NCBI GenBank assembly: GCA_019752335.1
Contig: JAIEMJ010000011.1
Span: 62,001 to 126,000, forward strand
Direction of reading: 5' to 3'
Source: Bryobacteraceae bacterium
GTDB lineage: Bacteria; Acidobacteriota; Terriglobia; Bryobacterales; Bryobacteraceae
DNA length: 64,000 nt
Under the pieces are notes generated by a model. That model saw only the letters and a list, made by a program, of their open reading frames with translations. It ran no database searches and was not told the DNA's origin. A program made the position numbers and the translations under genes. Of the stretch, positions 1 through 64,000 are shown piece after piece. Position 1 is the first letter of the stretch; the number at the start of each line of letters is the position of its first letter.

Positions 1-2019
1 AATCTCATCCCAAATGCCCAGCTTGGGCACGCCCAGCCGGTAGTTGTAGCGCACCACGGGCGTGAAGTTACAAACGAACAGAATTACTTCGTTGCCGTCG
101 CGGCCACGCCGCAGGAAGGCGAGCACCGAACTCTCCACGTCTTTAAAGTCCACCCATTCGAAGCCGCGCATCTGGTTGTCCACTTCGTGCAAAGCCGGCT
201 CATCGCGATGCAAACGGTTGAGTTCGGTCACCAAGGACCGGATCTCGCGATGCGGCGCGTACTGCAACAAATTCCAACGGACTGACTTATTCTCGTTCCA
301 CTCCTCGTACTGCGCGATCTCCTGGCCCATGAAAAGCAGCTTCTTGCCGGGATGGCCGTACATATAGGCGAGAAAACAACGCGCATTGGCGAAGCGCTGC
401 CACTCGTCGCCGGGCATCTTGCCAATCAACGACGACTTCCCGTGTACCACCTCATCGTGCGAAATCGGCAGCACGAAGCTCTCGCTGAAGGCGTACATGA
501 TGGAGAACGTCAAGCTTTGGTGTGAGCCCTTGCGGAACACCGGATCCAGCTTGAAGTAGTTAAACATGTCGTGCATCCAGCCCATGTTCCACTTCATCGA
601 GAAACCGAGCCCGCCTACGTAAGTGGGATGCGTCACCCCGGGAAAAGACGTTGATTCCTCGGCAATCGTAAGAATTCCCGGCTGGCGGTGGCACGCCTCG
701 TTGAACCGCCGCAAGAAAGAAATGGCCTCCAAATTCTCGGTGCCGCCGTAGCGGTTCGGCAGCCATTCGCCTTCCTGCTTGCCGAAGTCGAGATACAGCA
801 TGCTCGCCACGGCGTCCACCCGGAAGCCATCCAGGTGAAAGGCCTCCAGCCAATAGGCCGCGCTCGAAAGCAGGAAGCTCTGCACCTCGGGCCGCCCGTA
901 GTTGAAGATCAACGTGCCCCACTCCTTGTGCTCACCCCGGCGCGGATCGGCGTGCTCGTAGAGGAAGCTGCCATCGAAGTAGTGCAGCCCGTGCAGATCG
1001 CGCGGAAAGTGTCCCGGCACCCAATCGAGAATCACGCCGAGTCCGGCTTGGTGGCATTGATCCACAAAGTAGCGGAAGTCGTCCGGCGACCCGTGGCGCG
1101 ACGTCGGCGCGAACATCCCCGTCACCTGATAGCCCCAGGAGCCGCTGAAGGGATGCTCGGTGATCGGCAGCAGTTCCAGATGCGTATAGTTCATCTCCAC
1201 CGCATAGGGAATCAGCTTGGCGGCCAGTTGGCGGTAGCTCAACTCGCGGCCGTCCTCGCCCCGCAGCCAGGAGCCCAGATGGACTTCATACAAGGACATC
1301 GGTGCGGCGTGCCAATTCGTAGCCATGCGCCGCGCGAGCCAGCTTTCGTCGTGCCACTCAAAGCGATCCGGCGCCGTCACGATGGAGCCGGTGGCCGGCG
1401 GCAGTTCCGCCGCGAACGCGTACGGATCCGCCTTCAGCACGCTATAGCCATTCAGGCTGGAGCGCACGTAGTACTTGTAGATGGCCCCGGGCTCCAGGCC
1501 CGGGACGAACAGCTCCCACACCCCGCCGTCGCGCCGCCGCATCGGCAGGGCGCGCAGGTTCCATTGGTTGAAGTCGCCCGTCAACAGCACCGCGTTGGCG
1601 CTCGGCGCCCACACCGCGAAGTGGACCCCCGCCACGCCCTCGCACTCCTGGACATGCGCGCCCAGGAATTTGTAAGCCGCCTGGTGCGAGCCTTCGCCAA
1701 ACAAATGCAGATCGAAGCTGGTAATCAGCGGCGGAAAGCGGTAGGCATCCTCCACCAAGTGCGTGCCCTGCGCATCGGTGACGTTGAGCATGTAGGTGCC
1801 GGGACGGCCGGCCAATTCGGCGACGAAAAAGCCCTCCGGGTGGACGCGCCGCATGGTGACGGAGCCTTCCATCGTCATCACCGAAACGTCGCTCGCCAGG
1901 GGCATCCAGACGCGAATCTCCCAGCCGGCTTCGGTTTGGTGCGGCCCCAGGATACTAAAGGGGTCACCGTGGTAGCCACCGGCGATGGAATCGATCTCGG
2001 CGGGCACAAGTGCGGACAT
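1..2019 (-). CDS. glgB: 1,4-alpha-glucan branching enzyme, 3' end cut by window edge
   Basis: Transfers alpha-1,4 chains to alpha-1,6 positions during glycogen synthesis (GH13, cytoplasmic). The visible 673 codons start MSALVPAEID and carry the N-terminal GxHxDPFSILGPH motif, a CBM48 region, then the GH13 barrel. The catalytic triad is visible: Asp in GFRVDAVASM (about residue 400), Glu in AEEST (about 453) and Asp in SHDEVVHGK (about 522). E. coli GlgB is about 728 aa, so roughly 55 residues lie beyond position 1. The ATG is 8 nt downstream of the stop of the preceding membrane-protein gene, so the two are probably cotranscribed. A long opposite-strand reading frame over this gene is a GC-rich shadow. 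Confidence 0.95.
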   Translation of the reverse strand, partial: MSALVPAEIDSIAGGYHGDPFSILGPHQTEAGWEIRVWMPLASDVSVMTMEGSVTMRRVHPEGFFVAELAGRPGTYMLNVTDAQGTHLVEDAYRFPPLITSFDLHLFGEGSHQAAYKFLGAHVQECEGVAGVHFAVWAPSANAVLLTGDFNQWNLRALPMRRRDGGVWELFVPGLEPGAIYKYYVRSSLNGYSVLKADPYAFAAELPPATGSIVTAPDRFEWHDESWLARRMATNWHAAPMSLYEVHLGSWLRGEDGRELSYRQLAAKLIPYAVEMNYTHLELLPITEHPFSGSWGYQVTGMFAPTSRHGSPDDFRYFVDQCHQAGLGVILDWVPGHFPRDLHGLHYFDGSFLYEHADPRRGEHKEWGTLIFNYGRPEVQSFLLSSAAYWLEAFHLDGFRVDAVASMLYLDFGKQEGEWLPNRYGGTENLEAISFLRRFNEACHRQPGILTIAEESTSFPGVTHPTYVGGLGFSMKWNMGWMHDMFNYFKLDPVFRKGSHQSLTFSIMYAFSESFVLPISHDEVVHGKSSLIGKMPGDEWQRFANARCFLAYMYGHPGKKLLFMGQEIAQYEEWNENKSVRWNLLQYAPHREIRSLVTELNRLHRDEPALHEVDNQMRGFEWVDFKDVESSVLAFLRRGRDGNEVILFVCNFTPVVRYNYRLGVPKLGIWDEI

Positions 2020-2027
2020 GCGCCCTA

Positions 2028-3215
2028 TTATGGCGCATTGCGGGGGCTGCGTTGGGCCGCTTGGCGCGTCAGCCAGGTCACCATCAGCGCCATGACGATG
2101 AACGCGATGCCCACCGGATTCACCAGCCCATCGCCTTGCATCATAAACTTGGCGGTGGCGATCAAGGTGGTGGACCAGGTGAGCAGCAGCAACGCCCTCT
2201 CTGCGCTCGTCGCGTAGCGGGCCACGGCGACCGCGAAGAGCAAGCCCGCCACGCCCGCCGCGGCGTAGTGTAAGCGTTCACCGTGGACGCGCGCCAAGTC
2301 AAACATCGTCGCCGCGACCGTCACCGAGATCCCGGCTTGCCATTGTGCCCAGGGGAAGAGTGTGAGGAGCCAGAGTACCAGGAGTCCTAGAATCAAGTAG
2401 TCGAAGCGCGTCTGGAGGCGAACGAAGCCCCGGAATAAGAGGGTCATGCAGAGCGCCGCCGCGGCAAGTTGTTGCCACAGCGGCGCCGTCGCGGACTGGC
2501 TCTCGGGCGTCGGCCGCAATTCACGCGCGGCCCAGCCCAGGGCGCAGCCGAAGAGCAGACCGAAGGTGAACTCCATCCCCTTCCACCAAGGATACTGGCG
2601 TCCGAGGAACTCGATGCCATAGGCTTGCAGCGCCCCACCCAGCCCGAAACCGAGCGCTCCTCCTACGGCGCCAAGCCAAGCGAAGTGGCGCGTCTCCGCG
2701 CGCCACGCGACTAGCACCAGGCCAGCCAGCAGCAGCCCGGCCCACACCTCCTCGCGCGGCCGATCCAGGCGGTTCGAGAAGTAAATCAACTTCGGCTGAT
2801 TGATGACCTTCCAGCCCAGCCAGCAGGCCGCGATCAGCGCCAGGCCGGTCTGCGCCATGCGCCACGGGCGAATGCGCGTGAAGCCCAGCCGAAACATCGC
2901 GCCCCCCAGCAAACCCCACACGCCGCCCTTCAAGGACAACCCCAGCAGGCCCCAAGCGCGAGTGTCGATGGCATTGGCGGCGCCCACCGTTTGGCCATAA
3001 GTCATCTCGCCGCCAAAGCCGATGGCAATCGCGCCGAAGACGCATGCGCGCGCCACGTTGCGCACGGGGCGCGTGAGGCAAATCGCCAGCGCCACCATGG
3101 CCCCGGGGATCATGGCGCCGAGCGGTCCGCCGCCGATGAAGCCGCGCAGTCCCCATCCCAACATCATGGCCACGGCGGGCAAGAGTAGTGCGATCACGAG
3201 AAACCAAGCTATCAT
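2028..3215 (-). CDS. Polytopic membrane protein of unknown function
   Basis: A 395-aa protein with about ten hydrophobic segments spread over its length, beginning with a membrane segment (MIAWFLVIALLLPAVAMML). It is glycine-rich in the first 120 residues (GGPLGAMIPG, GGEMTYGQTVGAANAID), followed by a short hydrophilic stretch around residue 150 and further paired helices. I recognise no catalytic or transport motif and assign no function. It lies immediately upstream of glgB (8-nt gap) and divergently from thiE (11 nt between start codons), so the promoters of both directions must overlap these genes. A role linked to glycogen metabolism is only a guess from position. Confidence 0.75.
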   Translation of the reverse strand: MIAWFLVIALLLPAVAMMLGWGLRGFIGGGPLGAMIPGAMVALAICLTRPVRNVARACVFGAIAIGFGGEMTYGQTVGAANAIDTRAWGLLGLSLKGGVWGLLGGAMFRLGFTRIRPWRMAQTGLALIAACWLGWKVINQPKLIYFSNRLDRPREEVWAGLLLAGLVLVAWRAETRHFAWLGAVGGALGFGLGGALQAYGIEFLGRQYPWWKGMEFTFGLLFGCALGWAARELRPTPESQSATAPLWQQLAAAALCMTLLFRGFVRLQTRFDYLILGLLVLWLLTLFPWAQWQAGISVTVAATMFDLARVHGERLHYAAAGVAGLLFAVAVARYATSAERALLLLTWSTTLIATAKFMMQGDGLVNPVGIAFIVMALMVTWLTRQAAQRSPRNAP

Positions 3216-3226
3216 GTGGCTTCCGC

Positions 3227-3853
3227 ATGTTGCCAGCCTTCTACCCGATTCTCGATACGGCCGCCCTCGCGGCGGCTGGCGTCGCGCCCTTGGCCGCCGC
3301 TGAAGTGATTCTCTCGGCCGGCGCGCGGATCCTGCAACTGCGCCAGAAGGAATACCTTTCCCAGAACCTGCTCGACACCGCCCGCCAAGTGGCGGCCCTC
3401 TGCGCCGCGCGCGGGGCGCGCTTCGTCATCAACGACCGCGCCGATGTCGCGCGCGTCCTGCAATGCGGTCTGCACGTCGGCCAGGACGATCTGCCTTGCG
3501 CGGAGGCGCGCGCCGTCATGGGTGCCGGCTTGCTCGGTTACTCGACGCACAACGCGGAGCAGTTACTCGCCGCGCCCCCAGAGGCCGACTACCTTGCCCT
3601 CGGGCCGATTTTTCCCACGGCTTCGAAAGAGAATCCCGATCCCGTCGTAGGCTTGGCGAATCTTCGCGCCTGGCGTCCGCTTACCACCCGGCCGCTCACC
3701 GTCATCGGCGGACTAACCCTCGATAACGCGCGCGCCGCCCTCGACGCCGGGGCTGACTCCGTGGCGGTGATCGGCGCGCTCTACCGGCCACCACTTACTT
3801 TGGACTTACTCGCAGAGAGGACGGATGCATGGCTACGCCTACTTCCCACTTAG
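3227..3853 (+). CDS. thiE: Thiamine-phosphate synthase
   Basis: Joins HMP-pyrophosphate and thiazole phosphate to give thiamine monophosphate; cytoplasmic TIM barrel. The 208-aa product shows the family signatures in order: QLRQKEY (pyrophosphate-binding Arg/Lys), FVINDRADVA, GLHVGQDDLP, GYSTHNAEQL, DYLALGPIFPTASK and VIGGLTLDNARAALDAGADS near the C-terminus. Length is typical. I chose the ATG at 3227, because an upstream in-frame ATG (3188) would run inside the divergent gene. The last 25 nt overlap the next gene, implying cotranscription. No TPP riboswitch is visible in the very short upstream gap, and no other thi genes are in view. Confidence 0.9.
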   Translation: MLPAFYPILDTAALAAAGVAPLAAAEVILSAGARILQLRQKEYLSQNLLDTARQVAALCAARGARFVINDRADVARVLQCGLHVGQDDLPCAEARAVMGAGLLGYSTHNAEQLLAAPPEADYLALGPIFPTASKENPDPVVGLANLRAWRPLTTRPLTVIGGLTLDNARAALDAGADSVAVIGALYRPPLTLDLLAERTDAWLRLLPT

Positions 3854-5199
3854 AACCCCGCTTAGGTTTATTGAGCTCCACTACCATCGTCATCGGCTCC
3901 ATGATCGGCTCCGGAATCTTCATCGTCTCGGCCGACATCGCGCGCCAAGTAGGCTCGCCCGGACTGCTGATTGCCGCCTGGGTATTTACGGCTTTACTTA
4001 CCATGATGGCCGCGCTAAGCTACGGCGAACTCGCGGCGATGATGCCGCAAGCCGGCGGCCAATACATTTACTTGCGCGAAGCCTTCGGACCGCTGGCCGG
4101 CTTTCTTTTCGGTTGGACGATGTTCCTCGTCATTCAAACCGGAACCATCGCCGCCGTCGCTGTCGCTTTCGCGAAATTCGCCGGAGTCTTCTTTCCTTGG
4201 GTAGCGGCGGACAATTTCTTATTGCCATTTCTGAATACCCAACAACTCATCGCCATTTCGATTGTCTTACTCCTCACTTGGGTAAATACCCGCGGCATCG
4301 GCTTGGGCGCGTTGGTGCAGAACGTATTCACCGTAGCCAAAACGGGCGCCTTGCTGGGGCTCGTCGTTTTCGGACTCCTCCTCGGCCGGAACGACGCCGC
4401 CGTCGCCGCGAACTTCGGTAACTTCTGGGGAGAAATGCCCAGCGCCTGGCTAGCGGTGCAGTTAGTGGGCGTCGCGCTGGTGGGATCTTTGTTCTCCTCC
4501 GATGCCTGGAATAACGTCACCTTCACGGCCGGTGAAATCCGCAATCCCCAGCGCAACGTGCCGCTTTCTCTCGTGCTCGGCGTCGGCATCGTCTCCCTGC
4601 TTTACATTGCCTGTAACTTGGTTTATCTGAACGTTCTGCCGCTCGACGCCATCAAGACCGCTCCCCAGGATCGCGTGGCGACCCTTGTGGTGGCCAAATT
4701 CATGGGCGACGGCGCCGCGCATGCCATGGCCGTCGCGATCATGATTTCCACGTTCGGCTGCGTCAACGGACTCATCCTCGCCGGCGCCCGCGTCTTCTAC
4801 GCCATGGCGCTCGATGGCTTGTTCTTCCAGTCCGTCACCAAGCTCGATCCCGTCACCAAAGCGCCCGTGATGTCGTTGGTCTTGCAGTGCATCTGGACCT
4901 GCATTCTCACGCTGAGCGGAAAGTACGGTGACTTACTCGACTACGTTATTTTCGCCGTGCTGCTTTTCTACATCCTCACTATCGCCGGTATATTTGTCTT
5001 GCGCCGGAAACGTCCGCACACGCCGCGGCCCTATCGTGCCTGGGGTTACCCGGTGCTCCCCGCGGCTTACATTCTTTTAGCCGGACTCGTAGAAGTTTTG
5101 TTACTCCTCTACAAGCCCACTTACACCTGGCCCGGACTCTTAATTGTCTTGATGGGAATACCCGTATTCTTCTTCTGGCGAGGTAAGGCGGCCAATTAG
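3829..5199 (+). CDS. APC-family amino acid permease
   Basis: A 456-aa inner-membrane transporter of the amino acid-polyamine-organocation superfamily, with about 12 membrane helices. The N-terminal helix-1 signature is clear (GSMIGSGIFIVSADIA), followed by the conserved GELAAMMPQAGGQYIYLREAFGP segment region, where the substrate backbone is normally bound. Length and the absence of a long N-terminal tail fit the basic amino acid/polyamine or LAT-like subfamilies; the actual substrate cannot be read from sequence. It overlaps thiE by 25 nt on the same strand. A short GC-rich hairpin follows the stop codon at 5247-5274 and may end the transcript. Confidence 0.9.
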   Translation: MATPTSHLEPRLGLLSSTTIVIGSMIGSGIFIVSADIARQVGSPGLLIAAWVFTALLTMMAALSYGELAAMMPQAGGQYIYLREAFGPLAGFLFGWTMFLVIQTGTIAAVAVAFAKFAGVFFPWVAADNFLLPFLNTQQLIAISIVLLLTWVNTRGIGLGALVQNVFTVAKTGALLGLVVFGLLLGRNDAAVAANFGNFWGEMPSAWLAVQLVGVALVGSLFSSDAWNNVTFTAGEIRNPQRNVPLSLVLGVGIVSLLYIACNLVYLNVLPLDAIKTAPQDRVATLVVAKFMGDGAAHAMAVAIMISTFGCVNGLILAGARVFYAMALDGLFFQSVTKLDPVTKAPVMSLVLQCIWTCILTLSGKYGDLLDYVIFAVLLFYILTIAGIFVLRRKRPHTPRPYRAWGYPVLPAAYILLAGLVEVLLLLYKPTYTWPGLLIVLMGIPVFFFWRGKAAN

Positions 5200-5246
5200 G
5201 GCCCTGGCTTTTCGCTCCCAGCTCTCTGGTCCCACCGGGAGCTCCC

Positions 5247-5274
5247 AGCCGCGCACGGAGTGAGCGGCTCGTTT
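5247..5274 (+). terminator. Possible terminator hairpin after the APC permease
   Basis: Arms AGCCGC (5247-5252) and GCGGCT (5264-5269) enclose an 11-nt loop and are followed by CGTTT. The stem is short and the T-run weak. Part of this hairpin (5257-5272) is also found, inverted, at 17231-17246, so it may instead be a dispersed repeat. Confidence 0.35.
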
Positions 5275-5314
5275 ACCGTTCGCCGACTTCGTCCGCCGCC
5301 AACTGACTAACTCC

Positions 5315-6340
5315 CTACAACCCCCCGACCCGCGCCGGCAATGCACTCAACAAACCCAGCGACACCAACAACCCGCCGAATTGCCAGAAGGCGGGCCAGT
5401 CCGCGTAAGGGGCGGCGTCTTGCTTGTAGAGCCGGTAGCCGAAGCCCGCCGCGATTAAATAAAGGAATGGCTGCCCCAGCGTCCAACCCAGCACCAGCGT
5501 CAGACTCAGCGCAGCCCAGCGCTGTTGCTGACTCAGTGCCCGCGCCCCACGGCCGCCGTCCAGGACGTACACCGGCAGCAGGTTGAAGATGTTCATAAAG
5601 CCCACCGTGTGCGCCAGCGCGCTCCAGAACATCTGGCCGGTAAGCGCGGCCATCGCCCCGCAAAAGAGCCCCGCTCCCAGGCCCCACGTGGGCCCGGCCA
5701 GGCCGATCCGCGCGTCCTGGTGGACGTCGGCCGGCTGGTCATAGAGTGCCACAAATGCACCCACAAAAGGAATGAACAACGGCGCCGACGCCCGCAAGCC
5801 GTATTGCCGCAGCATCCACATGTGGCCCATCTCGTGCACGTAAATACTCAGCGCGAAGCCCAGCGCAAAGGGCCAGCCGAACTGCGTCCAGTAGACGCCG
5901 AAGAAGAGAAACATCGAGGCGACCGTCTTCAGCTTCGCCAATCCGAAGAGCAGAAACTTGGCCTTGGTGAACACCAGGACCACGATGGCTTTGAACTTCC
6001 ACAGCAAGCCGCCGATGACGAGGAACGGCCCGCCGAAGCGCTTTAGCCAGGCGGCTTTGCTCTGCTCCTCCTCGGCCTTGCCCGCCGCCTCGGCGCGGCG
6101 AATGTTGAGTTGGCCCAGATGGGCCTCGATCGTAGCGGACTGCACGGAACCAGCCGGCAGGAGCAACAACGCCCGGCGCCAACACTCGATCGCCTCGTCG
6201 AAGTTCCCGGCGCTTTCGAGCGTCCGGGCCTCCGTGGCCAAGCGTTCTAAATCGGCCGCATAGGTCAACTGGCCGCACTTTTCACAAACCAGGGCCAGCG
6301 GTTCGATGGGCTCGCCGCAGGCCGCACAGTACTTAGACAC
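5315..6340 (-). CDS. Membrane M50-type metalloprotease with N-terminal zinc ribbon
   Basis: A 341-aa protein. Residues 5-22 form a zinc ribbon (CxxC...CxxC at Cys5, 8, 19, 22), followed by a helical, TPR-like stretch (about 35-90), then several membrane helices. The site-2-protease-like active site is HEMGH at 169-173, with the distal Asp in NLLPVYVLDGG (about 253-263), the pattern that completes zinc binding in the M50 family. Such enzymes cleave membrane-embedded substrates; the target here is unknown. It is the last gene of a minus-strand operon and overlaps the preceding zinc-finger membrane protein by 8 nt. The cytosolic zinc ribbon may serve as a partner-binding module (inference). Confidence 0.85.
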   Translation of the reverse strand: MSKYCAACGEPIEPLALVCEKCGQLTYAADLERLATEARTLESAGNFDEAIECWRRALLLLPAGSVQSATIEAHLGQLNIRRAEAAGKAEEEQSKAAWLKRFGGPFLVIGGLLWKFKAIVVLVFTKAKFLLFGLAKLKTVASMFLFFGVYWTQFGWPFALGFALSIYVHEMGHMWMLRQYGLRASAPLFIPFVGAFVALYDQPADVHQDARIGLAGPTWGLGAGLFCGAMAALTGQMFWSALAHTVGFMNIFNLLPVYVLDGGRGARALSQQQRWAALSLTLVLGWTLGQPFLYLIAAGFGYRLYKQDAAPYADWPAFWQFGGLLVSLGLLSALPARVGGL

Positions 6341-7007
6341 GCAAAGATGTATCCTCTGTCTGATATGGTCCCATTAACAGCCTGGGGTCACGCGCGGTCT
6401 GCCGCCATGCCTGTTGTAGGCCGAAGGCGACAATGGCGAGCCCGATGAGTCCGGAGAAGCCGCTGGCTAAGTCAAAGAAGGGTACCGCCGGAGACATGAC
6501 GGTCGCCATGATCGCCGACATTGCCGGAGGAACCTGCTCCGCCACTGCGTCCTTCGCGTTCTGGGCCCGGAACGCCTGATACAGGACCGGCACGAAGCTG
6601 ATGCTGATGGCCAGGTAAGTGAGCAAAACGGCGAGCACCTGGCAACGTCGTCCGCCCAGGCCGTAAGAGCCCCGCCGCACGGCGCGCCCCACCGCGTAGC
6701 CGACCCCAATCGACACCAGCGCGATATCCCAGTCCAACGCCAGGCGGAAAGCGCCATAAGCGGCGCCGCAGCCCAGCGCCACGCCCAGGCCGAAGAGCGC
6801 GCCCCGCAGCACCCAAGTATGCTTCGGCGACTCCTGGTCCGCCTGGATCGCCTCGGCGCAAGCCGGGCAGATCGGTTGCCCTTCGAGATGGTAATACTCG
6901 GCGGTGATCGGCGCCGTGCAGCATTGGCAGGTGGGCCCGGCGAACTCCGCTTTCTGGAACTGGAGTCCGTCGAGCCCTGAGGGGGGTGGGTCAGTTTCTG
7001 GGGCCAT
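6333..7007 (-). CDS. Zinc-finger membrane protein of unknown function
   Basis: A 224-aa protein. Near the N-terminus lies a B-box-like cysteine cluster (CQCC at 27-30 and CPAC at 47-50), separated by a segment with Tyr/His (ITAEYYHLEGQPI). The rest has about four hydrophobic helices, including a glycine-rich pair (ALFGLGVALGCGAAYGAF). This pattern of a small zinc module ahead of membrane helices resembles proteins that accompany rhomboid or M50 proteases. It overlaps the downstream M50 protease gene by 8 nt, so translational coupling is likely. I do not recognise an enzymatic motif. Confidence 0.75.
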   Translation of the reverse strand: MAPETDPPPSGLDGLQFQKAEFAGPTCQCCTAPITAEYYHLEGQPICPACAEAIQADQESPKHTWVLRGALFGLGVALGCGAAYGAFRLALDWDIALVSIGVGYAVGRAVRRGSYGLGGRRCQVLAVLLTYLAISISFVPVLYQAFRAQNAKDAVAEQVPPAMSAIMATVMSPAVPFFDLASGFSGLIGLAIVAFGLQQAWRQTARDPRLLMGPYQTEDTSLRV

Positions 7008-7042
7008 ACTGGTAGGTTTCTATCGGTCGAAAACAGTCTCCC

Positions 7043-8080
7043 CTACAGCAACAAGGACTCTACGCGCCGCGCGTGCACCCGGTCATCACACGCTGACCAG
7101 CCGAAGAGCGTGAAGCGCCCGTCCTGCGACGCTACCATCGCCAGCGCCTCCCGCTGATCGTGCGTGAACTGCGCCGCCGAGATGTGCCGCGTTCCTCCTA
7201 ATTGGGCCGGCTCCACCACGGTGGGGATGGCGCCCTCAATCGGTTCGCTCAGCGTGATCTGCGCCACCTGCGCCGCACCCCGCCGGCGCACGATCTTGGC
7301 GCCGAAGGCCAGCAGTTCAAAGCGTTCGTTCAGGATGGTGGCGCCGTCGGCCGCGGTAAGCCCTGCTACGCGGCTGATGCGTGCTGCGGTGGTCGCGAAG
7401 GGCGGTGACACCGCGTAGGGCATCGGCGTCAGGATCGAGTCCCGCCACGCCTCGCCGGAGACGATCAGCAGCGTGCCGCCGCGTCCGTGCGCGCGCATGG
7501 AGACGGCCAGCTGGATCAGCGTGCCGGCCGAGTCCTCCACCCGGAATTGCGACTCCAGGTCCAGCAGCGGCGTCAGCATGGCCGGGCAATCGGGCAGTGC
7601 CGCCGTGCCATGGTCAATCATCTTCAATTGATCGCCTTCCAGCACCGCCAGGTTGACGAACTTGCCCGCCGCTTCGGCCCGGCTGCTCTTTACGACGAGC
7701 AAGCCCGGCGCAATCACTTCCACCACGGGGCAATAGGGCGGCAAATGGTGTGTGGTGCCCCAAAGGTACATCCCCCCGGTCCCGAGGTGAACGCCCGGCC
7801 GGTCCACCGCCGGCGCAATCCGCGTCAACGACTCCGGCGTCAACGCGACCGGCATCGCGAATAGCAGTGGCCTCGTCGCGCGCTCCGGCGCGAGTAGCGC
7901 CAAGGACACCTTCGGCCAATGGCCTTCCTCACGCCGCAAACTGGCCCAGAATGCCACCTGCAGCAGCGCTTCCCACTCTTCGACGCTGGGCAGCGGCGTC
8001 CCCGCCGGCGCCAGGTGCGCGCATTGCTGTTCGAGACGCAACGCCGCGGCGCGCGCGACCGGATACTTGGGTTCGGTCAT
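7043..8080 (-). CDS. Diadenylate cyclase-like protein (DAC/DisA_N domain with N-terminal sensor-like region)
   Basis: A 345-aa soluble protein. The C-terminal part (about 185-345) matches the DAC fold of c-di-AMP synthases: LIQLAVSMRAHGRGGTLLIV (189-206) corresponds to the first core strand and helix, DGATILNERFELLAFGAKI has the catalytic DGA at 245-247, and GGTRHISAA has the nucleotide-binding GTRH at 296-299. A run AMVASQDGRFTLF follows, as in DacA/DisA. In canonical enzymes the second motif is RHR; here the third residue is Ile300, so activity needs testing. The first 180 residues lack membrane helices and may be a sensor of the DACNV kind (family knowledge, uncertain). It overlaps the prmA-like gene by 4 nt and sits mid-operon. 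Confidence 0.8.
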   Translation of the reverse strand: MTEPKYPVARAAALRLEQQCAHLAPAGTPLPSVEEWEALLQVAFWASLRREEGHWPKVSLALLAPERATRPLLFAMPVALTPESLTRIAPAVDRPGVHLGTGGMYLWGTTHHLPPYCPVVEVIAPGLLVVKSSRAEAAGKFVNLAVLEGDQLKMIDHGTAALPDCPAMLTPLLDLESQFRVEDSAGTLIQLAVSMRAHGRGGTLLIVSGEAWRDSILTPMPYAVSPPFATTAARISRVAGLTAADGATILNERFELLAFGAKIVRRRGAAQVAQITLSEPIEGAIPTVVEPAQLGGTRHISAAQFTHDQREALAMVASQDGRFTLFGWSACDDRVHARRVESLLL

Positions 8081-8805
8081 ACCACCAACGCTGACCAGCC
8101 CTCCAAGGACAGCCGCCGCGCCGGCCCGTAAGTCGCTTCTAACTCCGGAATACTCTCCGGCCGAAAGCCAGATAGAACAATGGCCCGGCGAGCGATGCGC
8201 CGTAAGTCCGTGGACAGCGCGACCAGCACTTCGGCGTTGATATTCGCCGTAACCACATCCGCCGACTGCGAACGCACCGCGTCCGCCGAGCCCACAAAGT
8301 AACTCGCGTCCACGTGCTCCCGGGCGACGGCCAAGTCTGCCGCTTCAATGTCGCAGCCAATCGCCCGTCCGCCCAGTAACTGCGCAGCCCGGCATAAAAT
8401 GCCGGAGCCGCAGCCGATGTCGAGCACTTGGTCACCCGGACGCACCATCGCTTCCAGGCCCATCATCGCCAGCCGCGTACCGGGATGCTCGCCTGTGCCG
8501 CACGCCATCCCGGGCAGATAGTCCATGCGGATCCGGCCCTCCGGCGTGGGTTCGTCGGTCCAGGCGGGCACCAGAAAGAAGCGTTCGCCCACCAGTCGCG
8601 GCGTCCAGAATTGCTGCCAGGCGGTACTCCAATCCTGTTCCGGGGCCGCTTCCACATGGCCAAAGCGCGCCGCGGTGTCCCAATGGTCAAACCAGGCCAC
8701 TAAGTGCGCGTCTTCTTCCAGGACACCCGTCGTCCCGGCTTCGTGTAACTCCGCGATCAGCGTTTCCCGCGCCTCGGCGGCGCAGGGAATGCGCACGGTA
8801 AACAC
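8077..8805 (-). CDS. prmA: Ribosomal protein L11 methyltransferase-like SAM enzyme
   Basis: A 242-aa class I methyltransferase. It shows the PrmA-type arrangement: a short N-terminal substrate-binding region, GTGEHPGT at 103-110 (PrmA: GTGxHxTT), the SAM-binding loop LDIGCGSG at 128-135, an acidic CDIE after strand 2, and ANINAEVL at 187-194 in place of the catalytic-site NPP motif, as usual for PrmA (ANI). It is shorter than E. coli PrmA (293 aa), mostly in the N-terminal domain, so the substrate could differ from ribosomal protein L11. The start codon is GTG, overlapping the stop of the acyl-CoA ligase gene by 1 nt; its own stop overlaps the next start (ATGA). Confidence 0.8.
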   Translation of the reverse strand: MFTVRIPCAAEARETLIAELHEAGTTGVLEEDAHLVAWFDHWDTAARFGHVEAAPEQDWSTAWQQFWTPRLVGERFFLVPAWTDEPTPEGRIRMDYLPGMACGTGEHPGTRLAMMGLEAMVRPGDQVLDIGCGSGILCRAAQLLGGRAIGCDIEAADLAVAREHVDASYFVGSADAVRSQSADVVTANINAEVLVALSTDLRRIARRAIVLSGFRPESIPELEATYGPARRLSLEGWSALVV

Positions 8806-10397
8806 TAACCTTGCACTCGCTTATCTTTCCCGGCCCAATATTTTTCGCGCAGCGGGATTTTCTTGATTTTCCCCGTGCCCGTTTTTTCGAGCGGCTCCGC
8901 GGAGAATTCCACCATACGCGGCATTTTGAATTTCCCTAACCGGCTTGAGAGAAACTCGAGTAACTCTTCGCTCGTCAGTTTGGCCTCCGGTTTTAGCACG
9001 ACCACGGCCACCGGCACCTCGCCCCAACGCTCATCGGGAGCCGCGACCACCGCGCACTCGAATACTGCCGGATGCGAGAAAATCGCTTTCTCCACCTCGA
9101 TGGAAGAGATATTCTCGCCGCCGGAAATAATGATTTCCTTCTTGCGATCCACGATGTGAATATGCGCGTGTTCATCCCAAATGGCCATGTCGCCGGTGTG
9201 GAACCAGCCACCTTCCATCACGGCCTTGGTGGCTTCTTGCTCGCGGAAATAGCCGTCCATCACATGGTCGCCGCGCGCGATCACTTCGCCGATGGCCGTC
9301 ATATCCCGTGCGACGTCGTTCATCTGCGGATCCACCACGCGCACTTCCACTCCGGGCACCGGCCAGCCGGCCATCGCCTGGCGGCGCAGTCGCTCGGCAT
9401 GGTCAGAGTAGTCCACGCCATCCTTGCGCCGCGCGCTGGTCAGTACCGGCGACGTCTCCGTCAGTCCGTAGCCAGAGACGCACTCGCAACCCATCGCTTT
9501 CTCCAGCCGGTCAATCAATTCGGGCGATGCCGCCGCGCCGCCCAACATGATTTGCTTCAAGCTACTCAAGTTATAGTCGGCTACGTTCGGAAAGTTAATC
9601 AGCCAGTTGGCCATGGTGGGCACCAGGCTCATGTAAGTCGCGTGGTGTTCCTGCACCAGGCCCAAAACGAAAGCCGGATCGAAACGGCGCACCATCACCT
9701 GCTTCACGCCCAGCATGGTGCTGGTTTGCGGACGCCCCCAACCATTGGCGTGAAACAGCGGAATCGTATGTAAGTCGACCACGTCGCGATGGTGCTCGTA
9801 CATCGTCGCCACGTCCAGCGCGTGCAGATACAAGCCACGGTGCGTCAGCATCACGCCCTTGGGCGTACCGGTGCTGCCGCTGGTATAAAACAACTCGGCG
9901 ACGCTGTTCTCGTCGTAAGCAAAAATATCCGCGCGCTCCGGATGGCCCGTGGCGAGGAATTCTTCGTAAACCCAGTCCGCACAGGCCGGCTTTTCCGCGT
10001 CCAGCGTCATGAAGAATTCAATGCCCGTACACAGTGGCTTCAGCTTCTCCACCAGCGGGGCGAAGTCATTCTCAAAGGCCAGCAAACGCGCCCCGGAATG
10101 ATTCAAAATCGCCACTAACTCCGGCGCCGAGAGCCGCACATTCAATGGCATCACGATCGCCTTGGCTTGCACCACGCCGTAATAGGCCTCGAGCAACTGG
10201 TGGTTGTTGAAGCTCAGGTAAGCGACGCGGTCACCCGGCTGAATGCCAGCGGCGGTGAGCGCCGTGGCCAGCCGGCCTACGCGCTCGCCGAATTCGCGGT
10301 AGGTGAACTGACGGTCGCCGGAGATAATGCCCACGCGGCTGCCGAAGAGATCGACGGCGCGGTGCAGACAGCGGAGAGGAGTCAAGGGAACGAACAT
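8805..10397 (-). CDS. AMP-forming acyl-CoA synthetase (long-chain fatty acid-CoA ligase family)
   Basis: Activates a carboxylic acid to acyl-AMP and then acyl-CoA. The 530-aa protein has the ANL superfamily motifs: the P-loop YTSGSTGTPKGV at 171-182, YGLTETSP (A5), WFHTGDMA (A7), the hinge DRKKEIIISGGENI (A8), and the C-terminal catalytic Lys in KTGTGKIKK (A10). Length and the absence of a carrier domain fit a free-standing fatty acyl-CoA or related ligase; chain length is not predictable. It is followed after 1 nt of overlap by the prmA-like gene and preceded 12 nt upstream by a tiny zinc-ribbon gene, so it is part of the 10.6-5.3 kb operon. Confidence 0.9.
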   Translation of the reverse strand: MFVPLTPLRCLHRAVDLFGSRVGIISGDRQFTYREFGERVGRLATALTAAGIQPGDRVAYLSFNNHQLLEAYYGVVQAKAIVMPLNVRLSAPELVAILNHSGARLLAFENDFAPLVEKLKPLCTGIEFFMTLDAEKPACADWVYEEFLATGHPERADIFAYDENSVAELFYTSGSTGTPKGVMLTHRGLYLHALDVATMYEHHRDVVDLHTIPLFHANGWGRPQTSTMLGVKQVMVRRFDPAFVLGLVQEHHATYMSLVPTMANWLINFPNVADYNLSSLKQIMLGGAAASPELIDRLEKAMGCECVSGYGLTETSPVLTSARRKDGVDYSDHAERLRRQAMAGWPVPGVEVRVVDPQMNDVARDMTAIGEVIARGDHVMDGYFREQEATKAVMEGGWFHTGDMAIWDEHAHIHIVDRKKEIIISGGENISSIEVEKAIFSHPAVFECAVVAAPDERWGEVPVAVVVLKPEAKLTSEELLEFLSSRLGKFKMPRMVEFSAEPLEKTGTGKIKKIPLREKYWAGKDKRVQG

Positions 10398-10409
10398 GGT
10401 GCCTCGCGT

Positions 10410-10598
10410 TTAGTAATAGTCACTACAGGAGAGATAGTAGCCGCATCTTTCGCAGAACAGCTTACACTTGCGCTGCGCCAGTCGCAAACTGCAAACCGGG
10501 CAATAGAGCATCGGCTCCTCGGTAGGCGCAGTAGTGGGAGCCGGCTGCGCGGAAGCGGAAACCGGGGGCGCGGGTTGGGGCTTGCGGTCGATCTCCAC
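10410..10598 (-). CDS. Zinc-ribbon microprotein
   Basis: A 62-aa product if the GTG at 10598 is used, or 33 aa from the ATG at 10511, which has GAGGAG three bases upstream. The N-terminal extension is Pro/Ala-rich; the C-terminal part is cysteine-rich (CPVC, then CKLFCERCGYYLSC and a final SDYY). Conservation of this kind of short Cys-rich end followed by S-D-aromatic-Y is familiar from small proteins in Acidobacteria (recollection, unverified). The Cys pairs suggest a zinc ribbon. It is 12 nt upstream of the acyl-CoA ligase on the same strand and heads the operon. A TATACT hexamer on this strand just upstream of the GTG is a possible -10 box, which would favour the shorter form. Confidence 0.6.
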   Translation of the reverse strand: MEIDRKPQPAPPVSASAQPAPTTAPTEEPMLYCPVCSLRLAQRKCKLFCERCGYYLSCSDYY

Positions 10599-10613
10599 AG
10601 TATAAACTGAGGT

Positions 10614-12443
10614 ATGCGACTTCGCGGAAGTATTTGCACTTTGCTCGCGATTCTGGGCGGCGCCTGGTTCGTGCGGGCCCAAAAAGCTCCCCCCGAGCAG
10701 CCAGCCCGCTACGCCGTGCGCGGCATGCGCGGCGCCGTGGCCGGCGGCAGTGAGCCCGCTACCGACGCTGGCATGCGCCTCTATTACGCTGGCGGCAACG
10801 CGGTGGATGCCGGTGTCGCGGCGATGTTCGCCGCCTCCATCGTGGAGTACTCCCACTTCGGCTTCGGCGGCGAAGCGCCGATTCTGATTCGCACCAAGGA
10901 AGGCCGCGTGGTCTCGATCGCCGGCGTCGGCACCATGCCCAAGAGCGCCACGGCTGACTTCTTTCGCCGCCGCCGTTTCCTGCCCGGCGAAGTGCAGTAT
11001 ATGGAGCCGAACGGCGTTTCGCAGTTCGTCCCCGGCGCCGGCCTGATGCCCGCCCTCGTGCCCGGCATGGTGGACGCCGGCCTGCTTGCCCTGCGCGAGT
11101 ACGGCACTAAGAGCTTCGCCGAAGTGATCGCGCCCGCGATTGAACTCGCCGACGGTGCGGCACTGGACGAGATGCGCGCCATGACCATCAACAGCGGCCG
11201 CCGCTTCTTCAAGCTCTGGCCGACTTCCGAAGCCCACTGGATCGGCGGCGCGGACCGCATCGCGCCCGGCGCCGTCTTCCGCCAGCCCAACCTCGCCCGC
11301 ACCCTCCGCGCCATGGCCGACGCCGAAAAGCGCGCCGGCGGCCCGCGCACCGCCAAAATCGACGCCGTCCGCAATTACTTCTACCGCGGTGACGTTGCCA
11401 AAAAGATCGACGCCTTCGTGAAGCAGAACGGCGGCCTGCTGCGCTATGAAGACATGGCCGGTTTCAAGCTCTCCGTTGAGGAGCCCGTCTCCACCACTTA
11501 CCGCGGCGTCACCGTCTACAAGCCCGGCTTCTGGAGCCAAGGTCCGTCCATGATTCAGGCCCTCAATATGCTCGAAGCCGGTAATCATCACACCTTGCCC
11601 TATCAATCTACGGAAAGCGTCCACCAACTTACCGAAGCGCTCAAGCTCGCCTACGCCGACCGCGACACTTACTACGGCGATCCCAATTTCTCCAAAGTAC
11701 CGGCGAGTATCTTGCTTTCAAAAGAGTATGCCGCGGAACGGCGCAAGGCCATCGGCCAGCGCGCGATGCTCGAATTCAAGCCCGGCATGATCAATGGCAA
11801 AGTCGGCAAGCATCCAGCCGAAGTCGAGATGGCCCGCATCAAAATCGACGACTCGCTGATGGCGCGCGACACCACCTGCATCAACGCCATGGACGCGAGC
11901 GGCATCATGTTCGTCGCCACTCCTTCCGGTGCGTGGCTTCCCTCGGTGATCGCCGGCGATACGGGCATTCCGCTCACGCAGCGCGCGCAGAGTTTCTTTT
12001 TGATCGAAGGCCACCCCAACGAACTCGCCCCGGGCAAGCGTCCGCGTGTCACCTTGAGCCCCACCCTGGTCACCCGCGAAGGCAAGGCGTTCCTCGGCCT
12101 CTCCACCCCCGGCGGCGACAATCAGGATCAGGCTTTGCTGCAACTGCTACTCGACGTCGTGGACCAAGGCATGAACGTCCAACAAGCGATCGAGTCGCCG
12201 CGTTTGCAGACCCGCCACTTAGTCTCCAGTTTCGATAACCACGCCATGAACCCCGGTGATCTGATCCTCGATGACCGCCTGCCGCAGAAAACCATCATCG
12301 AGTTACGGCAGCGTGGGCATAAAGTAAGTACCCGCTCCAAGTGGACCTACGACGCCGCGCCCGTGATGATCCGCCTCACCCCCAACGGAGTGATCGAAGC
12401 CGGCGCTGACCCCTACGCCTACCGCACCGCGCGCGCCTGGTAA
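10614..12443 (+). CDS. ggt: Gamma-glutamyltransferase family protein, exported
   Basis: Ntn-hydrolase that cleaves gamma-glutamyl bonds (glutathione and conjugates), normally after autocleavage into two subunits, in the periplasm. The 609-aa precursor has a signal peptide (residues 1-22, ending VRAQ), the AVAGGSEPATDAGM start of the mature enzyme, and large-subunit features. The nucleophile is predicted to be Thr420 in DTTCINAMD, where classical GGTs have TTHxSVVD. The following small subunit carries LSPTLV and the GLSTPGGDNQ segment corresponding to the oxyanion region. Replacement of TTH by TTC and the weaker small-subunit motif mean that substrate range could differ. It is divergent from the zinc-ribbon/acyl-CoA ligase operon. 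Confidence 0.88.
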   Translation: MRLRGSICTLLAILGGAWFVRAQKAPPEQPARYAVRGMRGAVAGGSEPATDAGMRLYYAGGNAVDAGVAAMFAASIVEYSHFGFGGEAPILIRTKEGRVVSIAGVGTMPKSATADFFRRRRFLPGEVQYMEPNGVSQFVPGAGLMPALVPGMVDAGLLALREYGTKSFAEVIAPAIELADGAALDEMRAMTINSGRRFFKLWPTSEAHWIGGADRIAPGAVFRQPNLARTLRAMADAEKRAGGPRTAKIDAVRNYFYRGDVAKKIDAFVKQNGGLLRYEDMAGFKLSVEEPVSTTYRGVTVYKPGFWSQGPSMIQALNMLEAGNHHTLPYQSTESVHQLTEALKLAYADRDTYYGDPNFSKVPASILLSKEYAAERRKAIGQRAMLEFKPGMINGKVGKHPAEVEMARIKIDDSLMARDTTCINAMDASGIMFVATPSGAWLPSVIAGDTGIPLTQRAQSFFLIEGHPNELAPGKRPRVTLSPTLVTREGKAFLGLSTPGGDNQDQALLQLLLDVVDQGMNVQQAIESPRLQTRHLVSSFDNHAMNPGDLILDDRLPQKTIIELRQRGHKVSTRSKWTYDAAPVMIRLTPNGVIEAGADPYAYRTARAW

Positions 12444-12496
12444 CCCGGCTTGATGCCTAACGCCCCCCCGGCCGGTGACCGCACGGGAAAGGAGCA

Positions 12497-13081
12497 CTAG
12501 TCGCGCACGGCGAAGCATGCGAACCAGCGCCAGAGGCCGCCGTACGCGGATTCTATTTTTACGTCCTCCAGCCGCAACCCGCTGCCGGCGAACCAAGCCA
12601 GGACTTGCCCCTCCATTCGCACATGGTTCACGCCCATCCAGCGTCGAAACCAAGCGACGCGGCTTTCGTGAAAGTCGACGACGGCGATCTCACCGCCGGC
12701 GCTGAGGTCCTGCTGGCAGATGGCTGTGACGTGGTCGAACCCGGGGTTGATCATGGTGAGGCAATAGGAGAGGACGATCAGATCAAAGGGCTGGCCGCGC
12801 GGCGCGACATAGGCGCCGGAAATCAGCGTGGCAGACGGAACCTTACGCCGGGCCTTGGCCAACATGTCTTCCGACAGGTCAATGCCCACAATTTCGGCTT
12901 GGGGAAAAAGGCGCGTTAAGGCGAGCAGGTTGGTGCCGGTGCCGCAGCCAATCTCCAGAATCCGGCGCGGCGCGCGGCGCCGGGCAGCTTGCTGAATCAA
13001 CGCACGGCGGCCAAAGAGAAAGGCCCAGCGCGTGAAATCATAGATGTGGGCGTGCCAGCGATAATACGCTCGGAGGCTCAT
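12497..13081 (-). CDS. btaB: SAM-dependent N-methyltransferase, probable BtaB
   Basis: A 194-aa class I methyltransferase with the SAM loop ILEIGCGTGTN (41-51), the acidic GIDLSEDML after strand 2, and a region LSYCLTMI at motif IV. The N-terminal RAYYRWHAHIYDFTRW resembles phosphatidylethanolamine/diacylglyceryl-homoserine N-methyltransferases. It overlaps the BtaA gene by 4 nt. In bacteria with betaine lipids, BtaA makes diacylglyceryl-homoserine and BtaB trimethylates it to DGTS; the pair here fits this order exactly. On its own it could be a general phospholipid methyltransferase; the partner gene makes BtaB the best call. Confidence 0.82.
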   Translation of the reverse strand: MSLRAYYRWHAHIYDFTRWAFLFGRRALIQQAARRRAPRRILEIGCGTGTNLLALTRLFPQAEIVGIDLSEDMLAKARRKVPSATLISGAYVAPRGQPFDLIVLSYCLTMINPGFDHVTAICQQDLSAGGEIAVVDFHESRVAWFRRWMGVNHVRMEGQVLAWFAGSGLRLEDVKIESAYGGLWRWFACFAVRD

Positions 13082-14292
13082 AGCACTTCGGCGAGAAGCG
13101 TGCTGCCGTAGGTGCCGACGCGATCCAATTGGTGCATTTCGCGGGCGACTTCGGGAAACAGACGCAAGCGTTCCAGGGCGGCGGTGGGCAGAAAGTCAAT
13201 CCGCGGGCCGGCGGAGCGCATGAGGATGCGGGTGCCGGGCCGGCTGTTGCGGAGGATCAGGTCCCACTCTTCGCGCAGGCCCTCGACGTCGTGCGAGGCG
13301 AGCCAGTCCTGATGGTCGAGCAGGACGTAGTGCGAGTACACGCCGGGGTGCTGGCGGAGGAACTTCGCCACGGTAGTAGTGTAAGTGTGGATGTTTCCGC
13401 TACGGGCGCGCAGGGCTGGCTGGTGCTCCTCACGCAGGTAGTTCGGGCAACAGGCCTTGGTGTAGCTTCCCGTGGCGTAGACGCGCCAAAAGTAGTTGTC
13501 GCGCATGGGCAGCAAAGTCAGCACGTCTTCTACCTTTTTCTGGATGTAGCCGGTAATGCCACCCGGAAACTGATGCTCAATCAGCCGGATCTGCGGCCGC
13601 GGCACGCCGAGCATGGCCATGATGAAGGGCTGGCGCATCAGCCAGGCGTTGAAGGCATTCCAGAGGGCGGGCTTGACGTTTTCGTAGAGTCCGCGCTGCT
13701 CTTCAAGGGTCTGCGCCTCGAGTAACTGGTAGGTGAAGTCGCGCACGCGGGGGTTGCTCTTCACGAGGCCCTGGAGCACGAGCCAGGCAACTTGTCCGGC
13801 GGTGCCGCGATAGTAGAAAGAGGGATTGAGGGAGGAGCGTTCGAAGTAATGCCGCTTCTCGCGCCAGTAAGTGCGGGCGTAGGCAGGTAACTGTAGGCCG
13901 GTGAGGAAGTCGCCGAAGCCGGGCCGCCAGCCGTGGCCGAACATCTGAAAGAGCTCGCCGTAGTCGCCATGCCGGATGACGGCCAGCTTGAGTTCCAGCA
14001 GGGCGTTCTGGCGGGGGTTCATGTCGACGGCGTGGATCTCGGCGGGATCGTCGAGTAGATAGTCGAGGGCGTTGCAGCCGGCGCTGGTGATCATCACCAC
14101 GCGGCTGCTGGGTTGGAGCGCGAGCATTTGCCGGTCCAGCCGCGGATCCTCCCAGCAGGTGTTGTAGATCAGGCGGCTGGTGTGGACGCGCTGGAAGAGT
14201 TCGTCGTGCGCGCGGTGCACGATCCTGGTCTGAAAGCGCTGGGCCTGCTGTAAGAGGGTCGGCATGCTGCCCTTAGCGTACAGGGTCAACAA
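13078..14292 (-). CDS. btaA: SAM:diacylglycerol 3-amino-3-carboxypropyltransferase (BtaA, DUF3419)
   Basis: Transfers the 3-amino-3-carboxypropyl group of SAM to diacylglycerol, the first step of betaine lipid (DGTS) synthesis at the membrane. The 404-aa protein has the typical IYNTCWEDPRLD near residue 45, the SAM-binding MITSAGCNALDYLL (68-80), HAVDMNPRQNALLELK (about 88-103), and the conserved SLNPSFYYRGTAG region. Length agrees with bacterial BtaA (about 400 aa). A second possible start is Met10. It overlaps btaB by 4 nt and follows a DinB gene by 32 nt on the same strand. In known bacteria this pathway replaces phospholipids under phosphate limitation; no Pho box was identified. Confidence 0.88.
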   Translation of the reverse strand: MLTLYAKGSMPTLLQQAQRFQTRIVHRAHDELFQRVHTSRLIYNTCWEDPRLDRQMLALQPSSRVVMITSAGCNALDYLLDDPAEIHAVDMNPRQNALLELKLAVIRHGDYGELFQMFGHGWRPGFGDFLTGLQLPAYARTYWREKRHYFERSSLNPSFYYRGTAGQVAWLVLQGLVKSNPRVRDFTYQLLEAQTLEEQRGLYENVKPALWNAFNAWLMRQPFIMAMLGVPRPQIRLIEHQFPGGITGYIQKKVEDVLTLLPMRDNYFWRVYATGSYTKACCPNYLREEHQPALRARSGNIHTYTTTVAKFLRQHPGVYSHYVLLDHQDWLASHDVEGLREEWDLILRNSRPGTRILMRSAGPRIDFLPTAALERLRLFPEVAREMHQLDRVGTYGSTLLAEVL

Positions 14293-14324
14293 TGCGAACC
14301 GGTCACAGCTCTATGACGATTCGT

Positions 14325-14750
14325 TCAAATCGTACCCGCGGCAATATCAGCCTTGAAGTAATTCTTTGGCCCCACGGGCGACTCCGCCAAGCGCCGGAGC
14401 GTGCCGAGTTGACCGACGTGCGTCAAGGCATCGGCGACCGGACCTTGGAAGAGCCGCTCCGGTTCGCACTGCAAGGGCGACTGCAGCCGTTTATCGAAGG
14501 CCTCCAAGGTGGCGAGGAAGCGGGCGCACTCCGCGTCCCAGCCCTGGGGCACCGCCTCGTGCCAGGTTCCCGCGCCGTCGCAGTGGCTCAGGGCCCAGTC
14601 GAAGAGATCACCCATGTGGGCCACGGTCTGGGTGGCCGTGCGCGCTCCCGCGCCGGCCGAGACGTCGCCAAAGCCGGGCGGGGCGTCCTTCACGGCCTTC
14701 CGAAACCGGAAGGCCAACGCCGCTACGGTATGGCGCAGAAATGGATTCAT
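14325..14750 (-). CDS. DinB-like four-helix protein
   Basis: A 141-aa helical protein of the DinB/YfiT-like metal-dependent superfamily. Two characteristic His positions are visible: QTVAHMGDLFDWAL near residue 44, and ADALTHVGQLGTLRRLAESPV near 107-127. Members bind a divalent metal through three His and include thiol-dependent transferases, but many have no assigned function, as here. It lies upstream of btaA in the same direction (32 nt) and divergently from argG (28 nt). A role in lipid synthesis is not implied. Confidence 0.75.
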   Translation of the reverse strand: MNPFLRHTVAALAFRFRKAVKDAPPGFGDVSAGAGARTATQTVAHMGDLFDWALSHCDGAGTWHEAVPQGWDAECARFLATLEAFDKRLQSPLQCEPERLFQGPVADALTHVGQLGTLRRLAESPVGPKNYFKADIAAGTI

Positions 14751-14763
14751 GAGACAAGGCTAA

Positions 14764-16104
<1,341 letters not shown>

Positions 16105-16110
16105 CCCACG

Positions 16111-17208
16111 ATGCTGCGTCTTCTCTTGTTTGCCGGCCTGATTTATGCTCAGGTCCCTACGCCCCCGGCCAAGCCGGTGCGCACGCCGCCGCCGACGCGG
16201 GATCCGCACACGCCGGGCTATGTAGAAGCGAAGGAGCTACCGGACGGGGAAGTGCCGTCACCCAAGGCCAACGGCAATTTCATCATCGGCCCGACGCACA
16301 ATCCGGCGCCCGAGATGACGGTGCAGGAAGGCGTGCCGCAGGGCAAGGTGTATACGTTCGAGATGAAGAGCGAGGATAGCAAGATCTATCCGGGTATCGC
16401 GCGCGAACCGGGCACCTTCGGGCGGCCGGATCCGGCGGATCCGCGGAAGCTGATCGTCTCCAGCCATCCGGCGCCCTACGTGCGCAAAGTGGGCGTGTAT
16501 GTGCCGCAGCAGTATGTGCCGGGCACGGCCGCTCCGTTTATTGTCGGCGCCGACGGGATCGATAAGGCGCTGTTTACCGCGCTCGATAACCTCATCGCGC
16601 AGAAGCGCGTGCCGGTGATGATCGCGATCTCGATCGGCAATGGCTCGGGCGACGCACAGGGAAGCCAGCGAGGGCTCGAGTACGACACGATGTCGGGCCT
16701 GTATGCGGAGTTTGTCGAGAAGGAAGTCTTGCCGTTGGTGGAGAAGCAATACGCCGTGAAGCTGACAAAGGATCCAAACGGGCGAGCGACGATGGGCGGC
16801 AGTTCCGGCGGGTCGGCGGCGCTGATCATGGCCTGGTACCGGCCCGATCTCTATCGCCGGGTGCTGACTTATTCGGGCACTTACGTTTATCAGCAATGGC
16901 CGTACAATCCAGAGACCCCGCACGGCGCGTGGGAATTTCACGAGAATCTAATTCCGAACAGCCCGAAGAAGCCTTTGCGCCTTTGGCTCGAAATCAGCGA
17001 CCGCGATAACTTAAACACCCGCGATGATTACCATGATTGGGTGCTGGCGAATGAGCGCATGGCGGATGTGTTAGCGAAGAAGGGCTACGATTATCAGTTC
17101 GTCTTCGCGCGCAACGCCGGCCACACGGACCGCGCGGTGAAGCAGCAAACTCTGCCGGCGGCGCTTGAGTATATTTGGCAGGGCTACCAGGCGCCTAATT
17201 CGCGGTAG
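16111..17208 (+). CDS. Secreted alpha/beta-hydrolase esterase (esterase D/enterochelin esterase-like)
   Basis: A 365-aa exported hydrolase. A short signal peptide (residues 1-14, ending YAQ) is followed by a Pro-rich linker, then a small N-terminal domain and the hydrolase fold. The nucleophile elbow is MGGSSGGSAALIMAW (about residue 230), and the acid and His are expected in LWLEISDRDN and FARNAGHTDRAV. The arrangement matches the putative esterase family (PF00756) that includes Fes and feruloyl esterases; substrate is unknown. It is 6 nt behind argG, but transcriptional linkage to arginine synthesis is probably not functional. Confidence 0.85.
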   Translation: MLRLLLFAGLIYAQVPTPPAKPVRTPPPTRDPHTPGYVEAKELPDGEVPSPKANGNFIIGPTHNPAPEMTVQEGVPQGKVYTFEMKSEDSKIYPGIAREPGTFGRPDPADPRKLIVSSHPAPYVRKVGVYVPQQYVPGTAAPFIVGADGIDKALFTALDNLIAQKRVPVMIAISIGNGSGDAQGSQRGLEYDTMSGLYAEFVEKEVLPLVEKQYAVKLTKDPNGRATMGGSSGGSAALIMAWYRPDLYRRVLTYSGTYVYQQWPYNPETPHGAWEFHENLIPNSPKKPLRLWLEISDRDNLNTRDDYHDWVLANERMADVLAKKGYDYQFVFARNAGHTDRAVKQQTLPAALEYIWQGYQAPNSR

Positions 17209-17246
17209 TAGATCGCCGCATGCGCGTCTGACGAGCCGCTCACTCC
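17209..17246. other. Gap before the inverted repeat carrying a shared 16-mer
   Basis: The segment 17231-17246 is the exact reverse complement of 5257-5272 (GGAGTGAGCGGCTCGT). Both copies are intergenic and lie just past a gene end. Confidence 0.5.
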
Positions 17247-17345
17247 AGCAGCTTGGTAGGACAGGCCTCCTGGCCGGTCCACGGGAAACCCATCCAAATG
17301 GCGAAACTCCCGGGACAGGCCGGAGGCCTGTCTTACTAAGTTGCT
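17247..17345. repeat. 99-bp inverted repeat between convergent genes
   Basis: Arms 17247-17270 and 17322-17345 are 24 nt each and match at 21 of 24 positions when one is reverse-complemented. The inner ends contain ACAGGCCTCC and GGAGGCCTGT, which themselves are near-palindromic. The loop is 51 nt. It fills most of the gap between the convergent esterase and dehydrogenase genes and touches the dehydrogenase stop. It could be a REP-type or miniature mobile element or act as a bidirectional terminator; there is no T-run. Confidence 0.7.
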
Positions 17346-19157
17346 CTATTCCACCAAAACCGTCACACCGGGCGACCGTTGGCTGCCCGCGTTGATGACT
17401 AACTCCTGCATCCCGCGCGCGACTCCCGCGGGGACGCGTAAGTTTACTTGATAAATTCCCGCGAAGTCCGGGGCGAGGCCGGCGTACTGCAGTTCGCAAA
17501 CTTGGCCGCCGAGGGTGACGACGGGCTGCGTCCGCGCGCGGGCGAGCGGTGACCTTGGGGCGGCGGCGCCCCAGGCGGGGGCGTTGTCGACTTGGCCGAG
17601 TCCGGTGGCGTAGAGGTAAATCAGTTGATTCGTCCGGACGCTGGCAAGTAAGCTATTGCTCGCCGCGTCAACCAGAATGGGCTGGGCGCCACTCACAAAC
17701 ACGGCGGGTTGAAAGTCGCGCACCACGACGTTCACCTCGGCACTCACCAGGCCGTTCACACTGACGGCGACGCGCGCCGTGGGTCCGGTGAGGGCGAAGG
17801 GAGCCTGGAAATTCACTTGCTCCTGCTGATTCACGTTGGCCACGGCGTAGAGCGGGGCGTCGGCGCCGTTCACCAGCACGCGGACGCCGGCCAAGTCGCG
17901 CCATAGCGGCAGATTCGGGCTGGCGGTGATGCCCGGTCCGCTGGTGAGCGCCGAGGCGAAGAGGCTGACGGCGGAACCGGGCGTGAGGCCTTCCTCAAAA
18001 CTGGCGGCGTTCACCACGGAGTTCGAAGTGAATACGGGGCGGCTGGCGGCCTCAATCCGGTAGACGATGCCGCCGAAGTCGCCGATGTACAATTCGCCGT
18101 CCTCGTCTTCGCCGAAGGTGGCGATGGAGGTATTCGCGGGGCGCAACAAGAGGCGGTTGTTAAACTGCGCGCCTTCGCGGCGCAGGCCCCAGATGCGGCC
18201 GCTAGCGAAGTCGCCGTAGACGTAGGTGCCGCGCAGGCCGGGCCAGCGCGTGCCGCGATAGACGTAGCCGCCGGTGACGGAGACGTCGCCTTGCGCGCGG
18301 GTGTATTCGAGCACGGGCAGGGTGAGATTGGTGCGGTCACAGTTGGTAGAAGGGTTGAAGCAGGAGAAGCCTTCCATGATGCGCCAACCGAAGTTCTCGC
18401 CGCCGCGGCTGCTGGCGGGCTGGAAGTCGATCTCTTCGGCGCGGTTCTGGCCGACGTCGCCCATCCAGAGGTCGCCGGTCTCCCGGTCAAAGGAGTAGCG
18501 CCAAGGATTCCGGAGGCCGGTGGCCCAGATTTCGGGGCGGTAACGTGAGTCGCTCAAGAAGGGGTTGGAGGGAGGCACGCGATAGGCGGGGCCTGATTCC
18601 GTGTCGATACGCAGCATTTTGCCGAGCCAAGTGGCGGGGTTCTGGGAGTTATTCTGCGGATCGCCGGCTGAGCCGCCGTCGCCGAGGCCGATGTAGAGAA
18701 AGCCGTCCGGCCCGAATTGGAGTTGGCCGCCGTTGTGATTGGTGAAGGGCTGGGGCTGTGTAAGGATGATCTCTTCGCTATTGGGGTCCGCCACGTCGGC
18801 GTTAGCGCCGGTGACGCGATAGCGCGCAATCACCGTGCCGCGGCAGGTGGGAATCGTGTAGTTGACGTAGAAGTAACGTTTGTCGCGATGGCCGGGCGGG
18901 AAGGCCAGGCCGAGCAGTCCGCATTCGCCAACGGAGCGTGTTTTGGCACCGATATCGAGGAAGGGCGTGGGGAGCAACGCGCCGTCGCGCAGGATGCGAA
19001 TGATGCCGTCCTTCTCGACAATGAAAAGGCGCTTGGATCCGTCGCGCGCGGACTGCAGGTCCACGGGATTGTCTAAGCCTTGCGCCACGCGGACCAGCCG
19101 GATCTCGGGCTCCTGCGCGAATGCGAGGGTAGCGGCCAAGAGACAAAGTGCTCGCAT
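17346..19157 (-). CDS. Secreted PQQ-dependent sugar dehydrogenase with Solibacter-type C-terminal domain
   Basis: A 603-aa exported protein. After a signal peptide (1-14), residues 20-370 form a six-bladed propeller of the soluble aldose sugar dehydrogenase (Yli) type: GLDNPVDLQ, GECGLLGLAFPP, NHNGGQLQFGPDGFLYIGLGDGG region, GLRNPWRYSFDRETGDLWMGDVGQN and ENFGWRIMEG. The remaining 220 residues start VNAASFEEGLTPGSAVSLFAS and continue with repeated beta-rich text, the hallmark of the TIGR03437 domain found mainly in Solibacter-like Acidobacteria. The enzyme probably oxidises sugars or sorbosone-like compounds in the periplasm or outside; the tail may help secretion or surface attachment (inference). 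It is divergent from the VWA gene. Confidence 0.88.
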   Translation of the reverse strand: MRALCLLAATLAFAQEPEIRLVRVAQGLDNPVDLQSARDGSKRLFIVEKDGIIRILRDGALLPTPFLDIGAKTRSVGECGLLGLAFPPGHRDKRYFYVNYTIPTCRGTVIARYRVTGANADVADPNSEEIILTQPQPFTNHNGGQLQFGPDGFLYIGLGDGGSAGDPQNNSQNPATWLGKMLRIDTESGPAYRVPPSNPFLSDSRYRPEIWATGLRNPWRYSFDRETGDLWMGDVGQNRAEEIDFQPASSRGGENFGWRIMEGFSCFNPSTNCDRTNLTLPVLEYTRAQGDVSVTGGYVYRGTRWPGLRGTYVYGDFASGRIWGLRREGAQFNNRLLLRPANTSIATFGEDEDGELYIGDFGGIVYRIEAASRPVFTSNSVVNAASFEEGLTPGSAVSLFASALTSGPGITASPNLPLWRDLAGVRVLVNGADAPLYAVANVNQQEQVNFQAPFALTGPTARVAVSVNGLVSAEVNVVVRDFQPAVFVSGAQPILVDAASNSLLASVRTNQLIYLYATGLGQVDNAPAWGAAAPRSPLARARTQPVVTLGGQVCELQYAGLAPDFAGIYQVNLRVPAGVARGMQELVINAGSQRSPGVTVLVE

Positions 19158-19214
19158 GCTTCAATCTTGACAAAAAGATGGCACCGCTGAGTGCGATCAT
19201 GCGTATTGTTTACA

Positions 19215-20156
19215 ATGCGACGCCGCTCTTTTCTTTTTTCCTCGCTCGCGTGGGCGCAGGAACCCACGCCGATCCGCGTAGATGTGAACCTGGTGAACGT
19301 CCCGTTCTCCGTCACCAACGCCTCGGGAAAACTCATCGACAACCTGACGGCCGCTGACTTCGAGGTGTGGGAGGACGGCGTGCCGCAGAAGATCGCGTTC
19401 TTCTCGCGCGCGGCGAACTCGCCGCTGACGCTGGCCGTGGTCGCCGACGTTTCGGGCTCGCAAGAGGACTATCTCAAAGAGCATCGCCGCGATCTGCGTG
19501 ATTTCCTGAAGACGGCAATGAAGCCGCAAGACCGGGCCATGCTGATCTGCTTCGGGGCGAACGTTTACGAAGTTTCCACGGCCGACACCCGGCCGGACCG
19601 GCTGGACGACGCGCTGAAGGAGTTCCAGAAGGCGAAGCGGCTGGGTGACTACCGCAAGCTGGGCAACCCGGAGATTCGCCAGAACTCGTCATCGTTTTAT
19701 GACGCGGCGGTGGAGTCCGCAAAGGCGCTGCAGGGCCAGCCGGGGCGGCGTGCGATCATTCTCTTCTCCGACGGCGAGGACAACTCGAGCGCGCGCAATC
19801 TGCTTGACGCGATTGAGGCGGCGCAAGAGTACTCGGCCACGGTTTTCGCCTTGCGCTACACGGAACTCCGCAAGGGGCAATGGACGGCACGCAACAAGTA
19901 CGGACGCTCCGTGATGCAACGGATCGCCAATGAAACCGGGGGCCTGGAGTTCGACGCGGCGCTGGACGACCACCTGCGTGAAGCCTTCCGGCAGATTGCC
20001 GATACACTGCGCACTTCGTACGATCTGGCGTACACCAGCAGCCAGTCCGAACGCGACGGCACGTTCCGCAAGGTGAAGATTCGGACGAAACGCGAGGGTC
20101 TGCGCACGCGGCACAAGACGGGATACTTTGCGAGAGCGGGGTCGGGGCCCGGCTGA
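19215..20156 (+). CDS. Secreted VWFA-domain protein (acidobacterial VWFA-related family)
   Basis: A 313-aa protein from the ATG at 19215, chosen because it gives a short N-terminal signal (MRRRSFLFSSLAWAQ); an in-frame ATG at 19191 would add eight residues. An Ig-like segment (VDVNLVNVPFSVTNASGKLIDNL, then DFEVWEDGVPQKI) precedes a von Willebrand A domain whose MIDAS begins DVSGS (78-82) and includes IILFSDGEDN. This order is typical of TIGR03436 proteins, which are numerous in Acidobacteria and of unknown function, probably in surface or periplasmic protein binding. It is divergent from the PQQ dehydrogenase with a 57-bp intergenic region. Confidence 0.85.
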   Translation: MRRRSFLFSSLAWAQEPTPIRVDVNLVNVPFSVTNASGKLIDNLTAADFEVWEDGVPQKIAFFSRAANSPLTLAVVADVSGSQEDYLKEHRRDLRDFLKTAMKPQDRAMLICFGANVYEVSTADTRPDRLDDALKEFQKAKRLGDYRKLGNPEIRQNSSSFYDAAVESAKALQGQPGRRAIILFSDGEDNSSARNLLDAIEAAQEYSATVFALRYTELRKGQWTARNKYGRSVMQRIANETGGLEFDAALDDHLREAFRQIADTLRTSYDLAYTSSQSERDGTFRKVKIRTKREGLRTRHKTGYFARAGSGPG

Positions 20157-20177
20157 GCAGTAAGCGGGCGTTGGTAG

Positions 20178-20424
20178 TTGATCAGAATTCTGGTCAGAGC
20201 TTCGAGCTACCTTGACCGCGTCGAACGAGGCGGAGTGATCATCGTGTAGTCGGCACAATCAGCCAGTACCGGAACTTCGCGCGATTGAGATGACCCCGGC
20301 GCGGATTGCCGGATTGCTTAAGGAGCAGGTGCATTGGGAGAGAGATGCCTTCGTGCCGATGACCGCCGAGCAGCTTGTTGAATTCGACGCAAAACCGGTC
20401 TTTCCTCAGGGAGATGAAGCGTGA
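20178..20424 (+). pseudogene. Frameshifted Phd/YefM-type antitoxin
   Basis: The first part (from a TTG at 20178) reads MIRILVRASSYLDRVERGG then VIIV, and meets a TAG at 20247. Skipping one base there continues as SRHNQPVPELRAIE, through KEQVHWERDAF, to a TGA at 20422-20424. Joined, the ~81 residues match the Phd antitoxin layout, in which a Ser/Tyr-rich helix and VERGG-VIIV strand are followed by RHNxPVxEL. The stop overlaps the toxin GTG in a GTGA arrangement, as in intact operons. An unbroken reading frame of 44 codons remains from the ATG at 20290. A single extra base, or a sequencing error, would explain it. Confidence 0.65.
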
Positions 20425-20807
20425 AATTGCTGCTTGATACGAGTGCCTTCCTTTGGTTTCAGGCGGATTCTCCCCACTTATCGCCGGTGGTGCGAGCCCA
20501 AATCCTGGATCCGGCAAACGAGGTTTATCTCAGTTCGATGTCGGTTTGGGAAATTGCCCGCAAGTACGGGCAAGGAGGGATCGCGTTGCCTTCGCACCCC
20601 TCGGCCCGGATCCCCGTTGTTCGTGAAGAGCCAAGTATCGCCAGCCTTTCGCTGGCACAGACTGACGCTCTGACCGCCGAGAAACTGCAGCTTCTTCACA
20701 AAGGCCCCTTCGACCGGATGCTGATTGCTCAGGCTCTCCTGCGTGGCCTCGTCATCGCCGCGTGTGATCGCGCTTTTGAGCCGTATCCAGTGCAGGTGCT
20801 TTGGTAG
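20421..20807 (+). CDS. vapC: PIN-domain toxin (VapC-like)
   Basis: A 128-aa PIN-domain ribonuclease of the Sll0205-like subgroup. The acidic active-site residues are visible: Asp6 in LLLDTSAF, Glu in SMSVWEIARKYG, Asp in PFDRMLIAQALL and a fourth Asp in IAACDRAF. The start is GTG, overlapping the antitoxin stop by 4 nt. Toxins of this kind cut RNA and are neutralised by the protein encoded just upstream; here the upstream antitoxin frame is broken while the toxin is intact. Either the toxin is weak or silenced, another antitoxin acts in trans, or the frameshift is an error. Confidence 0.85.
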   Translation: MKLLLDTSAFLWFQADSPHLSPVVRAQILDPANEVYLSSMSVWEIARKYGQGGIALPSHPSARIPVVREEPSIASLSLAQTDALTAEKLQLLHKGPFDRMLIAQALLRGLVIAACDRAFEPYPVQVLW

Positions 20808-21102
20808 TAGGAAGCGGCCAGGAATGGGTGAATGGCCCTGGCCCTCGCCCAGATTGCTTGGCAATGGTAGCGAACTGGATGATGTGACCACCGGCCTACT
20901 GGTCGAACATAACTTAGCCCTGGGAGTCCGCGAACGAGCTCAGCTGCCTAGCGAAGATCTGATACTTGCTCAGAGGTGAGGGGCGCGATGTCTCGCCCAG
21001 TGCGGTTGGCCAGGTAGTTTCGGGTGTCGTGTCGTGTCCGCCGGCGCACTTTCCGGCGATGCGGGAGTACCTGCGGTGCAACTTGAGAGCTATCAGCGTG
21101 AG
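20808..21102. other. Intergenic stretch without a recognisable gene
   Basis: About 295 nt between the PIN toxin and tRNA-Ser. A reading frame ending at 20979 contains a protein-like string (DDVTTGLLVEHNLALGV), but I do not recognise it and it has no good start. No repeat or promoter could be supported. Confidence 0.4.
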
Positions 21103-21193
21103 TGGCGGTGAGGGTGGGATTCGAACCCACGGTACCCGTGAAGGTACGGCAGTTTTCGAGACTGCTCGATTCAACCAGCTCTCGCACCTCACC
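21103..21193 (-). tRNA. tRNA-Ser(CGA)
   Basis: On the minus strand the acceptor GGTGAGG pairs with CCTCACC, and the anticodon stem GCAGT/ACTGC holds the loop CTCGAAA with anticodon CGA (reads UCG). A long variable arm with stem GTACC/GGTAC is typical of class II tRNA-Ser, and the T arm is GTGGG-TTCGAAT-CCCAC. Discriminator G and an encoded CCA end at 21103. Confidence 0.95.
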
Positions 21194-21220
21194 GCTGGGT
21201 CACCTATAGAATAGCACTAG

Positions 21221-22294
21221 ATGCTTCGCCGACACTTCTCCGCCCTTCCGCTCGCCGCTGCCGCTCCTACTCCCGCCAGCACGATGAAAGCCGAGGTCTT
21301 TCGTGTGCAACTCCGGCACACGTGGACCACGACGATGTCGTCGTCGGCCTATCGCGACGTCCTCTATACGCGGTTCACCCGGGACGGGATCACCGGCTGG
21401 GGCGAAGGGGCGCCGATTGTCCGCTACAACGAGACGGCCGCGCAGGGAGCGCAGACGTTGGCGCAGATGACGGACTTCTTTGCCCGCGCCAACCCGCGCC
21501 AGTACACCAAGCTGCTGGCCGACTTCGCCAAACGCGTACCGGGGCAGTACGCGATGAAGGCCGCCGTCGATATCGCTTGCTTTGACTGGCTGGGGCAGCG
21601 GCTGGGCATTCCCGTCCACCAGATCTTCGGGCTCGATCCGGCCGACGCTCCCGTGACGACTTTCTCCATCGGCATCGACTCTCCCGAGGTGACGCGAGCC
21701 AAGGTCCGCGAAGCGGCGGCTTATCCGGTGCTCAAAGTGAAGGTGGGGCTGAGCACCGACGAGGCGACCATTGAAGCGGTGCGCGCCGAGACCAAAAAAC
21801 CGTTGCGCGTGGACGCCAACGAAGGGTGGAAGACCAAGGAAGAGGCCGTGCGCAAGATCAATTGGCTGGAGAAGCAGGGCGTCGAGTTAATTGAGCAGCC
21901 CCTGCCGGCGGCCATGCTCGACGACATGAACTGGATCCGCCAGCGCATTCACATTCCCGTGATCGCCGATGAAGCCTGCTTGCATCCGGAGGACATTCCG
22001 AAACTGGCGCCGCACTTCGATGGGGTGAACGTCAAGGTGGATAAATGCGGCGGCCTACTGGAGGCGCTGCGCATGATTCAGATCGCGAAGTCGCTGGGAT
22101 TGAAGACGATGCTCGGCTGCATGGTTTCGTCGTCGGTGGCGATCACCGCGGCGGCGCAGCTATCGCCGCTCGTCGACTACGCCGACCTCGACGGCAACCT
22201 GCTGATCTCGAATGATCCCTGCAGCGGCGTCAAGGTAGTGGCAGGCAAACTAAGCTTGCCCACTCGTCCGGGCTTGGGTCTGATTCGGACTTAG
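21221..22294 (+). CDS. Dipeptide epimerase (enolase superfamily, AE-epimerase type)
   Basis: A 357-aa protein. A short N-terminal hydrophobic segment with twin arginines (MLRRHFSALPLAAAA) suggests export or is a remnant of it. The enolase fold follows, with the muconate-lactonising subgroup motifs: FSIGIDSPE, the first catalytic Lys pair in LKVKVGL (about 177), metal ligands Asp in LRVDANEGW, Glu in LIEQPLP and Asp in VIADEAC, and the second catalytic Lys in NVKVDKCGGL. This layout is that of L-Ala-D/L-Glu and related dipeptide epimerases used in peptidoglycan peptide recycling. It ends overlapping the convergent symporter gene by 45 nt. Confidence 0.87.
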   Translation: MLRRHFSALPLAAAAPTPASTMKAEVFRVQLRHTWTTTMSSSAYRDVLYTRFTRDGITGWGEGAPIVRYNETAAQGAQTLAQMTDFFARANPRQYTKLLADFAKRVPGQYAMKAAVDIACFDWLGQRLGIPVHQIFGLDPADAPVTTFSIGIDSPEVTRAKVREAAAYPVLKVKVGLSTDEATIEAVRAETKKPLRVDANEGWKTKEEAVRKINWLEKQGVELIEQPLPAAMLDDMNWIRQRIHIPVIADEACLHPEDIPKLAPHFDGVNVKVDKCGGLLEALRMIQIAKSLGLKTMLGCMVSSSVAITAAAQLSPLVDYADLDGNLLISNDPCSGVKVVAGKLSLPTRPGLGLIRT

Positions 22295-23914
22295 CGCCTG
22301 CAGCAGCAGCGCGCTCAGGATGACCACGACGCAGCCGATCACGTTCCACCAGAGGAAGGCGATGTTGGTGTAGCGCGCGGCGGCGAAGATGGCGAGTTCG
22401 CCGCAGATGACGCCCCAGAAGGCCGGCCCCGCAGTGACGTGCTTCACGTAGAAGGCGAGGACGAAGACACCCAGGAGTCCGCCGTAGAAGAGCGAACCGA
22501 GCAGGTTGACGGCCTCAATCAGCGAGAGGTTAAACGTCTTGCCCAGTTGCGCGGTGCCCACGGCGTAGAGGCCCCAGAAGAGGGTGAAGAAGCGGGAGGC
22601 CCACATGAGGTGGGCGTCGCTCGCGGTAGGGCGGAAGAAGCGTTGGTAGAGATCGATGACGCTGACGGTGGCGAGCGAGTTGATTTCGCCCGCGATTACC
22701 GACATGGCGGCGCCGAAGATGACGGCCATCACCAGTCCGACGACGCCGGCCGGCAGGTAGCGCGTGACGAAGGAGAGGAAGATGTAGTTCGTGTCGGTCG
22801 CTTTGGCCGCCGTCAACGCTTCGCGGCGCACAGCTTCGGCTTCCCGGTGCGCGGCCTGGTAGCGCGCGACGGTGGCGGGAGTCTCCGACTTCAGCATCTC
22901 TTCCGCCGCTAGGCGGCGCGCTTGCCATTTTTCCTTGTAAGTCGCTTGCAGCGTGGCAAAGCCGGGGGTCGATTGCAACGAGGCTAGTTTTTCGGCGTGA
23001 AACAAAACCGGGGGTAGTTCGAAGGTATAAAACGCGAAGACCATCACGCCCGTGAGCAGGATGAAAAACTGCATCGGAATTTTCGCGACGGCGTTGAAGA
23101 GTAAGCTCAGTCGGCTCTGCGTGATCGACTTACCGGTCAAATAACGCTGCACCTGGCTCTGGTCGCAACCGAAATAGGCGAGGGCGAGAAACATGCCACC
23201 AATCAGGCCGCTGAAAAGGTTGTAACGATCATTAAGATCGAAATTGAAGGTAATCGGATTTACCTTGCCGGCCGCGCCCGCGACGCGCAACGCGTCCGTA
23301 AAGCCGACGCCGGGCGGGAGGAGCGAAATCGCCGTACCGAAGGCGATGATCATGCCGCAGGTCATGACGAGCATCTGCTGAAAGTCGGTCCAGGTAACGG
23401 CCTTGATGCCGCCGAGCACGGTATAAAGAATCGCGACGCAGCCCATGAGGAGAATGGTCCACTGCTCGCTCCAGCCCAGGATCACCGTCAGGACGACGGC
23501 GGGAGCGTAGAGCGCCATCCCGACACCGAGGCCGCGTTGCACCAGAAATACGCAGCCCACGAGGGCTCGCACGCGGGCGTCGAAGCGATTTTCGAGAAAC
23601 TCGTAGGCGGTATAGACGTTGGCGCGATGAAACAAGGGCACGGCGGTGATGCAAATGACGATCATCGCCAGGGGCAAGCCAAAATAGTACTGCACGAAGC
23701 GCATGCCGTCCACGTACGCTTGGCCCGTGGTGGAGATGAACGTAATCGCGCTGGCCTGGGTGGCCATGATGGAGAGTGCCATGGCGTACCAGGGCATGGT
23801 GCGGCCAGCAAGCAAGTAACTGGCCGTGGTTTGTTGCCCGCGCGCGCGATAAAGGCCGTAACTAATGATCGCCGTGAGCGTGCTAAACAGAACCACCCAA
23901 TCAAGTGTCTTCAC
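22250..23914 (-). CDS. Sodium:solute symporter family transporter
   Basis: A 554-aa SSS-family (SLC5-like) membrane protein with about 13-14 helices. Typical features are SYLLAGRTMPWYAMALSIMATQASAITFISTTG near the N-terminus, the GGIKAVTWTDFQQ motif in the fifth helix region, LALAYFGCDQSQVQRYLTGKS, and GVVGLVMAVIFGAAMSVIAGEINSLATV. A charged insertion (about residues 320-390) precedes helix 9. I chose the GTG at 23914, which overlaps the stop of a tiny upstream membrane peptide (GTGA) and gives a normal N-terminus; a longer in-frame start at 23998 would lie inside that peptide gene. The substrate is unknown; operon partners suggest sugar derivatives or acetylated amino sugars. Confidence 0.9.
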   Translation of the reverse strand: MKTLDWVVLFSTLTAIISYGLYRARGQQTTASYLLAGRTMPWYAMALSIMATQASAITFISTTGQAYVDGMRFVQYYFGLPLAMIVICITAVPLFHRANVYTAYEFLENRFDARVRALVGCVFLVQRGLGVGMALYAPAVVLTVILGWSEQWTILLMGCVAILYTVLGGIKAVTWTDFQQMLVMTCGMIIAFGTAISLLPPGVGFTDALRVAGAAGKVNPITFNFDLNDRYNLFSGLIGGMFLALAYFGCDQSQVQRYLTGKSITQSRLSLLFNAVAKIPMQFFILLTGVMVFAFYTFELPPVLFHAEKLASLQSTPGFATLQATYKEKWQARRLAAEEMLKSETPATVARYQAAHREAEAVRREALTAAKATDTNYIFLSFVTRYLPAGVVGLVMAVIFGAAMSVIAGEINSLATVSVIDLYQRFFRPTASDAHLMWASRFFTLFWGLYAVGTAQLGKTFNLSLIEAVNLLGSLFYGGLLGVFVLAFYVKHVTAGPAFWGVICGELAIFAAARYTNIAFLWWNVIGCVVVILSALLLQALSPNQTQARTSGQA

Positions 23915-24039
23915 GGCGTAAAACTCCGCTTGAAGATCCAGAACAACACAATCACGGCTACCAAGTAGCCGGCGATAGTGAAGTAGACGCGCCGCCAAGT
24001 ACCGAGAAACGGCGGTGGCTCGTCAGGAATCTGCGGCAA
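23911..24039 (-). CDS. Small single-pass membrane peptide, cotranslated with the symporter
   Basis: A 42-aa frame on the minus strand. It begins with TTG at 24039, nine nt after a CGGGAG ribosome-binding sequence, reads LPQIPDEPPPFLGTWRRVYF, and continues with one hydrophobic helix (TIAGYLVAVIVLFWIF) and a basic end KRSFTP. Its start is 1 nt after the stop of the PIG-L gene and its stop overlaps the symporter GTG by 4 nt, so the three genes are translationally chained. The positive-inside charge pattern and tight coupling suggest a small accessory subunit of the transporter, as seen for other SSS carriers; a GTG 33 nt upstream is an alternative start. Confidence 0.7.
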   Translation of the reverse strand: MPQIPDEPPPFLGTWRRVYFTIAGYLVAVIVLFWIFKRSFTP

Positions 24040-24040
24040 G

Positions 24041-26569
24041 TTACTTCGCTCCCGGAGCGCGCGCACTAAGGAAATTCGCAAAGATCCGGTACGCGCCGGG
24101 GACGCCGGCGGGTAACTGCCGGAACCAGGCCATCGGCGAATAAATGTAAGTGCCCGCGCCGTAGCGAGCGACTAACGTGGCGCCGTTCGAGAGCTTCTCT
24201 CCGGGATCTTTACAGGCAAAAAGACTCACGTACTGCGGATCCCATTCGGACGGGAAGTAGAGGCCGCGCTCCTGCACCCAACCGAGGAAATCAGTGTCGC
24301 CGATCTTGTTGGGCGTGAGCAACAGCGGATCACGCGGATTGGGCCGTTCGATGGGCGCTTCTTCCACCGTAACCCGGTCATTCCCGACGGTGAGCGGATA
24401 AGGGCCGACGCGCGCCAGGTCACCGCGAGCGGCGACGTTGAAGGGGCCGCCACGCTCGGCGACGTTGTACTGCACCACCATGGTGCCGCCTTGCTTCACA
24501 TAGTCCATCAGGCGGCTTTGGTTGGCGCGAAGATCGGCGCGGCTGTTGTAGGCGCGAATACCGGTGACAATCGCATCGAAGGACTTGAGCGTCGCCGTAG
24601 CCAATTGGCCCTCGCCCAGCAAAGTCACCTCGGCGCCGAGCTGCCGGATGGCGGCCGGCACTTCGTCGCCGGCGCCCATGATGTAGCCGACGCGCTTGGC
24701 GGTGGACCGCACATTGGTGCGCAGCAGAATCGCCGACGCCGTGGGGAAGAGGCTCTGCGGCGCGAAGTGCGGATACTGAATCGTCTCCATGCCCGACGAC
24801 GCATCCGCGCCGTCCACGGTCGCCACGGCCTTCAGAGTGAGGCGGGCTTCGGGGGCGGAAGGCTTGACGCTGAAGGTGACGGCGGTCTGCTCGCCGCGCG
24901 CGCCGAGCGCAAAGTCAGCCGAGGCGGGCGTGCTGGTGAAGCCGGCAGGCAGCGCCAGACTCACCTTACCGGCCGTCTTCGGAACATTGGCGCGAACCTC
25001 GACGGTGACCGTTTTGGCCTGCTGATCGGGAAAGACCACGACGGCGTCGGTGACGCGCAAGGCCACGGGCGGCACGACGATCAGGTTACGCGTCAGTTCG
25101 CCTTCGGCGCGGTCGACGAAGCGATATTGGATGGGGCGCTCCACGGAAAAATCAGTCCCGTTCAGGCTGAACGTGAACTTCGCCATCATCAGCGGATCGT
25201 TCTCAGGGTTGCCGATTTTCGCGGGATCGGGCACGGTGTAGAGGCCGCCGCCATGGGTCTTGGCGTCGGTGAGCCAGTAGGGCTGGCTGACGGGGATGCT
25301 GGGCTCCAGCGTCCATTCGCCGCCGTGGGCGAGGTTCTGGTTGTAGGGAAGCTTACCGCCGGCGAACTTGGGCAGGTTGAGACCGCCGCGGTTGAAGGTG
25401 ACAGACTTCCACTGCACGTCCAGCTTCGTGCGGACGATGGCATTGGCGGTCACCTTCAGCGTGGAGCCAGGCGTGGCCTGCTCACGGTCAGAGAGCAGGT
25501 CAACGTAGAGGCCGGTGCAGAGGGCGATGGTCTCATCGAGGTCAATCAGCTTGCGGGCGGCCCAGGGGTCCTGGTTGGCGGCCATCAGCTTACGCGCGTC
25601 CAGCAGCAGCGGCACGATGGCGGCGGGATTCTCGGGGCGGAAGGTGTCGGCGGCGCGGCGAAGCAAGTCGCCGATGGGCGCGCCGTTGGGGACGCGATTC
25701 CAGGTGGTGTCGATGCCATCGAAGAGGTCTTGCTTGGCTGGGTCGCCGCCGATGTTCAGCAGTTGATTCTTGCTGGAGCCTTTGCGTTCCGGCGAGCCCA
25801 TGCCTTGGCTCTTGTGCTGGCTGCGGCTGGCGCCGGCGATCTCGTTGTAGGAGAAGCCGAGGACGGGATCGTAATCGCCGGTGTCCACTTCCACCTTATT
25901 CGGAATCTTGGCATTCTCGGCCTCATCCTGCGGACGGAAGGAGAAGAGGTTGAACATCAGGCGTTTCGCCTGCCACGGACCCACCATCTTCAACTGCTCC
26001 GGAAAGCGGCTGGCATCAGCGGCGACGGTGAAGCCCTCTTTGCCCAGCAGCGCGGAGGCCTGGTGCTGGCCGTGGCCGTCGCGCGGGGTGCCGGAGAAGC
26101 GCGTGATGATGACGTCGGGGCGGAAGCGGCGAATGGCCCAAACGGTGTCGGCGAGGATCTCGTCGCGGCCCCACTTGGTGAGGGCTTCGTCGGCGGTCTT
26201 CGAGAAGCCGAAGTCGACGGCGCGGGAGAAGAACTGCTCACTGCCATCGATCTTGCGGGCGGCGAGCAACTCCTGGGTGCGGATAATACCGATCTCGTCG
26301 CCCTGTTCGGCGCCGATCAGATTCTGTCCGCCTTCGCCACGCGTGAGCGAGAGGTAAGCCGTGCGGTACTTCTTGCCGCGCGCCAGATAGGCCAGTAGGG
26401 CGGTGTTTTCGTCGTCGGGATGGGCGGCCACCATCAGGACACTGCCGAGGACGTTGAGCCGGTCCAGGGCCAGTTTAATCTCGGCGGTACCGTGAATGCT
26501 GCGTTGGGCGCCGGCCGGCAGCAGAGTGAGCAGAAGAACAGGGACAATCCAGAATCGCAAGCGAGGCAT
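24041..26569 (-). CDS. Secreted PIG-L family deacetylase
   Basis: An 842-aa exported protein starting MPRLRFWIVPVLLLTLLPAG. The PIG-L/LmbE zinc-hydrolase domain occupies about residues 35-300, with the metal-binding AHPDDENT, RGEGGQN, and the later DVIITRFSGTPRDGHGQHQAS, whose His residues complete the site. The C-terminal 500 residues are beta-rich and end with a flavodoxin-like or glutamine-amidotransferase-like segment (YIMGAGDEVPAAIRQLGAEV, DAIVTGIRAYNSR, YVKQGGTMVVQYN). Such proteins remove acetyl groups from amino sugars, probably in the periplasm. A longer in-frame frame extends upstream over the HIT gene but lacks coding character. The next genes are the membrane peptide and symporter, so uptake of the deacetylated product is plausible. 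Confidence 0.88.
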   Translation of the reverse strand: MPRLRFWIVPVLLLTLLPAGAQRSIHGTAEIKLALDRLNVLGSVLMVAAHPDDENTALLAYLARGKKYRTAYLSLTRGEGGQNLIGAEQGDEIGIIRTQELLAARKIDGSEQFFSRAVDFGFSKTADEALTKWGRDEILADTVWAIRRFRPDVIITRFSGTPRDGHGQHQASALLGKEGFTVAADASRFPEQLKMVGPWQAKRLMFNLFSFRPQDEAENAKIPNKVEVDTGDYDPVLGFSYNEIAGASRSQHKSQGMGSPERKGSSKNQLLNIGGDPAKQDLFDGIDTTWNRVPNGAPIGDLLRRAADTFRPENPAAIVPLLLDARKLMAANQDPWAARKLIDLDETIALCTGLYVDLLSDREQATPGSTLKVTANAIVRTKLDVQWKSVTFNRGGLNLPKFAGGKLPYNQNLAHGGEWTLEPSIPVSQPYWLTDAKTHGGGLYTVPDPAKIGNPENDPLMMAKFTFSLNGTDFSVERPIQYRFVDRAEGELTRNLIVVPPVALRVTDAVVVFPDQQAKTVTVEVRANVPKTAGKVSLALPAGFTSTPASADFALGARGEQTAVTFSVKPSAPEARLTLKAVATVDGADASSGMETIQYPHFAPQSLFPTASAILLRTNVRSTAKRVGYIMGAGDEVPAAIRQLGAEVTLLGEGQLATATLKSFDAIVTGIRAYNSRADLRANQSRLMDYVKQGGTMVVQYNVAERGGPFNVAARGDLARVGPYPLTVGNDRVTVEEAPIERPNPRDPLLLTPNKIGDTDFLGWVQERGLYFPSEWDPQYVSLFACKDPGEKLSNGATLVARYGAGTYIYSPMAWFRQLPAGVPGAYRIFANFLSARAPGAK

Positions 26570-26588
26570 CCATCTCAGTGTAAAGGAG

Positions 26589-27107
26589 TCAGCGGACCAA
26601 TACGGTCTCGGTGGTCTGCTCGCCGGTATGCACGTGCAGTTTGCCCCCCACGGGATGGATCCAAATGCCCGCGCCGGGCGGGGCGGGAATCTGGCTGGGA
26701 TGGCTGACAATGACGAAGCCTGACTTGGCTTCGGCCCAGGGATTGAAGCGGCCCAAGTGGATATGCGTGTGGCACTGCGTGCGAACCTTCTCGCCGTTGT
26801 AAGCCACGCCCCACTGCTCGCCGAAGAGCTCACGGGACTTGGCGATGGCGGTGGTCCAGAGCTGCGTGCGCGCGGCGAGAGTCATCTCGTGCAGATGATG
26901 CGCCTGCTCGCCATGGGCGCGCGGCAGGGCGAGCCACCGGTTCGGCTTGCGCGGATTGATGTCCTTCACGATGAAGACGGGCACGTCCAACGGCTGCTGC
27001 TCCGCGACACCGCAGAGGCTGCATTGGCGCTCGGCGAGCGTGGCGGGCTGCGTGGGATCGCAGCGGCAATCGATGGCGAGCAAGGCAAGGAAAAGAGCCG
27101 GGAGCAT
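26589..27107 (-). CDS. Exported HIT-like / CDP-diacylglycerol pyrophosphatase-like protein
   Basis: A 172-aa protein with a short N-terminal hydrophobic segment (MLPALFLALLAIDC) and a Cys pair (CSLCG). The core is HIT-like: RWLALPRAHGEQAHHLHEM, then the catalytic histidine triad QCHTHIHLGRF (about residue 112) and a final HPVGGKLHVHTG. The HTHIH triad matches the Cdh family, which hydrolyses CDP-diacylglycerol, as well as generic HIT nucleotidyl hydrolases. It heads a minus-strand operon: the PIG-L gene starts 19 nt after its stop. It is divergent from the GT39 gene. Confidence 0.75.
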   Translation of the reverse strand: MLPALFLALLAIDCRCDPTQPATLAERQCSLCGVAEQQPLDVPVFIVKDINPRKPNRWLALPRAHGEQAHHLHEMTLAARTQLWTTAIAKSRELFGEQWGVAYNGEKVRTQCHTHIHLGRFNPWAEAKSGFVIVSHPSQIPAPPGAGIWIHPVGGKLHVHTGEQTTETVLVR

Positions 27108-27139
27108 GGCTAACAGTTTAGCGTCTGTATACTGATGGT

Positions 27140-28591
27140 TTGTTCACTCGTCTCCGTTCCGTGCTCATCGCGCTGCTGGCTCTTCCGGTGATCTACGCGC
27201 TCTACTTCCACGAACTCGCGGGCGTCGGCATGATTGACCCAGACGAGCCGCGCTATGCGTCGATTGGCCGGGAGATGGCCAAGTCCGGCGACTGGATCAC
27301 GCCGCGCTTGTGGGGCAACGAATGGTTTGAGAAGCCGGCCTTGCTCTATTGGATGATCGGCCTGGGCCACAAGCTGGGTTTGCCTGGCGAACTCGCCGCG
27401 CGGTTGCCCATAGCTTTGTTGAGCCTGGCCTTCGCCGTTTTCTTCTACTGGCGCGTGCGCGGCATCTTCGGCGAACTGCCGGCGCGCTTTGCCACGCTGG
27501 CGCTGGCGACGTCGGCGGGGTGGGTGGCCTACTCACACTTCGCCGTGACGGACCTGCCGTTGGCGGTCTGCTTCGGTGCCGCGATGTTGCTCTATCTTGA
27601 ATGGGCGAACGGCGGCGACCAGTGGCTGGTGTGGACGGCCGGAGCTTGCCTGGGGCTCGCCGTGCTCGCCAAAGGACTGGTACCTCTAGTACTGGCACTG
27701 CCCGCACTGTGGTTCTCGCGCGATCAGCGGAAGGAGTGGTGGAAGCCCGTAGTCGCGTTACTGGTGGTGGCCTTACCTTGGTACGCCGCTTGCTACGCGG
27801 CCAACGGCTGGCTCTTCATTGATGTCTTCATCGTGCGGCATCACTTCTCGCGCTTCGCCGACGACACGCTGAAGCACGCGCAGCCCTTCTGGTTCTATGT
27901 ACCGGTGCTGATCGGCGCGGTATTTCCCTGGTCGCCCGCGCTGCTGCTCACCGCGCGCGCGGACTCTTTACGCGACCCTCGGCGCCAGTATGTCGTGGCT
28001 TGGCTCTTGTGGACGCTGCTGTTCTTCTCGCTCGCCACCAACAAGCTGCCCGGCTACCTGTTGCCGCTGCTGCCGGCGGCGGCGATCCTGATCGGGCTCG
28101 CGCTGGCCGAGGTGGAGAAGGCTTACATCGCGCTGATCGCGGGCGCCCTGCTGTTGGGGCTGGTGCCGTTGGTGGCCGAAGTGTTGCCCATCGCGCTGGC
28201 CGATGGGCTCAGCCACGCCAAGCCGGGTGACCTGCCCTGGCGCTATCTGGCCATCGGCGCGATCGGCGCGGGCCTGGTGTTCCGGCATGAGTATGCGACG
28301 TCGCGCGCCGCGGCGGTGTCGCTGCTGGCGATTGGCAGCGTCGCGGGTATCGCTTATCTGAAGCGCGAAGCCTTTCCGAAGCTGGAAGCGCAAGTCTCAG
28401 CGCGACCGCTGTGGCGCGGTATCGCACCGCGGCGCGCGGAGATCTGCATGGGCAACATGGAGCGCCGCTGGCGCTACGGGCTGAACTACTACGCCGTAAA
28501 GCCCTTGCCGGATTGCCTGGTGGCGCCGAGGCCTGTGATCCTGGAGCAGCGCGGGGGGGACCGTCCCCTGCCCTGGATTCAACAGCCGTGA
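27140..28591 (+). CDS. GT39-family (ArnT/PMT-like) membrane glycosyltransferase
   Basis: A 483-aa polytopic protein with about 10-12 helices, a probable lipid-linked-sugar-dependent transferase acting on the outer face of the inner membrane. The first loop after helix 1 has the conserved acidic motif GMIDPDEPRYASIGREMAKSG, the catalytic-Asp region of ArnT and PMT2-type enzymes, then GNEWFEKPALLYWMIG. The C-terminal soluble tail is short. Start codon TTG at 27140 is the best in-frame choice; a GTG at 27161 is possible. It overlaps the antiporter gene by 4 nt (GTGA). The acceptor (lipid A, undecaprenyl-linked glycan or protein) is not predictable. Confidence 0.85.
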   Translation: MFTRLRSVLIALLALPVIYALYFHELAGVGMIDPDEPRYASIGREMAKSGDWITPRLWGNEWFEKPALLYWMIGLGHKLGLPGELAARLPIALLSLAFAVFFYWRVRGIFGELPARFATLALATSAGWVAYSHFAVTDLPLAVCFGAAMLLYLEWANGGDQWLVWTAGACLGLAVLAKGLVPLVLALPALWFSRDQRKEWWKPVVALLVVALPWYAACYAANGWLFIDVFIVRHHFSRFADDTLKHAQPFWFYVPVLIGAVFPWSPALLLTARADSLRDPRRQYVVAWLLWTLLFFSLATNKLPGYLLPLLPAAAILIGLALAEVEKAYIALIAGALLLGLVPLVAEVLPIALADGLSHAKPGDLPWRYLAIGAIGAGLVFRHEYATSRAAAVSLLAIGSVAGIAYLKREAFPKLEAQVSARPLWRGIAPRRAEICMGNMERRWRYGLNYYAVKPLPDCLVAPRPVILEQRGGDRPLPWIQQP

Positions 28592-30189
28592 ATCCCGTCG
28601 AACAGTTCTTCGCCCTGATGGTGGTGGCGATGGTGATCGCGGCGATCGCCAAGCGCTTCGAACTGCCCTACCCTCTGGCGCTCGTCGTCGGTGGACTCGC
28701 GCTCAGCTTGTTGCCGGGCCTGCCCGCGATTCGGCTGGACCCCGAGATCGTCTTCTTCCTTTTCCTGCCCCCGGTGCTGGCCGAGGCGGCCTACTTTACG
28801 TCTTGGCGTGACTTCTGGCGCTACCGCCGTCCAATTCTCGGCCTCGCCTTCGGCCTGGTGACGTTTACCACGCTGGCCGTGGCGGCTATTTGCGAGTGGC
28901 TGATCCCCGGCATGAGTTGGGCGGCCGGCCTCACCTTGGGAGCCATCGTTTCGCCACCGGACGCGGCTGCGGCGACGTCGGTGATGCGCGGCTTGCGGCT
29001 GCCGCGCAAGATCGTGCAGATTCTGGAAGGCGAGAGCCTGGTAAACGACGCGTCGGCGCTGGTGCTGTATCGCTTCGCGGTGGCGGCCATCGTTACTGGT
29101 CACTTCTCGATGTCCGAGGCGTCGATGGGGCTCGCCTGGGTGACGCTGGGCGGCGCGGGAATCGGCCTGGGGATGGGTTGGCTCTACGTAAAGCTCTATC
29201 CGTTCATCCGCGACCCCGAGGTAGAGATTCTGTCGACCCTGGCCGTCAGCTACTCTTACTACTTCATCGCCGAGCAGGTGCATGCGTCCGGCGTGCTCGC
29301 GACTGTCGCGGGCGGCATGGTGGTGGGCTGGCACGCGCCGACGTTGTTTAGTTCGACGATGCGCATTCGCACGGTGGCCGTCTGGCAGAGCATCATCTTC
29401 GTGGTGAACGCGCTGATCTTCATCCTGATCGGCCTGCAACTGCCGACGGTGATGGCCGAGTTGGGCGGCTACCCACCAGCTATGCTGGCGGGCTGGGCCG
29501 CGGCGGTAACGGCCACCGTGATCGGCCTGCGACTGCTGTGGGTATTCCCCGGCGCATATCTGTCGCGCGTGCTGCTGCCATGCTCGATCGAGGAGCAAGC
29601 GCCTTCGCGCAAGGGGCTGCTGATCATCGGCTGGACCGGCCTGCGCGGCGTGGTGAGCCTGGCGGCGGCGCTGTCGTTGCCGCTCGAAACGAATGGCGGC
29701 CTGCCGTTCCCCTATCGCAGCCTGATCCTCTTTCTCACGTTCGTCGTGATCCTGGTGACGCTCCTGTTGCAGGGCTTCACGCTGCGGCCACTGATCCGCG
29801 GGCTCGGCATCACGGCAGACCGGTCGAGCGAAGAAGAATTGCTGCTCGCGCGCATTCACTCGACCGAGCAGGCGCTCGCGCGTCTGGTGTCGCTCGAAGC
29901 CGAGATCGCCGTACCTCCGAACGTGCTGCAGCGGGTACGCGGCTACTTCGAGGACCGGTTATCCGGCTTACGGGAGCAGCTCAGTCTGGAGACCGGCAAC
30001 GACGACCCCGAGAATCCGTCCGAGTTCCGCACCTTGGCCGAGCAGCGACTGTGGTGGGAACTCGCGCGGGCGGAACGTCAAGCCGTCCTGGCGCTGCGGG
30101 CGGAACAAAGAATCGGTGACGAGGCACTGCACGAGATCGAGCGCGAGATCGACTTACTGGAAGCCCGCCTGGTGCCAAAGGGGCACTAA
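28588..30189 (+). CDS. CPA1-family Na+/H+ antiporter
   Basis: A 533-aa antiporter starting at the GTG 28588, which overlaps the previous stop. About 12 helices are followed by a cytosolic tail (from about 430). The ion-binding signature is present: LEGESLVNDASALVLYRFAV, with the Asn-Asp pair of electroneutral CPA1 exchangers, and ASPPDAAAATSVMRGLRL before it. LIIGWTGLRGVVSLAAALSLP is the conserved late helix. The tail (LLLARIHSTEQALARLVSLEAE onward) is charged and helical, probably regulatory. It exports Na+ (or K+) in exchange for protons at the inner membrane. No regulatory site was seen. Confidence 0.93.
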   Translation: MNPVEQFFALMVVAMVIAAIAKRFELPYPLALVVGGLALSLLPGLPAIRLDPEIVFFLFLPPVLAEAAYFTSWRDFWRYRRPILGLAFGLVTFTTLAVAAICEWLIPGMSWAAGLTLGAIVSPPDAAAATSVMRGLRLPRKIVQILEGESLVNDASALVLYRFAVAAIVTGHFSMSEASMGLAWVTLGGAGIGLGMGWLYVKLYPFIRDPEVEILSTLAVSYSYYFIAEQVHASGVLATVAGGMVVGWHAPTLFSSTMRIRTVAVWQSIIFVVNALIFILIGLQLPTVMAELGGYPPAMLAGWAAAVTATVIGLRLLWVFPGAYLSRVLLPCSIEEQAPSRKGLLIIGWTGLRGVVSLAAALSLPLETNGGLPFPYRSLILFLTFVVILVTLLLQGFTLRPLIRGLGITADRSSEEELLLARIHSTEQALARLVSLEAEIAVPPNVLQRVRGYFEDRLSGLREQLSLETGNDDPENPSEFRTLAEQRLWWELARAERQAVLALRAEQRIGDEALHEIEREIDLLEARLVPKGH

Positions 30190-30509
30190 CGCTTTCCCAA
30201 CGAGGCGGCCTGGAACGAACTGCGGCGACCGGCACGAAACGAACCGGGAAGTGCTTGATTCTATTGGTAATCTCCGAAGGAAGAGAGCCGAGCCAGCCGA
30301 AGTGCCGGGGCGCCTGGCGACCGGCGTTTTCCCGGCTGATACCAGTATACCGGAGGTGCTGGTAATGCGAGGGTGGGAGTGGCTCGCTAAGTGGACTGAT
30401 TGAAACACGTTAGCCGCGTTTACGGGGGTGGTGACCGGCAAGGCCGGGCAGGCCTTAAACCGGAGTTGCCACCCCGTGTTAGCATTAAAAACGACCCCAA
30501 AGCAGCATC
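30190..30509. other. Intergenic region with structured repeat
   Basis: 320 nt between the antiporter and the gamma-carbonic anhydrase. No coding frame looks real. It contains a repeat (30393-30416) also present at about 35213-35239, and a nested hairpin at 30422-30478. The first 200 nt show nothing recognisable. Confidence 0.5.
30422..30478 (+). repeat. Nested palindromic hairpin upstream of gamma-carbonic anhydrase gene
   Basis: An outer stem pairs ACGGGGGTGG with CCACCCCGT (one bulged G), a middle stem pairs CCGG with CCGG, and an inner stem AAGGCC (30440-30445) pairs with GGCCTT (30451-30456) around GGGCA. It ends about 30 nt before the next start codon. It may be a REP-type element or a structured leader; it is not a classical terminator. 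Confidence 0.5.
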
Positions 30510-31019
30510 ATGATTCGTCCTTATCGCGGCATCCAGCCGCAGATCCACCCCGAAGCCTATATTGACCCTGCCGCGCAAATCATCGGCAAGGTGACGGTTG
30601 GCGCGCGGTCCAGCATCTGGCCCTCGGCGGTCGCCCGGGGCGACATCGCCAATATCTCCGTCGGCGAGGAGACCAGTATTCAGGACGGTACGGTGCTGCA
30701 TTGCGACTTCGGCATGGATCTCGTCATTGGCAGCCAAGTCACCGTCGGCCATCTCGCCATGCTGCATGGCTGCACGATTGAGGACGGCTGCCTGATCGGC
30801 ATCGGCGCGATTGTCCTTAACCGCGCCCACATTGGCCGGGGCAGCATCATCGCGGCTGGCGCCCTGGTCGCCGAAGGTAAGGTGATTCCACCGGGCTCCA
30901 TGGTGATGGGTGTCCCCGGCAAGATCGTTCGGCCGGTGACGCCCGAAGAACAACAACGCACGCTCGAGAACGCGCAACACTACGTTGACCGCGCCCGCGA
31001 GTATAAGGCCGACGCGTGA
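30510..31019 (+). CDS. Gamma-carbonic anhydrase family protein
   Basis: A 169-aa left-handed beta-helix protein with hexapeptide repeats (for example IGKVTVGARSSIW, VTVGHLAML, GCLIGIGAIVL). Zinc ligands of the gamma-CA fold are in place: His64 in VLHCDF, His81 in VGHLAM and His86 in MLHGC. The catalytic-loop residues of the archaeal Cam enzyme are absent, as in YrdA/PaaY-type members, so carbonic anhydrase activity is uncertain and redox or other acyl roles are possible. It overlaps hisS by 4 nt and starts a three-gene set with hisS and aspS. Confidence 0.9.
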   Translation: MIRPYRGIQPQIHPEAYIDPAAQIIGKVTVGARSSIWPSAVARGDIANISVGEETSIQDGTVLHCDFGMDLVIGSQVTVGHLAMLHGCTIEDGCLIGIGAIVLNRAHIGRGSIIAAGALVAEGKVIPPGSMVMGVPGKIVRPVTPEEQQRTLENAQHYVDRAREYKADA

Positions 31020-32254
31020 AGGCCGTCAAGGGCACGCGCGACATCCTGCCACCCGCGTCGCAACTGTGGAATCAGGTGGAGACGCGGGTGCGCGAAGTCT
31101 TCCGCACGTTCAATTACCACGAGATTCGCACACCCATCTTTGAAGAGACCGCGCTCTTCGCCCGCGGCGTCGGCGCGGAGACCGACATCGTCTCGAAGGA
31201 GATGTACACCTTCGATGACCACGGCGACAGCCTGACGCTTCGCCCGGAGAACACCGCCGGTGTGATGCGGGCCTACCTCGAACACCGGCTGGATCAGCGG
31301 CCGGGCATCCAGAAGCTCTACTACCTCGGCCCTATGTTTCGCCGCGAGCGTCCGCAGAAGGGCCGCTACCGGCAGTTCTACCAGATCGGCGCCGAGGCGA
31401 TTGGCGTCGATAGCGCCGCGGTGGACGCCGAGATGATCGAACTGGTGGACACGTTGCTGAAGTCCTGCGGGGTGGAGGGCGCGCGGCTGCTGATTAACTC
31501 CGTGGGCGACCCCGCGTCGCGCGCCGCCTACGTCGAGGAACTCCGCCGCCGCCTGGCGAACGTGAAGGACCAGCTTTCGCCCGACAACGCCCGCCGCGCC
31601 GAAACGAACCCATTGCGCGTGCTGGACTCGAAGGAAGCCAAGGACGAGGCGATCATCGCCGCGCTGCCCAGCATCCATGACTTCCTGAACGAAACAGCCA
31701 AACAGCACTTCGCTGACGTCCGCCGCTATCTCGACGACCGTGGTATCGCTTACGAAGTGAATCCGCGCCTGGTCCGCGGCCTCGACTATTACACGCACAC
31801 GACGTTTGAGTTCCTGCACGGCGCCCTCGGCGCGCAGAACGCCATCTGCGGCGGTGGCCGCTACAACGGGCTGGCCGAAACCATCGGCTCCAAGCTGGCC
31901 GCGCCGGGCGTCGGCTTCTCCATCGGGCAGGACCGGCTGATTATGGCGGTGGAAGACAAATTCACGCCGCCGCAACTCGACGTCTACCTCGCGCCGCTTG
32001 ACGACGCTTCCTTCCGTCACTGCGCGTTGTTGGCCCAGGAACTCCGCGGCCACGCCCTCGCGGTGGAACTCGCCGCGCCCACCAAGCCTCGCCGGGCCAT
32101 GGAACTGGCCGACAAGCTGAAAGCCCGCGCCGCCGTCATGGTGGGCGACAATGAATTAACTGCCGGGGTGTACGCCGTAAAGACGATGGCCACCGGCGCT
32201 CAAGAAAGCCTTACGCGCGAGCAACTGCTCGCCACTCTTCTGAATCATGCCTGA
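31016..32254 (+). CDS. hisS: Histidine-tRNA ligase
   Basis: Charges tRNA-His. The 412-aa class II synthetase begins at a GTG overlapping the previous stop (VKAVKGTRDILPP). Motif 1 lies in the N-terminal helix, motif 2 is FRRERPQKGRYRQFYQIGAE, the histidine-binding signatures are LVRGLDYYTHTTFE and GGRYNGLAE, and motif 3 is GVGFSIGQDRL. The C-terminal anticodon-binding domain is DVYLAPLDD through ARAAVMVGDNE. Length is typical. The aspS start overlaps its end by 8 nt. Confidence 0.97.
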   Translation: MKAVKGTRDILPPASQLWNQVETRVREVFRTFNYHEIRTPIFEETALFARGVGAETDIVSKEMYTFDDHGDSLTLRPENTAGVMRAYLEHRLDQRPGIQKLYYLGPMFRRERPQKGRYRQFYQIGAEAIGVDSAAVDAEMIELVDTLLKSCGVEGARLLINSVGDPASRAAYVEELRRRLANVKDQLSPDNARRAETNPLRVLDSKEAKDEAIIAALPSIHDFLNETAKQHFADVRRYLDDRGIAYEVNPRLVRGLDYYTHTTFEFLHGALGAQNAICGGGRYNGLAETIGSKLAAPGVGFSIGQDRLIMAVEDKFTPPQLDVYLAPLDDASFRHCALLAQELRGHALAVELAAPTKPRRAMELADKLKARAAVMVGDNELTAGVYAVKTMATGAQESLTREQLLATLLNHA

Positions 32255-34031
32255 CATTCAACTCGACTTCCTCGGTGACCTGCGGCGCACGCACGACTGC
32301 GGCGCCCTGCGCCTGGCCCACGAAGGGCAGCGCGTCCTCTTGATGGGCTGGGTCCACCGCCGCCGCGATCTGGGCGGCGTCATCTTCATCCACCTGCGCG
32401 ACCGCGAAGGCACTTCGCAACTGGTCTTCCGCGGTGAGAGCTTCCCCGAACCGCACGCCCGCGCCGAGGACCTCCGCTCGGAGTACGTCATCGGCGTCAC
32501 CGGTATCGTCGAGAAGCGCTCCGCCGACACCATCAACCCCAACCTGCCCACCGGAGAAGTGGAAGTGGTGGTGGACAAAATTTGGATCTTCAATGAGAGC
32601 AAGACGCCGCCGTTCCCCATGGAAGACACGGTGGACGTCAGCGAAGACGCTCGCCTCAAGTACCGCTACGTCGACCTGCGCCGTCCGCGCATGCAACGCA
32701 ACATCATCCTGCGTTCGAAGATCTCCTTCGCCGTGCGGGAGTATCTCTACAGCCAGGGCTTTTTGGAATTGGAAACACCCTTCCTGACAAAAAGTACCCC
32801 GGAGGGGTCGCGGGACTTCCTCGTCCCTTCGCGCATCACGCCGGGCAGTTTTTATGCCTTGCCCCAGTCGCCGCAGATCTTCAAACAGCTCTTCATGGTG
32901 GCGGGCTACGACAAGTACTTCCAGATTGTCCGTTGCCTGCGCGACGAAGACCTCCGCGCTGACCGTCAGCCTGAGTTCACGCAGATCGACATCGAGATGG
33001 CCTTCCCGCAGCAGGAGCAAATCTTCGCCGCCGCCGAGCCGCTCGTGCAGAAGATGTGCGCCGTCGCCGGCTTTGAGATCCCCACGCCGTTCCCGCGCCT
33101 CACCTATGCCGAGGCCATGGACCGTTACGGCTCCGACAAGCCGGACACGCGCGTCCCTCCGCTCTACCGCGTCGAGGACTGCTTCGCCGGTACGGATCTC
33201 CCCATCGGCAATTTGCCTTGCGCCGCTATCGTCCTGCCCGGCACCGGCGCGCCGAGCCGCAAGGAACGCGACGAAATGAAGGCCTTCGGCAATGAGCGCG
33301 GCTTGCGCGTCTTCGACGACGCCAAGCGCCTGGATCGCGATTACGCTGAAGCCATGGCCAAGGTGCGCGCCCGCACGGGCGCGGGCGAAAACGACCTGTT
33401 AGTGCTGGCCGGTTGGGCCGCCGCCGAAGCCAAAGGCGCCCGTCCCGCGGAAACCGTTCTGAAGGGCTGTGGCGCGCTGCGCATGTTCGCCGCCCAGATG
33501 TTCAACGACCGCCATAAGCTCCTTGACCCCAAGAATCTCCAATGGCTGTGGGTGACAGACTTCCCCATGTTCGAATGGGACGACGAGGATGAGCGCTGGG
33601 TGGCGGCGCACCACCCCTTCTGTACGGTGCCTGATTCCGACATGGACAAGCTCGAAAGTGATCCGGCCAACTGCCGCGCCTTGTCGTATGACCTGGTGAT
33701 GAACGGCAATGAACTCGCCAGCGGCAGCATTCGTATTCATCGGCGCGACATTCAGGCCAAGGTCTTCAAGGCGTTGGGCCTGTCGGATGAAGAAGCCCGG
33801 TCCAAGTTTGGCTTCCTGCTGGACGCACTAGAGTACGGCGCTCCGCCGCACGGCGGCATGGCCCTCGGGCTGGACCGCATTGTGATGTTGCTCGTCGGGG
33901 AGCAGAGCATCCGGGACGTGATTCCGTTCCCGAAGACCACCAAAGGCACAGACGTGATGTGCGAAGCACCTTCGACGGTGGCGGATAAGCAACTCCGCGA
34001 ACTGGGTATTGCGCTGCGCAAGCCGCAGTAG
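32247..34031 (+). CDS. aspS: Aspartate-tRNA ligase
   Basis: Charges tRNA-Asp. The 594-aa bacterial-type enzyme has an N-terminal OB fold (GWVHRRRDLGGVIFIHLRDREG), motif 2 around YFQIVRCLRDEDLRADRQPEFTQIDIEM, the bacterial GAD insertion in the middle, and motif 3 near GMALGLDRIVMLL. The QSPQIFKQLFMVAGYDKYFQI segment is diagnostic for AspRS. The overlap of 8 nt with hisS and uniform direction with the gamma-CA gene indicate one operon. Whether it is discriminating for Asp versus Asn tRNA was not resolved. Confidence 0.97.
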   Translation: MPDIQLDFLGDLRRTHDCGALRLAHEGQRVLLMGWVHRRRDLGGVIFIHLRDREGTSQLVFRGESFPEPHARAEDLRSEYVIGVTGIVEKRSADTINPNLPTGEVEVVVDKIWIFNESKTPPFPMEDTVDVSEDARLKYRYVDLRRPRMQRNIILRSKISFAVREYLYSQGFLELETPFLTKSTPEGSRDFLVPSRITPGSFYALPQSPQIFKQLFMVAGYDKYFQIVRCLRDEDLRADRQPEFTQIDIEMAFPQQEQIFAAAEPLVQKMCAVAGFEIPTPFPRLTYAEAMDRYGSDKPDTRVPPLYRVEDCFAGTDLPIGNLPCAAIVLPGTGAPSRKERDEMKAFGNERGLRVFDDAKRLDRDYAEAMAKVRARTGAGENDLLVLAGWAAAEAKGARPAETVLKGCGALRMFAAQMFNDRHKLLDPKNLQWLWVTDFPMFEWDDEDERWVAAHHPFCTVPDSDMDKLESDPANCRALSYDLVMNGNELASGSIRIHRRDIQAKVFKALGLSDEEARSKFGFLLDALEYGAPPHGGMALGLDRIVMLLVGEQSIRDVIPFPKTTKGTDVMCEAPSTVADKQLRELGIALRKPQ

Positions 34032-34119
34032 CGGTTCCACGATTCAGAAGGAATCGGGCCTGGTATCCTTCCGAGAATTGCGAAGAAAACTGGCCTCCGG
34101 CCCGACGACCGTTAGGCCA

Positions 34120-34911
34120 TTACCGCACCCGGGGCAGCCACATCCCCAGGGTGGCCGCCGCGATCCCGCTGGCGGTCAAGATGGTCAACACCGTGAGTGC
34201 ACCCGCCACACCGTAACGGACAACTGTGCTCCCGCCACGCTGCGCGCGGAGGTAGATCTCCAGGCAGGCCAGCGGCAGAAGGTATTGTGCGAAGGTGAGA
34301 AACGTCAAAAACGGTCCGGTAAAGGTCTTGGGATCGAAACCAACCGGAGCGCGATGAATCACCAGCCATAGCATCAGCCCCACGCGGAAAAACCAAACGC
34401 CACTCGCCACGAGAAACAGCCGCAGCGCCCACCCGCGATGCTCGGCGAACCGGCGCGCGCGGGCGTGGCGCCACGCCATGATGGCGCATAGGATAATCAG
34501 CACTGCGTTGATGCTGATGCTCACGTGCTGCACCATTCCGCCCACGGTACCCCGCGTCCACACCATGATCAGCCCCGCCACGCTCGCGCCCAACGCGCTG
34601 ACCACATAAACGCGGCCGGACCATCGGTGCAAGACCGGCCAGCGCCGCCGAATCCAAGGTATCAGTTGGACGCAGCCGGTAACCAACACGAGCAAAGCCC
34701 AAAGCAAATGCAGTCCCACGGCCGCATTGCCCGCCGCATCGCCCGGCACGTAGCCATGCGGCAACACCCGATTCCAGCCCTCCAATTTCCCCGACAACGT
34801 TAGCGGAGCGTAAAGCACAACGACGTAAAGCGAAAAAATCAACTGCCCCACGATGGCGACTGTGAACCACGCACTCCCCGAAAGACGCAAAGCTCGTTGT
34901 GAATCCAGCAC
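34120..34911 (-). CDS. DUF2306-type membrane protein
   Basis: A 263-aa protein with six to seven membrane helices. Between helices it has the features of the DUF2306 family: HLLWALLVLVTGCVQLIPWIR, a cytosolic RRWPVLHRWSGRVYV loop with conserved His, GLIMVWTRG, and FAEHRGWALRLFLVASGVWFFRVG. The function is unknown. It is convergent with aspS (88-nt gap) and faces a 390-nt gap on its upstream side. Confidence 0.8.
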   Translation of the reverse strand: MLDSQRALRLSGSAWFTVAIVGQLIFSLYVVVLYAPLTLSGKLEGWNRVLPHGYVPGDAAGNAAVGLHLLWALLVLVTGCVQLIPWIRRRWPVLHRWSGRVYVVSALGASVAGLIMVWTRGTVGGMVQHVSISINAVLIILCAIMAWRHARARRFAEHRGWALRLFLVASGVWFFRVGLMLWLVIHRAPVGFDPKTFTGPFLTFLTFAQYLLPLACLEIYLRAQRGGSTVVRYGVAGALTVLTILTASGIAAATLGMWLPRVR

Positions 34912-35301
34912 TGCATACCCATACGCTGGCCGGCAGGAGAAAAGTTCCGGTTAAGTGGAGATCAACCGCGAGTCCGGGTCAAGCCGCCTCAGGTCCAAAG
35001 GATCACTGGTGATCACCGTATGGCCGCGACGTGAGCATCAGCAATATCCGAGATCCCGCTTTTCGCCATCCAAGGTGAGTCCACTCGCATCGTGGCCGAC
35101 CCCGTTTCGCCGGTTGGCGTTAAGGTGCCCGACAAAAGCACCTTACGCTACGCCGACAACAAAACAAAGCCAAATCGCTTTGGCCTTCTACTTCCAGGGG
35201 ACGGGAGGAATTCGCTAAGTGGAGTGATGGGAAGGGGTTAGCGGGGAGGAAGTCAGCGGTTACCGGTGGGCGGGCCGGGGGGCCCGCCCTACGATTGGTT
35301 A
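34912..35301. other. Intergenic region with eroded coding-like text and repeats
   Basis: 390 nt between the DUF2306 and HtrA genes. One plus-strand frame after a TGA near 35034 reads coding-like text (EIPLFAIQGESTRIVADPV ... VPDKSTLRYADN) without a start or a recognised family, ending about 35242. The right half holds a repeat shared with 30393-30416 and the palindrome at 35268-35289. A pseudogene remnant is possible; I cannot name it. Confidence 0.4.
35268..35289. repeat. GC-only palindrome next to the HtrA stop codon
   Basis: GGGCGGGCC (35268-35276) and GGCCCGCCC (35281-35289) form a perfect 9-bp stem with a GGGG loop, 12 nt beyond the HtrA stop on the minus strand. No T-run follows, so it is more like a REP palindrome than an intrinsic terminator. 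Confidence 0.65.
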
Positions 35302-36912
35302 CTACTCAGTGGCCGGTAAGGAGCCGGAGAGGTAGAGGCCCTGCCAGGCGCCGCCGCGGCCGAGGCTGCGCATGATGCGGAAGGCGACAGGGTCGCCAGT
35401 CTTGAGCGAACCTTGCACCTTGCGGACATCGTCGATGGAGTAGACCGGGGTGCGGTTGATGGAGACGATGACGTCGTTCGGGAGGACGCCGATCTGCTCG
35501 GCGAAGCTCTCGGGCTCCACCTTCGAAACGCGAACGCCGCGCTTGTCGTCGAGTTGCATTTCGGCGCGGTCGGCTTCCGGAATGGCGACGATACCGACGC
35601 CGAACTTCGCGGTGGAGGTGGACGAGACGGTGGTGGGCTCCTCGGGCAATTCACGGCCACCGGTGACGCGCGCATCCTTGGCGTAGACCTTCAGGCGGTC
35701 TTCAATGGTGACGTTAAAGGCCATCTTTTTGCTATCGCCCTTGGCGTCCATGCGTTCGCCCTCGATCTTCACCGTCCCACCAACCGGAGCTTCGGAGACG
35801 CGCGACATCAGGTCGTCGCCGTCTTTGAAGGGCTTGCCGTTCATGGAAAGCAGGATGTCTTCCTTGCGAATACCGGCCTTTTCGGCGGGTCCGCCGGGCT
35901 GAACGCTATCGACGATGACGCCGCCGGAGAGACCGAGGGCCTTGAAGGTTTCGGTCTTAGTCTGCTTGGCGAACGAGACGCCCACCGAGCCGCGCACGAC
36001 GCGGCCGTGCTCAATGATGGAGTTGTAGACTTTGGCGGCCATGTTCACCGGCAGGGCGAAGCCGATGCCGTTGTAGGTACCGGTTTCGGTGGCGATCATG
36101 GTGTTGATGCCGATCACCTCGCCGTTGCGGTTGAGCAGCGGACCGCCGGAGTTACCGGGGTTAATAGCGGCGTCGGTCTGGATAAAGCGCTGAAACATCT
36201 GGGCACCGTTGATGTCGCGGCCCTTGGCGCTGACGATGCCGACGGTGACCGAAGTTTCGAGGCCGAACGGAGCGCCGATGGCGACGGCCCAATCGCCGAC
36301 CTGCACACCGTCGGAGTTGGCGATGCGGATGGGCTCCAGCGGCTTGCCGGCGGAAATCTTCAGGACGGCGATGTCGGTTTCCTTGTCGGTGCCGACGACC
36401 TTGGCCTTGTACTCGGTGTCCTGGTTGGGGAACTTGACGAAGATGTGGTCGGCTTTGTTCACCACGTGATCATTGGTGATAATGTAGCCGGCGCGGTCGA
36501 CAACGAAGCCGGACCCAGAGCCCTGGCGCTTCGAGGGAGGCTGCATCGGCATGCCCTGGCCACCGCCCTGGCCGAAGAAGCGGCGCAGCATGTCCATCTG
36601 ATCCTCATCGCCTTCTTCGGCGTCCGGCAGGGGCGCGTTGCGGGGCAGACGGCGCGAAGAAGTAATGGCCTTGGGCGTGTAGTCCGTGCGGATGTAGACG
36701 ACGGAGGGCTCCACGCGCTTGGCGAGTTCGGTGAATTCGTTCGCGACCTTGGTGGCGGGCGGAATCACCAGAGGCGTCGCATCGGGCGCGGCCTGGCTTT
36801 CCTTAGCGGCCACCGAGGTGCTGACGAGGGTGCCGATCAGCACGCCCACGGAGAGCGTGAAGACCAGCAAGCTGGTGGAGAATATTTTCTGTTGTTTCAA
36901 CTTGGCGAACAT
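35302..36912 (-). CDS. degP: Do-family serine protease with two PDZ domains
   Basis: Periplasmic quality-control protease (HtrA/DegP/DegQ type). The 536-aa protein starts with a short cytosolic tail and one membrane segment (FSTSLLVFTLSVGVLIGTLV), so it is anchored or cleaved. The trypsin-like domain has the triad His149 (ITNDHVV), Asp180 (ETDIAVLK) and Ser255 (NPGNSGGPLL). Two PDZ domains follow, the first with GGVIVDSVQPGGPAEKAGIRKEDI and the second with VRVSKVEPESFAEQIG. The upstream 50 nt separate it from the EamA gene in the same direction. Confidence 0.94.
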   Translation of the reverse strand: MFAKLKQQKIFSTSLLVFTLSVGVLIGTLVSTSVAAKESQAAPDATPLVIPPATKVANEFTELAKRVEPSVVYIRTDYTPKAITSSRRLPRNAPLPDAEEGDEDQMDMLRRFFGQGGGQGMPMQPPSKRQGSGSGFVVDRAGYIITNDHVVNKADHIFVKFPNQDTEYKAKVVGTDKETDIAVLKISAGKPLEPIRIANSDGVQVGDWAVAIGAPFGLETSVTVGIVSAKGRDINGAQMFQRFIQTDAAINPGNSGGPLLNRNGEVIGINTMIATETGTYNGIGFALPVNMAAKVYNSIIEHGRVVRGSVGVSFAKQTKTETFKALGLSGGVIVDSVQPGGPAEKAGIRKEDILLSMNGKPFKDGDDLMSRVSEAPVGGTVKIEGERMDAKGDSKKMAFNVTIEDRLKVYAKDARVTGGRELPEEPTTVSSTSTAKFGVGIVAIPEADRAEMQLDDKRGVRVSKVEPESFAEQIGVLPNDVIVSINRTPVYSIDDVRKVQGSLKTGDPVAFRIMRSLGRGGAWQGLYLSGSLPATE

Positions 36913-36962
36913 GATGTTACTGACTCCTCAAAGTAAGAAACGAAGTAAAGTTTACAAACGAA

Positions 36963-37859
36963 CTAACTCAATGGCGCTCTGCTCCATTGATGTTTCCAAA
37001 AGCGTGCGGGTTTCAATTCCACCACCAGAATCCCCGCCAAAATCAGGGCGGCGCCCGCGGCGGCCCGCGGGGTGACTTCCTCGCCGGCCCAAGCCCAGGC
37101 GAAGAAGCAGGCAAATACCGGTTCCAAGGCAAACAACAAGGCCGCCCGCGTGGCAGGCACCGTCTGTTGCGCCCAGCTTTGCAGGCCGATGGCGAGGGCC
37201 GTGGCAAAAACTCCCGTTAGTATTATGGCGAAAATCGTGCGCGAAGACCAGACAATCCGCGGCGTCTCCACCGCAGCGCCCAGAATCGCCAGACCAACCG
37301 CGCAAACCGCCAACTGGACTAAGGTAGAAACCTGCGGATCGCCCGCGCGGGCGGCTTCGCCCGTCACCATGATGTGCGCCGCGAAGACAAAGGCGCAGCC
37401 GATGGTGAGCGCATCGCCCAAACTGGGGGCCTGCCATAAGTCTTTCGTCATCGTCATCAGTGCCATCCCCGCCGTGGCGAAAATAATTCCCAGCCATTCC
37501 CGGGGACGGGGGCCTACTCGATTGACGAGCGAACTCAACAAAGGTACCAAGACAATGTAGAGGCCAGTGAGAAAGGCGCTTTTCGAAATGGTGGTGAGGC
37601 GCAGGCCCGCCGTTTGCAGCGACATGCCGCCCATCAGCAGCAATCCGCCAGCCAGACACCAGCGCATTTGCCGCCAGGGGTAGGAGTACTGCTTCAGGCG
37701 GGGGGCCAGGACCAGGGCCATCGCCAGACTACCGAGGGCAAAGCGTAGAGCCAGGAATAGCAGGGTGGAGACTTCGCTGAGGGCGTCCTTGACGATGACG
37801 AAGGAGGTACCCCAGATGAAGGTAGCCAGGATGATGGCCAGGTCGCCGCGGGAGATCAT
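36963..37859 (-). CDS. EamA/DMT-family transporter
   Basis: A 298-aa inner-membrane protein with ten helices formed by two EamA repeats. The first repeat begins LAIILATFIWGTSFVIVKDAL and RFALGSLAMAL, and the second near SLGDALTIGCAFVFAAHIMV with the conserved ALLFALEPVFACFFAWAWAGEEVT. Substrate (metabolite or drug export) is unknown. It overlaps the M20 peptidase gene by 4 nt on its upstream side. Confidence 0.9.
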   Translation of the reverse strand: MISRGDLAIILATFIWGTSFVIVKDALSEVSTLLFLALRFALGSLAMALVLAPRLKQYSYPWRQMRWCLAGGLLLMGGMSLQTAGLRLTTISKSAFLTGLYIVLVPLLSSLVNRVGPRPREWLGIIFATAGMALMTMTKDLWQAPSLGDALTIGCAFVFAAHIMVTGEAARAGDPQVSTLVQLAVCAVGLAILGAAVETPRIVWSSRTIFAIILTGVFATALAIGLQSWAQQTVPATRAALLFALEPVFACFFAWAWAGEEVTPRAAAGAALILAGILVVELKPARFWKHQWSRAPLS

Positions 37860-39091
37860 TGCAGCAGGTGGGCGAGCGTGAGCAGAACGCGGCGGAGGGC
37901 CAGGTCACGGTGCTCGGGGTGGTACCACTCGCCGGGCGTGTGCGCGCCGCCGCCCTGGCCGCCGGCGCCGATGGACACGGCGGGCAGGCCCAGGGAGAGC
38001 GGAATATTGGCGTCGGTGGAGGCGCAGTCCGGCAAGGCGCGGATGCCGAGGAAGGCGTCAACGGACTGCAGGGCGGCCAGCAGAGTGGACTCGGCGGGCA
38101 AGGCGCCGCCCGGGCGAAAGCCAATTTCGCGCAGCTTCGCCGTAACGCGGGGCGGTTTACCGGGGAAGGGCGGAATGCGGCCGTTTTCGATCTCGAGGGC
38201 GCGCTCCACACAGTCCGTGAGCAGCTCGGCGAGCTCGTCCAGGCGGCTGGTGCTTTCGGAGCGCAGGTCGAGCTTGGTGCGGGCCTCGGTGGGAATCGAG
38301 TTGATGGAAGCGCCGCCTTCAATGATGCCGAAGTTAAAGCTAGCGCGCGGCTCGCCGGTGACGAAAAGGGCGGCAAAAGCGGCGATGACTTGTGAAATAG
38401 CGTGGATGGGGTTGGCGACACCGAAGTCAGCCCAGGAGTGGCCGCCGGGTCCGGTGAGGACGATTTCGTAGCGCCGGGAGCCGAGGGCTTTGCTGGTGAT
38501 GTGGGCGGTGCCGGGTCCGTCGAGGACGAGGAACGTTTCCAGCCGCGAGGCCAGCGAAGATTGGCGGCAGAGGTAGCGCATGCCGCTCAGGTTGCCTTCG
38601 CCCTCCTCGCCGACATTGGCGCAAAGCACGATGCGGGCGGCGCCCAGATGGTCAATCGGTTCGTCGCGCAGGGCGCGGGCGAGAGCGAGGAGGCCGGTGA
38701 GTCCGGCGCCGTTATCGGCGACGCCGGGGCCATAGAATTTGCCGTCCGGCCCGATGCGGATGTCGTCGTTTTGGCGGGGCGCCAGCACGGTGTCGAGGTG
38801 GGCGGTGACGGCGATGAGTTGGTTGCCGCCGGGGTCGCCGTAGGGGAAGCAGATCACGTTGCCGGCGCGGTCAATCTTGGCGTCGGCGCCCATGGCGCGG
38901 AACTGCTCGAACATCCAGGCGGCGCGCTTTTGTTCGAAGAAGGTGGGCGCGGGGATCCGGCAAAGCTCGAGGTGCTGGGCGTTGATCCAGGCGCGTTCGC
39001 GGGCAAAGAAGCGCAGGGCTTGACGCAGGCCGTCGGCCGACGCGAGGTCGGCGGTGAGGGGCGCGGCGGATGCGCGGCGAAGGAGGGCCAC
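37856..39091 (-). CDS. M20/M42-type zinc aminopeptidase-like protein
   Basis: A 411-aa co-catalytic metallopeptidase. Metal ligands are seen in VTAHLDTV (His, with the catalytic Asp two residues later), GVADNGAGLTG (bridging Asp), GEEGEGN (catalytic Glu and ligand Glu), VLDGPG, and a late His in HTPGEWYHPEHRD. A lid domain (ALGSRRYEIVLTGPGGHSWADFG) is inserted, as in PepT and related tripeptidases; GGHSWADFG is a typical tetramer/dimer-interface motif. No signal peptide. It is likely cytosolic peptide breakdown. Overlaps the EamA gene by 4 nt. Confidence 0.88.
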   Translation of the reverse strand: MALLRRASAAPLTADLASADGLRQALRFFARERAWINAQHLELCRIPAPTFFEQKRAAWMFEQFRAMGADAKIDRAGNVICFPYGDPGGNQLIAVTAHLDTVLAPRQNDDIRIGPDGKFYGPGVADNGAGLTGLLALARALRDEPIDHLGAARIVLCANVGEEGEGNLSGMRYLCRQSSLASRLETFLVLDGPGTAHITSKALGSRRYEIVLTGPGGHSWADFGVANPIHAISQVIAAFAALFVTGEPRASFNFGIIEGGASINSIPTEARTKLDLRSESTSRLDELAELLTDCVERALEIENGRIPPFPGKPPRVTAKLREIGFRPGGALPAESTLLAALQSVDAFLGIRALPDCASTDANIPLSLGLPAVSIGAGGQGGGAHTPGEWYHPEHRDLALRRVLLTLAHLLQ

Positions 39092-39150
39092 GCTCTTAGT
39101 GTACGTCGTCTCGCACCGCCCCCGAAATCAGTCTCAATCGCGCTAGAGTG

Positions 39151-39657
39151 CTACAGACCAAGGTCACTCAGGGTGATGGAGAAGCTGTACTGTGGGAGCC
39201 GAAGCGCTTCAACCGGGTGAAGACCGGCAGCGTCGTAAGCGTAGAGTTGCTTGGCGTCAGGGTCGACCAGCCAGATGTTTTCGATACCCCAGGCGCGATA
39301 CTCCACGAATTTCTTCAGCGTCTCAGTAAGCCGGTCGTCCGGAGATGCTACTTCAACGGCAACCAGGGGCGGCGTATCGGGGACCGCGGTGCAGGGCTCG
39401 GCTCCCGCGAAGACGGAGAGATCCGGAATGCGGTACTTTTTCTGTCCCGCGATGGCGAGCCTGATCTCCGTGGCCGGGAAAATCGCAAATTGTTTGCCAA
39501 GGATCCAGAACAGGGCGTAGAGCAGACCTTGGATCCTTCCATGCAAGTAGGTGGGCATGCCCCGCTCGACAATCTCCCCATCGACGTATTCTCGATCAGT
39601 TCCCTCAAAAGACATCGCCAAGTAGGCTTCGGGAGCGATCAGGGTGGCGGTTGCCAT
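39151..39657 (-). CDS. Uma2-family protein 1 (PD-(D/E)XK nuclease fold)
   Basis: A 168-aa Uma2 (DUF820) protein. It has the core of the family: REYVDGEIVERGMPTYLHG, KYRIPDLSVF with the acidic residue, VAVEVASPDDRLTETLKKFVEYRAWGI (E-x-V-S-P motif, followed by the catalytic-type Lys/Arg), and IWLVDPDAKQLYAY. Proteins of this fold are restriction-endonuclease-like; no biochemical role is established for most. It is one of three paralogues of exactly equal length within 2.4 kb, all on the minus strand and sharing the C-terminal xDLGL. Upstream is the divergent C45-like pseudogene. Confidence 0.9.
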   Translation of the reverse strand: MATATLIAPEAYLAMSFEGTDREYVDGEIVERGMPTYLHGRIQGLLYALFWILGKQFAIFPATEIRLAIAGQKKYRIPDLSVFAGAEPCTAVPDTPPLVAVEVASPDDRLTETLKKFVEYRAWGIENIWLVDPDAKQLYAYDAAGLHPVEALRLPQYSFSITLSDLGL

Positions 39658-39712
39658 AGCGTTATCTTACTACGCAAGGCAAACTCACCGTTACAAGGAA
39701 GGCCGTCTGCAA

Positions 39713-40447
39713 ATGATTCCTGGACGCTATGCTGGTAGTCTCATGCAGCAAGTAGACCTCAGCGAGGAAGCAGCCCTTCGTTGGAGGCTGTCCGCGGAAC
39801 AAAACGCTTGGGCTCGCGAACTCTTTGACACCTACCAGCGTGATCTCGGACTCGAACCCTCGTTGGTGAGCCAAATGTCGCGTCCGGTGATTCTTGAGAG
39901 CCATTGGCAAGAGATGGAGGGCATCGCGTCGCGGGCGAACATAGCGCTGGATGACGTCGTTTGTGGCAACCTCTACTACGACGCCTTGAAAGCCGTATTG
40001 ACCGGTTGCACCGCGTTCGCCGTAGACACGCCGGCGGGGCCGCTCCACGCCCGAAATCTCGATTGGTGGACGGAGAATGATGCCTTAGTGACGCGGTTCA
40101 GCAGCGCGGCGGCGGGCGAATTCATCACAGTGGATTGGCCGGGCTTCATGGGGGCGTTTTCTGGCGTCGCACCCGGCCGTTTTGCGGTGACCTTGAATGC
40201 CGTGATTAGTGATGAGCCCTTGCTGGCCGCGCTAAAGACCCAAATCGGCCAGGGTGATGGAGAACTCATACTGCGGAAGGGAAAGCGCCGCCACGGGGTG
40301 AAGGCCGGTAGCGTCGTAGAGATAGAGTTGCTTGGCCACCGGGTCAACCATCCAGACGTTGGGGACGCCCCAAGTGCGGTACTCGCCAAATTTGGTGAGG
40401 GTATCGATGAGACGGTCGTCCGGCGATGCGATCTCGATGGCCACTAG
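39713..40447 (+). pseudogene. Truncated C45/acid ceramidase-like hydrolase
   Basis: The frame from the ATG at 39713 reads as a C45-type Ntn hydrolase for about 172 residues: VVCGNLYYDALKAV, the nucleophile Cys99 in LTGCTAFAVDTPAGP, and LHARNLDWW. At about 40231 the protein-like text stops and the frame runs on as the exact antisense of the neighbouring Uma2 gene to a stop at 40447. Family members are about 300-350 aa, so the C-terminal half is missing, and it is not found elsewhere in the window. No signal peptide is present. The remaining protein would lack half the Ntn fold and is probably inactive. Confidence 0.7.
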
Positions 40448-40738
40448 CGGCGGCGTATCAGGTATGGGTTGGGACGGTTCCCGGCCGCTGAATACAGCCA
40501 CGTCCGGGATCCGGTAGAGCCGCTGCGGATCTAGCGCGTGACGAAACTCCGTCACGATGAAGAGCGGATAATGGCCTATCAAGGCGCCAAACCGGATGCA
40601 CAGGAGCGCTTGGATCTTGCCGTGGAGGTAGGTCGGCATACTTCGTTCCCGGAGTTCGCCATGGACAAACTCGCGGTCTGGTCCTGCGAATGAAGTGGCG
40701 AGGTACTCTTTGGGATCGACTCGAGTTGGGGCCGCCAT
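40232..40738 (-). CDS. Uma2-family protein 2 (PD-(D/E)XK nuclease fold)
   Basis: A second 168-aa Uma2 protein, close to its neighbours: REFVHGELRERSMPTYLHGK, LYRIPDVAVF, VAIEIASPDDRLIDTLTKFGEYRTWGV, and VWMVDPVAKQLYLYD. Its stop codon lies precisely where the C45-like reading loses its protein-like character. The frame is intact, so this copy may be functional. It shares strand and length with the other two copies, but differs in the middle (ALLCIRFGALIGHYPLF). Confidence 0.9.
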   Translation of the reverse strand: MAAPTRVDPKEYLATSFAGPDREFVHGELRERSMPTYLHGKIQALLCIRFGALIGHYPLFIVTEFRHALDPQRLYRIPDVAVFSGREPSQPIPDTPPLVAIEIASPDDRLIDTLTKFGEYRTWGVPNVWMVDPVAKQLYLYDATGLHPVAALSLPQYEFSITLADLGL

Positions 40739-40759
40739 AAACCCAGGTTAACTCCAGAC

Positions 40760-40975
40760 CTACACCGCCAAACTATCGAAGATCAGGAGCGTGGCCCAGC
40801 CGTTCGCGAAGTTGGGCCAGTCGGCGGCCGCCGCTTGGCCTTCGGGGGATGGCAGTGCCATCTGGATGTCCGCCAGGGAATCGAAATCCAGCGTCGCGAT
40901 CCGGTGGGGCGCGGTTCCTGCCAAGGCTTGCATCGGACCCTGATTAATCGTGTAGTTCCGCAGGCCAGGAGTGAA
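40760..40975 (-). pseudogene. 5'-truncated EthD-family gene
   Basis: 71 codons on the minus strand, with no start codon, begin directly after the stop of the third Uma2 gene and end at TAG 40760-40762. The text FTPGLRNYTINQGPMQ, APHRIATLDFDSLADIQMAL and PSPEGQAAAADWPNFANGWA matches the C-terminal two thirds of EthD proteins (PGLRRY ... FDSLEDL ... SPEGQAA). About 30 N-terminal residues with the first strand and the THxPL region are missing. It is therefore a remnant, created by whatever placed the Uma2 gene there. Confidence 0.7.
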
Positions 40976-41482
40976 CTAGAGGCCGAGATCGACGAGGGTG
41001 AGGGTGAAGTCGTATTGGGGGAGTGACAGGTCGCTGACCGGGTGGAGTCCGGTGGCGTCGTAGCTGTAAAGCTGCTTGGCGAGGGGATCGATGAGCCAGA
41101 TGTGGTCGACGCCCCAGGCGCGGTACTCGGCGAGTTTGTTGAGGGTTTCGGTGAGGCGGTCGTCGGGCGAAGCGACTTCGATGGCCACGAGGGGCGGCGA
41201 GTCCGGGACCGCGAGAGTGGGATCTTCGGTAGCGAATATAGAGATGTCGGGAATACGATAGATGTTCAAGGGCTGCACCGCTAAGCGCAACTCGGGGTAT
41301 GCGAACAGAGGAAAGCGGCGGGCCAGAAGACAGAAGAGGAAAATGAGTTGGCGTTGAACCTGGGAGTGCAAACGAGTAGGCATACCACGCTCCACAATCT
41401 CGCCATGAACGTATTCACGGTCGTGGTCAGCGAACGACATTGAGAGATACTCGGCCGGCGCAACCAAAGTCTGAGTCGCCAT
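40976..41482 (-). CDS. Uma2-family protein 3 (PD-(D/E)XK nuclease fold)
   Basis: A third 168-aa Uma2 protein: REYVHGEIVERGMPTRLHSQ, IYRIPDISIF, VAIEVASPDDRLTETLNKLAEYRAWGV and IWLIDPLAKQLYSYD. It is intact and 13 nt downstream of the DUF721 gene on the same strand. After its stop codon the same frame continues into the EthD remnant. Three copies on one strand within 2.4 kb point to local duplication or repeated insertion. Confidence 0.9.
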   Translation of the reverse strand: MATQTLVAPAEYLSMSFADHDREYVHGEIVERGMPTRLHSQVQRQLIFLFCLLARRFPLFAYPELRLAVQPLNIYRIPDISIFATEDPTLAVPDSPPLVAIEVASPDDRLTETLNKLAEYRAWGVDHIWLIDPLAKQLYSYDATGLHPVSDLSLPQYDFTLTLVDLGL

Positions 41483-41495
41483 AGACTTTACTTTA

Positions 41496-41900
41496 CTATG
41501 CGGCGTTGCTGGTGCGGCGCTGGCGGTCGGCGGTGTAGAGGCGGCGGAAGATGGGGTCGGCGATGCGTTGCGCTTCGTCGCCCGAATCGAACAAGGGGAG
41601 CGGGCGCTCCTTGCGGGGGCGCATGCGTAAGGGGGCGACGCGGAACTCGAGGTCCGTCACCAAGCCGGGGCCGATGAGGGTCGCGATCTTGCGCAGGATG
41701 TCGGGCGTGATGGAGGTGAGTTGCTTGCGCCAGATGGCGTCCTCCACTTCTATCACCAGGGTGCGGCGGACGAGGGACGCGTACTGGGTGTGGCCCGCGA
41801 TAATCTTGCCGACGGCGAGCGGCCACACCTGACGAGTGAGGTCCTCGAGGGGCAAGGAATCGGATTTGAGCTTCGCCAAAAGGCGAGTAATGCGTTCCAT
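41496..41900 (-). CDS. DUF721/DciA-like protein
   Basis: A 134-aa basic protein with the DciA/DUF721 domain: LTRQVWPLAVGKIIAGHTQYASLVRRTLVIEVEDAIWRKQLTSI, where the first Trp and the second Trp flanked by E and Q/L mark the KH-like domain. DciA loads the replicative helicase at oriC in most bacteria; the present protein lacks an obvious second domain, so only the family is assigned. It precedes a Uma2 gene by 13 nt and is divergent from maf. Confidence 0.8.
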   Translation of the reverse strand: MERITRLLAKLKSDSLPLEDLTRQVWPLAVGKIIAGHTQYASLVRRTLVIEVEDAIWRKQLTSITPDILRKIATLIGPGLVTDLEFRVAPLRMRPRKERPLPLFDSGDEAQRIADPIFRRLYTADRQRRTSNAA

Positions 41901-41978
41901 AACTGAGTCTGGGGGAGCACCACCTTTGGGGGGATTGGATGGCGCGTTCGAGGGGGGGCGAACTCAATGGAGTGTAGC

Positions 41979-42554
41979 ATGGGGAGGATGATTCGCAAGC
42001 TCATTTTGGCGTCCGCCTCCCCCCGCCGGAGGGAACTGCTTGAAAATGCCGGAATTGTTTTTTCGGTGCGGGTGGCTGGGGTAGACGAAAGAAGAGGCGA
42101 AGGTGAAACGGCAGCCGCTTACGTGCGCCGGCTGGCCGAAGCGAAGGCGCGCGCGGTGGAGCGGGCCGAGGACGAGTGGGTGCTGGGAGCCGACACCACG
42201 GTCGTCGTAGATCACCACATTCTGGAGAAGCCCACGGACGCGGCGGACGCGCGCCGGATGCTCGCTCTACTGGCCGGACGGGCGCATGAGGTGATCACGG
42301 GGATCTGCTTGGTGACGCAAATGGGGGTAGTGGTAGACGAGTCCGTGACGCGGGTGGTCTTCACGCCGATGTCGGCCACCGAGATCGACGAGTACGTGGC
42401 TTCCGGGGAGCCGTTCGACAAGGCCGGCGCTTACGGAATCCAGGGGAGGGCGTCCCGGTTCGTGGAGCGGATAGAGGGCTGCTACTTCAACGTGGTGGGG
42501 CTGCCGGTGTCGTTGGTGGCGACGCATCTAGCGCGGATAGGGATGATTCCGTAG
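41979..42554 (+). CDS. maf: Maf-like nucleotide pyrophosphatase
   Basis: A house-cleaning NTP pyrophosphatase, also reported as a septum-formation inhibitor. The 191-aa product begins [21 protein letters not shown]; the Ser/Arg-rich SASPRR loop binds the triphosphate. The other signatures are [11 protein letters not shown] (metal-binding Asp), [13 protein letters not shown], and [29 protein letters not shown]. The ATG at 41979 has GGAG at a 6-nt spacing; the ATG at 41988 is equally conserved, and a further ATG at 41967 is possible. It overlaps the convergent rlmH by 27 nt. Confidence 0.93.
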
Positions 42555-42947
42555 CATGGTGAAGGCGCGGTAAATCTGCTCGGCGAGGATGGCGCGGGCG
42601 AGTTCGTGGGGGAAGGTCATCGGGGAAAGCGAGAGCAACTGGTCGGCGCGGGTGCGCTGGTCCGCGGTGAGACCGTCGTGGGCGCCGACCAGGAAGACGA
42701 GATCGCGGCCGAGTTGTTCATGGCGGGCGAAGATTTCGGAAAATTGGCCGGAGTCCAGGGTCTTACCGCCCGGATCGAGAAAGATCTTGCGGGCGGAGGG
42801 ATGCTTGGCGAACAGGTCAAAGCGTGCAGGGTCGATTTCGCGCATTTCGCAGGGGGCAAAGCGCGTGGTGCGCTTGACGAATTCGGCGGCGAAGGCGTTC
42901 AGCATGGGGTCGCGGGGTTTGCCGATGTAGTAGAGAAATACTTTCAT
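42528..42947 (-). CDS. rlmH: 23S rRNA (pseudouridine1915-N3)-methyltransferase
   Basis: A 139-aa SPOUT methyltransferase that modifies pseudouridine 1915 in helix 69 of 23S rRNA. The SAM knot is visible in [24 protein letters not shown] (usual GG[ASP]xG) and [36 protein letters not shown] region, which ends at the conserved Tyr. Length is slightly below E. coli RlmH (155 aa). Convergent with maf, with 27 nt of overlap. Confidence 0.94.
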
Positions 42948-42983
42948 TTGTTGGCTCGCTCAGAATTGCAGTAAGCTCTAAGT

Positions 42984-44585
42984 TTGCCAAACGTGGACAT
43001 CACCCAACTGGAAATTCGCTTGAGCGACGGCTCCCGCCAGAGCCTCGCGCTGGAGAAGGATGAGTATTCGCTCGGCCGCGCGGCGACGAATGACCTCAGC
43101 TTTCCGGACGACATCGGCCTGTCGCGCCAACATCTGGTGTTTGAGCGCGCGACGGGCGGCTGGAAGGCGCGCGACCTGGGCAGCAAGAACGGCACGCTGT
43201 TGAATGGCTTGCCGTTAAAGGGGTCGGCGATGCTGCAGCCGGGTGACCTGATCACCTGCGGCCAACTCAGCATGTCCTACGCGCCGCCGCAGGACCGCAC
43301 GGTGGTGTTTTCGCCGAGCGGCATGGCGCCGCAAGGGACCATCTTTACGTCGCTGGCTGGCGCGTTGTCGACGGCGGCGTCGCCGAGTGGGCTGGCGCGG
43401 CAGGTGGACGCCCTGGTCCGCGCGGGGCAAGAATTGGCCGGACACCGGCCCCTGAGCGAACTCTTTGGACTGATTCTGAACCTGGCACTGGACGCGGTGG
43501 AAGCGTCGCGCGGCGTGTTAATGACCTGGGACGGCCATCAGTTGGTGGCGCAGGCGGCGCGCGGCGATCACTTTGAAATTTCCACCTTCGTCCGGAATCA
43601 GGTGATGGAGGAACGGAAGAGCCTGCTGGTGCCGGATACGTTGCTGGATTCGGCGTTGCGCGAGCAAGTGAGTATCGTGCAACAGCAGATTCGATCCCTG
43701 CTGGCCGTCCCGTTGCAGACGTCGGACCGGGTAATTGGCCTGCTGTACGTCGACGGCTCCGGCTTTGTGCGGCCGTTTACGCCAGAAGACTTGAGTTTAC
43801 TCACGGTGCTCGCCAATATCGCGGCGATCCGGATTGAGCAAGCGCGTTTACTCGAGGTGGAGATCGCCGAGGCGGCCCTGTTGCGCGACATGGAGCAGGC
43901 GGCGGAGTTACAGCGGAAGTTACTACCCGGCGCGGCGCCTCTTTTGGACGGCTACTTACTCGAAGGTTACAACCTGCCTTGCCGGACGGTAGGCGGAGAT
44001 TATTACGACTTTGTCCCCTACTCCGATGGCCGCTTAGCCATTCTGGTAGGGGACGTTTCGGGAAAAGGCATGCCGGCGGCGTTGTTGATGTCATCGTTGC
44101 AAACCGCGGTGCACTTGCTCGCCGAAGATTCGCCCGAGCCGTTAGTGATGGTGAACCGGTTGAATCGTTTGTTATGCGCGAAGAAACTCGGCAATCGTTT
44201 CGTCACTTTCTTTTTCGGCGTGTTGGATCCAAGTACGGGGGTGTTGGAATATGTCAACGCCGGGCACAATCCGCCACTACTGCTGCGGGCCGATGGGTCA
44301 CTGGAGGAATTAGCCGCCACCGGCATGATTCTGGGAATTTTGACCATTGCCAGTTACGCCAGTGCGGCAACGCAACTCGGGACGGGGGATCGCCTGGTGC
44401 TTTTCAGCGACGGCATCACCGAGGCCGCGCCGCCGGCGGATCTGGATAATGAATTCGGCGAGGCCCGGCTGTCAGACCTGGCGCGTTCGCGCGTGACGAT
44501 GGAGGAAATTTCGGGCCAAGTGCTGACCTGGTGCGCTGGCGAGACCACGGACGACCTGACGCTGGTGATCGTCGACCGCCTGTGA
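42984..44585 (+). CDS. FHA-GAF-PP2C (SpoIIE/RsbU-type) protein phosphatase
   Basis: A 533-aa signalling protein. Residues 1-105 form an FHA domain (YSLGRAATNDLSFPDDIGLSRQHLVFE and LGSKNGTLLNG), which binds phosphothreonine. A GAF domain (about 145-305) follows with VPLQTSDRVIGLLYVDGSGF. The C-terminal PPM phosphatase (about 330-533) has the metal-binding GGDYYDFVPY, GDVSGKGMPAALLMSSLQTA, VNAGHNPPLLLR and LFSDGITEA. It probably relays a phosphorylation signal to a partner such as an anti-sigma factor antagonist. Start is TTG at 42984; a GTG nine nt later is possible. Confidence 0.9.
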   Translation: MPNVDITQLEIRLSDGSRQSLALEKDEYSLGRAATNDLSFPDDIGLSRQHLVFERATGGWKARDLGSKNGTLLNGLPLKGSAMLQPGDLITCGQLSMSYAPPQDRTVVFSPSGMAPQGTIFTSLAGALSTAASPSGLARQVDALVRAGQELAGHRPLSELFGLILNLALDAVEASRGVLMTWDGHQLVAQAARGDHFEISTFVRNQVMEERKSLLVPDTLLDSALREQVSIVQQQIRSLLAVPLQTSDRVIGLLYVDGSGFVRPFTPEDLSLLTVLANIAAIRIEQARLLEVEIAEAALLRDMEQAAELQRKLLPGAAPLLDGYLLEGYNLPCRTVGGDYYDFVPYSDGRLAILVGDVSGKGMPAALLMSSLQTAVHLLAEDSPEPLVMVNRLNRLLCAKKLGNRFVTFFFGVLDPSTGVLEYVNAGHNPPLLLRADGSLEELAATGMILGILTIASYASAATQLGTGDRLVLFSDGITEAAPPADLDNEFGEARLSDLARSRVTMEEISGQVLTWCAGETTDDLTLVIVDRL

Positions 44586-44597
44586 TAGGCTTCGCGT

Positions 44598-45623
44598 ATG
44601 CGCGCCTTAGTCCTGTTGCTCATCTGTAGCTCTATGTTTGCCAAAAGTCGTTATACAGTTTCCCGGGAAGTAGTTGAGGGCATCGAATCGGTCACCTTGC
44701 AGGACGAAGTGAGCCATCAGACCGTCAAGATCGTACCGAGCCTGGGGAATAATTCTTATTCCTACCAGGTGAACGGGCAGGAGATTTTCTGGTCGCCATA
44801 CAAGACGTTGAAGGAGTTTCAGGCGAAGCCGGCGAATCTGGGAAATCCTTTTCTGGCGCCGTGGGCGAATCGCATTGATGGACTGACTTACTTCGCCAAT
44901 GGCAAGAAGTACCAATTGAATCCCGAGTTAGGAAACCTGCGGCTGGATGGCGCAAAGCAGCCGATTCATGGCCTGCTGATGTATGCGCCATGGAAAGTTA
45001 CCCGCGTGGAAGCCGATGCGAAGGCGGCTTGGGTAACGAGCCGGCTGGAGTTCTGGCGGGAGCCGGCGTGGATGGCGCAGTTTCCTTTCGCGCACAACCT
45101 GGAGATGACGTACCGCTTGTCCAACGGTGAACTGGAAGTACTCACGACGGTGGAGAATCTCTCAGCCCAACCGCTGCCGTTGTCGTTAGGGTATCACCCG
45201 TATTTCCAGATCAACGACGCACCGCGCGACGAGTGGCAAGTGAATTTGCCGGTGCAGCGCAAGGTACTTTTATCGGGCACGTTGACCCCGACCGGCGAAA
45301 CGGGCCCGGCGGACTTTACCGGTCCCTTAGGTCTGCGCGGCGTGGCTTTGGACGATGTCTTTACGGACTTACAGATGGGCGCGCATGGCCGCACGGAGTT
45401 TTGGGTGATGGGAAAGAAGCAGAAGGTGAGCGTGATTTACGGGCGCAATTATCCGGTCGCCGTGGTGTATGCGCCGCCCGGCCGGAGCTTTATTTGCTTC
45501 GAACCGATGACCGGTGTCACGAACGCATTCAACCTGGGGCACCTCGGCAAATTTCCTTTGCAAAGCGTACCGGCGGGGGGCAGTTGGCGCGAGAGTTATT
45601 GGATCCGGCCGTCGGGATATTGA
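44598..45623 (+). CDS. Exported aldose 1-epimerase
   Basis: Interconverts alpha and beta anomers of aldoses. The 341-aa protein starts with a short signal (MRALVLLLICSSMFA) and belongs to the galactose mutarotase family: FLAPWANRIDGLTYFANGKKYQLN (substrate-binding Arg/Asn), IHGLLMYAPWKV (catalytic His), and LGYHPYFQINDA (second His). The final GRSFICFEPMTGVTNAFN carries the catalytic Glu. It is 12 nt behind the phosphatase gene. Targets are probably oligosaccharides in the periplasm. Confidence 0.88.
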   Translation: MRALVLLLICSSMFAKSRYTVSREVVEGIESVTLQDEVSHQTVKIVPSLGNNSYSYQVNGQEIFWSPYKTLKEFQAKPANLGNPFLAPWANRIDGLTYFANGKKYQLNPELGNLRLDGAKQPIHGLLMYAPWKVTRVEADAKAAWVTSRLEFWREPAWMAQFPFAHNLEMTYRLSNGELEVLTTVENLSAQPLPLSLGYHPYFQINDAPRDEWQVNLPVQRKVLLSGTLTPTGETGPADFTGPLGLRGVALDDVFTDLQMGAHGRTEFWVMGKKQKVSVIYGRNYPVAVVYAPPGRSFICFEPMTGVTNAFNLGHLGKFPLQSVPAGGSWRESYWIRPSGY

Positions 45624-45636
45624 GGAGCGGCCGAGG

Positions 45637-46743
45637 CTACTTGGCCGGCAGGAACTTCACGCAGACGGGGACGCCCACTTCGCCCGTTTCGCCGGTGGCG
45701 GTAAGTTTGCCGGTGGCGGCGTCGATGCGGAAAACGGCGAGACGGTCAGAGCGCTCGTTGGCGGCGATGAGGTATTCGCCGCTGGGGTCGATGTTGAAGT
45801 TGCGGGGCCACTCGCCGCCGCTGGGCACCTGGCCTTGGGCGGTGAGCTTGCCCTGGGCATCGATGGTGAACATGGCGATGGAGTGATGGCCACGGTTAGA
45901 GCCGTAGAGAAACTTACCGTTCGGATGGACGACCACCTCCGCCGTCGAGTTGTTGCCGGTGTAGCCCGAGGGCAGTGTCGACAGGCTTTGAAACTCGCGC
46001 AACTGGCCACTGCCGGCTTTCCAGGTGAAGGCGGATACGGTAGAGGCCAATTCGTTAATGGAGTAAGCGTACTTGCCGGAGGGATGAAAGGCGAAGTGAC
46101 GCGGACCGGAACCGTCCTTCAGTTTGACGCGGGACTTCGGCTCCAGCGAGCCGGCGCGGAGACGGTACGTGATTAACTCGTCGATACCCAAGTCTGCGGC
46201 GACGGCGTAGCGGTTGTTGGCCGAAACGTTGATGGAATGGGCGTGTGGCTTGTCCTGGCGTGGCGTGACACCCTTGCCCGTGTGTTGAATGGTCTTGTTC
46301 GCCTCACCCAATTGGCCGTCGTCGCGGATGGGATAGATGCCGACGGTGCCGCCAGTGTAGTTGGCGACGAGGAGAAACTTGCCGGTGCGATCCAGCGATA
46401 GGTGGCAGGGCGCCGCGCCGTGCGAACTGACGGTGTTGAGCGCGGTGAGTTTGCCGGTATTTTCGTCGAGCGTGTAAGCGGTGATGCTGCCCGAATTCTC
46501 GCCGCGATATTGTTCCACTTCGTTGACGGAGAATACCCAGCGGCGGTTGGGGTGGATGACGAGATAGGAGGGGTTGTCCGCCTTGGCGGCGAGGCCCAGC
46601 GGCGTGAGCTTGCCCGTGCTGGAACTGAAGCGGAGCGCGTAGATGCCTTCGCTCTTGCCTTTCGAGTAAGTGCCGACGAGGACGAGGGAGTCAACGGCGA
46701 AGGCGGGAAGGAGCAGGAGGGCCGAGGCCAGAAAGAATCGCAT
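45637..46743 (-). CDS. Lactonase/6-phosphogluconolactonase-like propeller (PF10282)
   Basis: A 368-aa seven-bladed propeller with a short signal peptide (MRFFLASALLLLPAFA). Blade repeats of the type GKLTPLGLAAKADNPSYLVIHPNRRWVFSVNE and HSINVSANNRYAVAADLGIDEL recur, as in YbhE-like 6-phosphogluconolactonases. Because it is exported, a role in the pentose phosphate pathway is unlikely; such proteins in Acidobacteria often hydrolyse other lactones (inference). It is convergent with the aldose epimerase (13 nt) and divergent from the SDR gene. Confidence 0.87.
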   Translation of the reverse strand: MRFFLASALLLLPAFAVDSLVLVGTYSKGKSEGIYALRFSSSTGKLTPLGLAAKADNPSYLVIHPNRRWVFSVNEVEQYRGENSGSITAYTLDENTGKLTALNTVSSHGAAPCHLSLDRTGKFLLVANYTGGTVGIYPIRDDGQLGEANKTIQHTGKGVTPRQDKPHAHSINVSANNRYAVAADLGIDELITYRLRAGSLEPKSRVKLKDGSGPRHFAFHPSGKYAYSINELASTVSAFTWKAGSGQLREFQSLSTLPSGYTGNNSTAEVVVHPNGKFLYGSNRGHHSIAMFTIDAQGKLTAQGQVPSGGEWPRNFNIDPSGEYLIAANERSDRLAVFRIDAATGKLTATGETGEVGVPVCVKFLPAK

Positions 46744-46782
46744 TCCCTACATCGTATGCGAAGTGCCTGGCCGGAGGATACT

Positions 46783-47493
46783 GTGAAGATGAACTTACAA
46801 AATGCGGTGGCGCTGGTGACCGGCGGAACCCTCGGAATTGGAAAAGCGATTGCGGCGGCGCTGGCGGCGGCGGGGGCGCGGGTGATCATAACCGGGCGCG
46901 ACGCCGGGCGGCTCGCGGAGGTGGCGCGGGAATTGGGCGTCCACGCGATCCAGGCCGATGTGGCCGTGGAGGCCGACGTCCTGCGCACCTATGCCGAGGT
47001 GGAGGCCAAATTCGGCGGCCTGGACATTCTGGTGAACAACGCGGGCATCGGCGTCTTCGGCCCGCTGGTGGACTTTTCCTTAGCGGACTTCGAGCGCGTG
47101 ATGGCCACCAACGTCACCGGCGCGATGCTGATGGGCCGGGAGGCGGCCAAGCTCTTCGTGCGGCAGAACCGGGGCAATCTGGTGAACATCGCGTCAACGG
47201 CCGCGGTGCGGGGAGCGCCGAACGGGACGGCTTACTACGCAAGCAAGTTTGCGCTGCGGGGCATGACGGAGTGCTGGCGAGCAGAGCTGCGCAAGCACAA
47301 TGTGCGCGTCTTTTTGGTGAATCCGAGCGAGGTGATTACGAACTTCGCGGTGACGGCCGGATTCGCGCAGAAGGACCATCCGAGCAAGCTGCAGTCAGAA
47401 GATATCGCGCATATGGTGCGGGCGATTCTGGAGATGGAAGATCGCGGCTTCACCACCGAGTTGACGGTGTTTGCGACGAATCCGCAGGACTAG
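46783..47493 (+). CDS. Short-chain dehydrogenase/reductase
   Basis: A 236-aa classical SDR starting at the GTG 46783 (VKMNLQNAVALVTGG), which has GGAGG 5 nt upstream; the ATG at 46789 is the alternative. The cofactor motif is TGGTLGIG, followed by NNAG (LDILVNNAGIG) and the active site with Ser in IASTAA and YYASK. It resembles 3-ketoacyl-(ACP) reductase and sorbitol/glucose dehydrogenase-type SDRs; substrate is unknown. The stop directly abuts the convergent next gene. Confidence 0.9.
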   Translation: MKMNLQNAVALVTGGTLGIGKAIAAALAAAGARVIITGRDAGRLAEVARELGVHAIQADVAVEADVLRTYAEVEAKFGGLDILVNNAGIGVFGPLVDFSLADFERVMATNVTGAMLMGREAAKLFVRQNRGNLVNIASTAAVRGAPNGTAYYASKFALRGMTECWRAELRKHNVRVFLVNPSEVITNFAVTAGFAQKDHPSKLQSEDIAHMVRAILEMEDRGFTTELTVFATNPQD

Positions 47494-48762
47494 TTACGCG
47501 TCGCGGCGAGGAAGGAAGCGGACGTGGCGCCAGACTCCGAGGGCCCAAGCGGTGTCGGCGGCGGGAAAAGCGAGGGTGACGGTGGCGAAGTGGCCCTGGG
47601 CGGCGATGAGGCCGTGCAGTCGATGCACGGGGCCAGTTTCCGTCAGATAAGCCCGCGCGGACTGGCTGGGCGACTCGTCGAAGTACGTCCACGGAACCGG
47701 GCCGTCCGGAAAATCGAAGTCTTCATTGGGCTTACCCGCATGGAACAGGGAGACCTCAATGGTGCGCCGGCCGTCGCGGGCGTGCCAGATGTCGCCCTCG
47801 ACGTGGACCAGAAACGAGCCGGGCAAGCGCACGGACCAGCCATCCATCAAGCGATGCACGACATCGTGGCGGCGGTAGCCGATGCGAGGCCCGTCCGGGG
47901 AGAAGCTGGCTTCGCGCTCCGCGATCAGGGCGTCGAGTTCGCCGGTGATCCCAGCCAGCGCGCGCAGTTCACGCCACTCGCGCCAGGGCAGGCCGGTGTC
48001 CGCATCCAAGCGCCAGGCGCGCGCGAAGGCGGCATCGATCCGTCGCGGCAGGTCGCGTTCGCGCTCTTCGTCGAGCGGACGCCAAACGGCTTGCGTCCAG
48101 AGCAGGACGAGGCCGCGGCGGCGCCAGTAGTCGGCGTCCTGCCCTTCGCGGGGCCAGGGGAAGAAATCCGAGGCGGGGCGGGATCCGCTATCGAGCCCCT
48201 CGGCGGCCACCTGCGCGATCCAATCGCGCGAGCGCGGACCGAGGGGGGTGTTGACGAAGTCCAGTTGGGCGAAGCCGCACTGGAGGGGCATGCCGAGCGC
48301 GAAGGAGCCGTCGCCTTCGTCGGCGCGATCCAGGATGAGTTGGGCGATGGTGGCCAGCCAACGGTCCATGTGCAGGTAGACTTCACCAGCGGGGGCGCCG
48401 AAGAAGAAGCCGGTGTCGTCGTAACTGGCGTCGGAATCCTCGGCGGCGGCCGGGGGCGCCCATTCGATGCGATGTTCTTCACCGAGGCGTTTGAGTAGGC
48501 GCGCAATGTAGAAGTGGTAGCCGGGCCCGGTGGGCGTGGTGCGCGCGGAGATTTGGATGTCGCCATCGGGATAGGCGACCAGTTCGACGCTTTCGGCGGC
48601 GGGATGCAGCCAGGCGAGAATACGGTTATCGTCGAGATCGAGCGACTCGAGTTCGGCGGCGCACTCGACGCGGAACCAATCGGCCATGGTGGCGAGGTCG
48701 GCGACGCCACGGCGGAGCCAGCCGGGGCGCGTGCGGCCGCGCAACACTAGGTCGATTCCCAA
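47494..48762 (-). CDS. Hypothetical protein, 422 aa
   Basis: No family recognised. The protein is acidic, Trp-rich and without membrane segments; features include RFRVECAAELESLDLDDNRILAWLHP-like text near the N-terminus, YHFYIARLLKRLG, a Trp-rich YWRRRGLVLLWTQAVW segment and a C-terminal VTLAFPAADTAWALGVWRHVRFLP. The start is TTG, one nt from the stop of the FKBP-DinB gene (TGATTG), so it is the second gene of a minus-strand pair. I do not assign a function. Confidence 0.65.
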   Translation of the reverse strand: MGIDLVLRGRTRPGWLRRGVADLATMADWFRVECAAELESLDLDDNRILAWLHPAAESVELVAYPDGDIQISARTTPTGPGYHFYIARLLKRLGEEHRIEWAPPAAAEDSDASYDDTGFFFGAPAGEVYLHMDRWLATIAQLILDRADEGDGSFALGMPLQCGFAQLDFVNTPLGPRSRDWIAQVAAEGLDSGSRPASDFFPWPREGQDADYWRRRGLVLLWTQAVWRPLDEERERDLPRRIDAAFARAWRLDADTGLPWREWRELRALAGITGELDALIAEREASFSPDGPRIGYRRHDVVHRLMDGWSVRLPGSFLVHVEGDIWHARDGRRTIEVSLFHAGKPNEDFDFPDGPVPWTYFDESPSQSARAYLTETGPVHRLHGLIAAQGHFATVTLAFPAADTAWALGVWRHVRFLPRRDA

Positions 48763-49653
48763 TCAGTTCCCGCCAGACCACGGGGGCCGAATGCCGCACA
48801 GACGCGCGTAGTTGATGGCTTGGCCGAGATGCTCCGCGACGTGGGTGTCGAGCATAGCGAGCACGCCGCGTTGCGTGGAGGCCGCGCCGAAGAAGGTGCG
48901 CTCCTGGGCGAGCGTGCCGGCACGGGCCGCTTCGAGCTCCTTGCGGACCGCGGCGAAGCTCGCCACCAGCCGCGCGCGGATGGCGGCCTTGGTAGCAGGC
49001 TGCTTCTCGCGTGAGGCGTTGGCGGCGATCTGCTGCTCCAACGCCGGACCGGTGAGCGCGCCGTTGGCCAAGCCGAGCATGAGTTCATTGCCGTTAGCGA
49101 TGTGTACCAGCATCTCGCTAACGGAGCGCATATCGGGCAAAGGCCGCCAGGCGTATTTGGCTTCGGGCAAGGCGTCGGCCAAGGCGAGGATCTTGCGTTC
49201 TAGCTCATTCAGCGGCGCAAGCAGATCGGCGCCGGCGAGGACGTCGGGCACGGCGCGAACGCCGAGCAGCTCGACGTCGAAGATGAGTTCGGCTTTGGGA
49301 GGAATCTTACCGCGGCCCTTCTCGCCGTAGGCCATGGCGTAGGGGACGAAGATGCGGCGCTTGCCGCCGACGCGCATGCCTTCAAAGCCCGCCTCCCAAC
49401 CGGCGATGACCAGACGGCGGCCTTGCACGAATTTGAAGGGCTCCTTGCGGTCCACCGACGAGTCAAACTTGGTGCCGTCGCGGAGCCAGCCGGTGTAGTG
49501 GACGGTGTACTCTTGCCCGGGTTCAGCCGCGGCGCCGGCGCCGGGCGCGAGTTCGATGGAGCGGAAGGCGAAGCGCTCGACGGGGGTGCCGGGCGCGGGG
49601 GGCATTTGGGCCGCCAGGGGAAGCGCGAGGAGCAGCAAGAATCGGAAGGCCAT
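48763..49653 (-). CDS. FKBP-type peptidyl-prolyl isomerase fused to a DinB-like domain
   Basis: A 296-aa exported protein (signal MAFRFLLLLALPLAA). Residues about 28-135 form an FKBP domain: EYTVHYTGWLRDGTKFDSS, FVQGRRLVIAGWEAGFEGMRVGGKRRI, AYGEKGRGKIPPKAELIFDVELL. After a short linker, residues about 140-290 are a DinB-like four-helix bundle with His residues in EMLVHIANGNELM and LDTHVAEHLGQAINYARLCG. The combination is unusual; each half is normally separate. Its partner gene follows at once. Confidence 0.85.
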   Translation of the reverse strand: MAFRFLLLLALPLAAQMPPAPGTPVERFAFRSIELAPGAGAAAEPGQEYTVHYTGWLRDGTKFDSSVDRKEPFKFVQGRRLVIAGWEAGFEGMRVGGKRRIFVPYAMAYGEKGRGKIPPKAELIFDVELLGVRAVPDVLAGADLLAPLNELERKILALADALPEAKYAWRPLPDMRSVSEMLVHIANGNELMLGLANGALTGPALEQQIAANASREKQPATKAAIRARLVASFAAVRKELEAARAGTLAQERTFFGAASTQRGVLAMLDTHVAEHLGQAINYARLCGIRPPWSGGN

Positions 49654-49691
49654 GACGAAAGTATAGCGGTGCTGCCGCTACACTAGAAGCT

Positions 49692-51071
49692 ATGTCCCAG
49701 GCCACGAACGCATTCGTCGAACAGCACCGCGACCGGCTGTTCGAGGAACTGAAAGACTTCATCCGGATCCCGAGCGTCTCCACCTTGCCGGAGCACCAGG
49801 GCGACGTCGCCCGCTGTGCGCAATTCGTGGCGGATGCGTTGACGAAGGCGGGGCTCGAAAACGTGGAAGTGATTCCGACGGCGGGCCACCCGCTGGTCTA
49901 CGCGGACTGGCTGCATGCGCCTGGGCAGCCGACGGTGCTCTGCTACGGCCACTACGATGTGCAGCCGCCGGATCCGCTGGAGTTGTGGGTGACGCCGCCC
50001 TTCGAGCCCACCGTGCGCGACGGTAACGCGTACGCGCGCGGCGCGGTGGACGATAAGGGGCAGATGTACATGCACATCAAGGCCATAGAGGCTTTGTTCG
50101 CGGTGCATGGCAAGTTGCCCGTGAACGTGAAGATGTTGATTGAGGGCGAGGAGGAGATCGGGGGCAAGTCGATCGCGAAGTATGTCGCGGAGAACGGGGC
50201 CAAGCTGAAGGCCGATGTCGCGCTGGTGTCGGATACGGCGCTCTACGCCGAGGGTATGCCGACGCTCTGCGTCGGGCTGCGCGGACTCGCCTATATGGAA
50301 GTGGAGGCGAAGGGTCCGGCATGGGATCTGCATTCCGGCAGCTACGGCGGGGCGGCGCCGAATGCGATCTTCGGACTGGTAGAGCTATTGAGCAAGCTCA
50401 AAAATGCGGACGGCGTGATTCAGGTACCGGGGCTCTACGACGACGTCGCGGCGCCGGCGGAGGCGGAGTTGGCAAGCTGGCGCCAGTTGCCATTTTCCGA
50501 AAGCGAGATGCTGGCCAAAGAGGTGGGCTCCACAGTGTTGACGGGCGAGCCCGGCTATACGGTGCTGGAGCGCACTTGGGCGCGGCCGACGCTGGAGGTG
50601 CATGGCATCGCCGGCGGCTTTACGGGCGCCGGCGCGAAGACCGTGATTCCGGCGGTAGCGAAGGCGAAGGTGAGCCTGCGGCTGGTGCCGAATCAGGATC
50701 CGGAAAAGGTGGTGGCAGCGTTCAAAAAAGCCGTGGCGGCGGCGACGCCGAAGGGCATTACGACGAGCGTGACGGTGCTAAGCCACAGTCCGGGGTTGGT
50801 GGTGAATCCGGATCATCCGGCGATCCGCGTGGCGGCCGCAGCGTTCGCGGAGATGATGGGCCGGCCGACCGTGTTTGTGCGTTCGGGCGGATCGATCCCG
50901 ATCGTGGGCGACTTCCATCAGCATCTGGGGATTCCCACGATTCTGATGGGCTTCGGCCTACCTGACGATGGCTTGCACTCGCCGAACGAGAAATTCTGTA
51001 TCGCCAATTATTACCTGGGCATTCAGACGGTGGCGCTTTTCCTGGAGCAGTACGGGAAGGGGCCTAGTTGA
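49692..51071 (+). CDS. M20-family dipeptidase
   Basis: A 459-aa zinc peptidase of the carnosinase/DapE-ArgE clan. Metal ligands are visible: His in LCYGHYDVQPPD, Asp in RGAVDDKGQMY, Glu pair in IEGEEEIGGKS, Asp in VSDTALYA, and a late His in DDGLHSPNEKF. Catalytic residues Asp and Glu are in GHYDVQ and GEEE. The lid domain is between about 205 and 315. No signal peptide. The last 4 nt overlap murJ. Confidence 0.93.
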   Translation: MSQATNAFVEQHRDRLFEELKDFIRIPSVSTLPEHQGDVARCAQFVADALTKAGLENVEVIPTAGHPLVYADWLHAPGQPTVLCYGHYDVQPPDPLELWVTPPFEPTVRDGNAYARGAVDDKGQMYMHIKAIEALFAVHGKLPVNVKMLIEGEEEIGGKSIAKYVAENGAKLKADVALVSDTALYAEGMPTLCVGLRGLAYMEVEAKGPAWDLHSGSYGGAAPNAIFGLVELLSKLKNADGVIQVPGLYDDVAAPAEAELASWRQLPFSESEMLAKEVGSTVLTGEPGYTVLERTWARPTLEVHGIAGGFTGAGAKTVIPAVAKAKVSLRLVPNQDPEKVVAAFKKAVAAATPKGITTSVTVLSHSPGLVVNPDHPAIRVAAAAFAEMMGRPTVFVRSGGSIPIVGDFHQHLGIPTILMGFGLPDDGLHSPNEKFCIANYYLGIQTVALFLEQYGKGPS

Positions 51072-52726
51072 AAGCTTCCGAGCCCAGCATCCCGGTGAAG
51101 CGAGGGGATCCACAGGCGGCGGAAAGTATGTTCCGGTCAGCCGGCATCACGTCGATCGCGGTCTTCTTAAGCCGCATCACCGGCTTGGTGCGCGAGGTGG
51201 TGATGGCGCGCAGCTTCGGCGCGTCCATGTCCTACGACGCCTTCATTACAGGCTTCCGCATTCCGAATCTGACACGGGACCTGTTCGCCGAGGGCGCCTT
51301 GTCGAGCGCGTTTGTGCCCGTGTTTACGCAAAAGCTGGCGGAGGACACGCGCGAGTCCGCGATGCGGCTGGCGAATCTGGTGGCGACGACTCTCATCCTG
51401 GTGGTCGGCGCGCTGTGCCTGATGGGAATGATCTTCTCGCCAGCGCTGGTGGATGGCTTCGCCAGCGGCTTCCGCGCCGTGGAAGGCAAACACGAACTGG
51501 CCGTCCGTCTGACGCGCATCATGTTTCCGTTCCTGCTGGTAGTCGCGCTGGCAGCGCAGGCGATGGGTGTGCTGAATGCGCTCGGCCAGTTCGCGGTGCC
51601 GGCGCTTTCGTCGAGTTTGTTCAACCTCGGCTCCGTGTTGGCGGGCGTGCTGCTAGGCGTGGGAATGGGCGATTGGCTGGGGGTTTCGCGCATTGAGGGC
51701 ATGGCCTGGGGGGTGATTGCGGGGGGCATTTTGCAACTCGCCTGCCAGGTACCGAGCCTCTATCGCTCCGGCTACCGCTTCCGGCCGGAACTCGACTTCA
51801 GCGACCCGGGAGTTCGCCGGATTCTGCGCCTGATGGGCCCGGCGATCCTCGGCAATGCGGCGGTACAGATTAATGTCTTTGTGAATACGAACTTCGCCTC
51901 GACGTTGCACGATCCTTTGCGGGGCGCGGACGGTCCAGTGAGTTGGCTTAGTTATGCTTTCCGCTTCATGCAACTGCCGCTGGGGCTGTTCGGGGTCGCC
52001 ATCGCGTCCGCCACCTTGCCGACGATCAGCCGCCATGCGTTAGCGCCCGATTTTGACGACCTGCGCCGGACGCTCTCCCGCGCCGTCGGGATGGTCTTCC
52101 TGTTGACGATTCCATCGTCGGTGGGCTTGTCGTTGCTGAGCGAGAGCATGATCGGTTCGGTGTATCAGGGCGGCGACTTCAATGCTTACGATACGCGGCA
52201 GGCGGGCATCGCGCTCTCTTACTTCGCGATTGGTTTGGCGGGTTACTCCGCGCTGAAGGTGCTGACGCCCGCCTTCTACGCGCTGGGAGACTCGCGGACG
52301 CCGATGGTGGTGAGCGTGGCCAGCGTCGTCATCAATTTTTTTGCCGTATCGGTGTTGGTGCGCCAGCCGGGCTTTGGCCATGCGGCGCTGGCGATGTCGA
52401 CTTCGATCGTGGCGTTGTTCGGATTCCTGGTGCAGTTCTTCGTGTTACGCCAGCGGATGGGCGGCATCTATGGGCGGCAATTGCTCACCAGTACCCTACG
52501 GATTCTGGCGGCGTCGATGGTGATGGGCGGCGCCGTCGGGCTCAGCACGCATTTCGTGCGCGAGTGGCTGGGGACGAGCAAGAGCGGCTACCTAGCGGAC
52601 TTGGCGATCTCGATTCCCGTCGGCGCGCTGACCTTCTACGGCGCTTGCCGGCTGCTGCGCATTGACGAGCTCGAACTGGCGATGTCGGCGATGACGGGCC
52701 CGTTGCGGCGCCGCTTCGGGCGCTAG
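51068..52726 (+). CDS. murJ: Lipid II flippase MurJ
   Basis: Moves lipid II across the inner membrane for peptidoglycan synthesis. The 552-aa protein starts with TTG and has 14 predicted helices, in the MOP superfamily layout: SAGITSIAVFLSRITGLVREVVMARSFGAS, FRIPNLTRDLFAEGALSSAFVPVF (TM2 region, with conserved Arg), and ALGDSRTPMVVSVASVVINFF late. Length matches E. coli MurJ (511 aa). It overlaps the dipeptidase stop and, convergently, the DUF4010 gene by 4 nt. Confidence 0.95.
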   Translation: MKASEPSIPVKRGDPQAAESMFRSAGITSIAVFLSRITGLVREVVMARSFGASMSYDAFITGFRIPNLTRDLFAEGALSSAFVPVFTQKLAEDTRESAMRLANLVATTLILVVGALCLMGMIFSPALVDGFASGFRAVEGKHELAVRLTRIMFPFLLVVALAAQAMGVLNALGQFAVPALSSSLFNLGSVLAGVLLGVGMGDWLGVSRIEGMAWGVIAGGILQLACQVPSLYRSGYRFRPELDFSDPGVRRILRLMGPAILGNAAVQINVFVNTNFASTLHDPLRGADGPVSWLSYAFRFMQLPLGLFGVAIASATLPTISRHALAPDFDDLRRTLSRAVGMVFLLTIPSSVGLSLLSESMIGSVYQGGDFNAYDTRQAGIALSYFAIGLAGYSALKVLTPAFYALGDSRTPMVVSVASVVINFFAVSVLVRQPGFGHAALAMSTSIVALFGFLVQFFVLRQRMGGIYGRQLLTSTLRILAASMVMGGAVGLSTHFVREWLGTSKSGYLADLAISIPVGALTFYGACRLLRIDELELAMSAMTGPLRRRFGR

Positions 52727-54000
52727 GCTCGGAACCAGACCATCGCCAGGCCGGCCAGCATCATGGCGGCGAAGGAGCCGAGGACGCGCCAAGCGAACTC
52801 CCGCCGGCCACCGGCGAAGGCCAGGCCCGTCTTGAAGAGGGCGTTCATGGCGAGCGCGACGAAGATCGCCTGCTGCGCGCCAAGGCCGGCGATGCGGCCG
52901 GCAGCCTGCACCTCAGAAGTGGAGACGACTACGGCGTCGACGTCGATGAGGCCGCCGATGAGGCTGGTGAAGAAGACGGCGGCCTCACCGTAAGTGGCGA
53001 CGGCCGCGCGGGAGCCCACCATGATGGCCGCGAAGATGAGGCCGAAGCGCAAAGCCGGCCGCAGGCGCAGCGGGTTCCGGAGTGGCATGTTGGTAGCAGG
53101 CGCGGCGTCAGCCGCTATGGCTACGGGCCATAGGCTGAGCAGGAGTCCGGCGAAGGACATCGAAAGCAGCGGCCAGGCCATGGCCACCGCGAGGGGCCAG
53201 TTCAGCGCGGCGATGAGGGCGAGGACGCGCGGGAATTGCACCGCGTTGGCCAGGGTGGCGGCTTGCCAGAGCGGCCCGAGTCGCGCGGGATTCTCACGGC
53301 TTTCCTTGGCGAAGGCCATCGTCGCGGCGGTGGTGGAGGCGATGCCGCCGAGGAGGCTCGTCAGGCGGAGGCCCCAGCCGCCCGCGAAGCGCTCCAGGAA
53401 GTAGCCGATGTAGGAGATGGAAGACACCAGCATCACGAAGACCCAAATCTTCCGCGGCTCAAAGGCGCCGTAAGGACCGAAGCGTCCCTCGGGAAGCAAG
53501 GGATAGATCACGAAGATGACGGCCAGGAATTTGATGGTGTCGTTGAATTCCACCTCGGTGATGGTCTGACGGAAAAAGAGATGCACCTGGGTCTTCATCT
53601 CGAGCAAGGCGACGGCGAGCACAGCCAAGGCGACGGCGACGGTTTCTGAACCGGGCAGGCCCGGTACGGTAGTCAGATGGGCGAGCAGGAAGGTGGTTAA
53701 GGCAGCCAGGCGAGTGGTGAGGCCGGAGCTTTCGACGGGCCGCTGGTCAAAGCGAGGCCAGGCGAGGGCGGCCACGCCGAGGGTCATCAGGGTGACGAGC
53801 GGCTGGTTGAGGAGTCCGCAGACGGCACCGAGCATAGCGATGAGGGTGAAGTCGCGAAAGCCCGCCGCTGAGGAAGGCAGCGACGTCTCGCGTTGCGCGC
53901 CAAAGATCAGCCCGATGAGGAGGGCCTCGGCGAGGCTCTTCCACAGGTTTGGCCCTTCGGGCACGGGCGGCGTCGACGCCGCGAGATGAAGAAATTCCAT
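52723..54000 (-). CDS. MgtC/DUF4010-type membrane protein
   Basis: A 425-aa polytopic protein. The N-terminal part has the MgtC signature ALLIGLIFGAQRE near residue 25, followed by GFRDFTLIAMLGAVCGLL; the C-terminal ten or so helices fit DUF4010 (KFLAVIFVIYPLLPEGRFGP, LLGGIASTTAATMAFAKESR, SLIGGLIDVDAVVVSTSE). I chose the ATG at 54000, with GAGAG upstream; an ATG at 54018 is possible. Function is unknown. Convergent overlap with murJ by 4 nt, divergent from the ROK kinase by 47 nt. Confidence 0.85.
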   Translation of the reverse strand: MEFLHLAASTPPVPEGPNLWKSLAEALLIGLIFGAQRETSLPSSAAGFRDFTLIAMLGAVCGLLNQPLVTLMTLGVAALAWPRFDQRPVESSGLTTRLAALTTFLLAHLTTVPGLPGSETVAVALAVLAVALLEMKTQVHLFFRQTITEVEFNDTIKFLAVIFVIYPLLPEGRFGPYGAFEPRKIWVFVMLVSSISYIGYFLERFAGGWGLRLTSLLGGIASTTAATMAFAKESRENPARLGPLWQAATLANAVQFPRVLALIAALNWPLAVAMAWPLLSMSFAGLLLSLWPVAIAADAAPATNMPLRNPLRLRPALRFGLIFAAIMVGSRAAVATYGEAAVFFTSLIGGLIDVDAVVVSTSEVQAAGRIAGLGAQQAIFVALAMNALFKTGLAFAGGRREFAWRVLGSFAAMMLAGLAMVWFRA

Positions 54001-54047
54001 ACGCGCTCTCTCGATCATCGCAGGGTGAGTGCTATCCTGCGAAAACG

Positions 54048-54971
54048 ATGAGTTCCTACACCATTGGGCTCGACCTGGGCGGCACCAACCTCCGTGCCGC
54101 CGCCTTCTCCGCCGACGGCCAGTTGCTGGACCAGGTGGCGCGGCCCACCGACGTCAACTCCGGGCGCGAGGCGGTCATCAACAACATGGTGGAGGCGATT
54201 GACTCGCTCCGCCGTAGTTTTGCGCACCGGCAGTTGCTCGGCGTGGGCATCGGCGTACCGGGCTTTATTCGCTTGCGCGAAGGCGTGATTGTGGGCTCCA
54301 ACAACCTGAAGCCGCTCGAAGATTTCCCGTTGCGCGACGCCATCAGCGAGAAGCTGGGCACGTCCGTGATTCTCGAGAACGACGCCAATGCGGCGGCGTT
54401 GGGCGAGAAGTGGCAAGGCGCTGGCCGCGCGGTGAATAACCTGGTGATGTTCACGCTGGGGACGGGGATTGGCGGCGGGATCATCCATCACGGACGCGTG
54501 ATGCACGGCGCGGACGGCATGGCCGGCGAACTCGGGCACATTACGGTCCACCCGGAGGGGAATCCTTGCGATTGCGGCAATCGCGGCTGCCTCGAAAAAC
54601 ACGCCTCGGCGATGGCGCTGATGTCGATGGCGAAGCTGATCCGCCTCGGTGACGACTTGACGCCCGTCGAGATCGCGCACTACGCCAAGCAAGGCGACAC
54701 ACGTGCCATCCAGGTTTTTGAAAGCATGGGCCGCGCGCTGGGCATCGGCCTGGCGACGGTGATCAACACGTTCAACTTTCCGCTTTACCTGCTGGCCGGC
54801 GGTCTGCTGCCGGCGTGGGAGCTCTTCGCTCCGACGATGTTGGCTGAAGTGGAGCGGCGCAGCTTTACCTTCCGTAACGCGCACGCCCGCATCGAGCAGG
54901 CGACGCTGGGCAATCAGGCTGGCCTCTACGGCGCGGCCTATTTGCCTCATCAGCCAGTGGAAGCGGACTGA
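54048..54971 (+). CDS. ROK-family glucokinase
   Basis: Phosphorylates glucose (or a related hexose) with ATP. The 307-aa protein begins MSSYTIGLDLGGTNLRAAAF, the phosphate-binding loop of the ASKHA fold, and continues with GIGVPGFI, LENDANAAALGE and the ROK signature CDCGNRGCLE with GELGHITVHPEG before it. The zinc Cys cluster and the catalytic Asp in ENDANAA are intact. A longer upstream frame (from 53949) would overlap the divergent gene. The operon ends here; the insertion at 55.1 kb follows. Confidence 0.93.
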   Translation: MSSYTIGLDLGGTNLRAAAFSADGQLLDQVARPTDVNSGREAVINNMVEAIDSLRRSFAHRQLLGVGIGVPGFIRLREGVIVGSNNLKPLEDFPLRDAISEKLGTSVILENDANAAALGEKWQGAGRAVNNLVMFTLGTGIGGGIIHHGRVMHGADGMAGELGHITVHPEGNPCDCGNRGCLEKHASAMALMSMAKLIRLGDDLTPVEIAHYAKQGDTRAIQVFESMGRALGIGLATVINTFNFPLYLLAGGLLPAWELFAPTMLAEVERRSFTFRNAHARIEQATLGNQAGLYGAAYLPHQPVEAD

Positions 54972-55135
54972 TTGCGGGAGGAGTTCGGGTTTCGCGGAGA
55001 TTGGCGCTACCCCTTTTGCGATTCCGCGAGGAGTGCTTCTCTGTTGCACCTCAATGGGAGTAATCGCGTGAACAGCCGTTGCACGCTGAGAAAAAGCACA
55101 CAAACGACCTGGCCTTAAGGAGTGGGAACACAGTC

Positions 55136-56734
55136 ATGGCTGAAGTTGCAATTGAAATACCTGGATACGGAACGCAAGTGGGCGAGGCGCCGATTGTTCT
55201 TCTAGGACCGAACGGATCTGGAAAGACTCAACTCGCACAAAAGATTGCGCGTGCCCAAAGTGTTTGTGCGATAAGTGCGCAGCGTCGAACTTGGGTTGAC
55301 GACAATCTTCCGGTCCAAGATGAACAGAATCTTCGCAGCCATACTCGATCACAACAAGACAGATGGCGAGACAACGCATGGCAGCAGATCGAAGACTTCA
55401 ACTTCATATTGTCGACTCTTGTTCAAGAGCATACGAATCAACTCACGTTGAACAATGAGAATGCAATCGCCTGCAATGAAGCGGTTCAGCCCGTCAGGGA
55501 CAGCAAGCTGATGCTCCTTCAAGGCCTTTGGAGCAGACTGTTTCCAAAAAGAAAGCTGGAAGTTAGTGGCTTTTTTCCTCGTGTGCGGCGACTCGATGGG
55601 TCCGCAGACGATGCCCCGTATCATCTTCGGCAAATGAGTGACGGCGAGAGAACTATCCTCTACATGGCGGCGCGAGTCCTTACGGCGGAGTATCCCGTGA
55701 TTTTGGTAGACGAACCTGAACTTCACATGCACAGTAGGCTTTCGGTAAAATTTTGGGACGAAGCAGAGAAGCTCCGCCCCGACTGCCGTTTTTTGTACGT
55801 AACCTACGACTTGAACTTTGCCCTCTCTAGACGCCGGGCAACTGTCCTGATCGCGAAATTGGATGGGGCAACATCGATCGTCATGGATGAAGTTCCATCG
55901 TCAGTTGCGACGGAGGTTTTGGGCGCAGCGACGCTACCGTTTTACGCCAAACGGATATTCTTGTTCGAGGGCGAGCAAGGTAAGGGCTTTGCAAGTGAGT
56001 TTTTCTCTGTCTGGTTCGATGACGATGAGACCTTTACAATTCCTTCGGGCAACAGAGATTCAGTATGCTCCGCAGTATCGGGCCTAAAAACAGTGGGACT
56101 TGTAGCTGCCGATGTCATCGGTCTAGTCGACCGTGACTTCTACTCGGATGAAGTCTTGCGTGGGGTCACTGCGGGCGTGACGGTTCTTCCCGTTCACGAG
56201 ATTGAGAGCGTGCTGTGCGATCAACACGTGGTCAAGGCGCTAGCTTCTTACCTTGGCAAAGAGCCGAGTGAAATCTGGAATGACTTCCTCAATCGGGTGC
56301 GAACTACGTTTCAGGCCAAGACGCTCAACAACGTTGTGGCGCGACGTGTCCGATCACGAGTTGGCGATCTGCTCGACGGGGCATTTACTGGAGCGCAAGT
56401 CGTTGCGGACGCAGCAAAGACAGGTCAGAATCACCAGGACACGCTCGTCAATCTGGACCTCCCTTCAAAAGTGGGTTCGATGTTCGCTGAGGAATCGCGG
56501 CGCGTAGCCGATGCCCTGGCCGGCGACGGAACCGACTTATTGGCAATTCTACCTGGGAAGCACGCACTAGATATCCTGAGTTCAGTGCTGGGACTGAGTG
56601 ATGTCAAGCAGCTTACTGGTCTAGTAACTAGCTCGCTCGACCGCAGGAGGTTGAAGCCCGGCGACTCCATCCATAGCCTCGGTCATCAGATCGAGACCGC
56701 CCTCCTTCTGTACCTGCCCCCTCGCATTGCATAG
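55136..56734 (+). CDS. AAA ATPase with C-terminal DUF4435/TOPRIM-like domain (fused PARIS-like)
   Basis: A 532-aa protein. Residues 1-270 are an ABC-type/OLD-like ATPase: Walker A GPNGSGKT (24-31), signature-like QMSDGERTILYMAAR (166-180) and Walker B VILVDEPELHMH (188-199). The usual switch His is absent; the site reads VTYDLNFA. From about 272 the text matches DUF4435: IFLFEGEQGKGFASEFF (acidic Glu278/280), IGLVDRDFYSDE (DRD at 332-334) and VHEIESVL (Glu355), a TOPRIM-like acidic set. This is the domain pair of PARIS AriA plus AriB in one chain. The ATG at 55136 follows AAGGAG. GC and codon use are visibly lower than in the flanking genes, suggesting horizontal gain. Confidence 0.8.
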   Translation: MAEVAIEIPGYGTQVGEAPIVLLGPNGSGKTQLAQKIARAQSVCAISAQRRTWVDDNLPVQDEQNLRSHTRSQQDRWRDNAWQQIEDFNFILSTLVQEHTNQLTLNNENAIACNEAVQPVRDSKLMLLQGLWSRLFPKRKLEVSGFFPRVRRLDGSADDAPYHLRQMSDGERTILYMAARVLTAEYPVILVDEPELHMHSRLSVKFWDEAEKLRPDCRFLYVTYDLNFALSRRRATVLIAKLDGATSIVMDEVPSSVATEVLGAATLPFYAKRIFLFEGEQGKGFASEFFSVWFDDDETFTIPSGNRDSVCSAVSGLKTVGLVAADVIGLVDRDFYSDEVLRGVTAGVTVLPVHEIESVLCDQHVVKALASYLGKEPSEIWNDFLNRVRTTFQAKTLNNVVARRVRSRVGDLLDGAFTGAQVVADAAKTGQNHQDTLVNLDLPSKVGSMFAEESRRVADALAGDGTDLLAILPGKHALDILSSVLGLSDVKQLTGLVTSSLDRRRLKPGDSIHSLGHQIETALLLYLPPRIA

Positions 56735-56799
56735 AATCGACGATTGAGCGTTGGATGGGATGCAGCCGAAACGGTCAACCCGAAAGCGCGACGTAACAT

Positions 56800-57036
56800 A
56801 TGAGTAGAAAACATTTGATTAGCACTCCCATCAATGGCGACGACCTCCTGCCCGAATATGATTTTTCCGCTGGGGTTCGAGGAAAGCACAATCAGCAGTA
56901 TCGGGAGGGCACGAACGTCCTATTCCTCGATGCCGATGTCGCAAAAGCTTTCCGTAACTCTGAGGCAGTCAACCAGGCTCTGCGGCTCCTTCTCGATCTT
57001 GCGAAACGTCAGCTACCGCCGGACCGCGCAGTCTAA
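56800..57036 (+). CDS. Small conserved protein (EYDFSxGVRGK type)
   Basis: A 78-aa protein with LLPEYDFSAGVRGKHNQQYREGTN and VLFLDADVAKAFRNSEAVNQALRLLL. The EYDFS-x-GVRGK and LDxDVAxxFxxSExVNxAL text is known to me from a widespread group of small bacterial proteins of unknown role, sometimes listed as antitoxin-like. It sits 65 nt behind the ATPase-DUF4435 gene on the same strand, inside the same lower-GC stretch, so it probably arrived with it. Whether it acts with it or not cannot be said. Confidence 0.6.
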   Translation: MSRKHLISTPINGDDLLPEYDFSAGVRGKHNQQYREGTNVLFLDADVAKAFRNSEAVNQALRLLLDLAKRQLPPDRAV

Positions 57037-57047
57037 TCAGGCCCTCG

Positions 57048-58052
57048 CTACAGCGCGACCGTCGCGCGCGTGGCGGCGGACTCGTAGCTGGCTTCCACCA
57101 TGCTGACCGTGAAGAGATAGTCGCGCCCGTTGGTTTCGAAGGGCTGGCCGCTCAAGAGGCAGGTGAGGAAATGGCGTTGGGTGGCTAGGGCCGAGTCGCC
57201 TTTGTAACCCGCCGTGGGGGGCTCGAACGGCAGGCGGGTGAGATTGCCGTTGCCTTGCCATAGGGAGCCGTCGCCCAACATGCTGAAGCTGCCGCGCTCG
57301 CCGTCGATGCGCAGGCGGGCCATGGCTACGTTGTTCTCGAAGACTTCGCCGCAGCGGGTGGCGGTGATCCAGCAGCGGAGTCCGCTGGGCCAGAAGAGGC
57401 GGATTTGGGCGGAGTCCTCGCCGGCGATGCGGGGGTTCACGCGCTTGGTGAAAGCGCGCAGGTGCTCCGGGCGGCCGAATAAGTAAGTGGCCGTGTCGAG
57501 AAAATGCACTAACGTTTCGTAAATCAATAAACGCGGATACTGCGCAAAGTAAGGTTGATTGGGATAAGGCGGATCGAGTAAGCCATCGTTATTCGAATGG
57601 GCCCAAACGACATTTTGCACGGCACCGATTTCGCCCGCGTCGATGCGGCGCTTGAGCTCGCGATACCAGGCCTGCCAACGCCAATTCTCGTTGACCATAA
57701 TCCGAACTTGGGCGGCTTCCGCCGCGTCGACGATCTGCTGGGCTTCGGCCAGCGTGGGCGCGAAGGGCTTCTGACAGAGGACGGGGATTTTACGGGCAAA
57801 AGCGAGTTGGCACAAGGGCAAGTGCGTGTCGGGACGGGTGACAATATCGACAAAGTCAGGATGCTCCGCGTCGAGCATCTGGGCGGCGCCGGAGTAAGTG
57901 CGGGCGATGCCAAATTCCTGGGCGAAGGCTTGGGCGCGGACGGGATCGGCGTCGCAGACGGCGGTGATTTCCGTGAGGTCGCGCAGACGGAGCCAGTCCG
58001 CCATTTGGATGCGCGAGAAGTATCCCGCGCCGATGACTACGCCACGCAGCAA
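57048..58052 (-). CDS. Gfo/Idh/MocA-family oxidoreductase
   Basis: A 334-aa NAD(P)-dependent oxidoreductase starting at a TTG (58052) one nt past the RND pump stop; an ATG at 58085 would overlap the pump gene. The Rossmann motif is GVVIGAGYFSRIQMADW, with AVCDAD after strand 2, then VTRPDTHLPLC, VLCQKPFAPTLAEA (catalytic Lys in the EKP-like QKP), and a C-terminal beta-sheet domain. The EKP motif has Gln instead of Glu. Substrate is probably a sugar or inositol derivative. It may be cotranscribed with the RND gene. Confidence 0.88.
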   Translation of the reverse strand: MLRGVVIGAGYFSRIQMADWLRLRDLTEITAVCDADPVRAQAFAQEFGIARTYSGAAQMLDAEHPDFVDIVTRPDTHLPLCQLAFARKIPVLCQKPFAPTLAEAQQIVDAAEAAQVRIMVNENWRWQAWYRELKRRIDAGEIGAVQNVVWAHSNNDGLLDPPYPNQPYFAQYPRLLIYETLVHFLDTATYLFGRPEHLRAFTKRVNPRIAGEDSAQIRLFWPSGLRCWITATRCGEVFENNVAMARLRIDGERGSFSMLGDGSLWQGNGNLTRLPFEPPTAGYKGDSALATQRHFLTCLLSGQPFETNGRDYLFTVSMVEASYESAATRATVAL

Positions 58053-58053
58053 G

Positions 58054-61000
58054 TTAGTCGCCTGTCGCCGTGGCGGGCGTGGCACCCACGCGGCGGCCGC
58101 TGAACATAGCCTTGGCCTGTTCCACGAGCGAGTAGCCTACGGGCACCACGAGTAAGCTGAGCAGCAGGCAGAGCATCTGTCCACCGATGATGGTGATCGC
58201 GATGGCCGAGCGTTGCGAAGCGCCCGCGCCCACGCCCACGGCGGTGGGGATGAGGCCGGCGATGATAGAAAAGGTCGTCATCAGGATAGGGCGCAAGCGG
58301 ACGCGATTGGCCTTCATGATCGCTTCGCGAATCGGATAGCCTTCGTCGCGCAAGCGATTCATATAGTCGATCTGCAAAATGCCGTTTTTCTTGACGATGC
58401 CGAGTAAGAGCAGAATCCCCAGCGAACTGAAAAGATTCAGGCTGCGGCCGGTGACAATTAAGCTCAGCAGGGCGCAAGGAATGGAGAGCGGCAAGGTGGT
58501 GAGAATAATAAACGGATGCGCGAGGCTTTCGAATTGCGCGGCCAGCACCATGTACATGAATACGCTGGCGAGGCCCATGGCGAGCAACATGTTCGTGGCC
58601 GTTTCTTCGAGGATCTTCACTTGGCCCGAAAAGCTCATCGAGTAACCGGGCGGTAAGTTCGTTTTCGCGATCACGTCCTGCACGGCGGCGGCGCCTTCAT
58701 TCAACCCGTAGCCCGGCGCGATGTTGCCATAAATGCCGACGCTGAATTGCCGGTTAAAGCGGTCGATGCGGGAGGGGCCGAGGCCGCGCTCCAGTTTGGC
58801 GATGGAGTCCAACCGGATGAGGCCCTGGCGGGCGCTGGGGATGAGCAGGCGCCCGAGACTGGCGGGGTCGTCGCGTTGGCCGGGGTTCAGGCGGACAGTG
58901 ACGGGATATTGTTCGCTCTCCTCTTTGTAAGTGGAGATCTGATCTTCACCCGACATCAGGAGGCGGACGGCGCCAGCAACGTCGGCCACGCGGACGCCGA
59001 GATCCGAAGCCAACTGGCGATCAATGTCGATTTGCATTTCGGGGTTATTCAGATTCAGGTTGACCTTGATGTCGGAGATGACCGGCTGTTTCAGGATTTC
59101 GCCGTTCACTTCTTTGGCGATCTCCACGAGTTTGAGCAGGTCCGGCCCGAGTAACTGAGCGCGAATCGGCGCAAAGGTATCGCGGCCACCGAGCGCGTTG
59201 GGGAAGGAGACGCGTGGCCGGCCAATGGCGAATTCCGGCATCATGACGGCGCGCACTTTAGCGCCCATCTCCTGAATGGAGCCGCGTTTCTCGGGCGGGT
59301 CCACGAGAATGGTGATGTTGGCCATGGTGACGCGATTCAGCATCTGCATGCTCTGCGGAATCACCGCCACCACGCCAGGCACCTTTTCGAGCTTTTTCGC
59401 CAGGCGCATAGTGAATTGCTCGGTACCCTCCAGCGAGAAGCCTTCGGGCATTTCCAGATAGGCGGAGAGTTCGCTCTGGTCTTCCTGAGGCATCCATTCT
59501 TGCTTGGTCATTTTATACAGCGGAATGGTGGAGGCCAGGGTGACTAAGCAAAGCAGAATGATAGCCCAACGATGATTTAAGGACCAATTCAAGCTCGCTA
59601 GATACCAGCGATGCACTAAGTCCGGGTGGCCCTCGTCGTCGTGACTCTTGCCGACGGCGGCCTTCAGCATGCGCGCGCCCAGGGCGGGAGTGAGCGTAAA
59701 GGCGACCAGCATCGAGACGAGAATGGAGATGGCCATCGTCCAACCGAATTGATTCAGGTAGCGGCGGGCGTAACCACTCATAAAGGCGATGGGCACAAAG
59801 ACAATCACCAGCGACACGGTGGTGGCAATGACAGCCAAGGCAATTTCCTTGGTGGCCGCAATGGTGGCTTCCTTGGGAGGCAGTTCTCCCTTCTCGAGGA
59901 AACGATAGATGTTCTCGAGCACGATAATGGCGTCGTCGATGACAATACCCACGGCGAGCGTGAGCCCGAGCAGGGTCATCGAATTTAGCGTAAAGTCCAT
60001 GACGCGCAGAACGGTAAAGGTCGTGACGATGGAGGTGGGAATGGCGATCGCACTGATGACCACGGTGCGCCAGTCGCGAATGAAGATCCAGACAATCAGC
60101 GACGCGAGCAAGCTACCCAGGAGTAGGTGCTCTTCGAGCGCGGCGACGGAGGCGCGAATGTAGTTGGCCTGGTCCGTCGTGACGTCCAAAGTGACACCGG
60201 GCGGCAGTTGTCCGCGGATTTCTCCTAGCTTCGCCTTGATGGTATCCACCACCTTGACGGTGTTCACACCGGTTTGGCGCCGGACGTCGAGCAAGATCGC
60301 CGGTTTGCCCTGATAGTAGGCAAAGGTGCGCCGTTCCCCCATGCTGTCCTCCGCGTTGCCGACTTCGCGGACGCGCACGGGGGCGCCGTTGACGTTCTTG
60401 ATGATGATGTTATTGAACTCGTCGATATCCTTGACGCGGCCCAGGGTGCGGACGCCTAGCTCGGAGGCGCCGCGCACGATGCGGCCACCCGGAGCTTCGA
60501 CGTTTTCGGTACGGATGGCGCGTTCCACTTCCTGCGCGCTGAGGTTATAGGCGTTGAGCTTGTCCAGGTCGAGGAAGATATTGATCTGCCGGCTGCGTCC
60601 GCCGTTGATCTCGATGCTGCCCACGCCGTCGACGGTTTCAAGCGCGCGGCGCACCTGCTTATCCGCGATTTCGGTGAGTTCGCGGACGGGCCGTTTGCCG
60701 CTCATGGCCAACTTGATGATGGGATCGGAATCGGGGTCGGCTTTGATGACACTTGGCGGCAGCACGTTCGGGGGGAGACGGCGCATGGCGCCGCTGACCT
60801 TTTCGCGGACGTCCTCGGCGGCTTCAGAGATGTCACGATCCAGCACGAACTGGACGGAGACGTTGGCGTTGCCTTCGGTGACGCGGGCCGTCATTTCGTC
60901 GATGCCGGCAATCGCCGCGATCGACTCCTCCAGGGGCAGCACCACCTGGGAGACCATCTCCTCGGGGCTGGCGCCGGGCAACTGCACGCGCACGTAGACG

Positions 61001-61131
61001 GAGGCGGGGTCGCTCTTGGGGAAGAGGTCGACGCCAAGGTCGATAAAGCTGAAAATGCCCAGCACTACCAGGAACATGATCAGCATCAGGGCGAAAACAG
61101 GCCGCTGGACGCAAATTTCAGATAATTTCAC
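58054..61131 (-). CDS. RND efflux pump inner-membrane subunit (HAE1-type)
   Basis: A 1025-aa proton-driven transporter of the AcrB/MexB class with 12 helices and two large periplasmic loops. It begins MKLSEICVQRPVFALMLIM; the helix-4 relay pair is in LAVGIVIDDAIIVLENI, and RPILMTTFSIIAGLIPTAV is the late helix. Length agrees with the family (about 1030-1050). No periplasmic adaptor or outer membrane channel gene lies in the window, and only the Gfo/Idh gene follows on the same strand, so the pump presumably uses partners encoded elsewhere. Confidence 0.93.
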   Translation of the reverse strand: MKLSEICVQRPVFALMLIMFLVVLGIFSFIDLGVDLFPKSDPASVYVRVQLPGASPEEMVSQVVLPLEESIAAIAGIDEMTARVTEGNANVSVQFVLDRDISEAAEDVREKVSGAMRRLPPNVLPPSVIKADPDSDPIIKLAMSGKRPVRELTEIADKQVRRALETVDGVGSIEINGGRSRQINIFLDLDKLNAYNLSAQEVERAIRTENVEAPGGRIVRGASELGVRTLGRVKDIDEFNNIIIKNVNGAPVRVREVGNAEDSMGERRTFAYYQGKPAILLDVRRQTGVNTVKVVDTIKAKLGEIRGQLPPGVTLDVTTDQANYIRASVAALEEHLLLGSLLASLIVWIFIRDWRTVVISAIAIPTSIVTTFTVLRVMDFTLNSMTLLGLTLAVGIVIDDAIIVLENIYRFLEKGELPPKEATIAATKEIALAVIATTVSLVIVFVPIAFMSGYARRYLNQFGWTMAISILVSMLVAFTLTPALGARMLKAAVGKSHDDEGHPDLVHRWYLASLNWSLNHRWAIILLCLVTLASTIPLYKMTKQEWMPQEDQSELSAYLEMPEGFSLEGTEQFTMRLAKKLEKVPGVVAVIPQSMQMLNRVTMANITILVDPPEKRGSIQEMGAKVRAVMMPEFAIGRPRVSFPNALGGRDTFAPIRAQLLGPDLLKLVEIAKEVNGEILKQPVISDIKVNLNLNNPEMQIDIDRQLASDLGVRVADVAGAVRLLMSGEDQISTYKEESEQYPVTVRLNPGQRDDPASLGRLLIPSARQGLIRLDSIAKLERGLGPSRIDRFNRQFSVGIYGNIAPGYGLNEGAAAVQDVIAKTNLPPGYSMSFSGQVKILEETATNMLLAMGLASVFMYMVLAAQFESLAHPFIILTTLPLSIPCALLSLIVTGRSLNLFSSLGILLLLGIVKKNGILQIDYMNRLRDEGYPIREAIMKANRVRLRPILMTTFSIIAGLIPTAVGVGAGASQRSAIAITIIGGQMLCLLLSLLVVPVGYSLVEQAKAMFSGRRVGATPATATGD

Positions 61132-61245
61132 CGGCTACGATCCTTTCGGGCTACGCGCACACACCACTAAGAAAAGACACGCGACGGAGCGTTAAGGTTA
61201 CTGCTTCGAATCCTCCATAATACGACTAAACTAGAGGGGATCCGC

Positions 61246-62154
61246 ATGAAAACCGCTTTTCTGTTCCCTGGGCAAGGCTCGCAATTCGCCGGCATGGGCC
61301 GTTCGCTCGCCGATTCTAGTACGATTGCCCGCCAAACGTTCGCCGAAGCCGACGAGGCGCTCGGCATTTCGCTTTCTGATCTCTGCTTTAACGGCCCCGA
61401 AGAGGCCTTGAAACTCACAGAAAACACGCAGCCGGCGCTGGTGGCGGCCTCGACGGCGGCGTGGCGCGTGCTGACGGAGCGAGGACAGCGCCCGGACTAC
61501 GTGGCCGGGCACAGCCTGGGCGAGTACTCGGCGCTGGTGGCCGCGGGGAGCCTGGCTTTCGCGGATGCTTTGCGGCTGGTGCGGCTGCGAGGCCGGGCCA
61601 TGCAAGCAGCGGTGCCCGCGGGCGAGGGCGCGATGGCAGCACTGTTGAAGCTGCCCGCCGGCACGCTGGACGGCATTCTTGCCGCGGCCGCCGAAGGCGA
61701 AGTGGTCTCCGCAGCCAATTACAATTCGCCGGATCAGATCGTGATCGCGGGCCACGCCGGCGCCGTCGCGCGGGCCATGGAACTGGCCAAGGCGGCGGGG
61801 GCGAAGCGCGCGATCGCACTGCCGGTGAGCGCGCCGTTTCACTGCGCGCTGATGCGGCCCGCGCAAGAAGAGATGCGCGTACACCTGGAAGCGGCTGCCT
61901 TCGCCGACCTCAACGTACCCTTGATTAACAATTGGCAGGCGCGCGAGATTACGACGGGCGCCGACGCGCGGCAGGGTCTCATCGAGCAGATCCCGGGGCC
62001 GGTGCGCTGGGAAGAGAGCGTCCGCTTGCTGGAGAGTTTGGGTGTCACGAATGCCTTCGAAGTGGGGCCCGGCGCGGTGCTCACCGGCTTGGTGCGGAAT
62101 ATCACGCCCGGCATTACCACCGTCCGCGCCGGTGAAGCGGGGGATATGGCATGA
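61246..62154 (+). CDS. fabD: Malonyl CoA-acyl carrier protein transacylase
   Basis: Transfers malonyl from CoA to ACP in fatty acid synthesis. The 302-aa enzyme has the GQGSQFAGMG loop near residue 9, the nucleophile Ser90 in GHSLGEYSAL, Arg in RLRGRAMQ (about 115), NYNSPDQIVIAG, and the catalytic His199 in SAPFHCALM. AGAGGGG precedes the ATG by 6 nt. No other fab genes are adjacent; the following gene overlaps its stop by 4 nt. Confidence 0.95.
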   Translation: MKTAFLFPGQGSQFAGMGRSLADSSTIARQTFAEADEALGISLSDLCFNGPEEALKLTENTQPALVAASTAAWRVLTERGQRPDYVAGHSLGEYSALVAAGSLAFADALRLVRLRGRAMQAAVPAGEGAMAALLKLPAGTLDGILAAAAEGEVVSAANYNSPDQIVIAGHAGAVARAMELAKAAGAKRAIALPVSAPFHCALMRPAQEEMRVHLEAAAFADLNVPLINNWQAREITTGADARQGLIEQIPGPVRWEESVRLLESLGVTNAFEVGPGAVLTGLVRNITPGITTVRAGEAGDMA

Positions 62155-63215
62155 ACCGCCGCGCATTCTTGCTTTCTGCTTCCGCCGCCGCGCAGACGGC
62201 GCAGCCCTTCCCGATGGGCTACAACACCTACTGCCTGCGCGCGCTGCGCTGGACGGACGCCCAACACCTCGACTTCGCCGCGGCTCAGAAGCTCGATGCG
62301 ATCTTCTTGCAGGATTCGCTCGATCCGAAGGCGCAAGATCCCGCGCATTGGAAGGAGGTCCGCGAGCGAGCGAAAGAGTTGGGCCTGCACCTCGAATCGG
62401 GGGGCGCGGGAATGTTACCGAAGTCGCTCGACCAGTTCGACGAAGCGGTGGCTACGCTGCGCAAGAACATCGTGCGCGCGCAGGCGTTGGGGTCACCAAT
62501 TGTGCGCGGCGTGATCGCGAGTGACCGGGCGTCGCTGCCGAAGGGCGTGACGCCGGAGGCGCATCTCGAAACGATTTTGAAGCTTTTGAAGGCCGTGCGC
62601 ACGCAGCTACTGGACGCGGGCATGAAGGTGGCGATTGAGGTCCACAAGGACTTCAACGCCTGGGAGTTTCGCGAATTGGTGACCGCGGCCGCGCCTGACG
62701 CGACGGGAATTTATCTCGACACCGGCAATCCGGTGTTCATGATGGAGGATCCGGTGACGACGGTGGAAGAGCTCGGCCGCTATGCCGTTACGCTGCACCT
62801 GCGCGATTCGGTGGTTTATGAGACGAAACGCGGCATCGCCGTGCAGTGGGTGCCGCTCGGCGAGGGCGTGATCGACTTTCCGCGAATTCTGGAACGCGCG
62901 CGCGAACTGTGTCCGCGGGTGCATGTTTTTATCAAGCCCATCACCGGCCGCCCGCCGGTGATCCTGCCGATCTACGACACCGGCTTCTGGAAGGACTATC
63001 AGCGGACGCGGGCGCAGGATCTCGCCCGGTTTCTGAAGCTGGCGCGCGAGGGCCGCCCGTACGAAGGCCACGTGGTGATTGAGGACCTGCAGAATCAGCC
63101 GGTGCCGCCGCACTTCGCCGAAGCAGTGAAGTATCAGCAGCGGGAACACATGGAGCGGTCGATCGCGTATGGGAAGCAGAAGCTGGGTCTGGGGCGCCGC
63201 TGGCGCTCGGGATGA
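62151..63215 (+). CDS. Sugar phosphate isomerase/epimerase-like (xylose isomerase-type TIM barrel)
   Basis: A 354-aa protein. The N-terminus MNRRAFLLSASAAAQ is Tat-like (RRAFLL), so export as a folded cofactor protein is likely. The TIM-barrel domain follows with GLHLESGG, VAIEVHKDFNAWEF, GIYLDTGNPVFM, and HLRDSVVYE with late His/Glu metal ligands, as in AP endonuclease family 2. Substrate is unknown; secreted relatives are common in Acidobacteria and Planctomycetes. The ATG overlaps fabD by 4 nt, probably from cotranscription alone. A terminator follows at 63246. Confidence 0.85.
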   Translation: MNRRAFLLSASAAAQTAQPFPMGYNTYCLRALRWTDAQHLDFAAAQKLDAIFLQDSLDPKAQDPAHWKEVRERAKELGLHLESGGAGMLPKSLDQFDEAVATLRKNIVRAQALGSPIVRGVIASDRASLPKGVTPEAHLETILKLLKAVRTQLLDAGMKVAIEVHKDFNAWEFRELVTAAAPDATGIYLDTGNPVFMMEDPVTTVEELGRYAVTLHLRDSVVYETKRGIAVQWVPLGEGVIDFPRILERARELCPRVHVFIKPITGRPPVILPIYDTGFWKDYQRTRAQDLARFLKLAREGRPYEGHVVIEDLQNQPVPPHFAEAVKYQQREHMERSIAYGKQKLGLGRRWRSG

Positions 63216-63245
63216 TCTTCAGGAACCCCGGCCGTCGGGGAGTGG

Positions 63246-63288
63246 GGGTCGTCAGGAGAGACGTCACACCCCGGGCGACCCTGTTTTT
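63246..63288 (+). terminator. Intrinsic terminator after the fabD/isomerase operon
   Basis: GGGTCGTC (63246-63253) pairs with GGCGACCC (63274-63281), one G-T pair, around a 20-nt loop, followed by TGTTTTT. It is located 31 nt after the isomerase-like stop and is oriented for the plus strand. Confidence 0.65.
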
Positions 63289-63334
63289 CTGGGCTGCTAA
63301 GTCAGCGCTTTTCGGCGAGAAACGTCGAAAGTAA

Positions 63335-63354
63335 CCCACCGCTCACGCGGTGGG
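63335..63354 (-). terminator. Hairpin downstream of leuD, probable terminator
   Basis: CCCACCGC (63335-63342) and GCGGTGGG (63347-63354) form a perfect 8-bp stem with a TCAC loop. On the minus strand it is followed by TTACTTT, on the plus strand by CTGTTTGT, so it may work in both directions. It is 20 nt past the leuD stop. Confidence 0.6.
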
Positions 63355-63374
63355 CTGTTTGTGGTGATGCGGGA

Positions 63375-63974
63375 TTAAGCCAGCGTATTCAAGCTGCCCA
63401 AACGGCGCGACTCGAAGGCGGCGATTTGCGCTTCGTGCTGTTGCAGGTAGCCCATTTCGTCGAGGCCTTCCAGCAGGCAATGTTTGGAAAAGGGCTCGAC
63501 GGCGAATTCGGTGCTGGTGCCGTCCGGCAGGGTTACTTTCTGCGTAGCTAAGTCGATGGAAATGGCGGCGTCATCGGGCAGGGCGAAGAGCTTCGCGTGT
63601 AAGTCCCGGCTGACGACGATGGGGAGCAGGCCATTCTTGAGCGAGTTGCTCTTGAAGATATCCGCGAAGCTAGTGCTGAAAACGGCCCGGAAACCGTACT
63701 GGGTGAGCGCCCAGGGGGCATGTTCGCGCGAACTGCCGCAGCCGAAGTTGTCGCCAGCGAGTAAGATCTGCGATTTCTTCGCGGCTTCGGTATTGAGAAT
63801 AAAGTCGGGCTTGGGCGTGCCATCGGCATTGTAGCGCCAATCGCAGAAGAGCGAGTCGCCCAAACCGTCTTTCGAAATCGTCTTCAGGAAGCGCGCGGGA
63901 ATAATCTGGTCGGTATCGATGTTGTCGATACCCATCTTCACCATGGCGCTCGAAAATGCCGTGAACTTAGACAT
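63375..63974 (-). CDS. leuD: 3-isopropylmalate dehydratase small subunit
   Basis: The small, substrate-swivel subunit of isopropylmalate isomerase (leucine synthesis), working with LeuC. The 199-aa protein has DNIDTDQIIPARFLK near the start and the diagnostic GDNFGCGSSREHAPWAL near residue 73, followed by SFADIFKSNSLKNGLLPI. Length matches LeuD (about 200). Its ATG lies 3 nt downstream of the stop of a gene that runs off the right edge and should be leuC. Confidence 0.95.
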   Translation of the reverse strand: MSKFTAFSSAMVKMGIDNIDTDQIIPARFLKTISKDGLGDSLFCDWRYNADGTPKPDFILNTEAAKKSQILLAGDNFGCGSSREHAPWALTQYGFRAVFSTSFADIFKSNSLKNGLLPIVVSRDLHAKLFALPDDAAISIDLATQKVTLPDGTSTEFAVEPFSKHCLLEGLDEMGYLQQHEAQIAAFESRRLGSLNTLA

Positions 63975-63977
63975 AAA

Positions 63978-64000
63978 TTAGTTACTCCCCGCCAGCGTGC
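63978..64000 (-). CDS. Probable leuC, last codons only
   Basis: The minus strand before the leuD start reads ...TLAGSN and a TAA at 63978-63980, a C-terminal sequence in the frame expected for an upstream gene. Gene order leuC-leuD is common and suggests leuC (3-isopropylmalate dehydratase large subunit); only about seven codons are visible. Confidence 0.4.

Follow-up and report, generated by a model that had tools for sequence, protein, structure and literature searches.

The locus considered here lies in a 64,000-nucleotide stretch of a Bryobacteraceae genome (contig JAIEMJ010000011.1; "the window") and comprises a gene for a protein of 532 residues, in which an ATPase half is followed by a putative nuclease half, and a second, small gene for a protein of 78 residues (Table 1). 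The upstream neighbour is a gene that we take to encode a ROK kinase. Downstream lie a Gfo/Idh/MocA oxidoreductase, recognised by Pfam, and what is presumably an AcrB-like pump. The reading frame of the large gene is intact.

Table 1. Features of the locus, in window coordinates.
Feature	Position	Strand	Basis
Fused AriA-AriB gene (probable single-gene PARIS), 532 aa (532 codons; ATG at 55136, stop codon ending at 56734)	55136-56734	+	PDLC02982 AriAB match; AAA_21 and DUF4435 above Pfam cut-offs
ATPase half, residues 1-260, predicted ABC/OLD type	55136-55915	+	Homologue alignment; structural matches to AriA and PtuA
DUF4435/TOPRIM nuclease half (putative), residues ~270-532	55943-56731	+	PF14491, 32.0 bits; AriB structural matches
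Codon 224 (TAC, Tyr), switch-His position, in VTYDLNFA	55805-55807	+	Homologue alignment; codon read
Six-residue segment ATLPFY (residues 265-270), directly before the TOPRIM strand	55928-55945	+	Alignment
78-aa antitoxin-like gene of a BrnT-linked family, no BrnT beside it	56800-57036	+	Family neighbourhoods

The published detection rule for PARIS asks for AAA_15 or AAA_21 together with DUF4435, with two-gene thresholds of 27 for AAA_21 and 27 for DUF4435 (PMC9122126). Both halves of the fusion exceed these thresholds: the ATPase half reaches 34.3 bits with AAA_21 (Pfam cut-off 27) and the C-terminal half 32.0 bits with DUF4435 (PF14491; cut-off 27; aligned residues 274-392). The initial annotation had described the gene as a PARIS-like fusion of an ATPase and a DUF4435 domain, which the profiles bear out. 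Of the models that it had named for checking, AAA_21, DUF4435 and AriA match, while AAA_15 stays below its Pfam cut-off (14.6 versus 32.1 bits). The PADLOC model PDLC02982, named AriAB, matches residues 18-492 with an E value of 6.6e-56, followed by a second AriAB model (2.9e-12), AriA (2.8e-11) and AriB (1.2e-9), and leads the runner-up by 144 bits. At E 0.001 the same profile also matches six of 14 control genomes, so that only strong full-length matches count. The top PHROGs family is phrog_25246, labelled "ABC transporter" (E 1.1e-52), and NCBIfam yields ATPase-type matches only, far under their cut-offs. A phmmer search of the PDB with the whole fusion finds no PARIS chain; most of its matches are generic ATPases, with E no better than 0.003. 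A sequence profile retrieves AriA as a weak match (E 0.0017) behind transporters and retron ATPases. With the C-terminal half, the profile search of PDB chains gives four weak matches, AriB not among them.

Of the predicted structures, the whole-chain model has a pLDDT of 78.9 and a pTM of 0.50. The N-terminal half of the model aligns with AriA (8ux9_B) at Z 13.8 over 219 residues and 3.6 Å, and with retron PtuA chains at Z up to 14.9. Because PtuA scores slightly higher, the predicted fold is that of an ABC/OLD-type ATPase and not of AriA specifically. Modelled alone, the C-terminal half (residues 265-532) has a pLDDT of 85.0 and a pTM of 0.82, and the AriB chains 8ux9_A and 8v46_D are its first and second Foldseek matches (E 0.011 and 0.015), none of the matches reaching E 0.001 or better. 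The same two chains are the top two of 997 aligned to this model by VIA-align 2, at Z 10.2 (201 residues, 7.6 Å) and 9.0 (207 residues, 7.9 Å), values that fall below the Z of about 13 under which helical folds can match by chance. The next matches listed are a designed protein (Z 7.3), OLD (7.1) and GajA (6.6). The C-terminal half is thus predicted to have an AriB-like fold at a moderate level of match.

OLD and Gabija GajA share with the fusion the one-chain layout of an ABC ATPase followed by a TOPRIM domain, and the protein might accordingly be a nuclease of that kind, cutting phage or host DNA instead of tRNA. The C-terminal model does match OLD at Z 5.7-7.1 and GajA at Z 6.4-6.6, and the first Foldseek match of the whole-chain model is a Gabija entry with an E value of 8e-7, yet a TM-score of only 0.19. 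However, the C-terminal half fits AriB better than either, and the model that comes second to PDLC02982 is itself an AriAB model, whereas GajA and Old are absent from the best 25 of 57 PADLOC families. Such a DNA-cutting enzyme is unlikely. The preferred reading, to which a probability of about 0.7 is given, is that the fusion represents PARIS, an anti-phage system, in single-chain form and probably arrived by horizontal transfer. On sequence and structural models, its sensor would be an ABC ATPase of the AriA-like kind, and the TOPRIM nuclease joined to it would be AriB-like and retain its acidic residues.

The one-chain form, which had at first been taken as out of the ordinary, is not. Single-gene ariAB fusions of PARIS were already described in 2022 (PMC9122126), PADLOC has two models named AriAB, and on plasmids seven homologues of 518-740 codons are each annotated as a single gene, named either "DUF4435 domain-containing protein" or "AAA family ATPase", which indicates that one-gene forms are widespread. 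The fusion is a divergent new example of this described type. It agrees with single-gene AriAB (PMC9122126, PDLC02982) in domain order, motifs, the presence of both Pfam domains above cut-off and length, its 532 residues comparing with 570 profile positions in PDLC02982. It differs in having a Tyr in place of the switch His, in the ATLPFY segment and in its position on a long separate branch with a protein from Desulforudis. In comparison with two-gene PARIS, the predicted folds of its halves match the AriA and AriB chains, but the fusion is one chain with its halves in a 1:1 ratio, and its ATPase half has about 260 residues versus 464 for the AriA chain in the PDB. The two forms can also occur side by side. 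On a Paraburkholderia sabiae plasmid (NZ_CP125297.1; L064, 2345-6620) a two-gene PARIS lies directly upstream of an AriAB fusion on the same strand, with scores of 2e-27 for AriA, 5.2e-23 for AriB and 3.8e-175 for single-gene AriAB.

Conservation was read from an alignment of the fusion with 24 rows of homologues, representing 23 distinct sequences and drawn from plasmids, viral contigs, genomes of relatives and the Desulforudis MAG. Each row is an open frame with a match at E 1e-14 or stronger. The count excludes copies of the gene from the window as well as duplicate loci (L001, L002, L005, L006, L024, L025, L026), and the rows of L057 and L068 stop short at the C terminus. The fused proteins L061 and L062 are more distant and best fit the other AriAB model; they fall below the row cut and are present only in an earlier alignment. 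The ATPase half carries a Walker A motif (GPNGSGKT, residues 24-31), a signature (MSDGE, 167-171) and a Walker B motif (ILVDEPE, 189-195). Lys30, Ser168 and Asp169 occur in all 24 rows and the Walker B Glu193 in 22. Two IMG/VR contigs with identical fused homologues (L106 and L107) read VDTPE at Walker B, with Thr where the consensus has Glu, so that other fused members also depart from the ATPase consensus. As putative nuclease residues the fusion carries Glu278, Asp332, Asp334, Glu355 and Glu357. The first four had been singled out from the sequence as kept, and they are: Glu278, Asp332 and Asp334 are conserved in 24 of 24 rows. Glu355 is found in 20 of 24 and Glu357 in every row, which makes Glu357 the better conserved partner.

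ABC ATPases use their switch His to contact the gamma-phosphate. At this position the fusion has Tyr224, as the initial annotation had noted from the segment VTYDLNFA, while the homologue rows have His in 23 cases, Gln in one and Tyr in none; the Gln belongs to a fused homologue in another genome (L059, in G502). Tyr224 may alter or slow ATP hydrolysis. The switch His is usual in the PARIS ATPase and is not part of the detection rule (PMC9122126). A residue seen in none of the 24 rows might also mark a decaying or inactive PARIS copy with an ATPase impaired by Tyr224, and the absence of the gene from the same-genus genome would fit a recent arrival without selection for its upkeep. Decay is nevertheless improbable. 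Apart from the intact frame and the remaining motifs, which are kept, comparison with the Desulforudis gene reveals differences at 144, 80 and 331 of the 532 first, second and third codon positions, respectively, the mark of purifying selection, although it speaks for the whole history of the gene and not for its last steps. The ATLPFY segment is common to the fusion and the Desulforudis homologue and corresponds to a gap in the other 23 of the 24 rows. As a mark of this branch alone it was rejected, since L061 and L062 likewise carry about five residues at this point.

The Desulforudis protein is the closest relative among the genome contigs scanned and their sole match, the scan being based on exact peptide patterns that detect close relatives only. 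It is encoded in a Desulforudis MAG (L023), is 68% identical over its full length and has a His at the switch position. Upstream of its gene, at about 1.4 kb, is a large serine recombinase, and downstream, at about 2.6 kb, a phage-type (tyrosine) integrase; the region (L023, 2599-11182) is possibly a mobile island. A maximum-likelihood tree groups the two proteins at 100/100; the inner branch that carries them measures 3.67 changes per column and is flagged by the tree tool as possibly misplaced. No further members of this close branch were found in viral contigs by pattern scans, among the matches listed in 395 other genomes of the phylum sample (up to three candidates scored per genome) or among those listed in 297 relatives of the Desulforudis genome (up to four candidates scored).

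The gene is foreign to its surroundings in composition. Its GC content is 0.53 and its GC3 0.55, the 78-aa gene has a GC3 of 0.56, and the 31 non-overlapping window ORFs of at least 250 aa, the fusion included, have a mean GC3 of 0.80 (sd 0.057), the fusion being the lowest of them and the next lowest standing at 0.71. The AT-richer stretch that had been seen by eye, and from which horizontal transfer had been suggested, is therefore real. Distribution is patchy as well. Long homologues are present in two of 200 relatives (G054, 34% identical; G154, 31%), and 16 more match over 67-159 residues only, at E 9e-6 or weaker. G001, the one same-genus genome listed, has no homologue of the fusion, and the gene is thus not shared by all close relatives. 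In the phylum sample the fusion protein finds a match at 1e-12 or better in two of 395 other genomes, and the AriAB profile matches 44 of 396 genomes at 0.001 and only five, counting the window genome, at 1e-14 or stronger. In G001 the left-flank DUF4010-ROK block and the right-flank FabD-AcrB-Gfo block lie on two contigs, each with other neighbours. The insertion point coincides with this break in synteny; a clean empty site was not found in G001, and the comparison with it cannot tell in which lineage the break arose. Taken together, the foreign composition, the scattered occurrence and the break in synteny make it probable that the fusion was acquired horizontally. As to the means of insertion, there are no convincing flanking repeats, and the sole tRNA gene of the window is at 21 kb. 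A comparison of the insert DNA with plasmids gave no match. Scanning for promoters and terminators gave no more signals than shuffled sequence did.

The 78-aa gene had initially been regarded as a companion of the fusion, an association that its family does not support. The protein has no match at E 1 or better in Pfam, PADLOC or PHROGs and a single one in NCBIfam (0.21, far under the cut-off), and none of three family members scanned reaches a Pfam cut-off. The family is found in 78 of 201 genomes, with up to six matches per genome. Its matching ORFs number 35 in the loci compared, of which three are the window gene itself and one is a duplicate; the 31 that remain are not a random sample, 29 being best-match loci, one accompanying the G054 homologue of AriAB and another being a weak match in the window genome. 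For 26 of these 31 distinct ORFs a BrnT homologue shares the open frame or lies no more than 300 bases away on the same strand, and two of the BrnT partners reach the PF04365 cut-off. The window genome has nine BrnT matches, seven of them over the cut-off, and none of the nine is on the window's contig. The 78-aa gene thus resembles BrnT toxin-antitoxin modules in its family and differs from them in the lack of BrnT and of a Pfam match for the 78-aa protein. The gene is most likely an orphan antitoxin of this BrnT-linked family, unrelated to PARIS. The frame preceding its ATG reads like a BrnT tail, in the same register as in six relatives. A BrnT stub upstream of the gene was rejected as a candidate: 1,988 of 20,000 shuffles score equally well or better, and tblastn matches to the frame have E values of about 12 and 25 among those listed.

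The proximity of the two genes could still suggest that PARIS here has a third component in the 78-aa protein, which would act on the fused effector as antitoxin or regulator. Its gene begins 65 nt past the fusion stop codon, on the same strand and with an equally low GC3, and in G054, from the same family as the window genome, a relative of it lies just upstream of a fused AriAB. That relative, however, itself follows a BrnT toxin gene, and 26 of the 31 family ORFs counted above are BrnT-linked. The family is moreover common, whereas only 3 of 201 genomes, the window's own among them, have a long AriAB homologue, and the surroundings of the 68% homologue in L023 yielded no member of it. Such a role is very improbable. 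The G054 locus (L057, 6293-8393) consists of the BrnT gene, the 78-aa relative and then the AriAB homologue, which is cut by the contig end.

According to published work, E. coli PARIS is triggered by anti-restriction proteins and acts by tRNA cleavage and abortive infection (PMC9122126, PMC12409363, PMC11455837), AriB is a two-metal tRNase that is inactive as the E26A variant, and AriA and AriB are sometimes fused (PMC12409363). A hexamer of AriA holds up to three AriB and releases them on Ocr (PMC11455837). By analogy with two-gene PARIS, the single-chain protein likely acts by phage-triggered tRNA cleavage and growth arrest. The ATPase half would oligomerise and keep the nuclease off until a phage counter-defence protein, e.g., Ocr, binds the ATPase oligomer. 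The nuclease halves would then pair and cleave host tRNAs, and growth would stop before the phage multiplies. Activation would have to come from a rearrangement within the oligomer, as the nuclease could not leave as free AriB does: in one chain release of a free nuclease is impossible, a constraint that applies to any fused member. HSDR_N matches of type I restriction, two of them strong, occur elsewhere in the genome and would suit a defence that responds to anti-restriction proteins, a fit and not a proof. Because its sole close relative shares with it an inner branch of such length (3.67 changes per column), trigger and substrate of the protein may differ from those of known PARIS. Improbable is the further proposal that the fusion and its Desulforudis relative form a separate mobile lineage of one-chain PARIS; the switch of the window protein would work without the usual His, which would make activation less dependent on ordinary hydrolysis of ATP, and its nuclease would fire in place within the oligomer on a trigger other than the known ones.

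A limited literature search found no fused PARIS protein that had been studied by experiment. In the published accounts, PARIS is activated through the release of AriB from the AriA hexamer, a route that a one-chain member cannot take. Of the features of the fusion, the Tyr at the switch position most deserves a test, and the fusion, being compact, divergent and changed at its ATPase switch, would offer a handle on how fused PARIS proteins fire.
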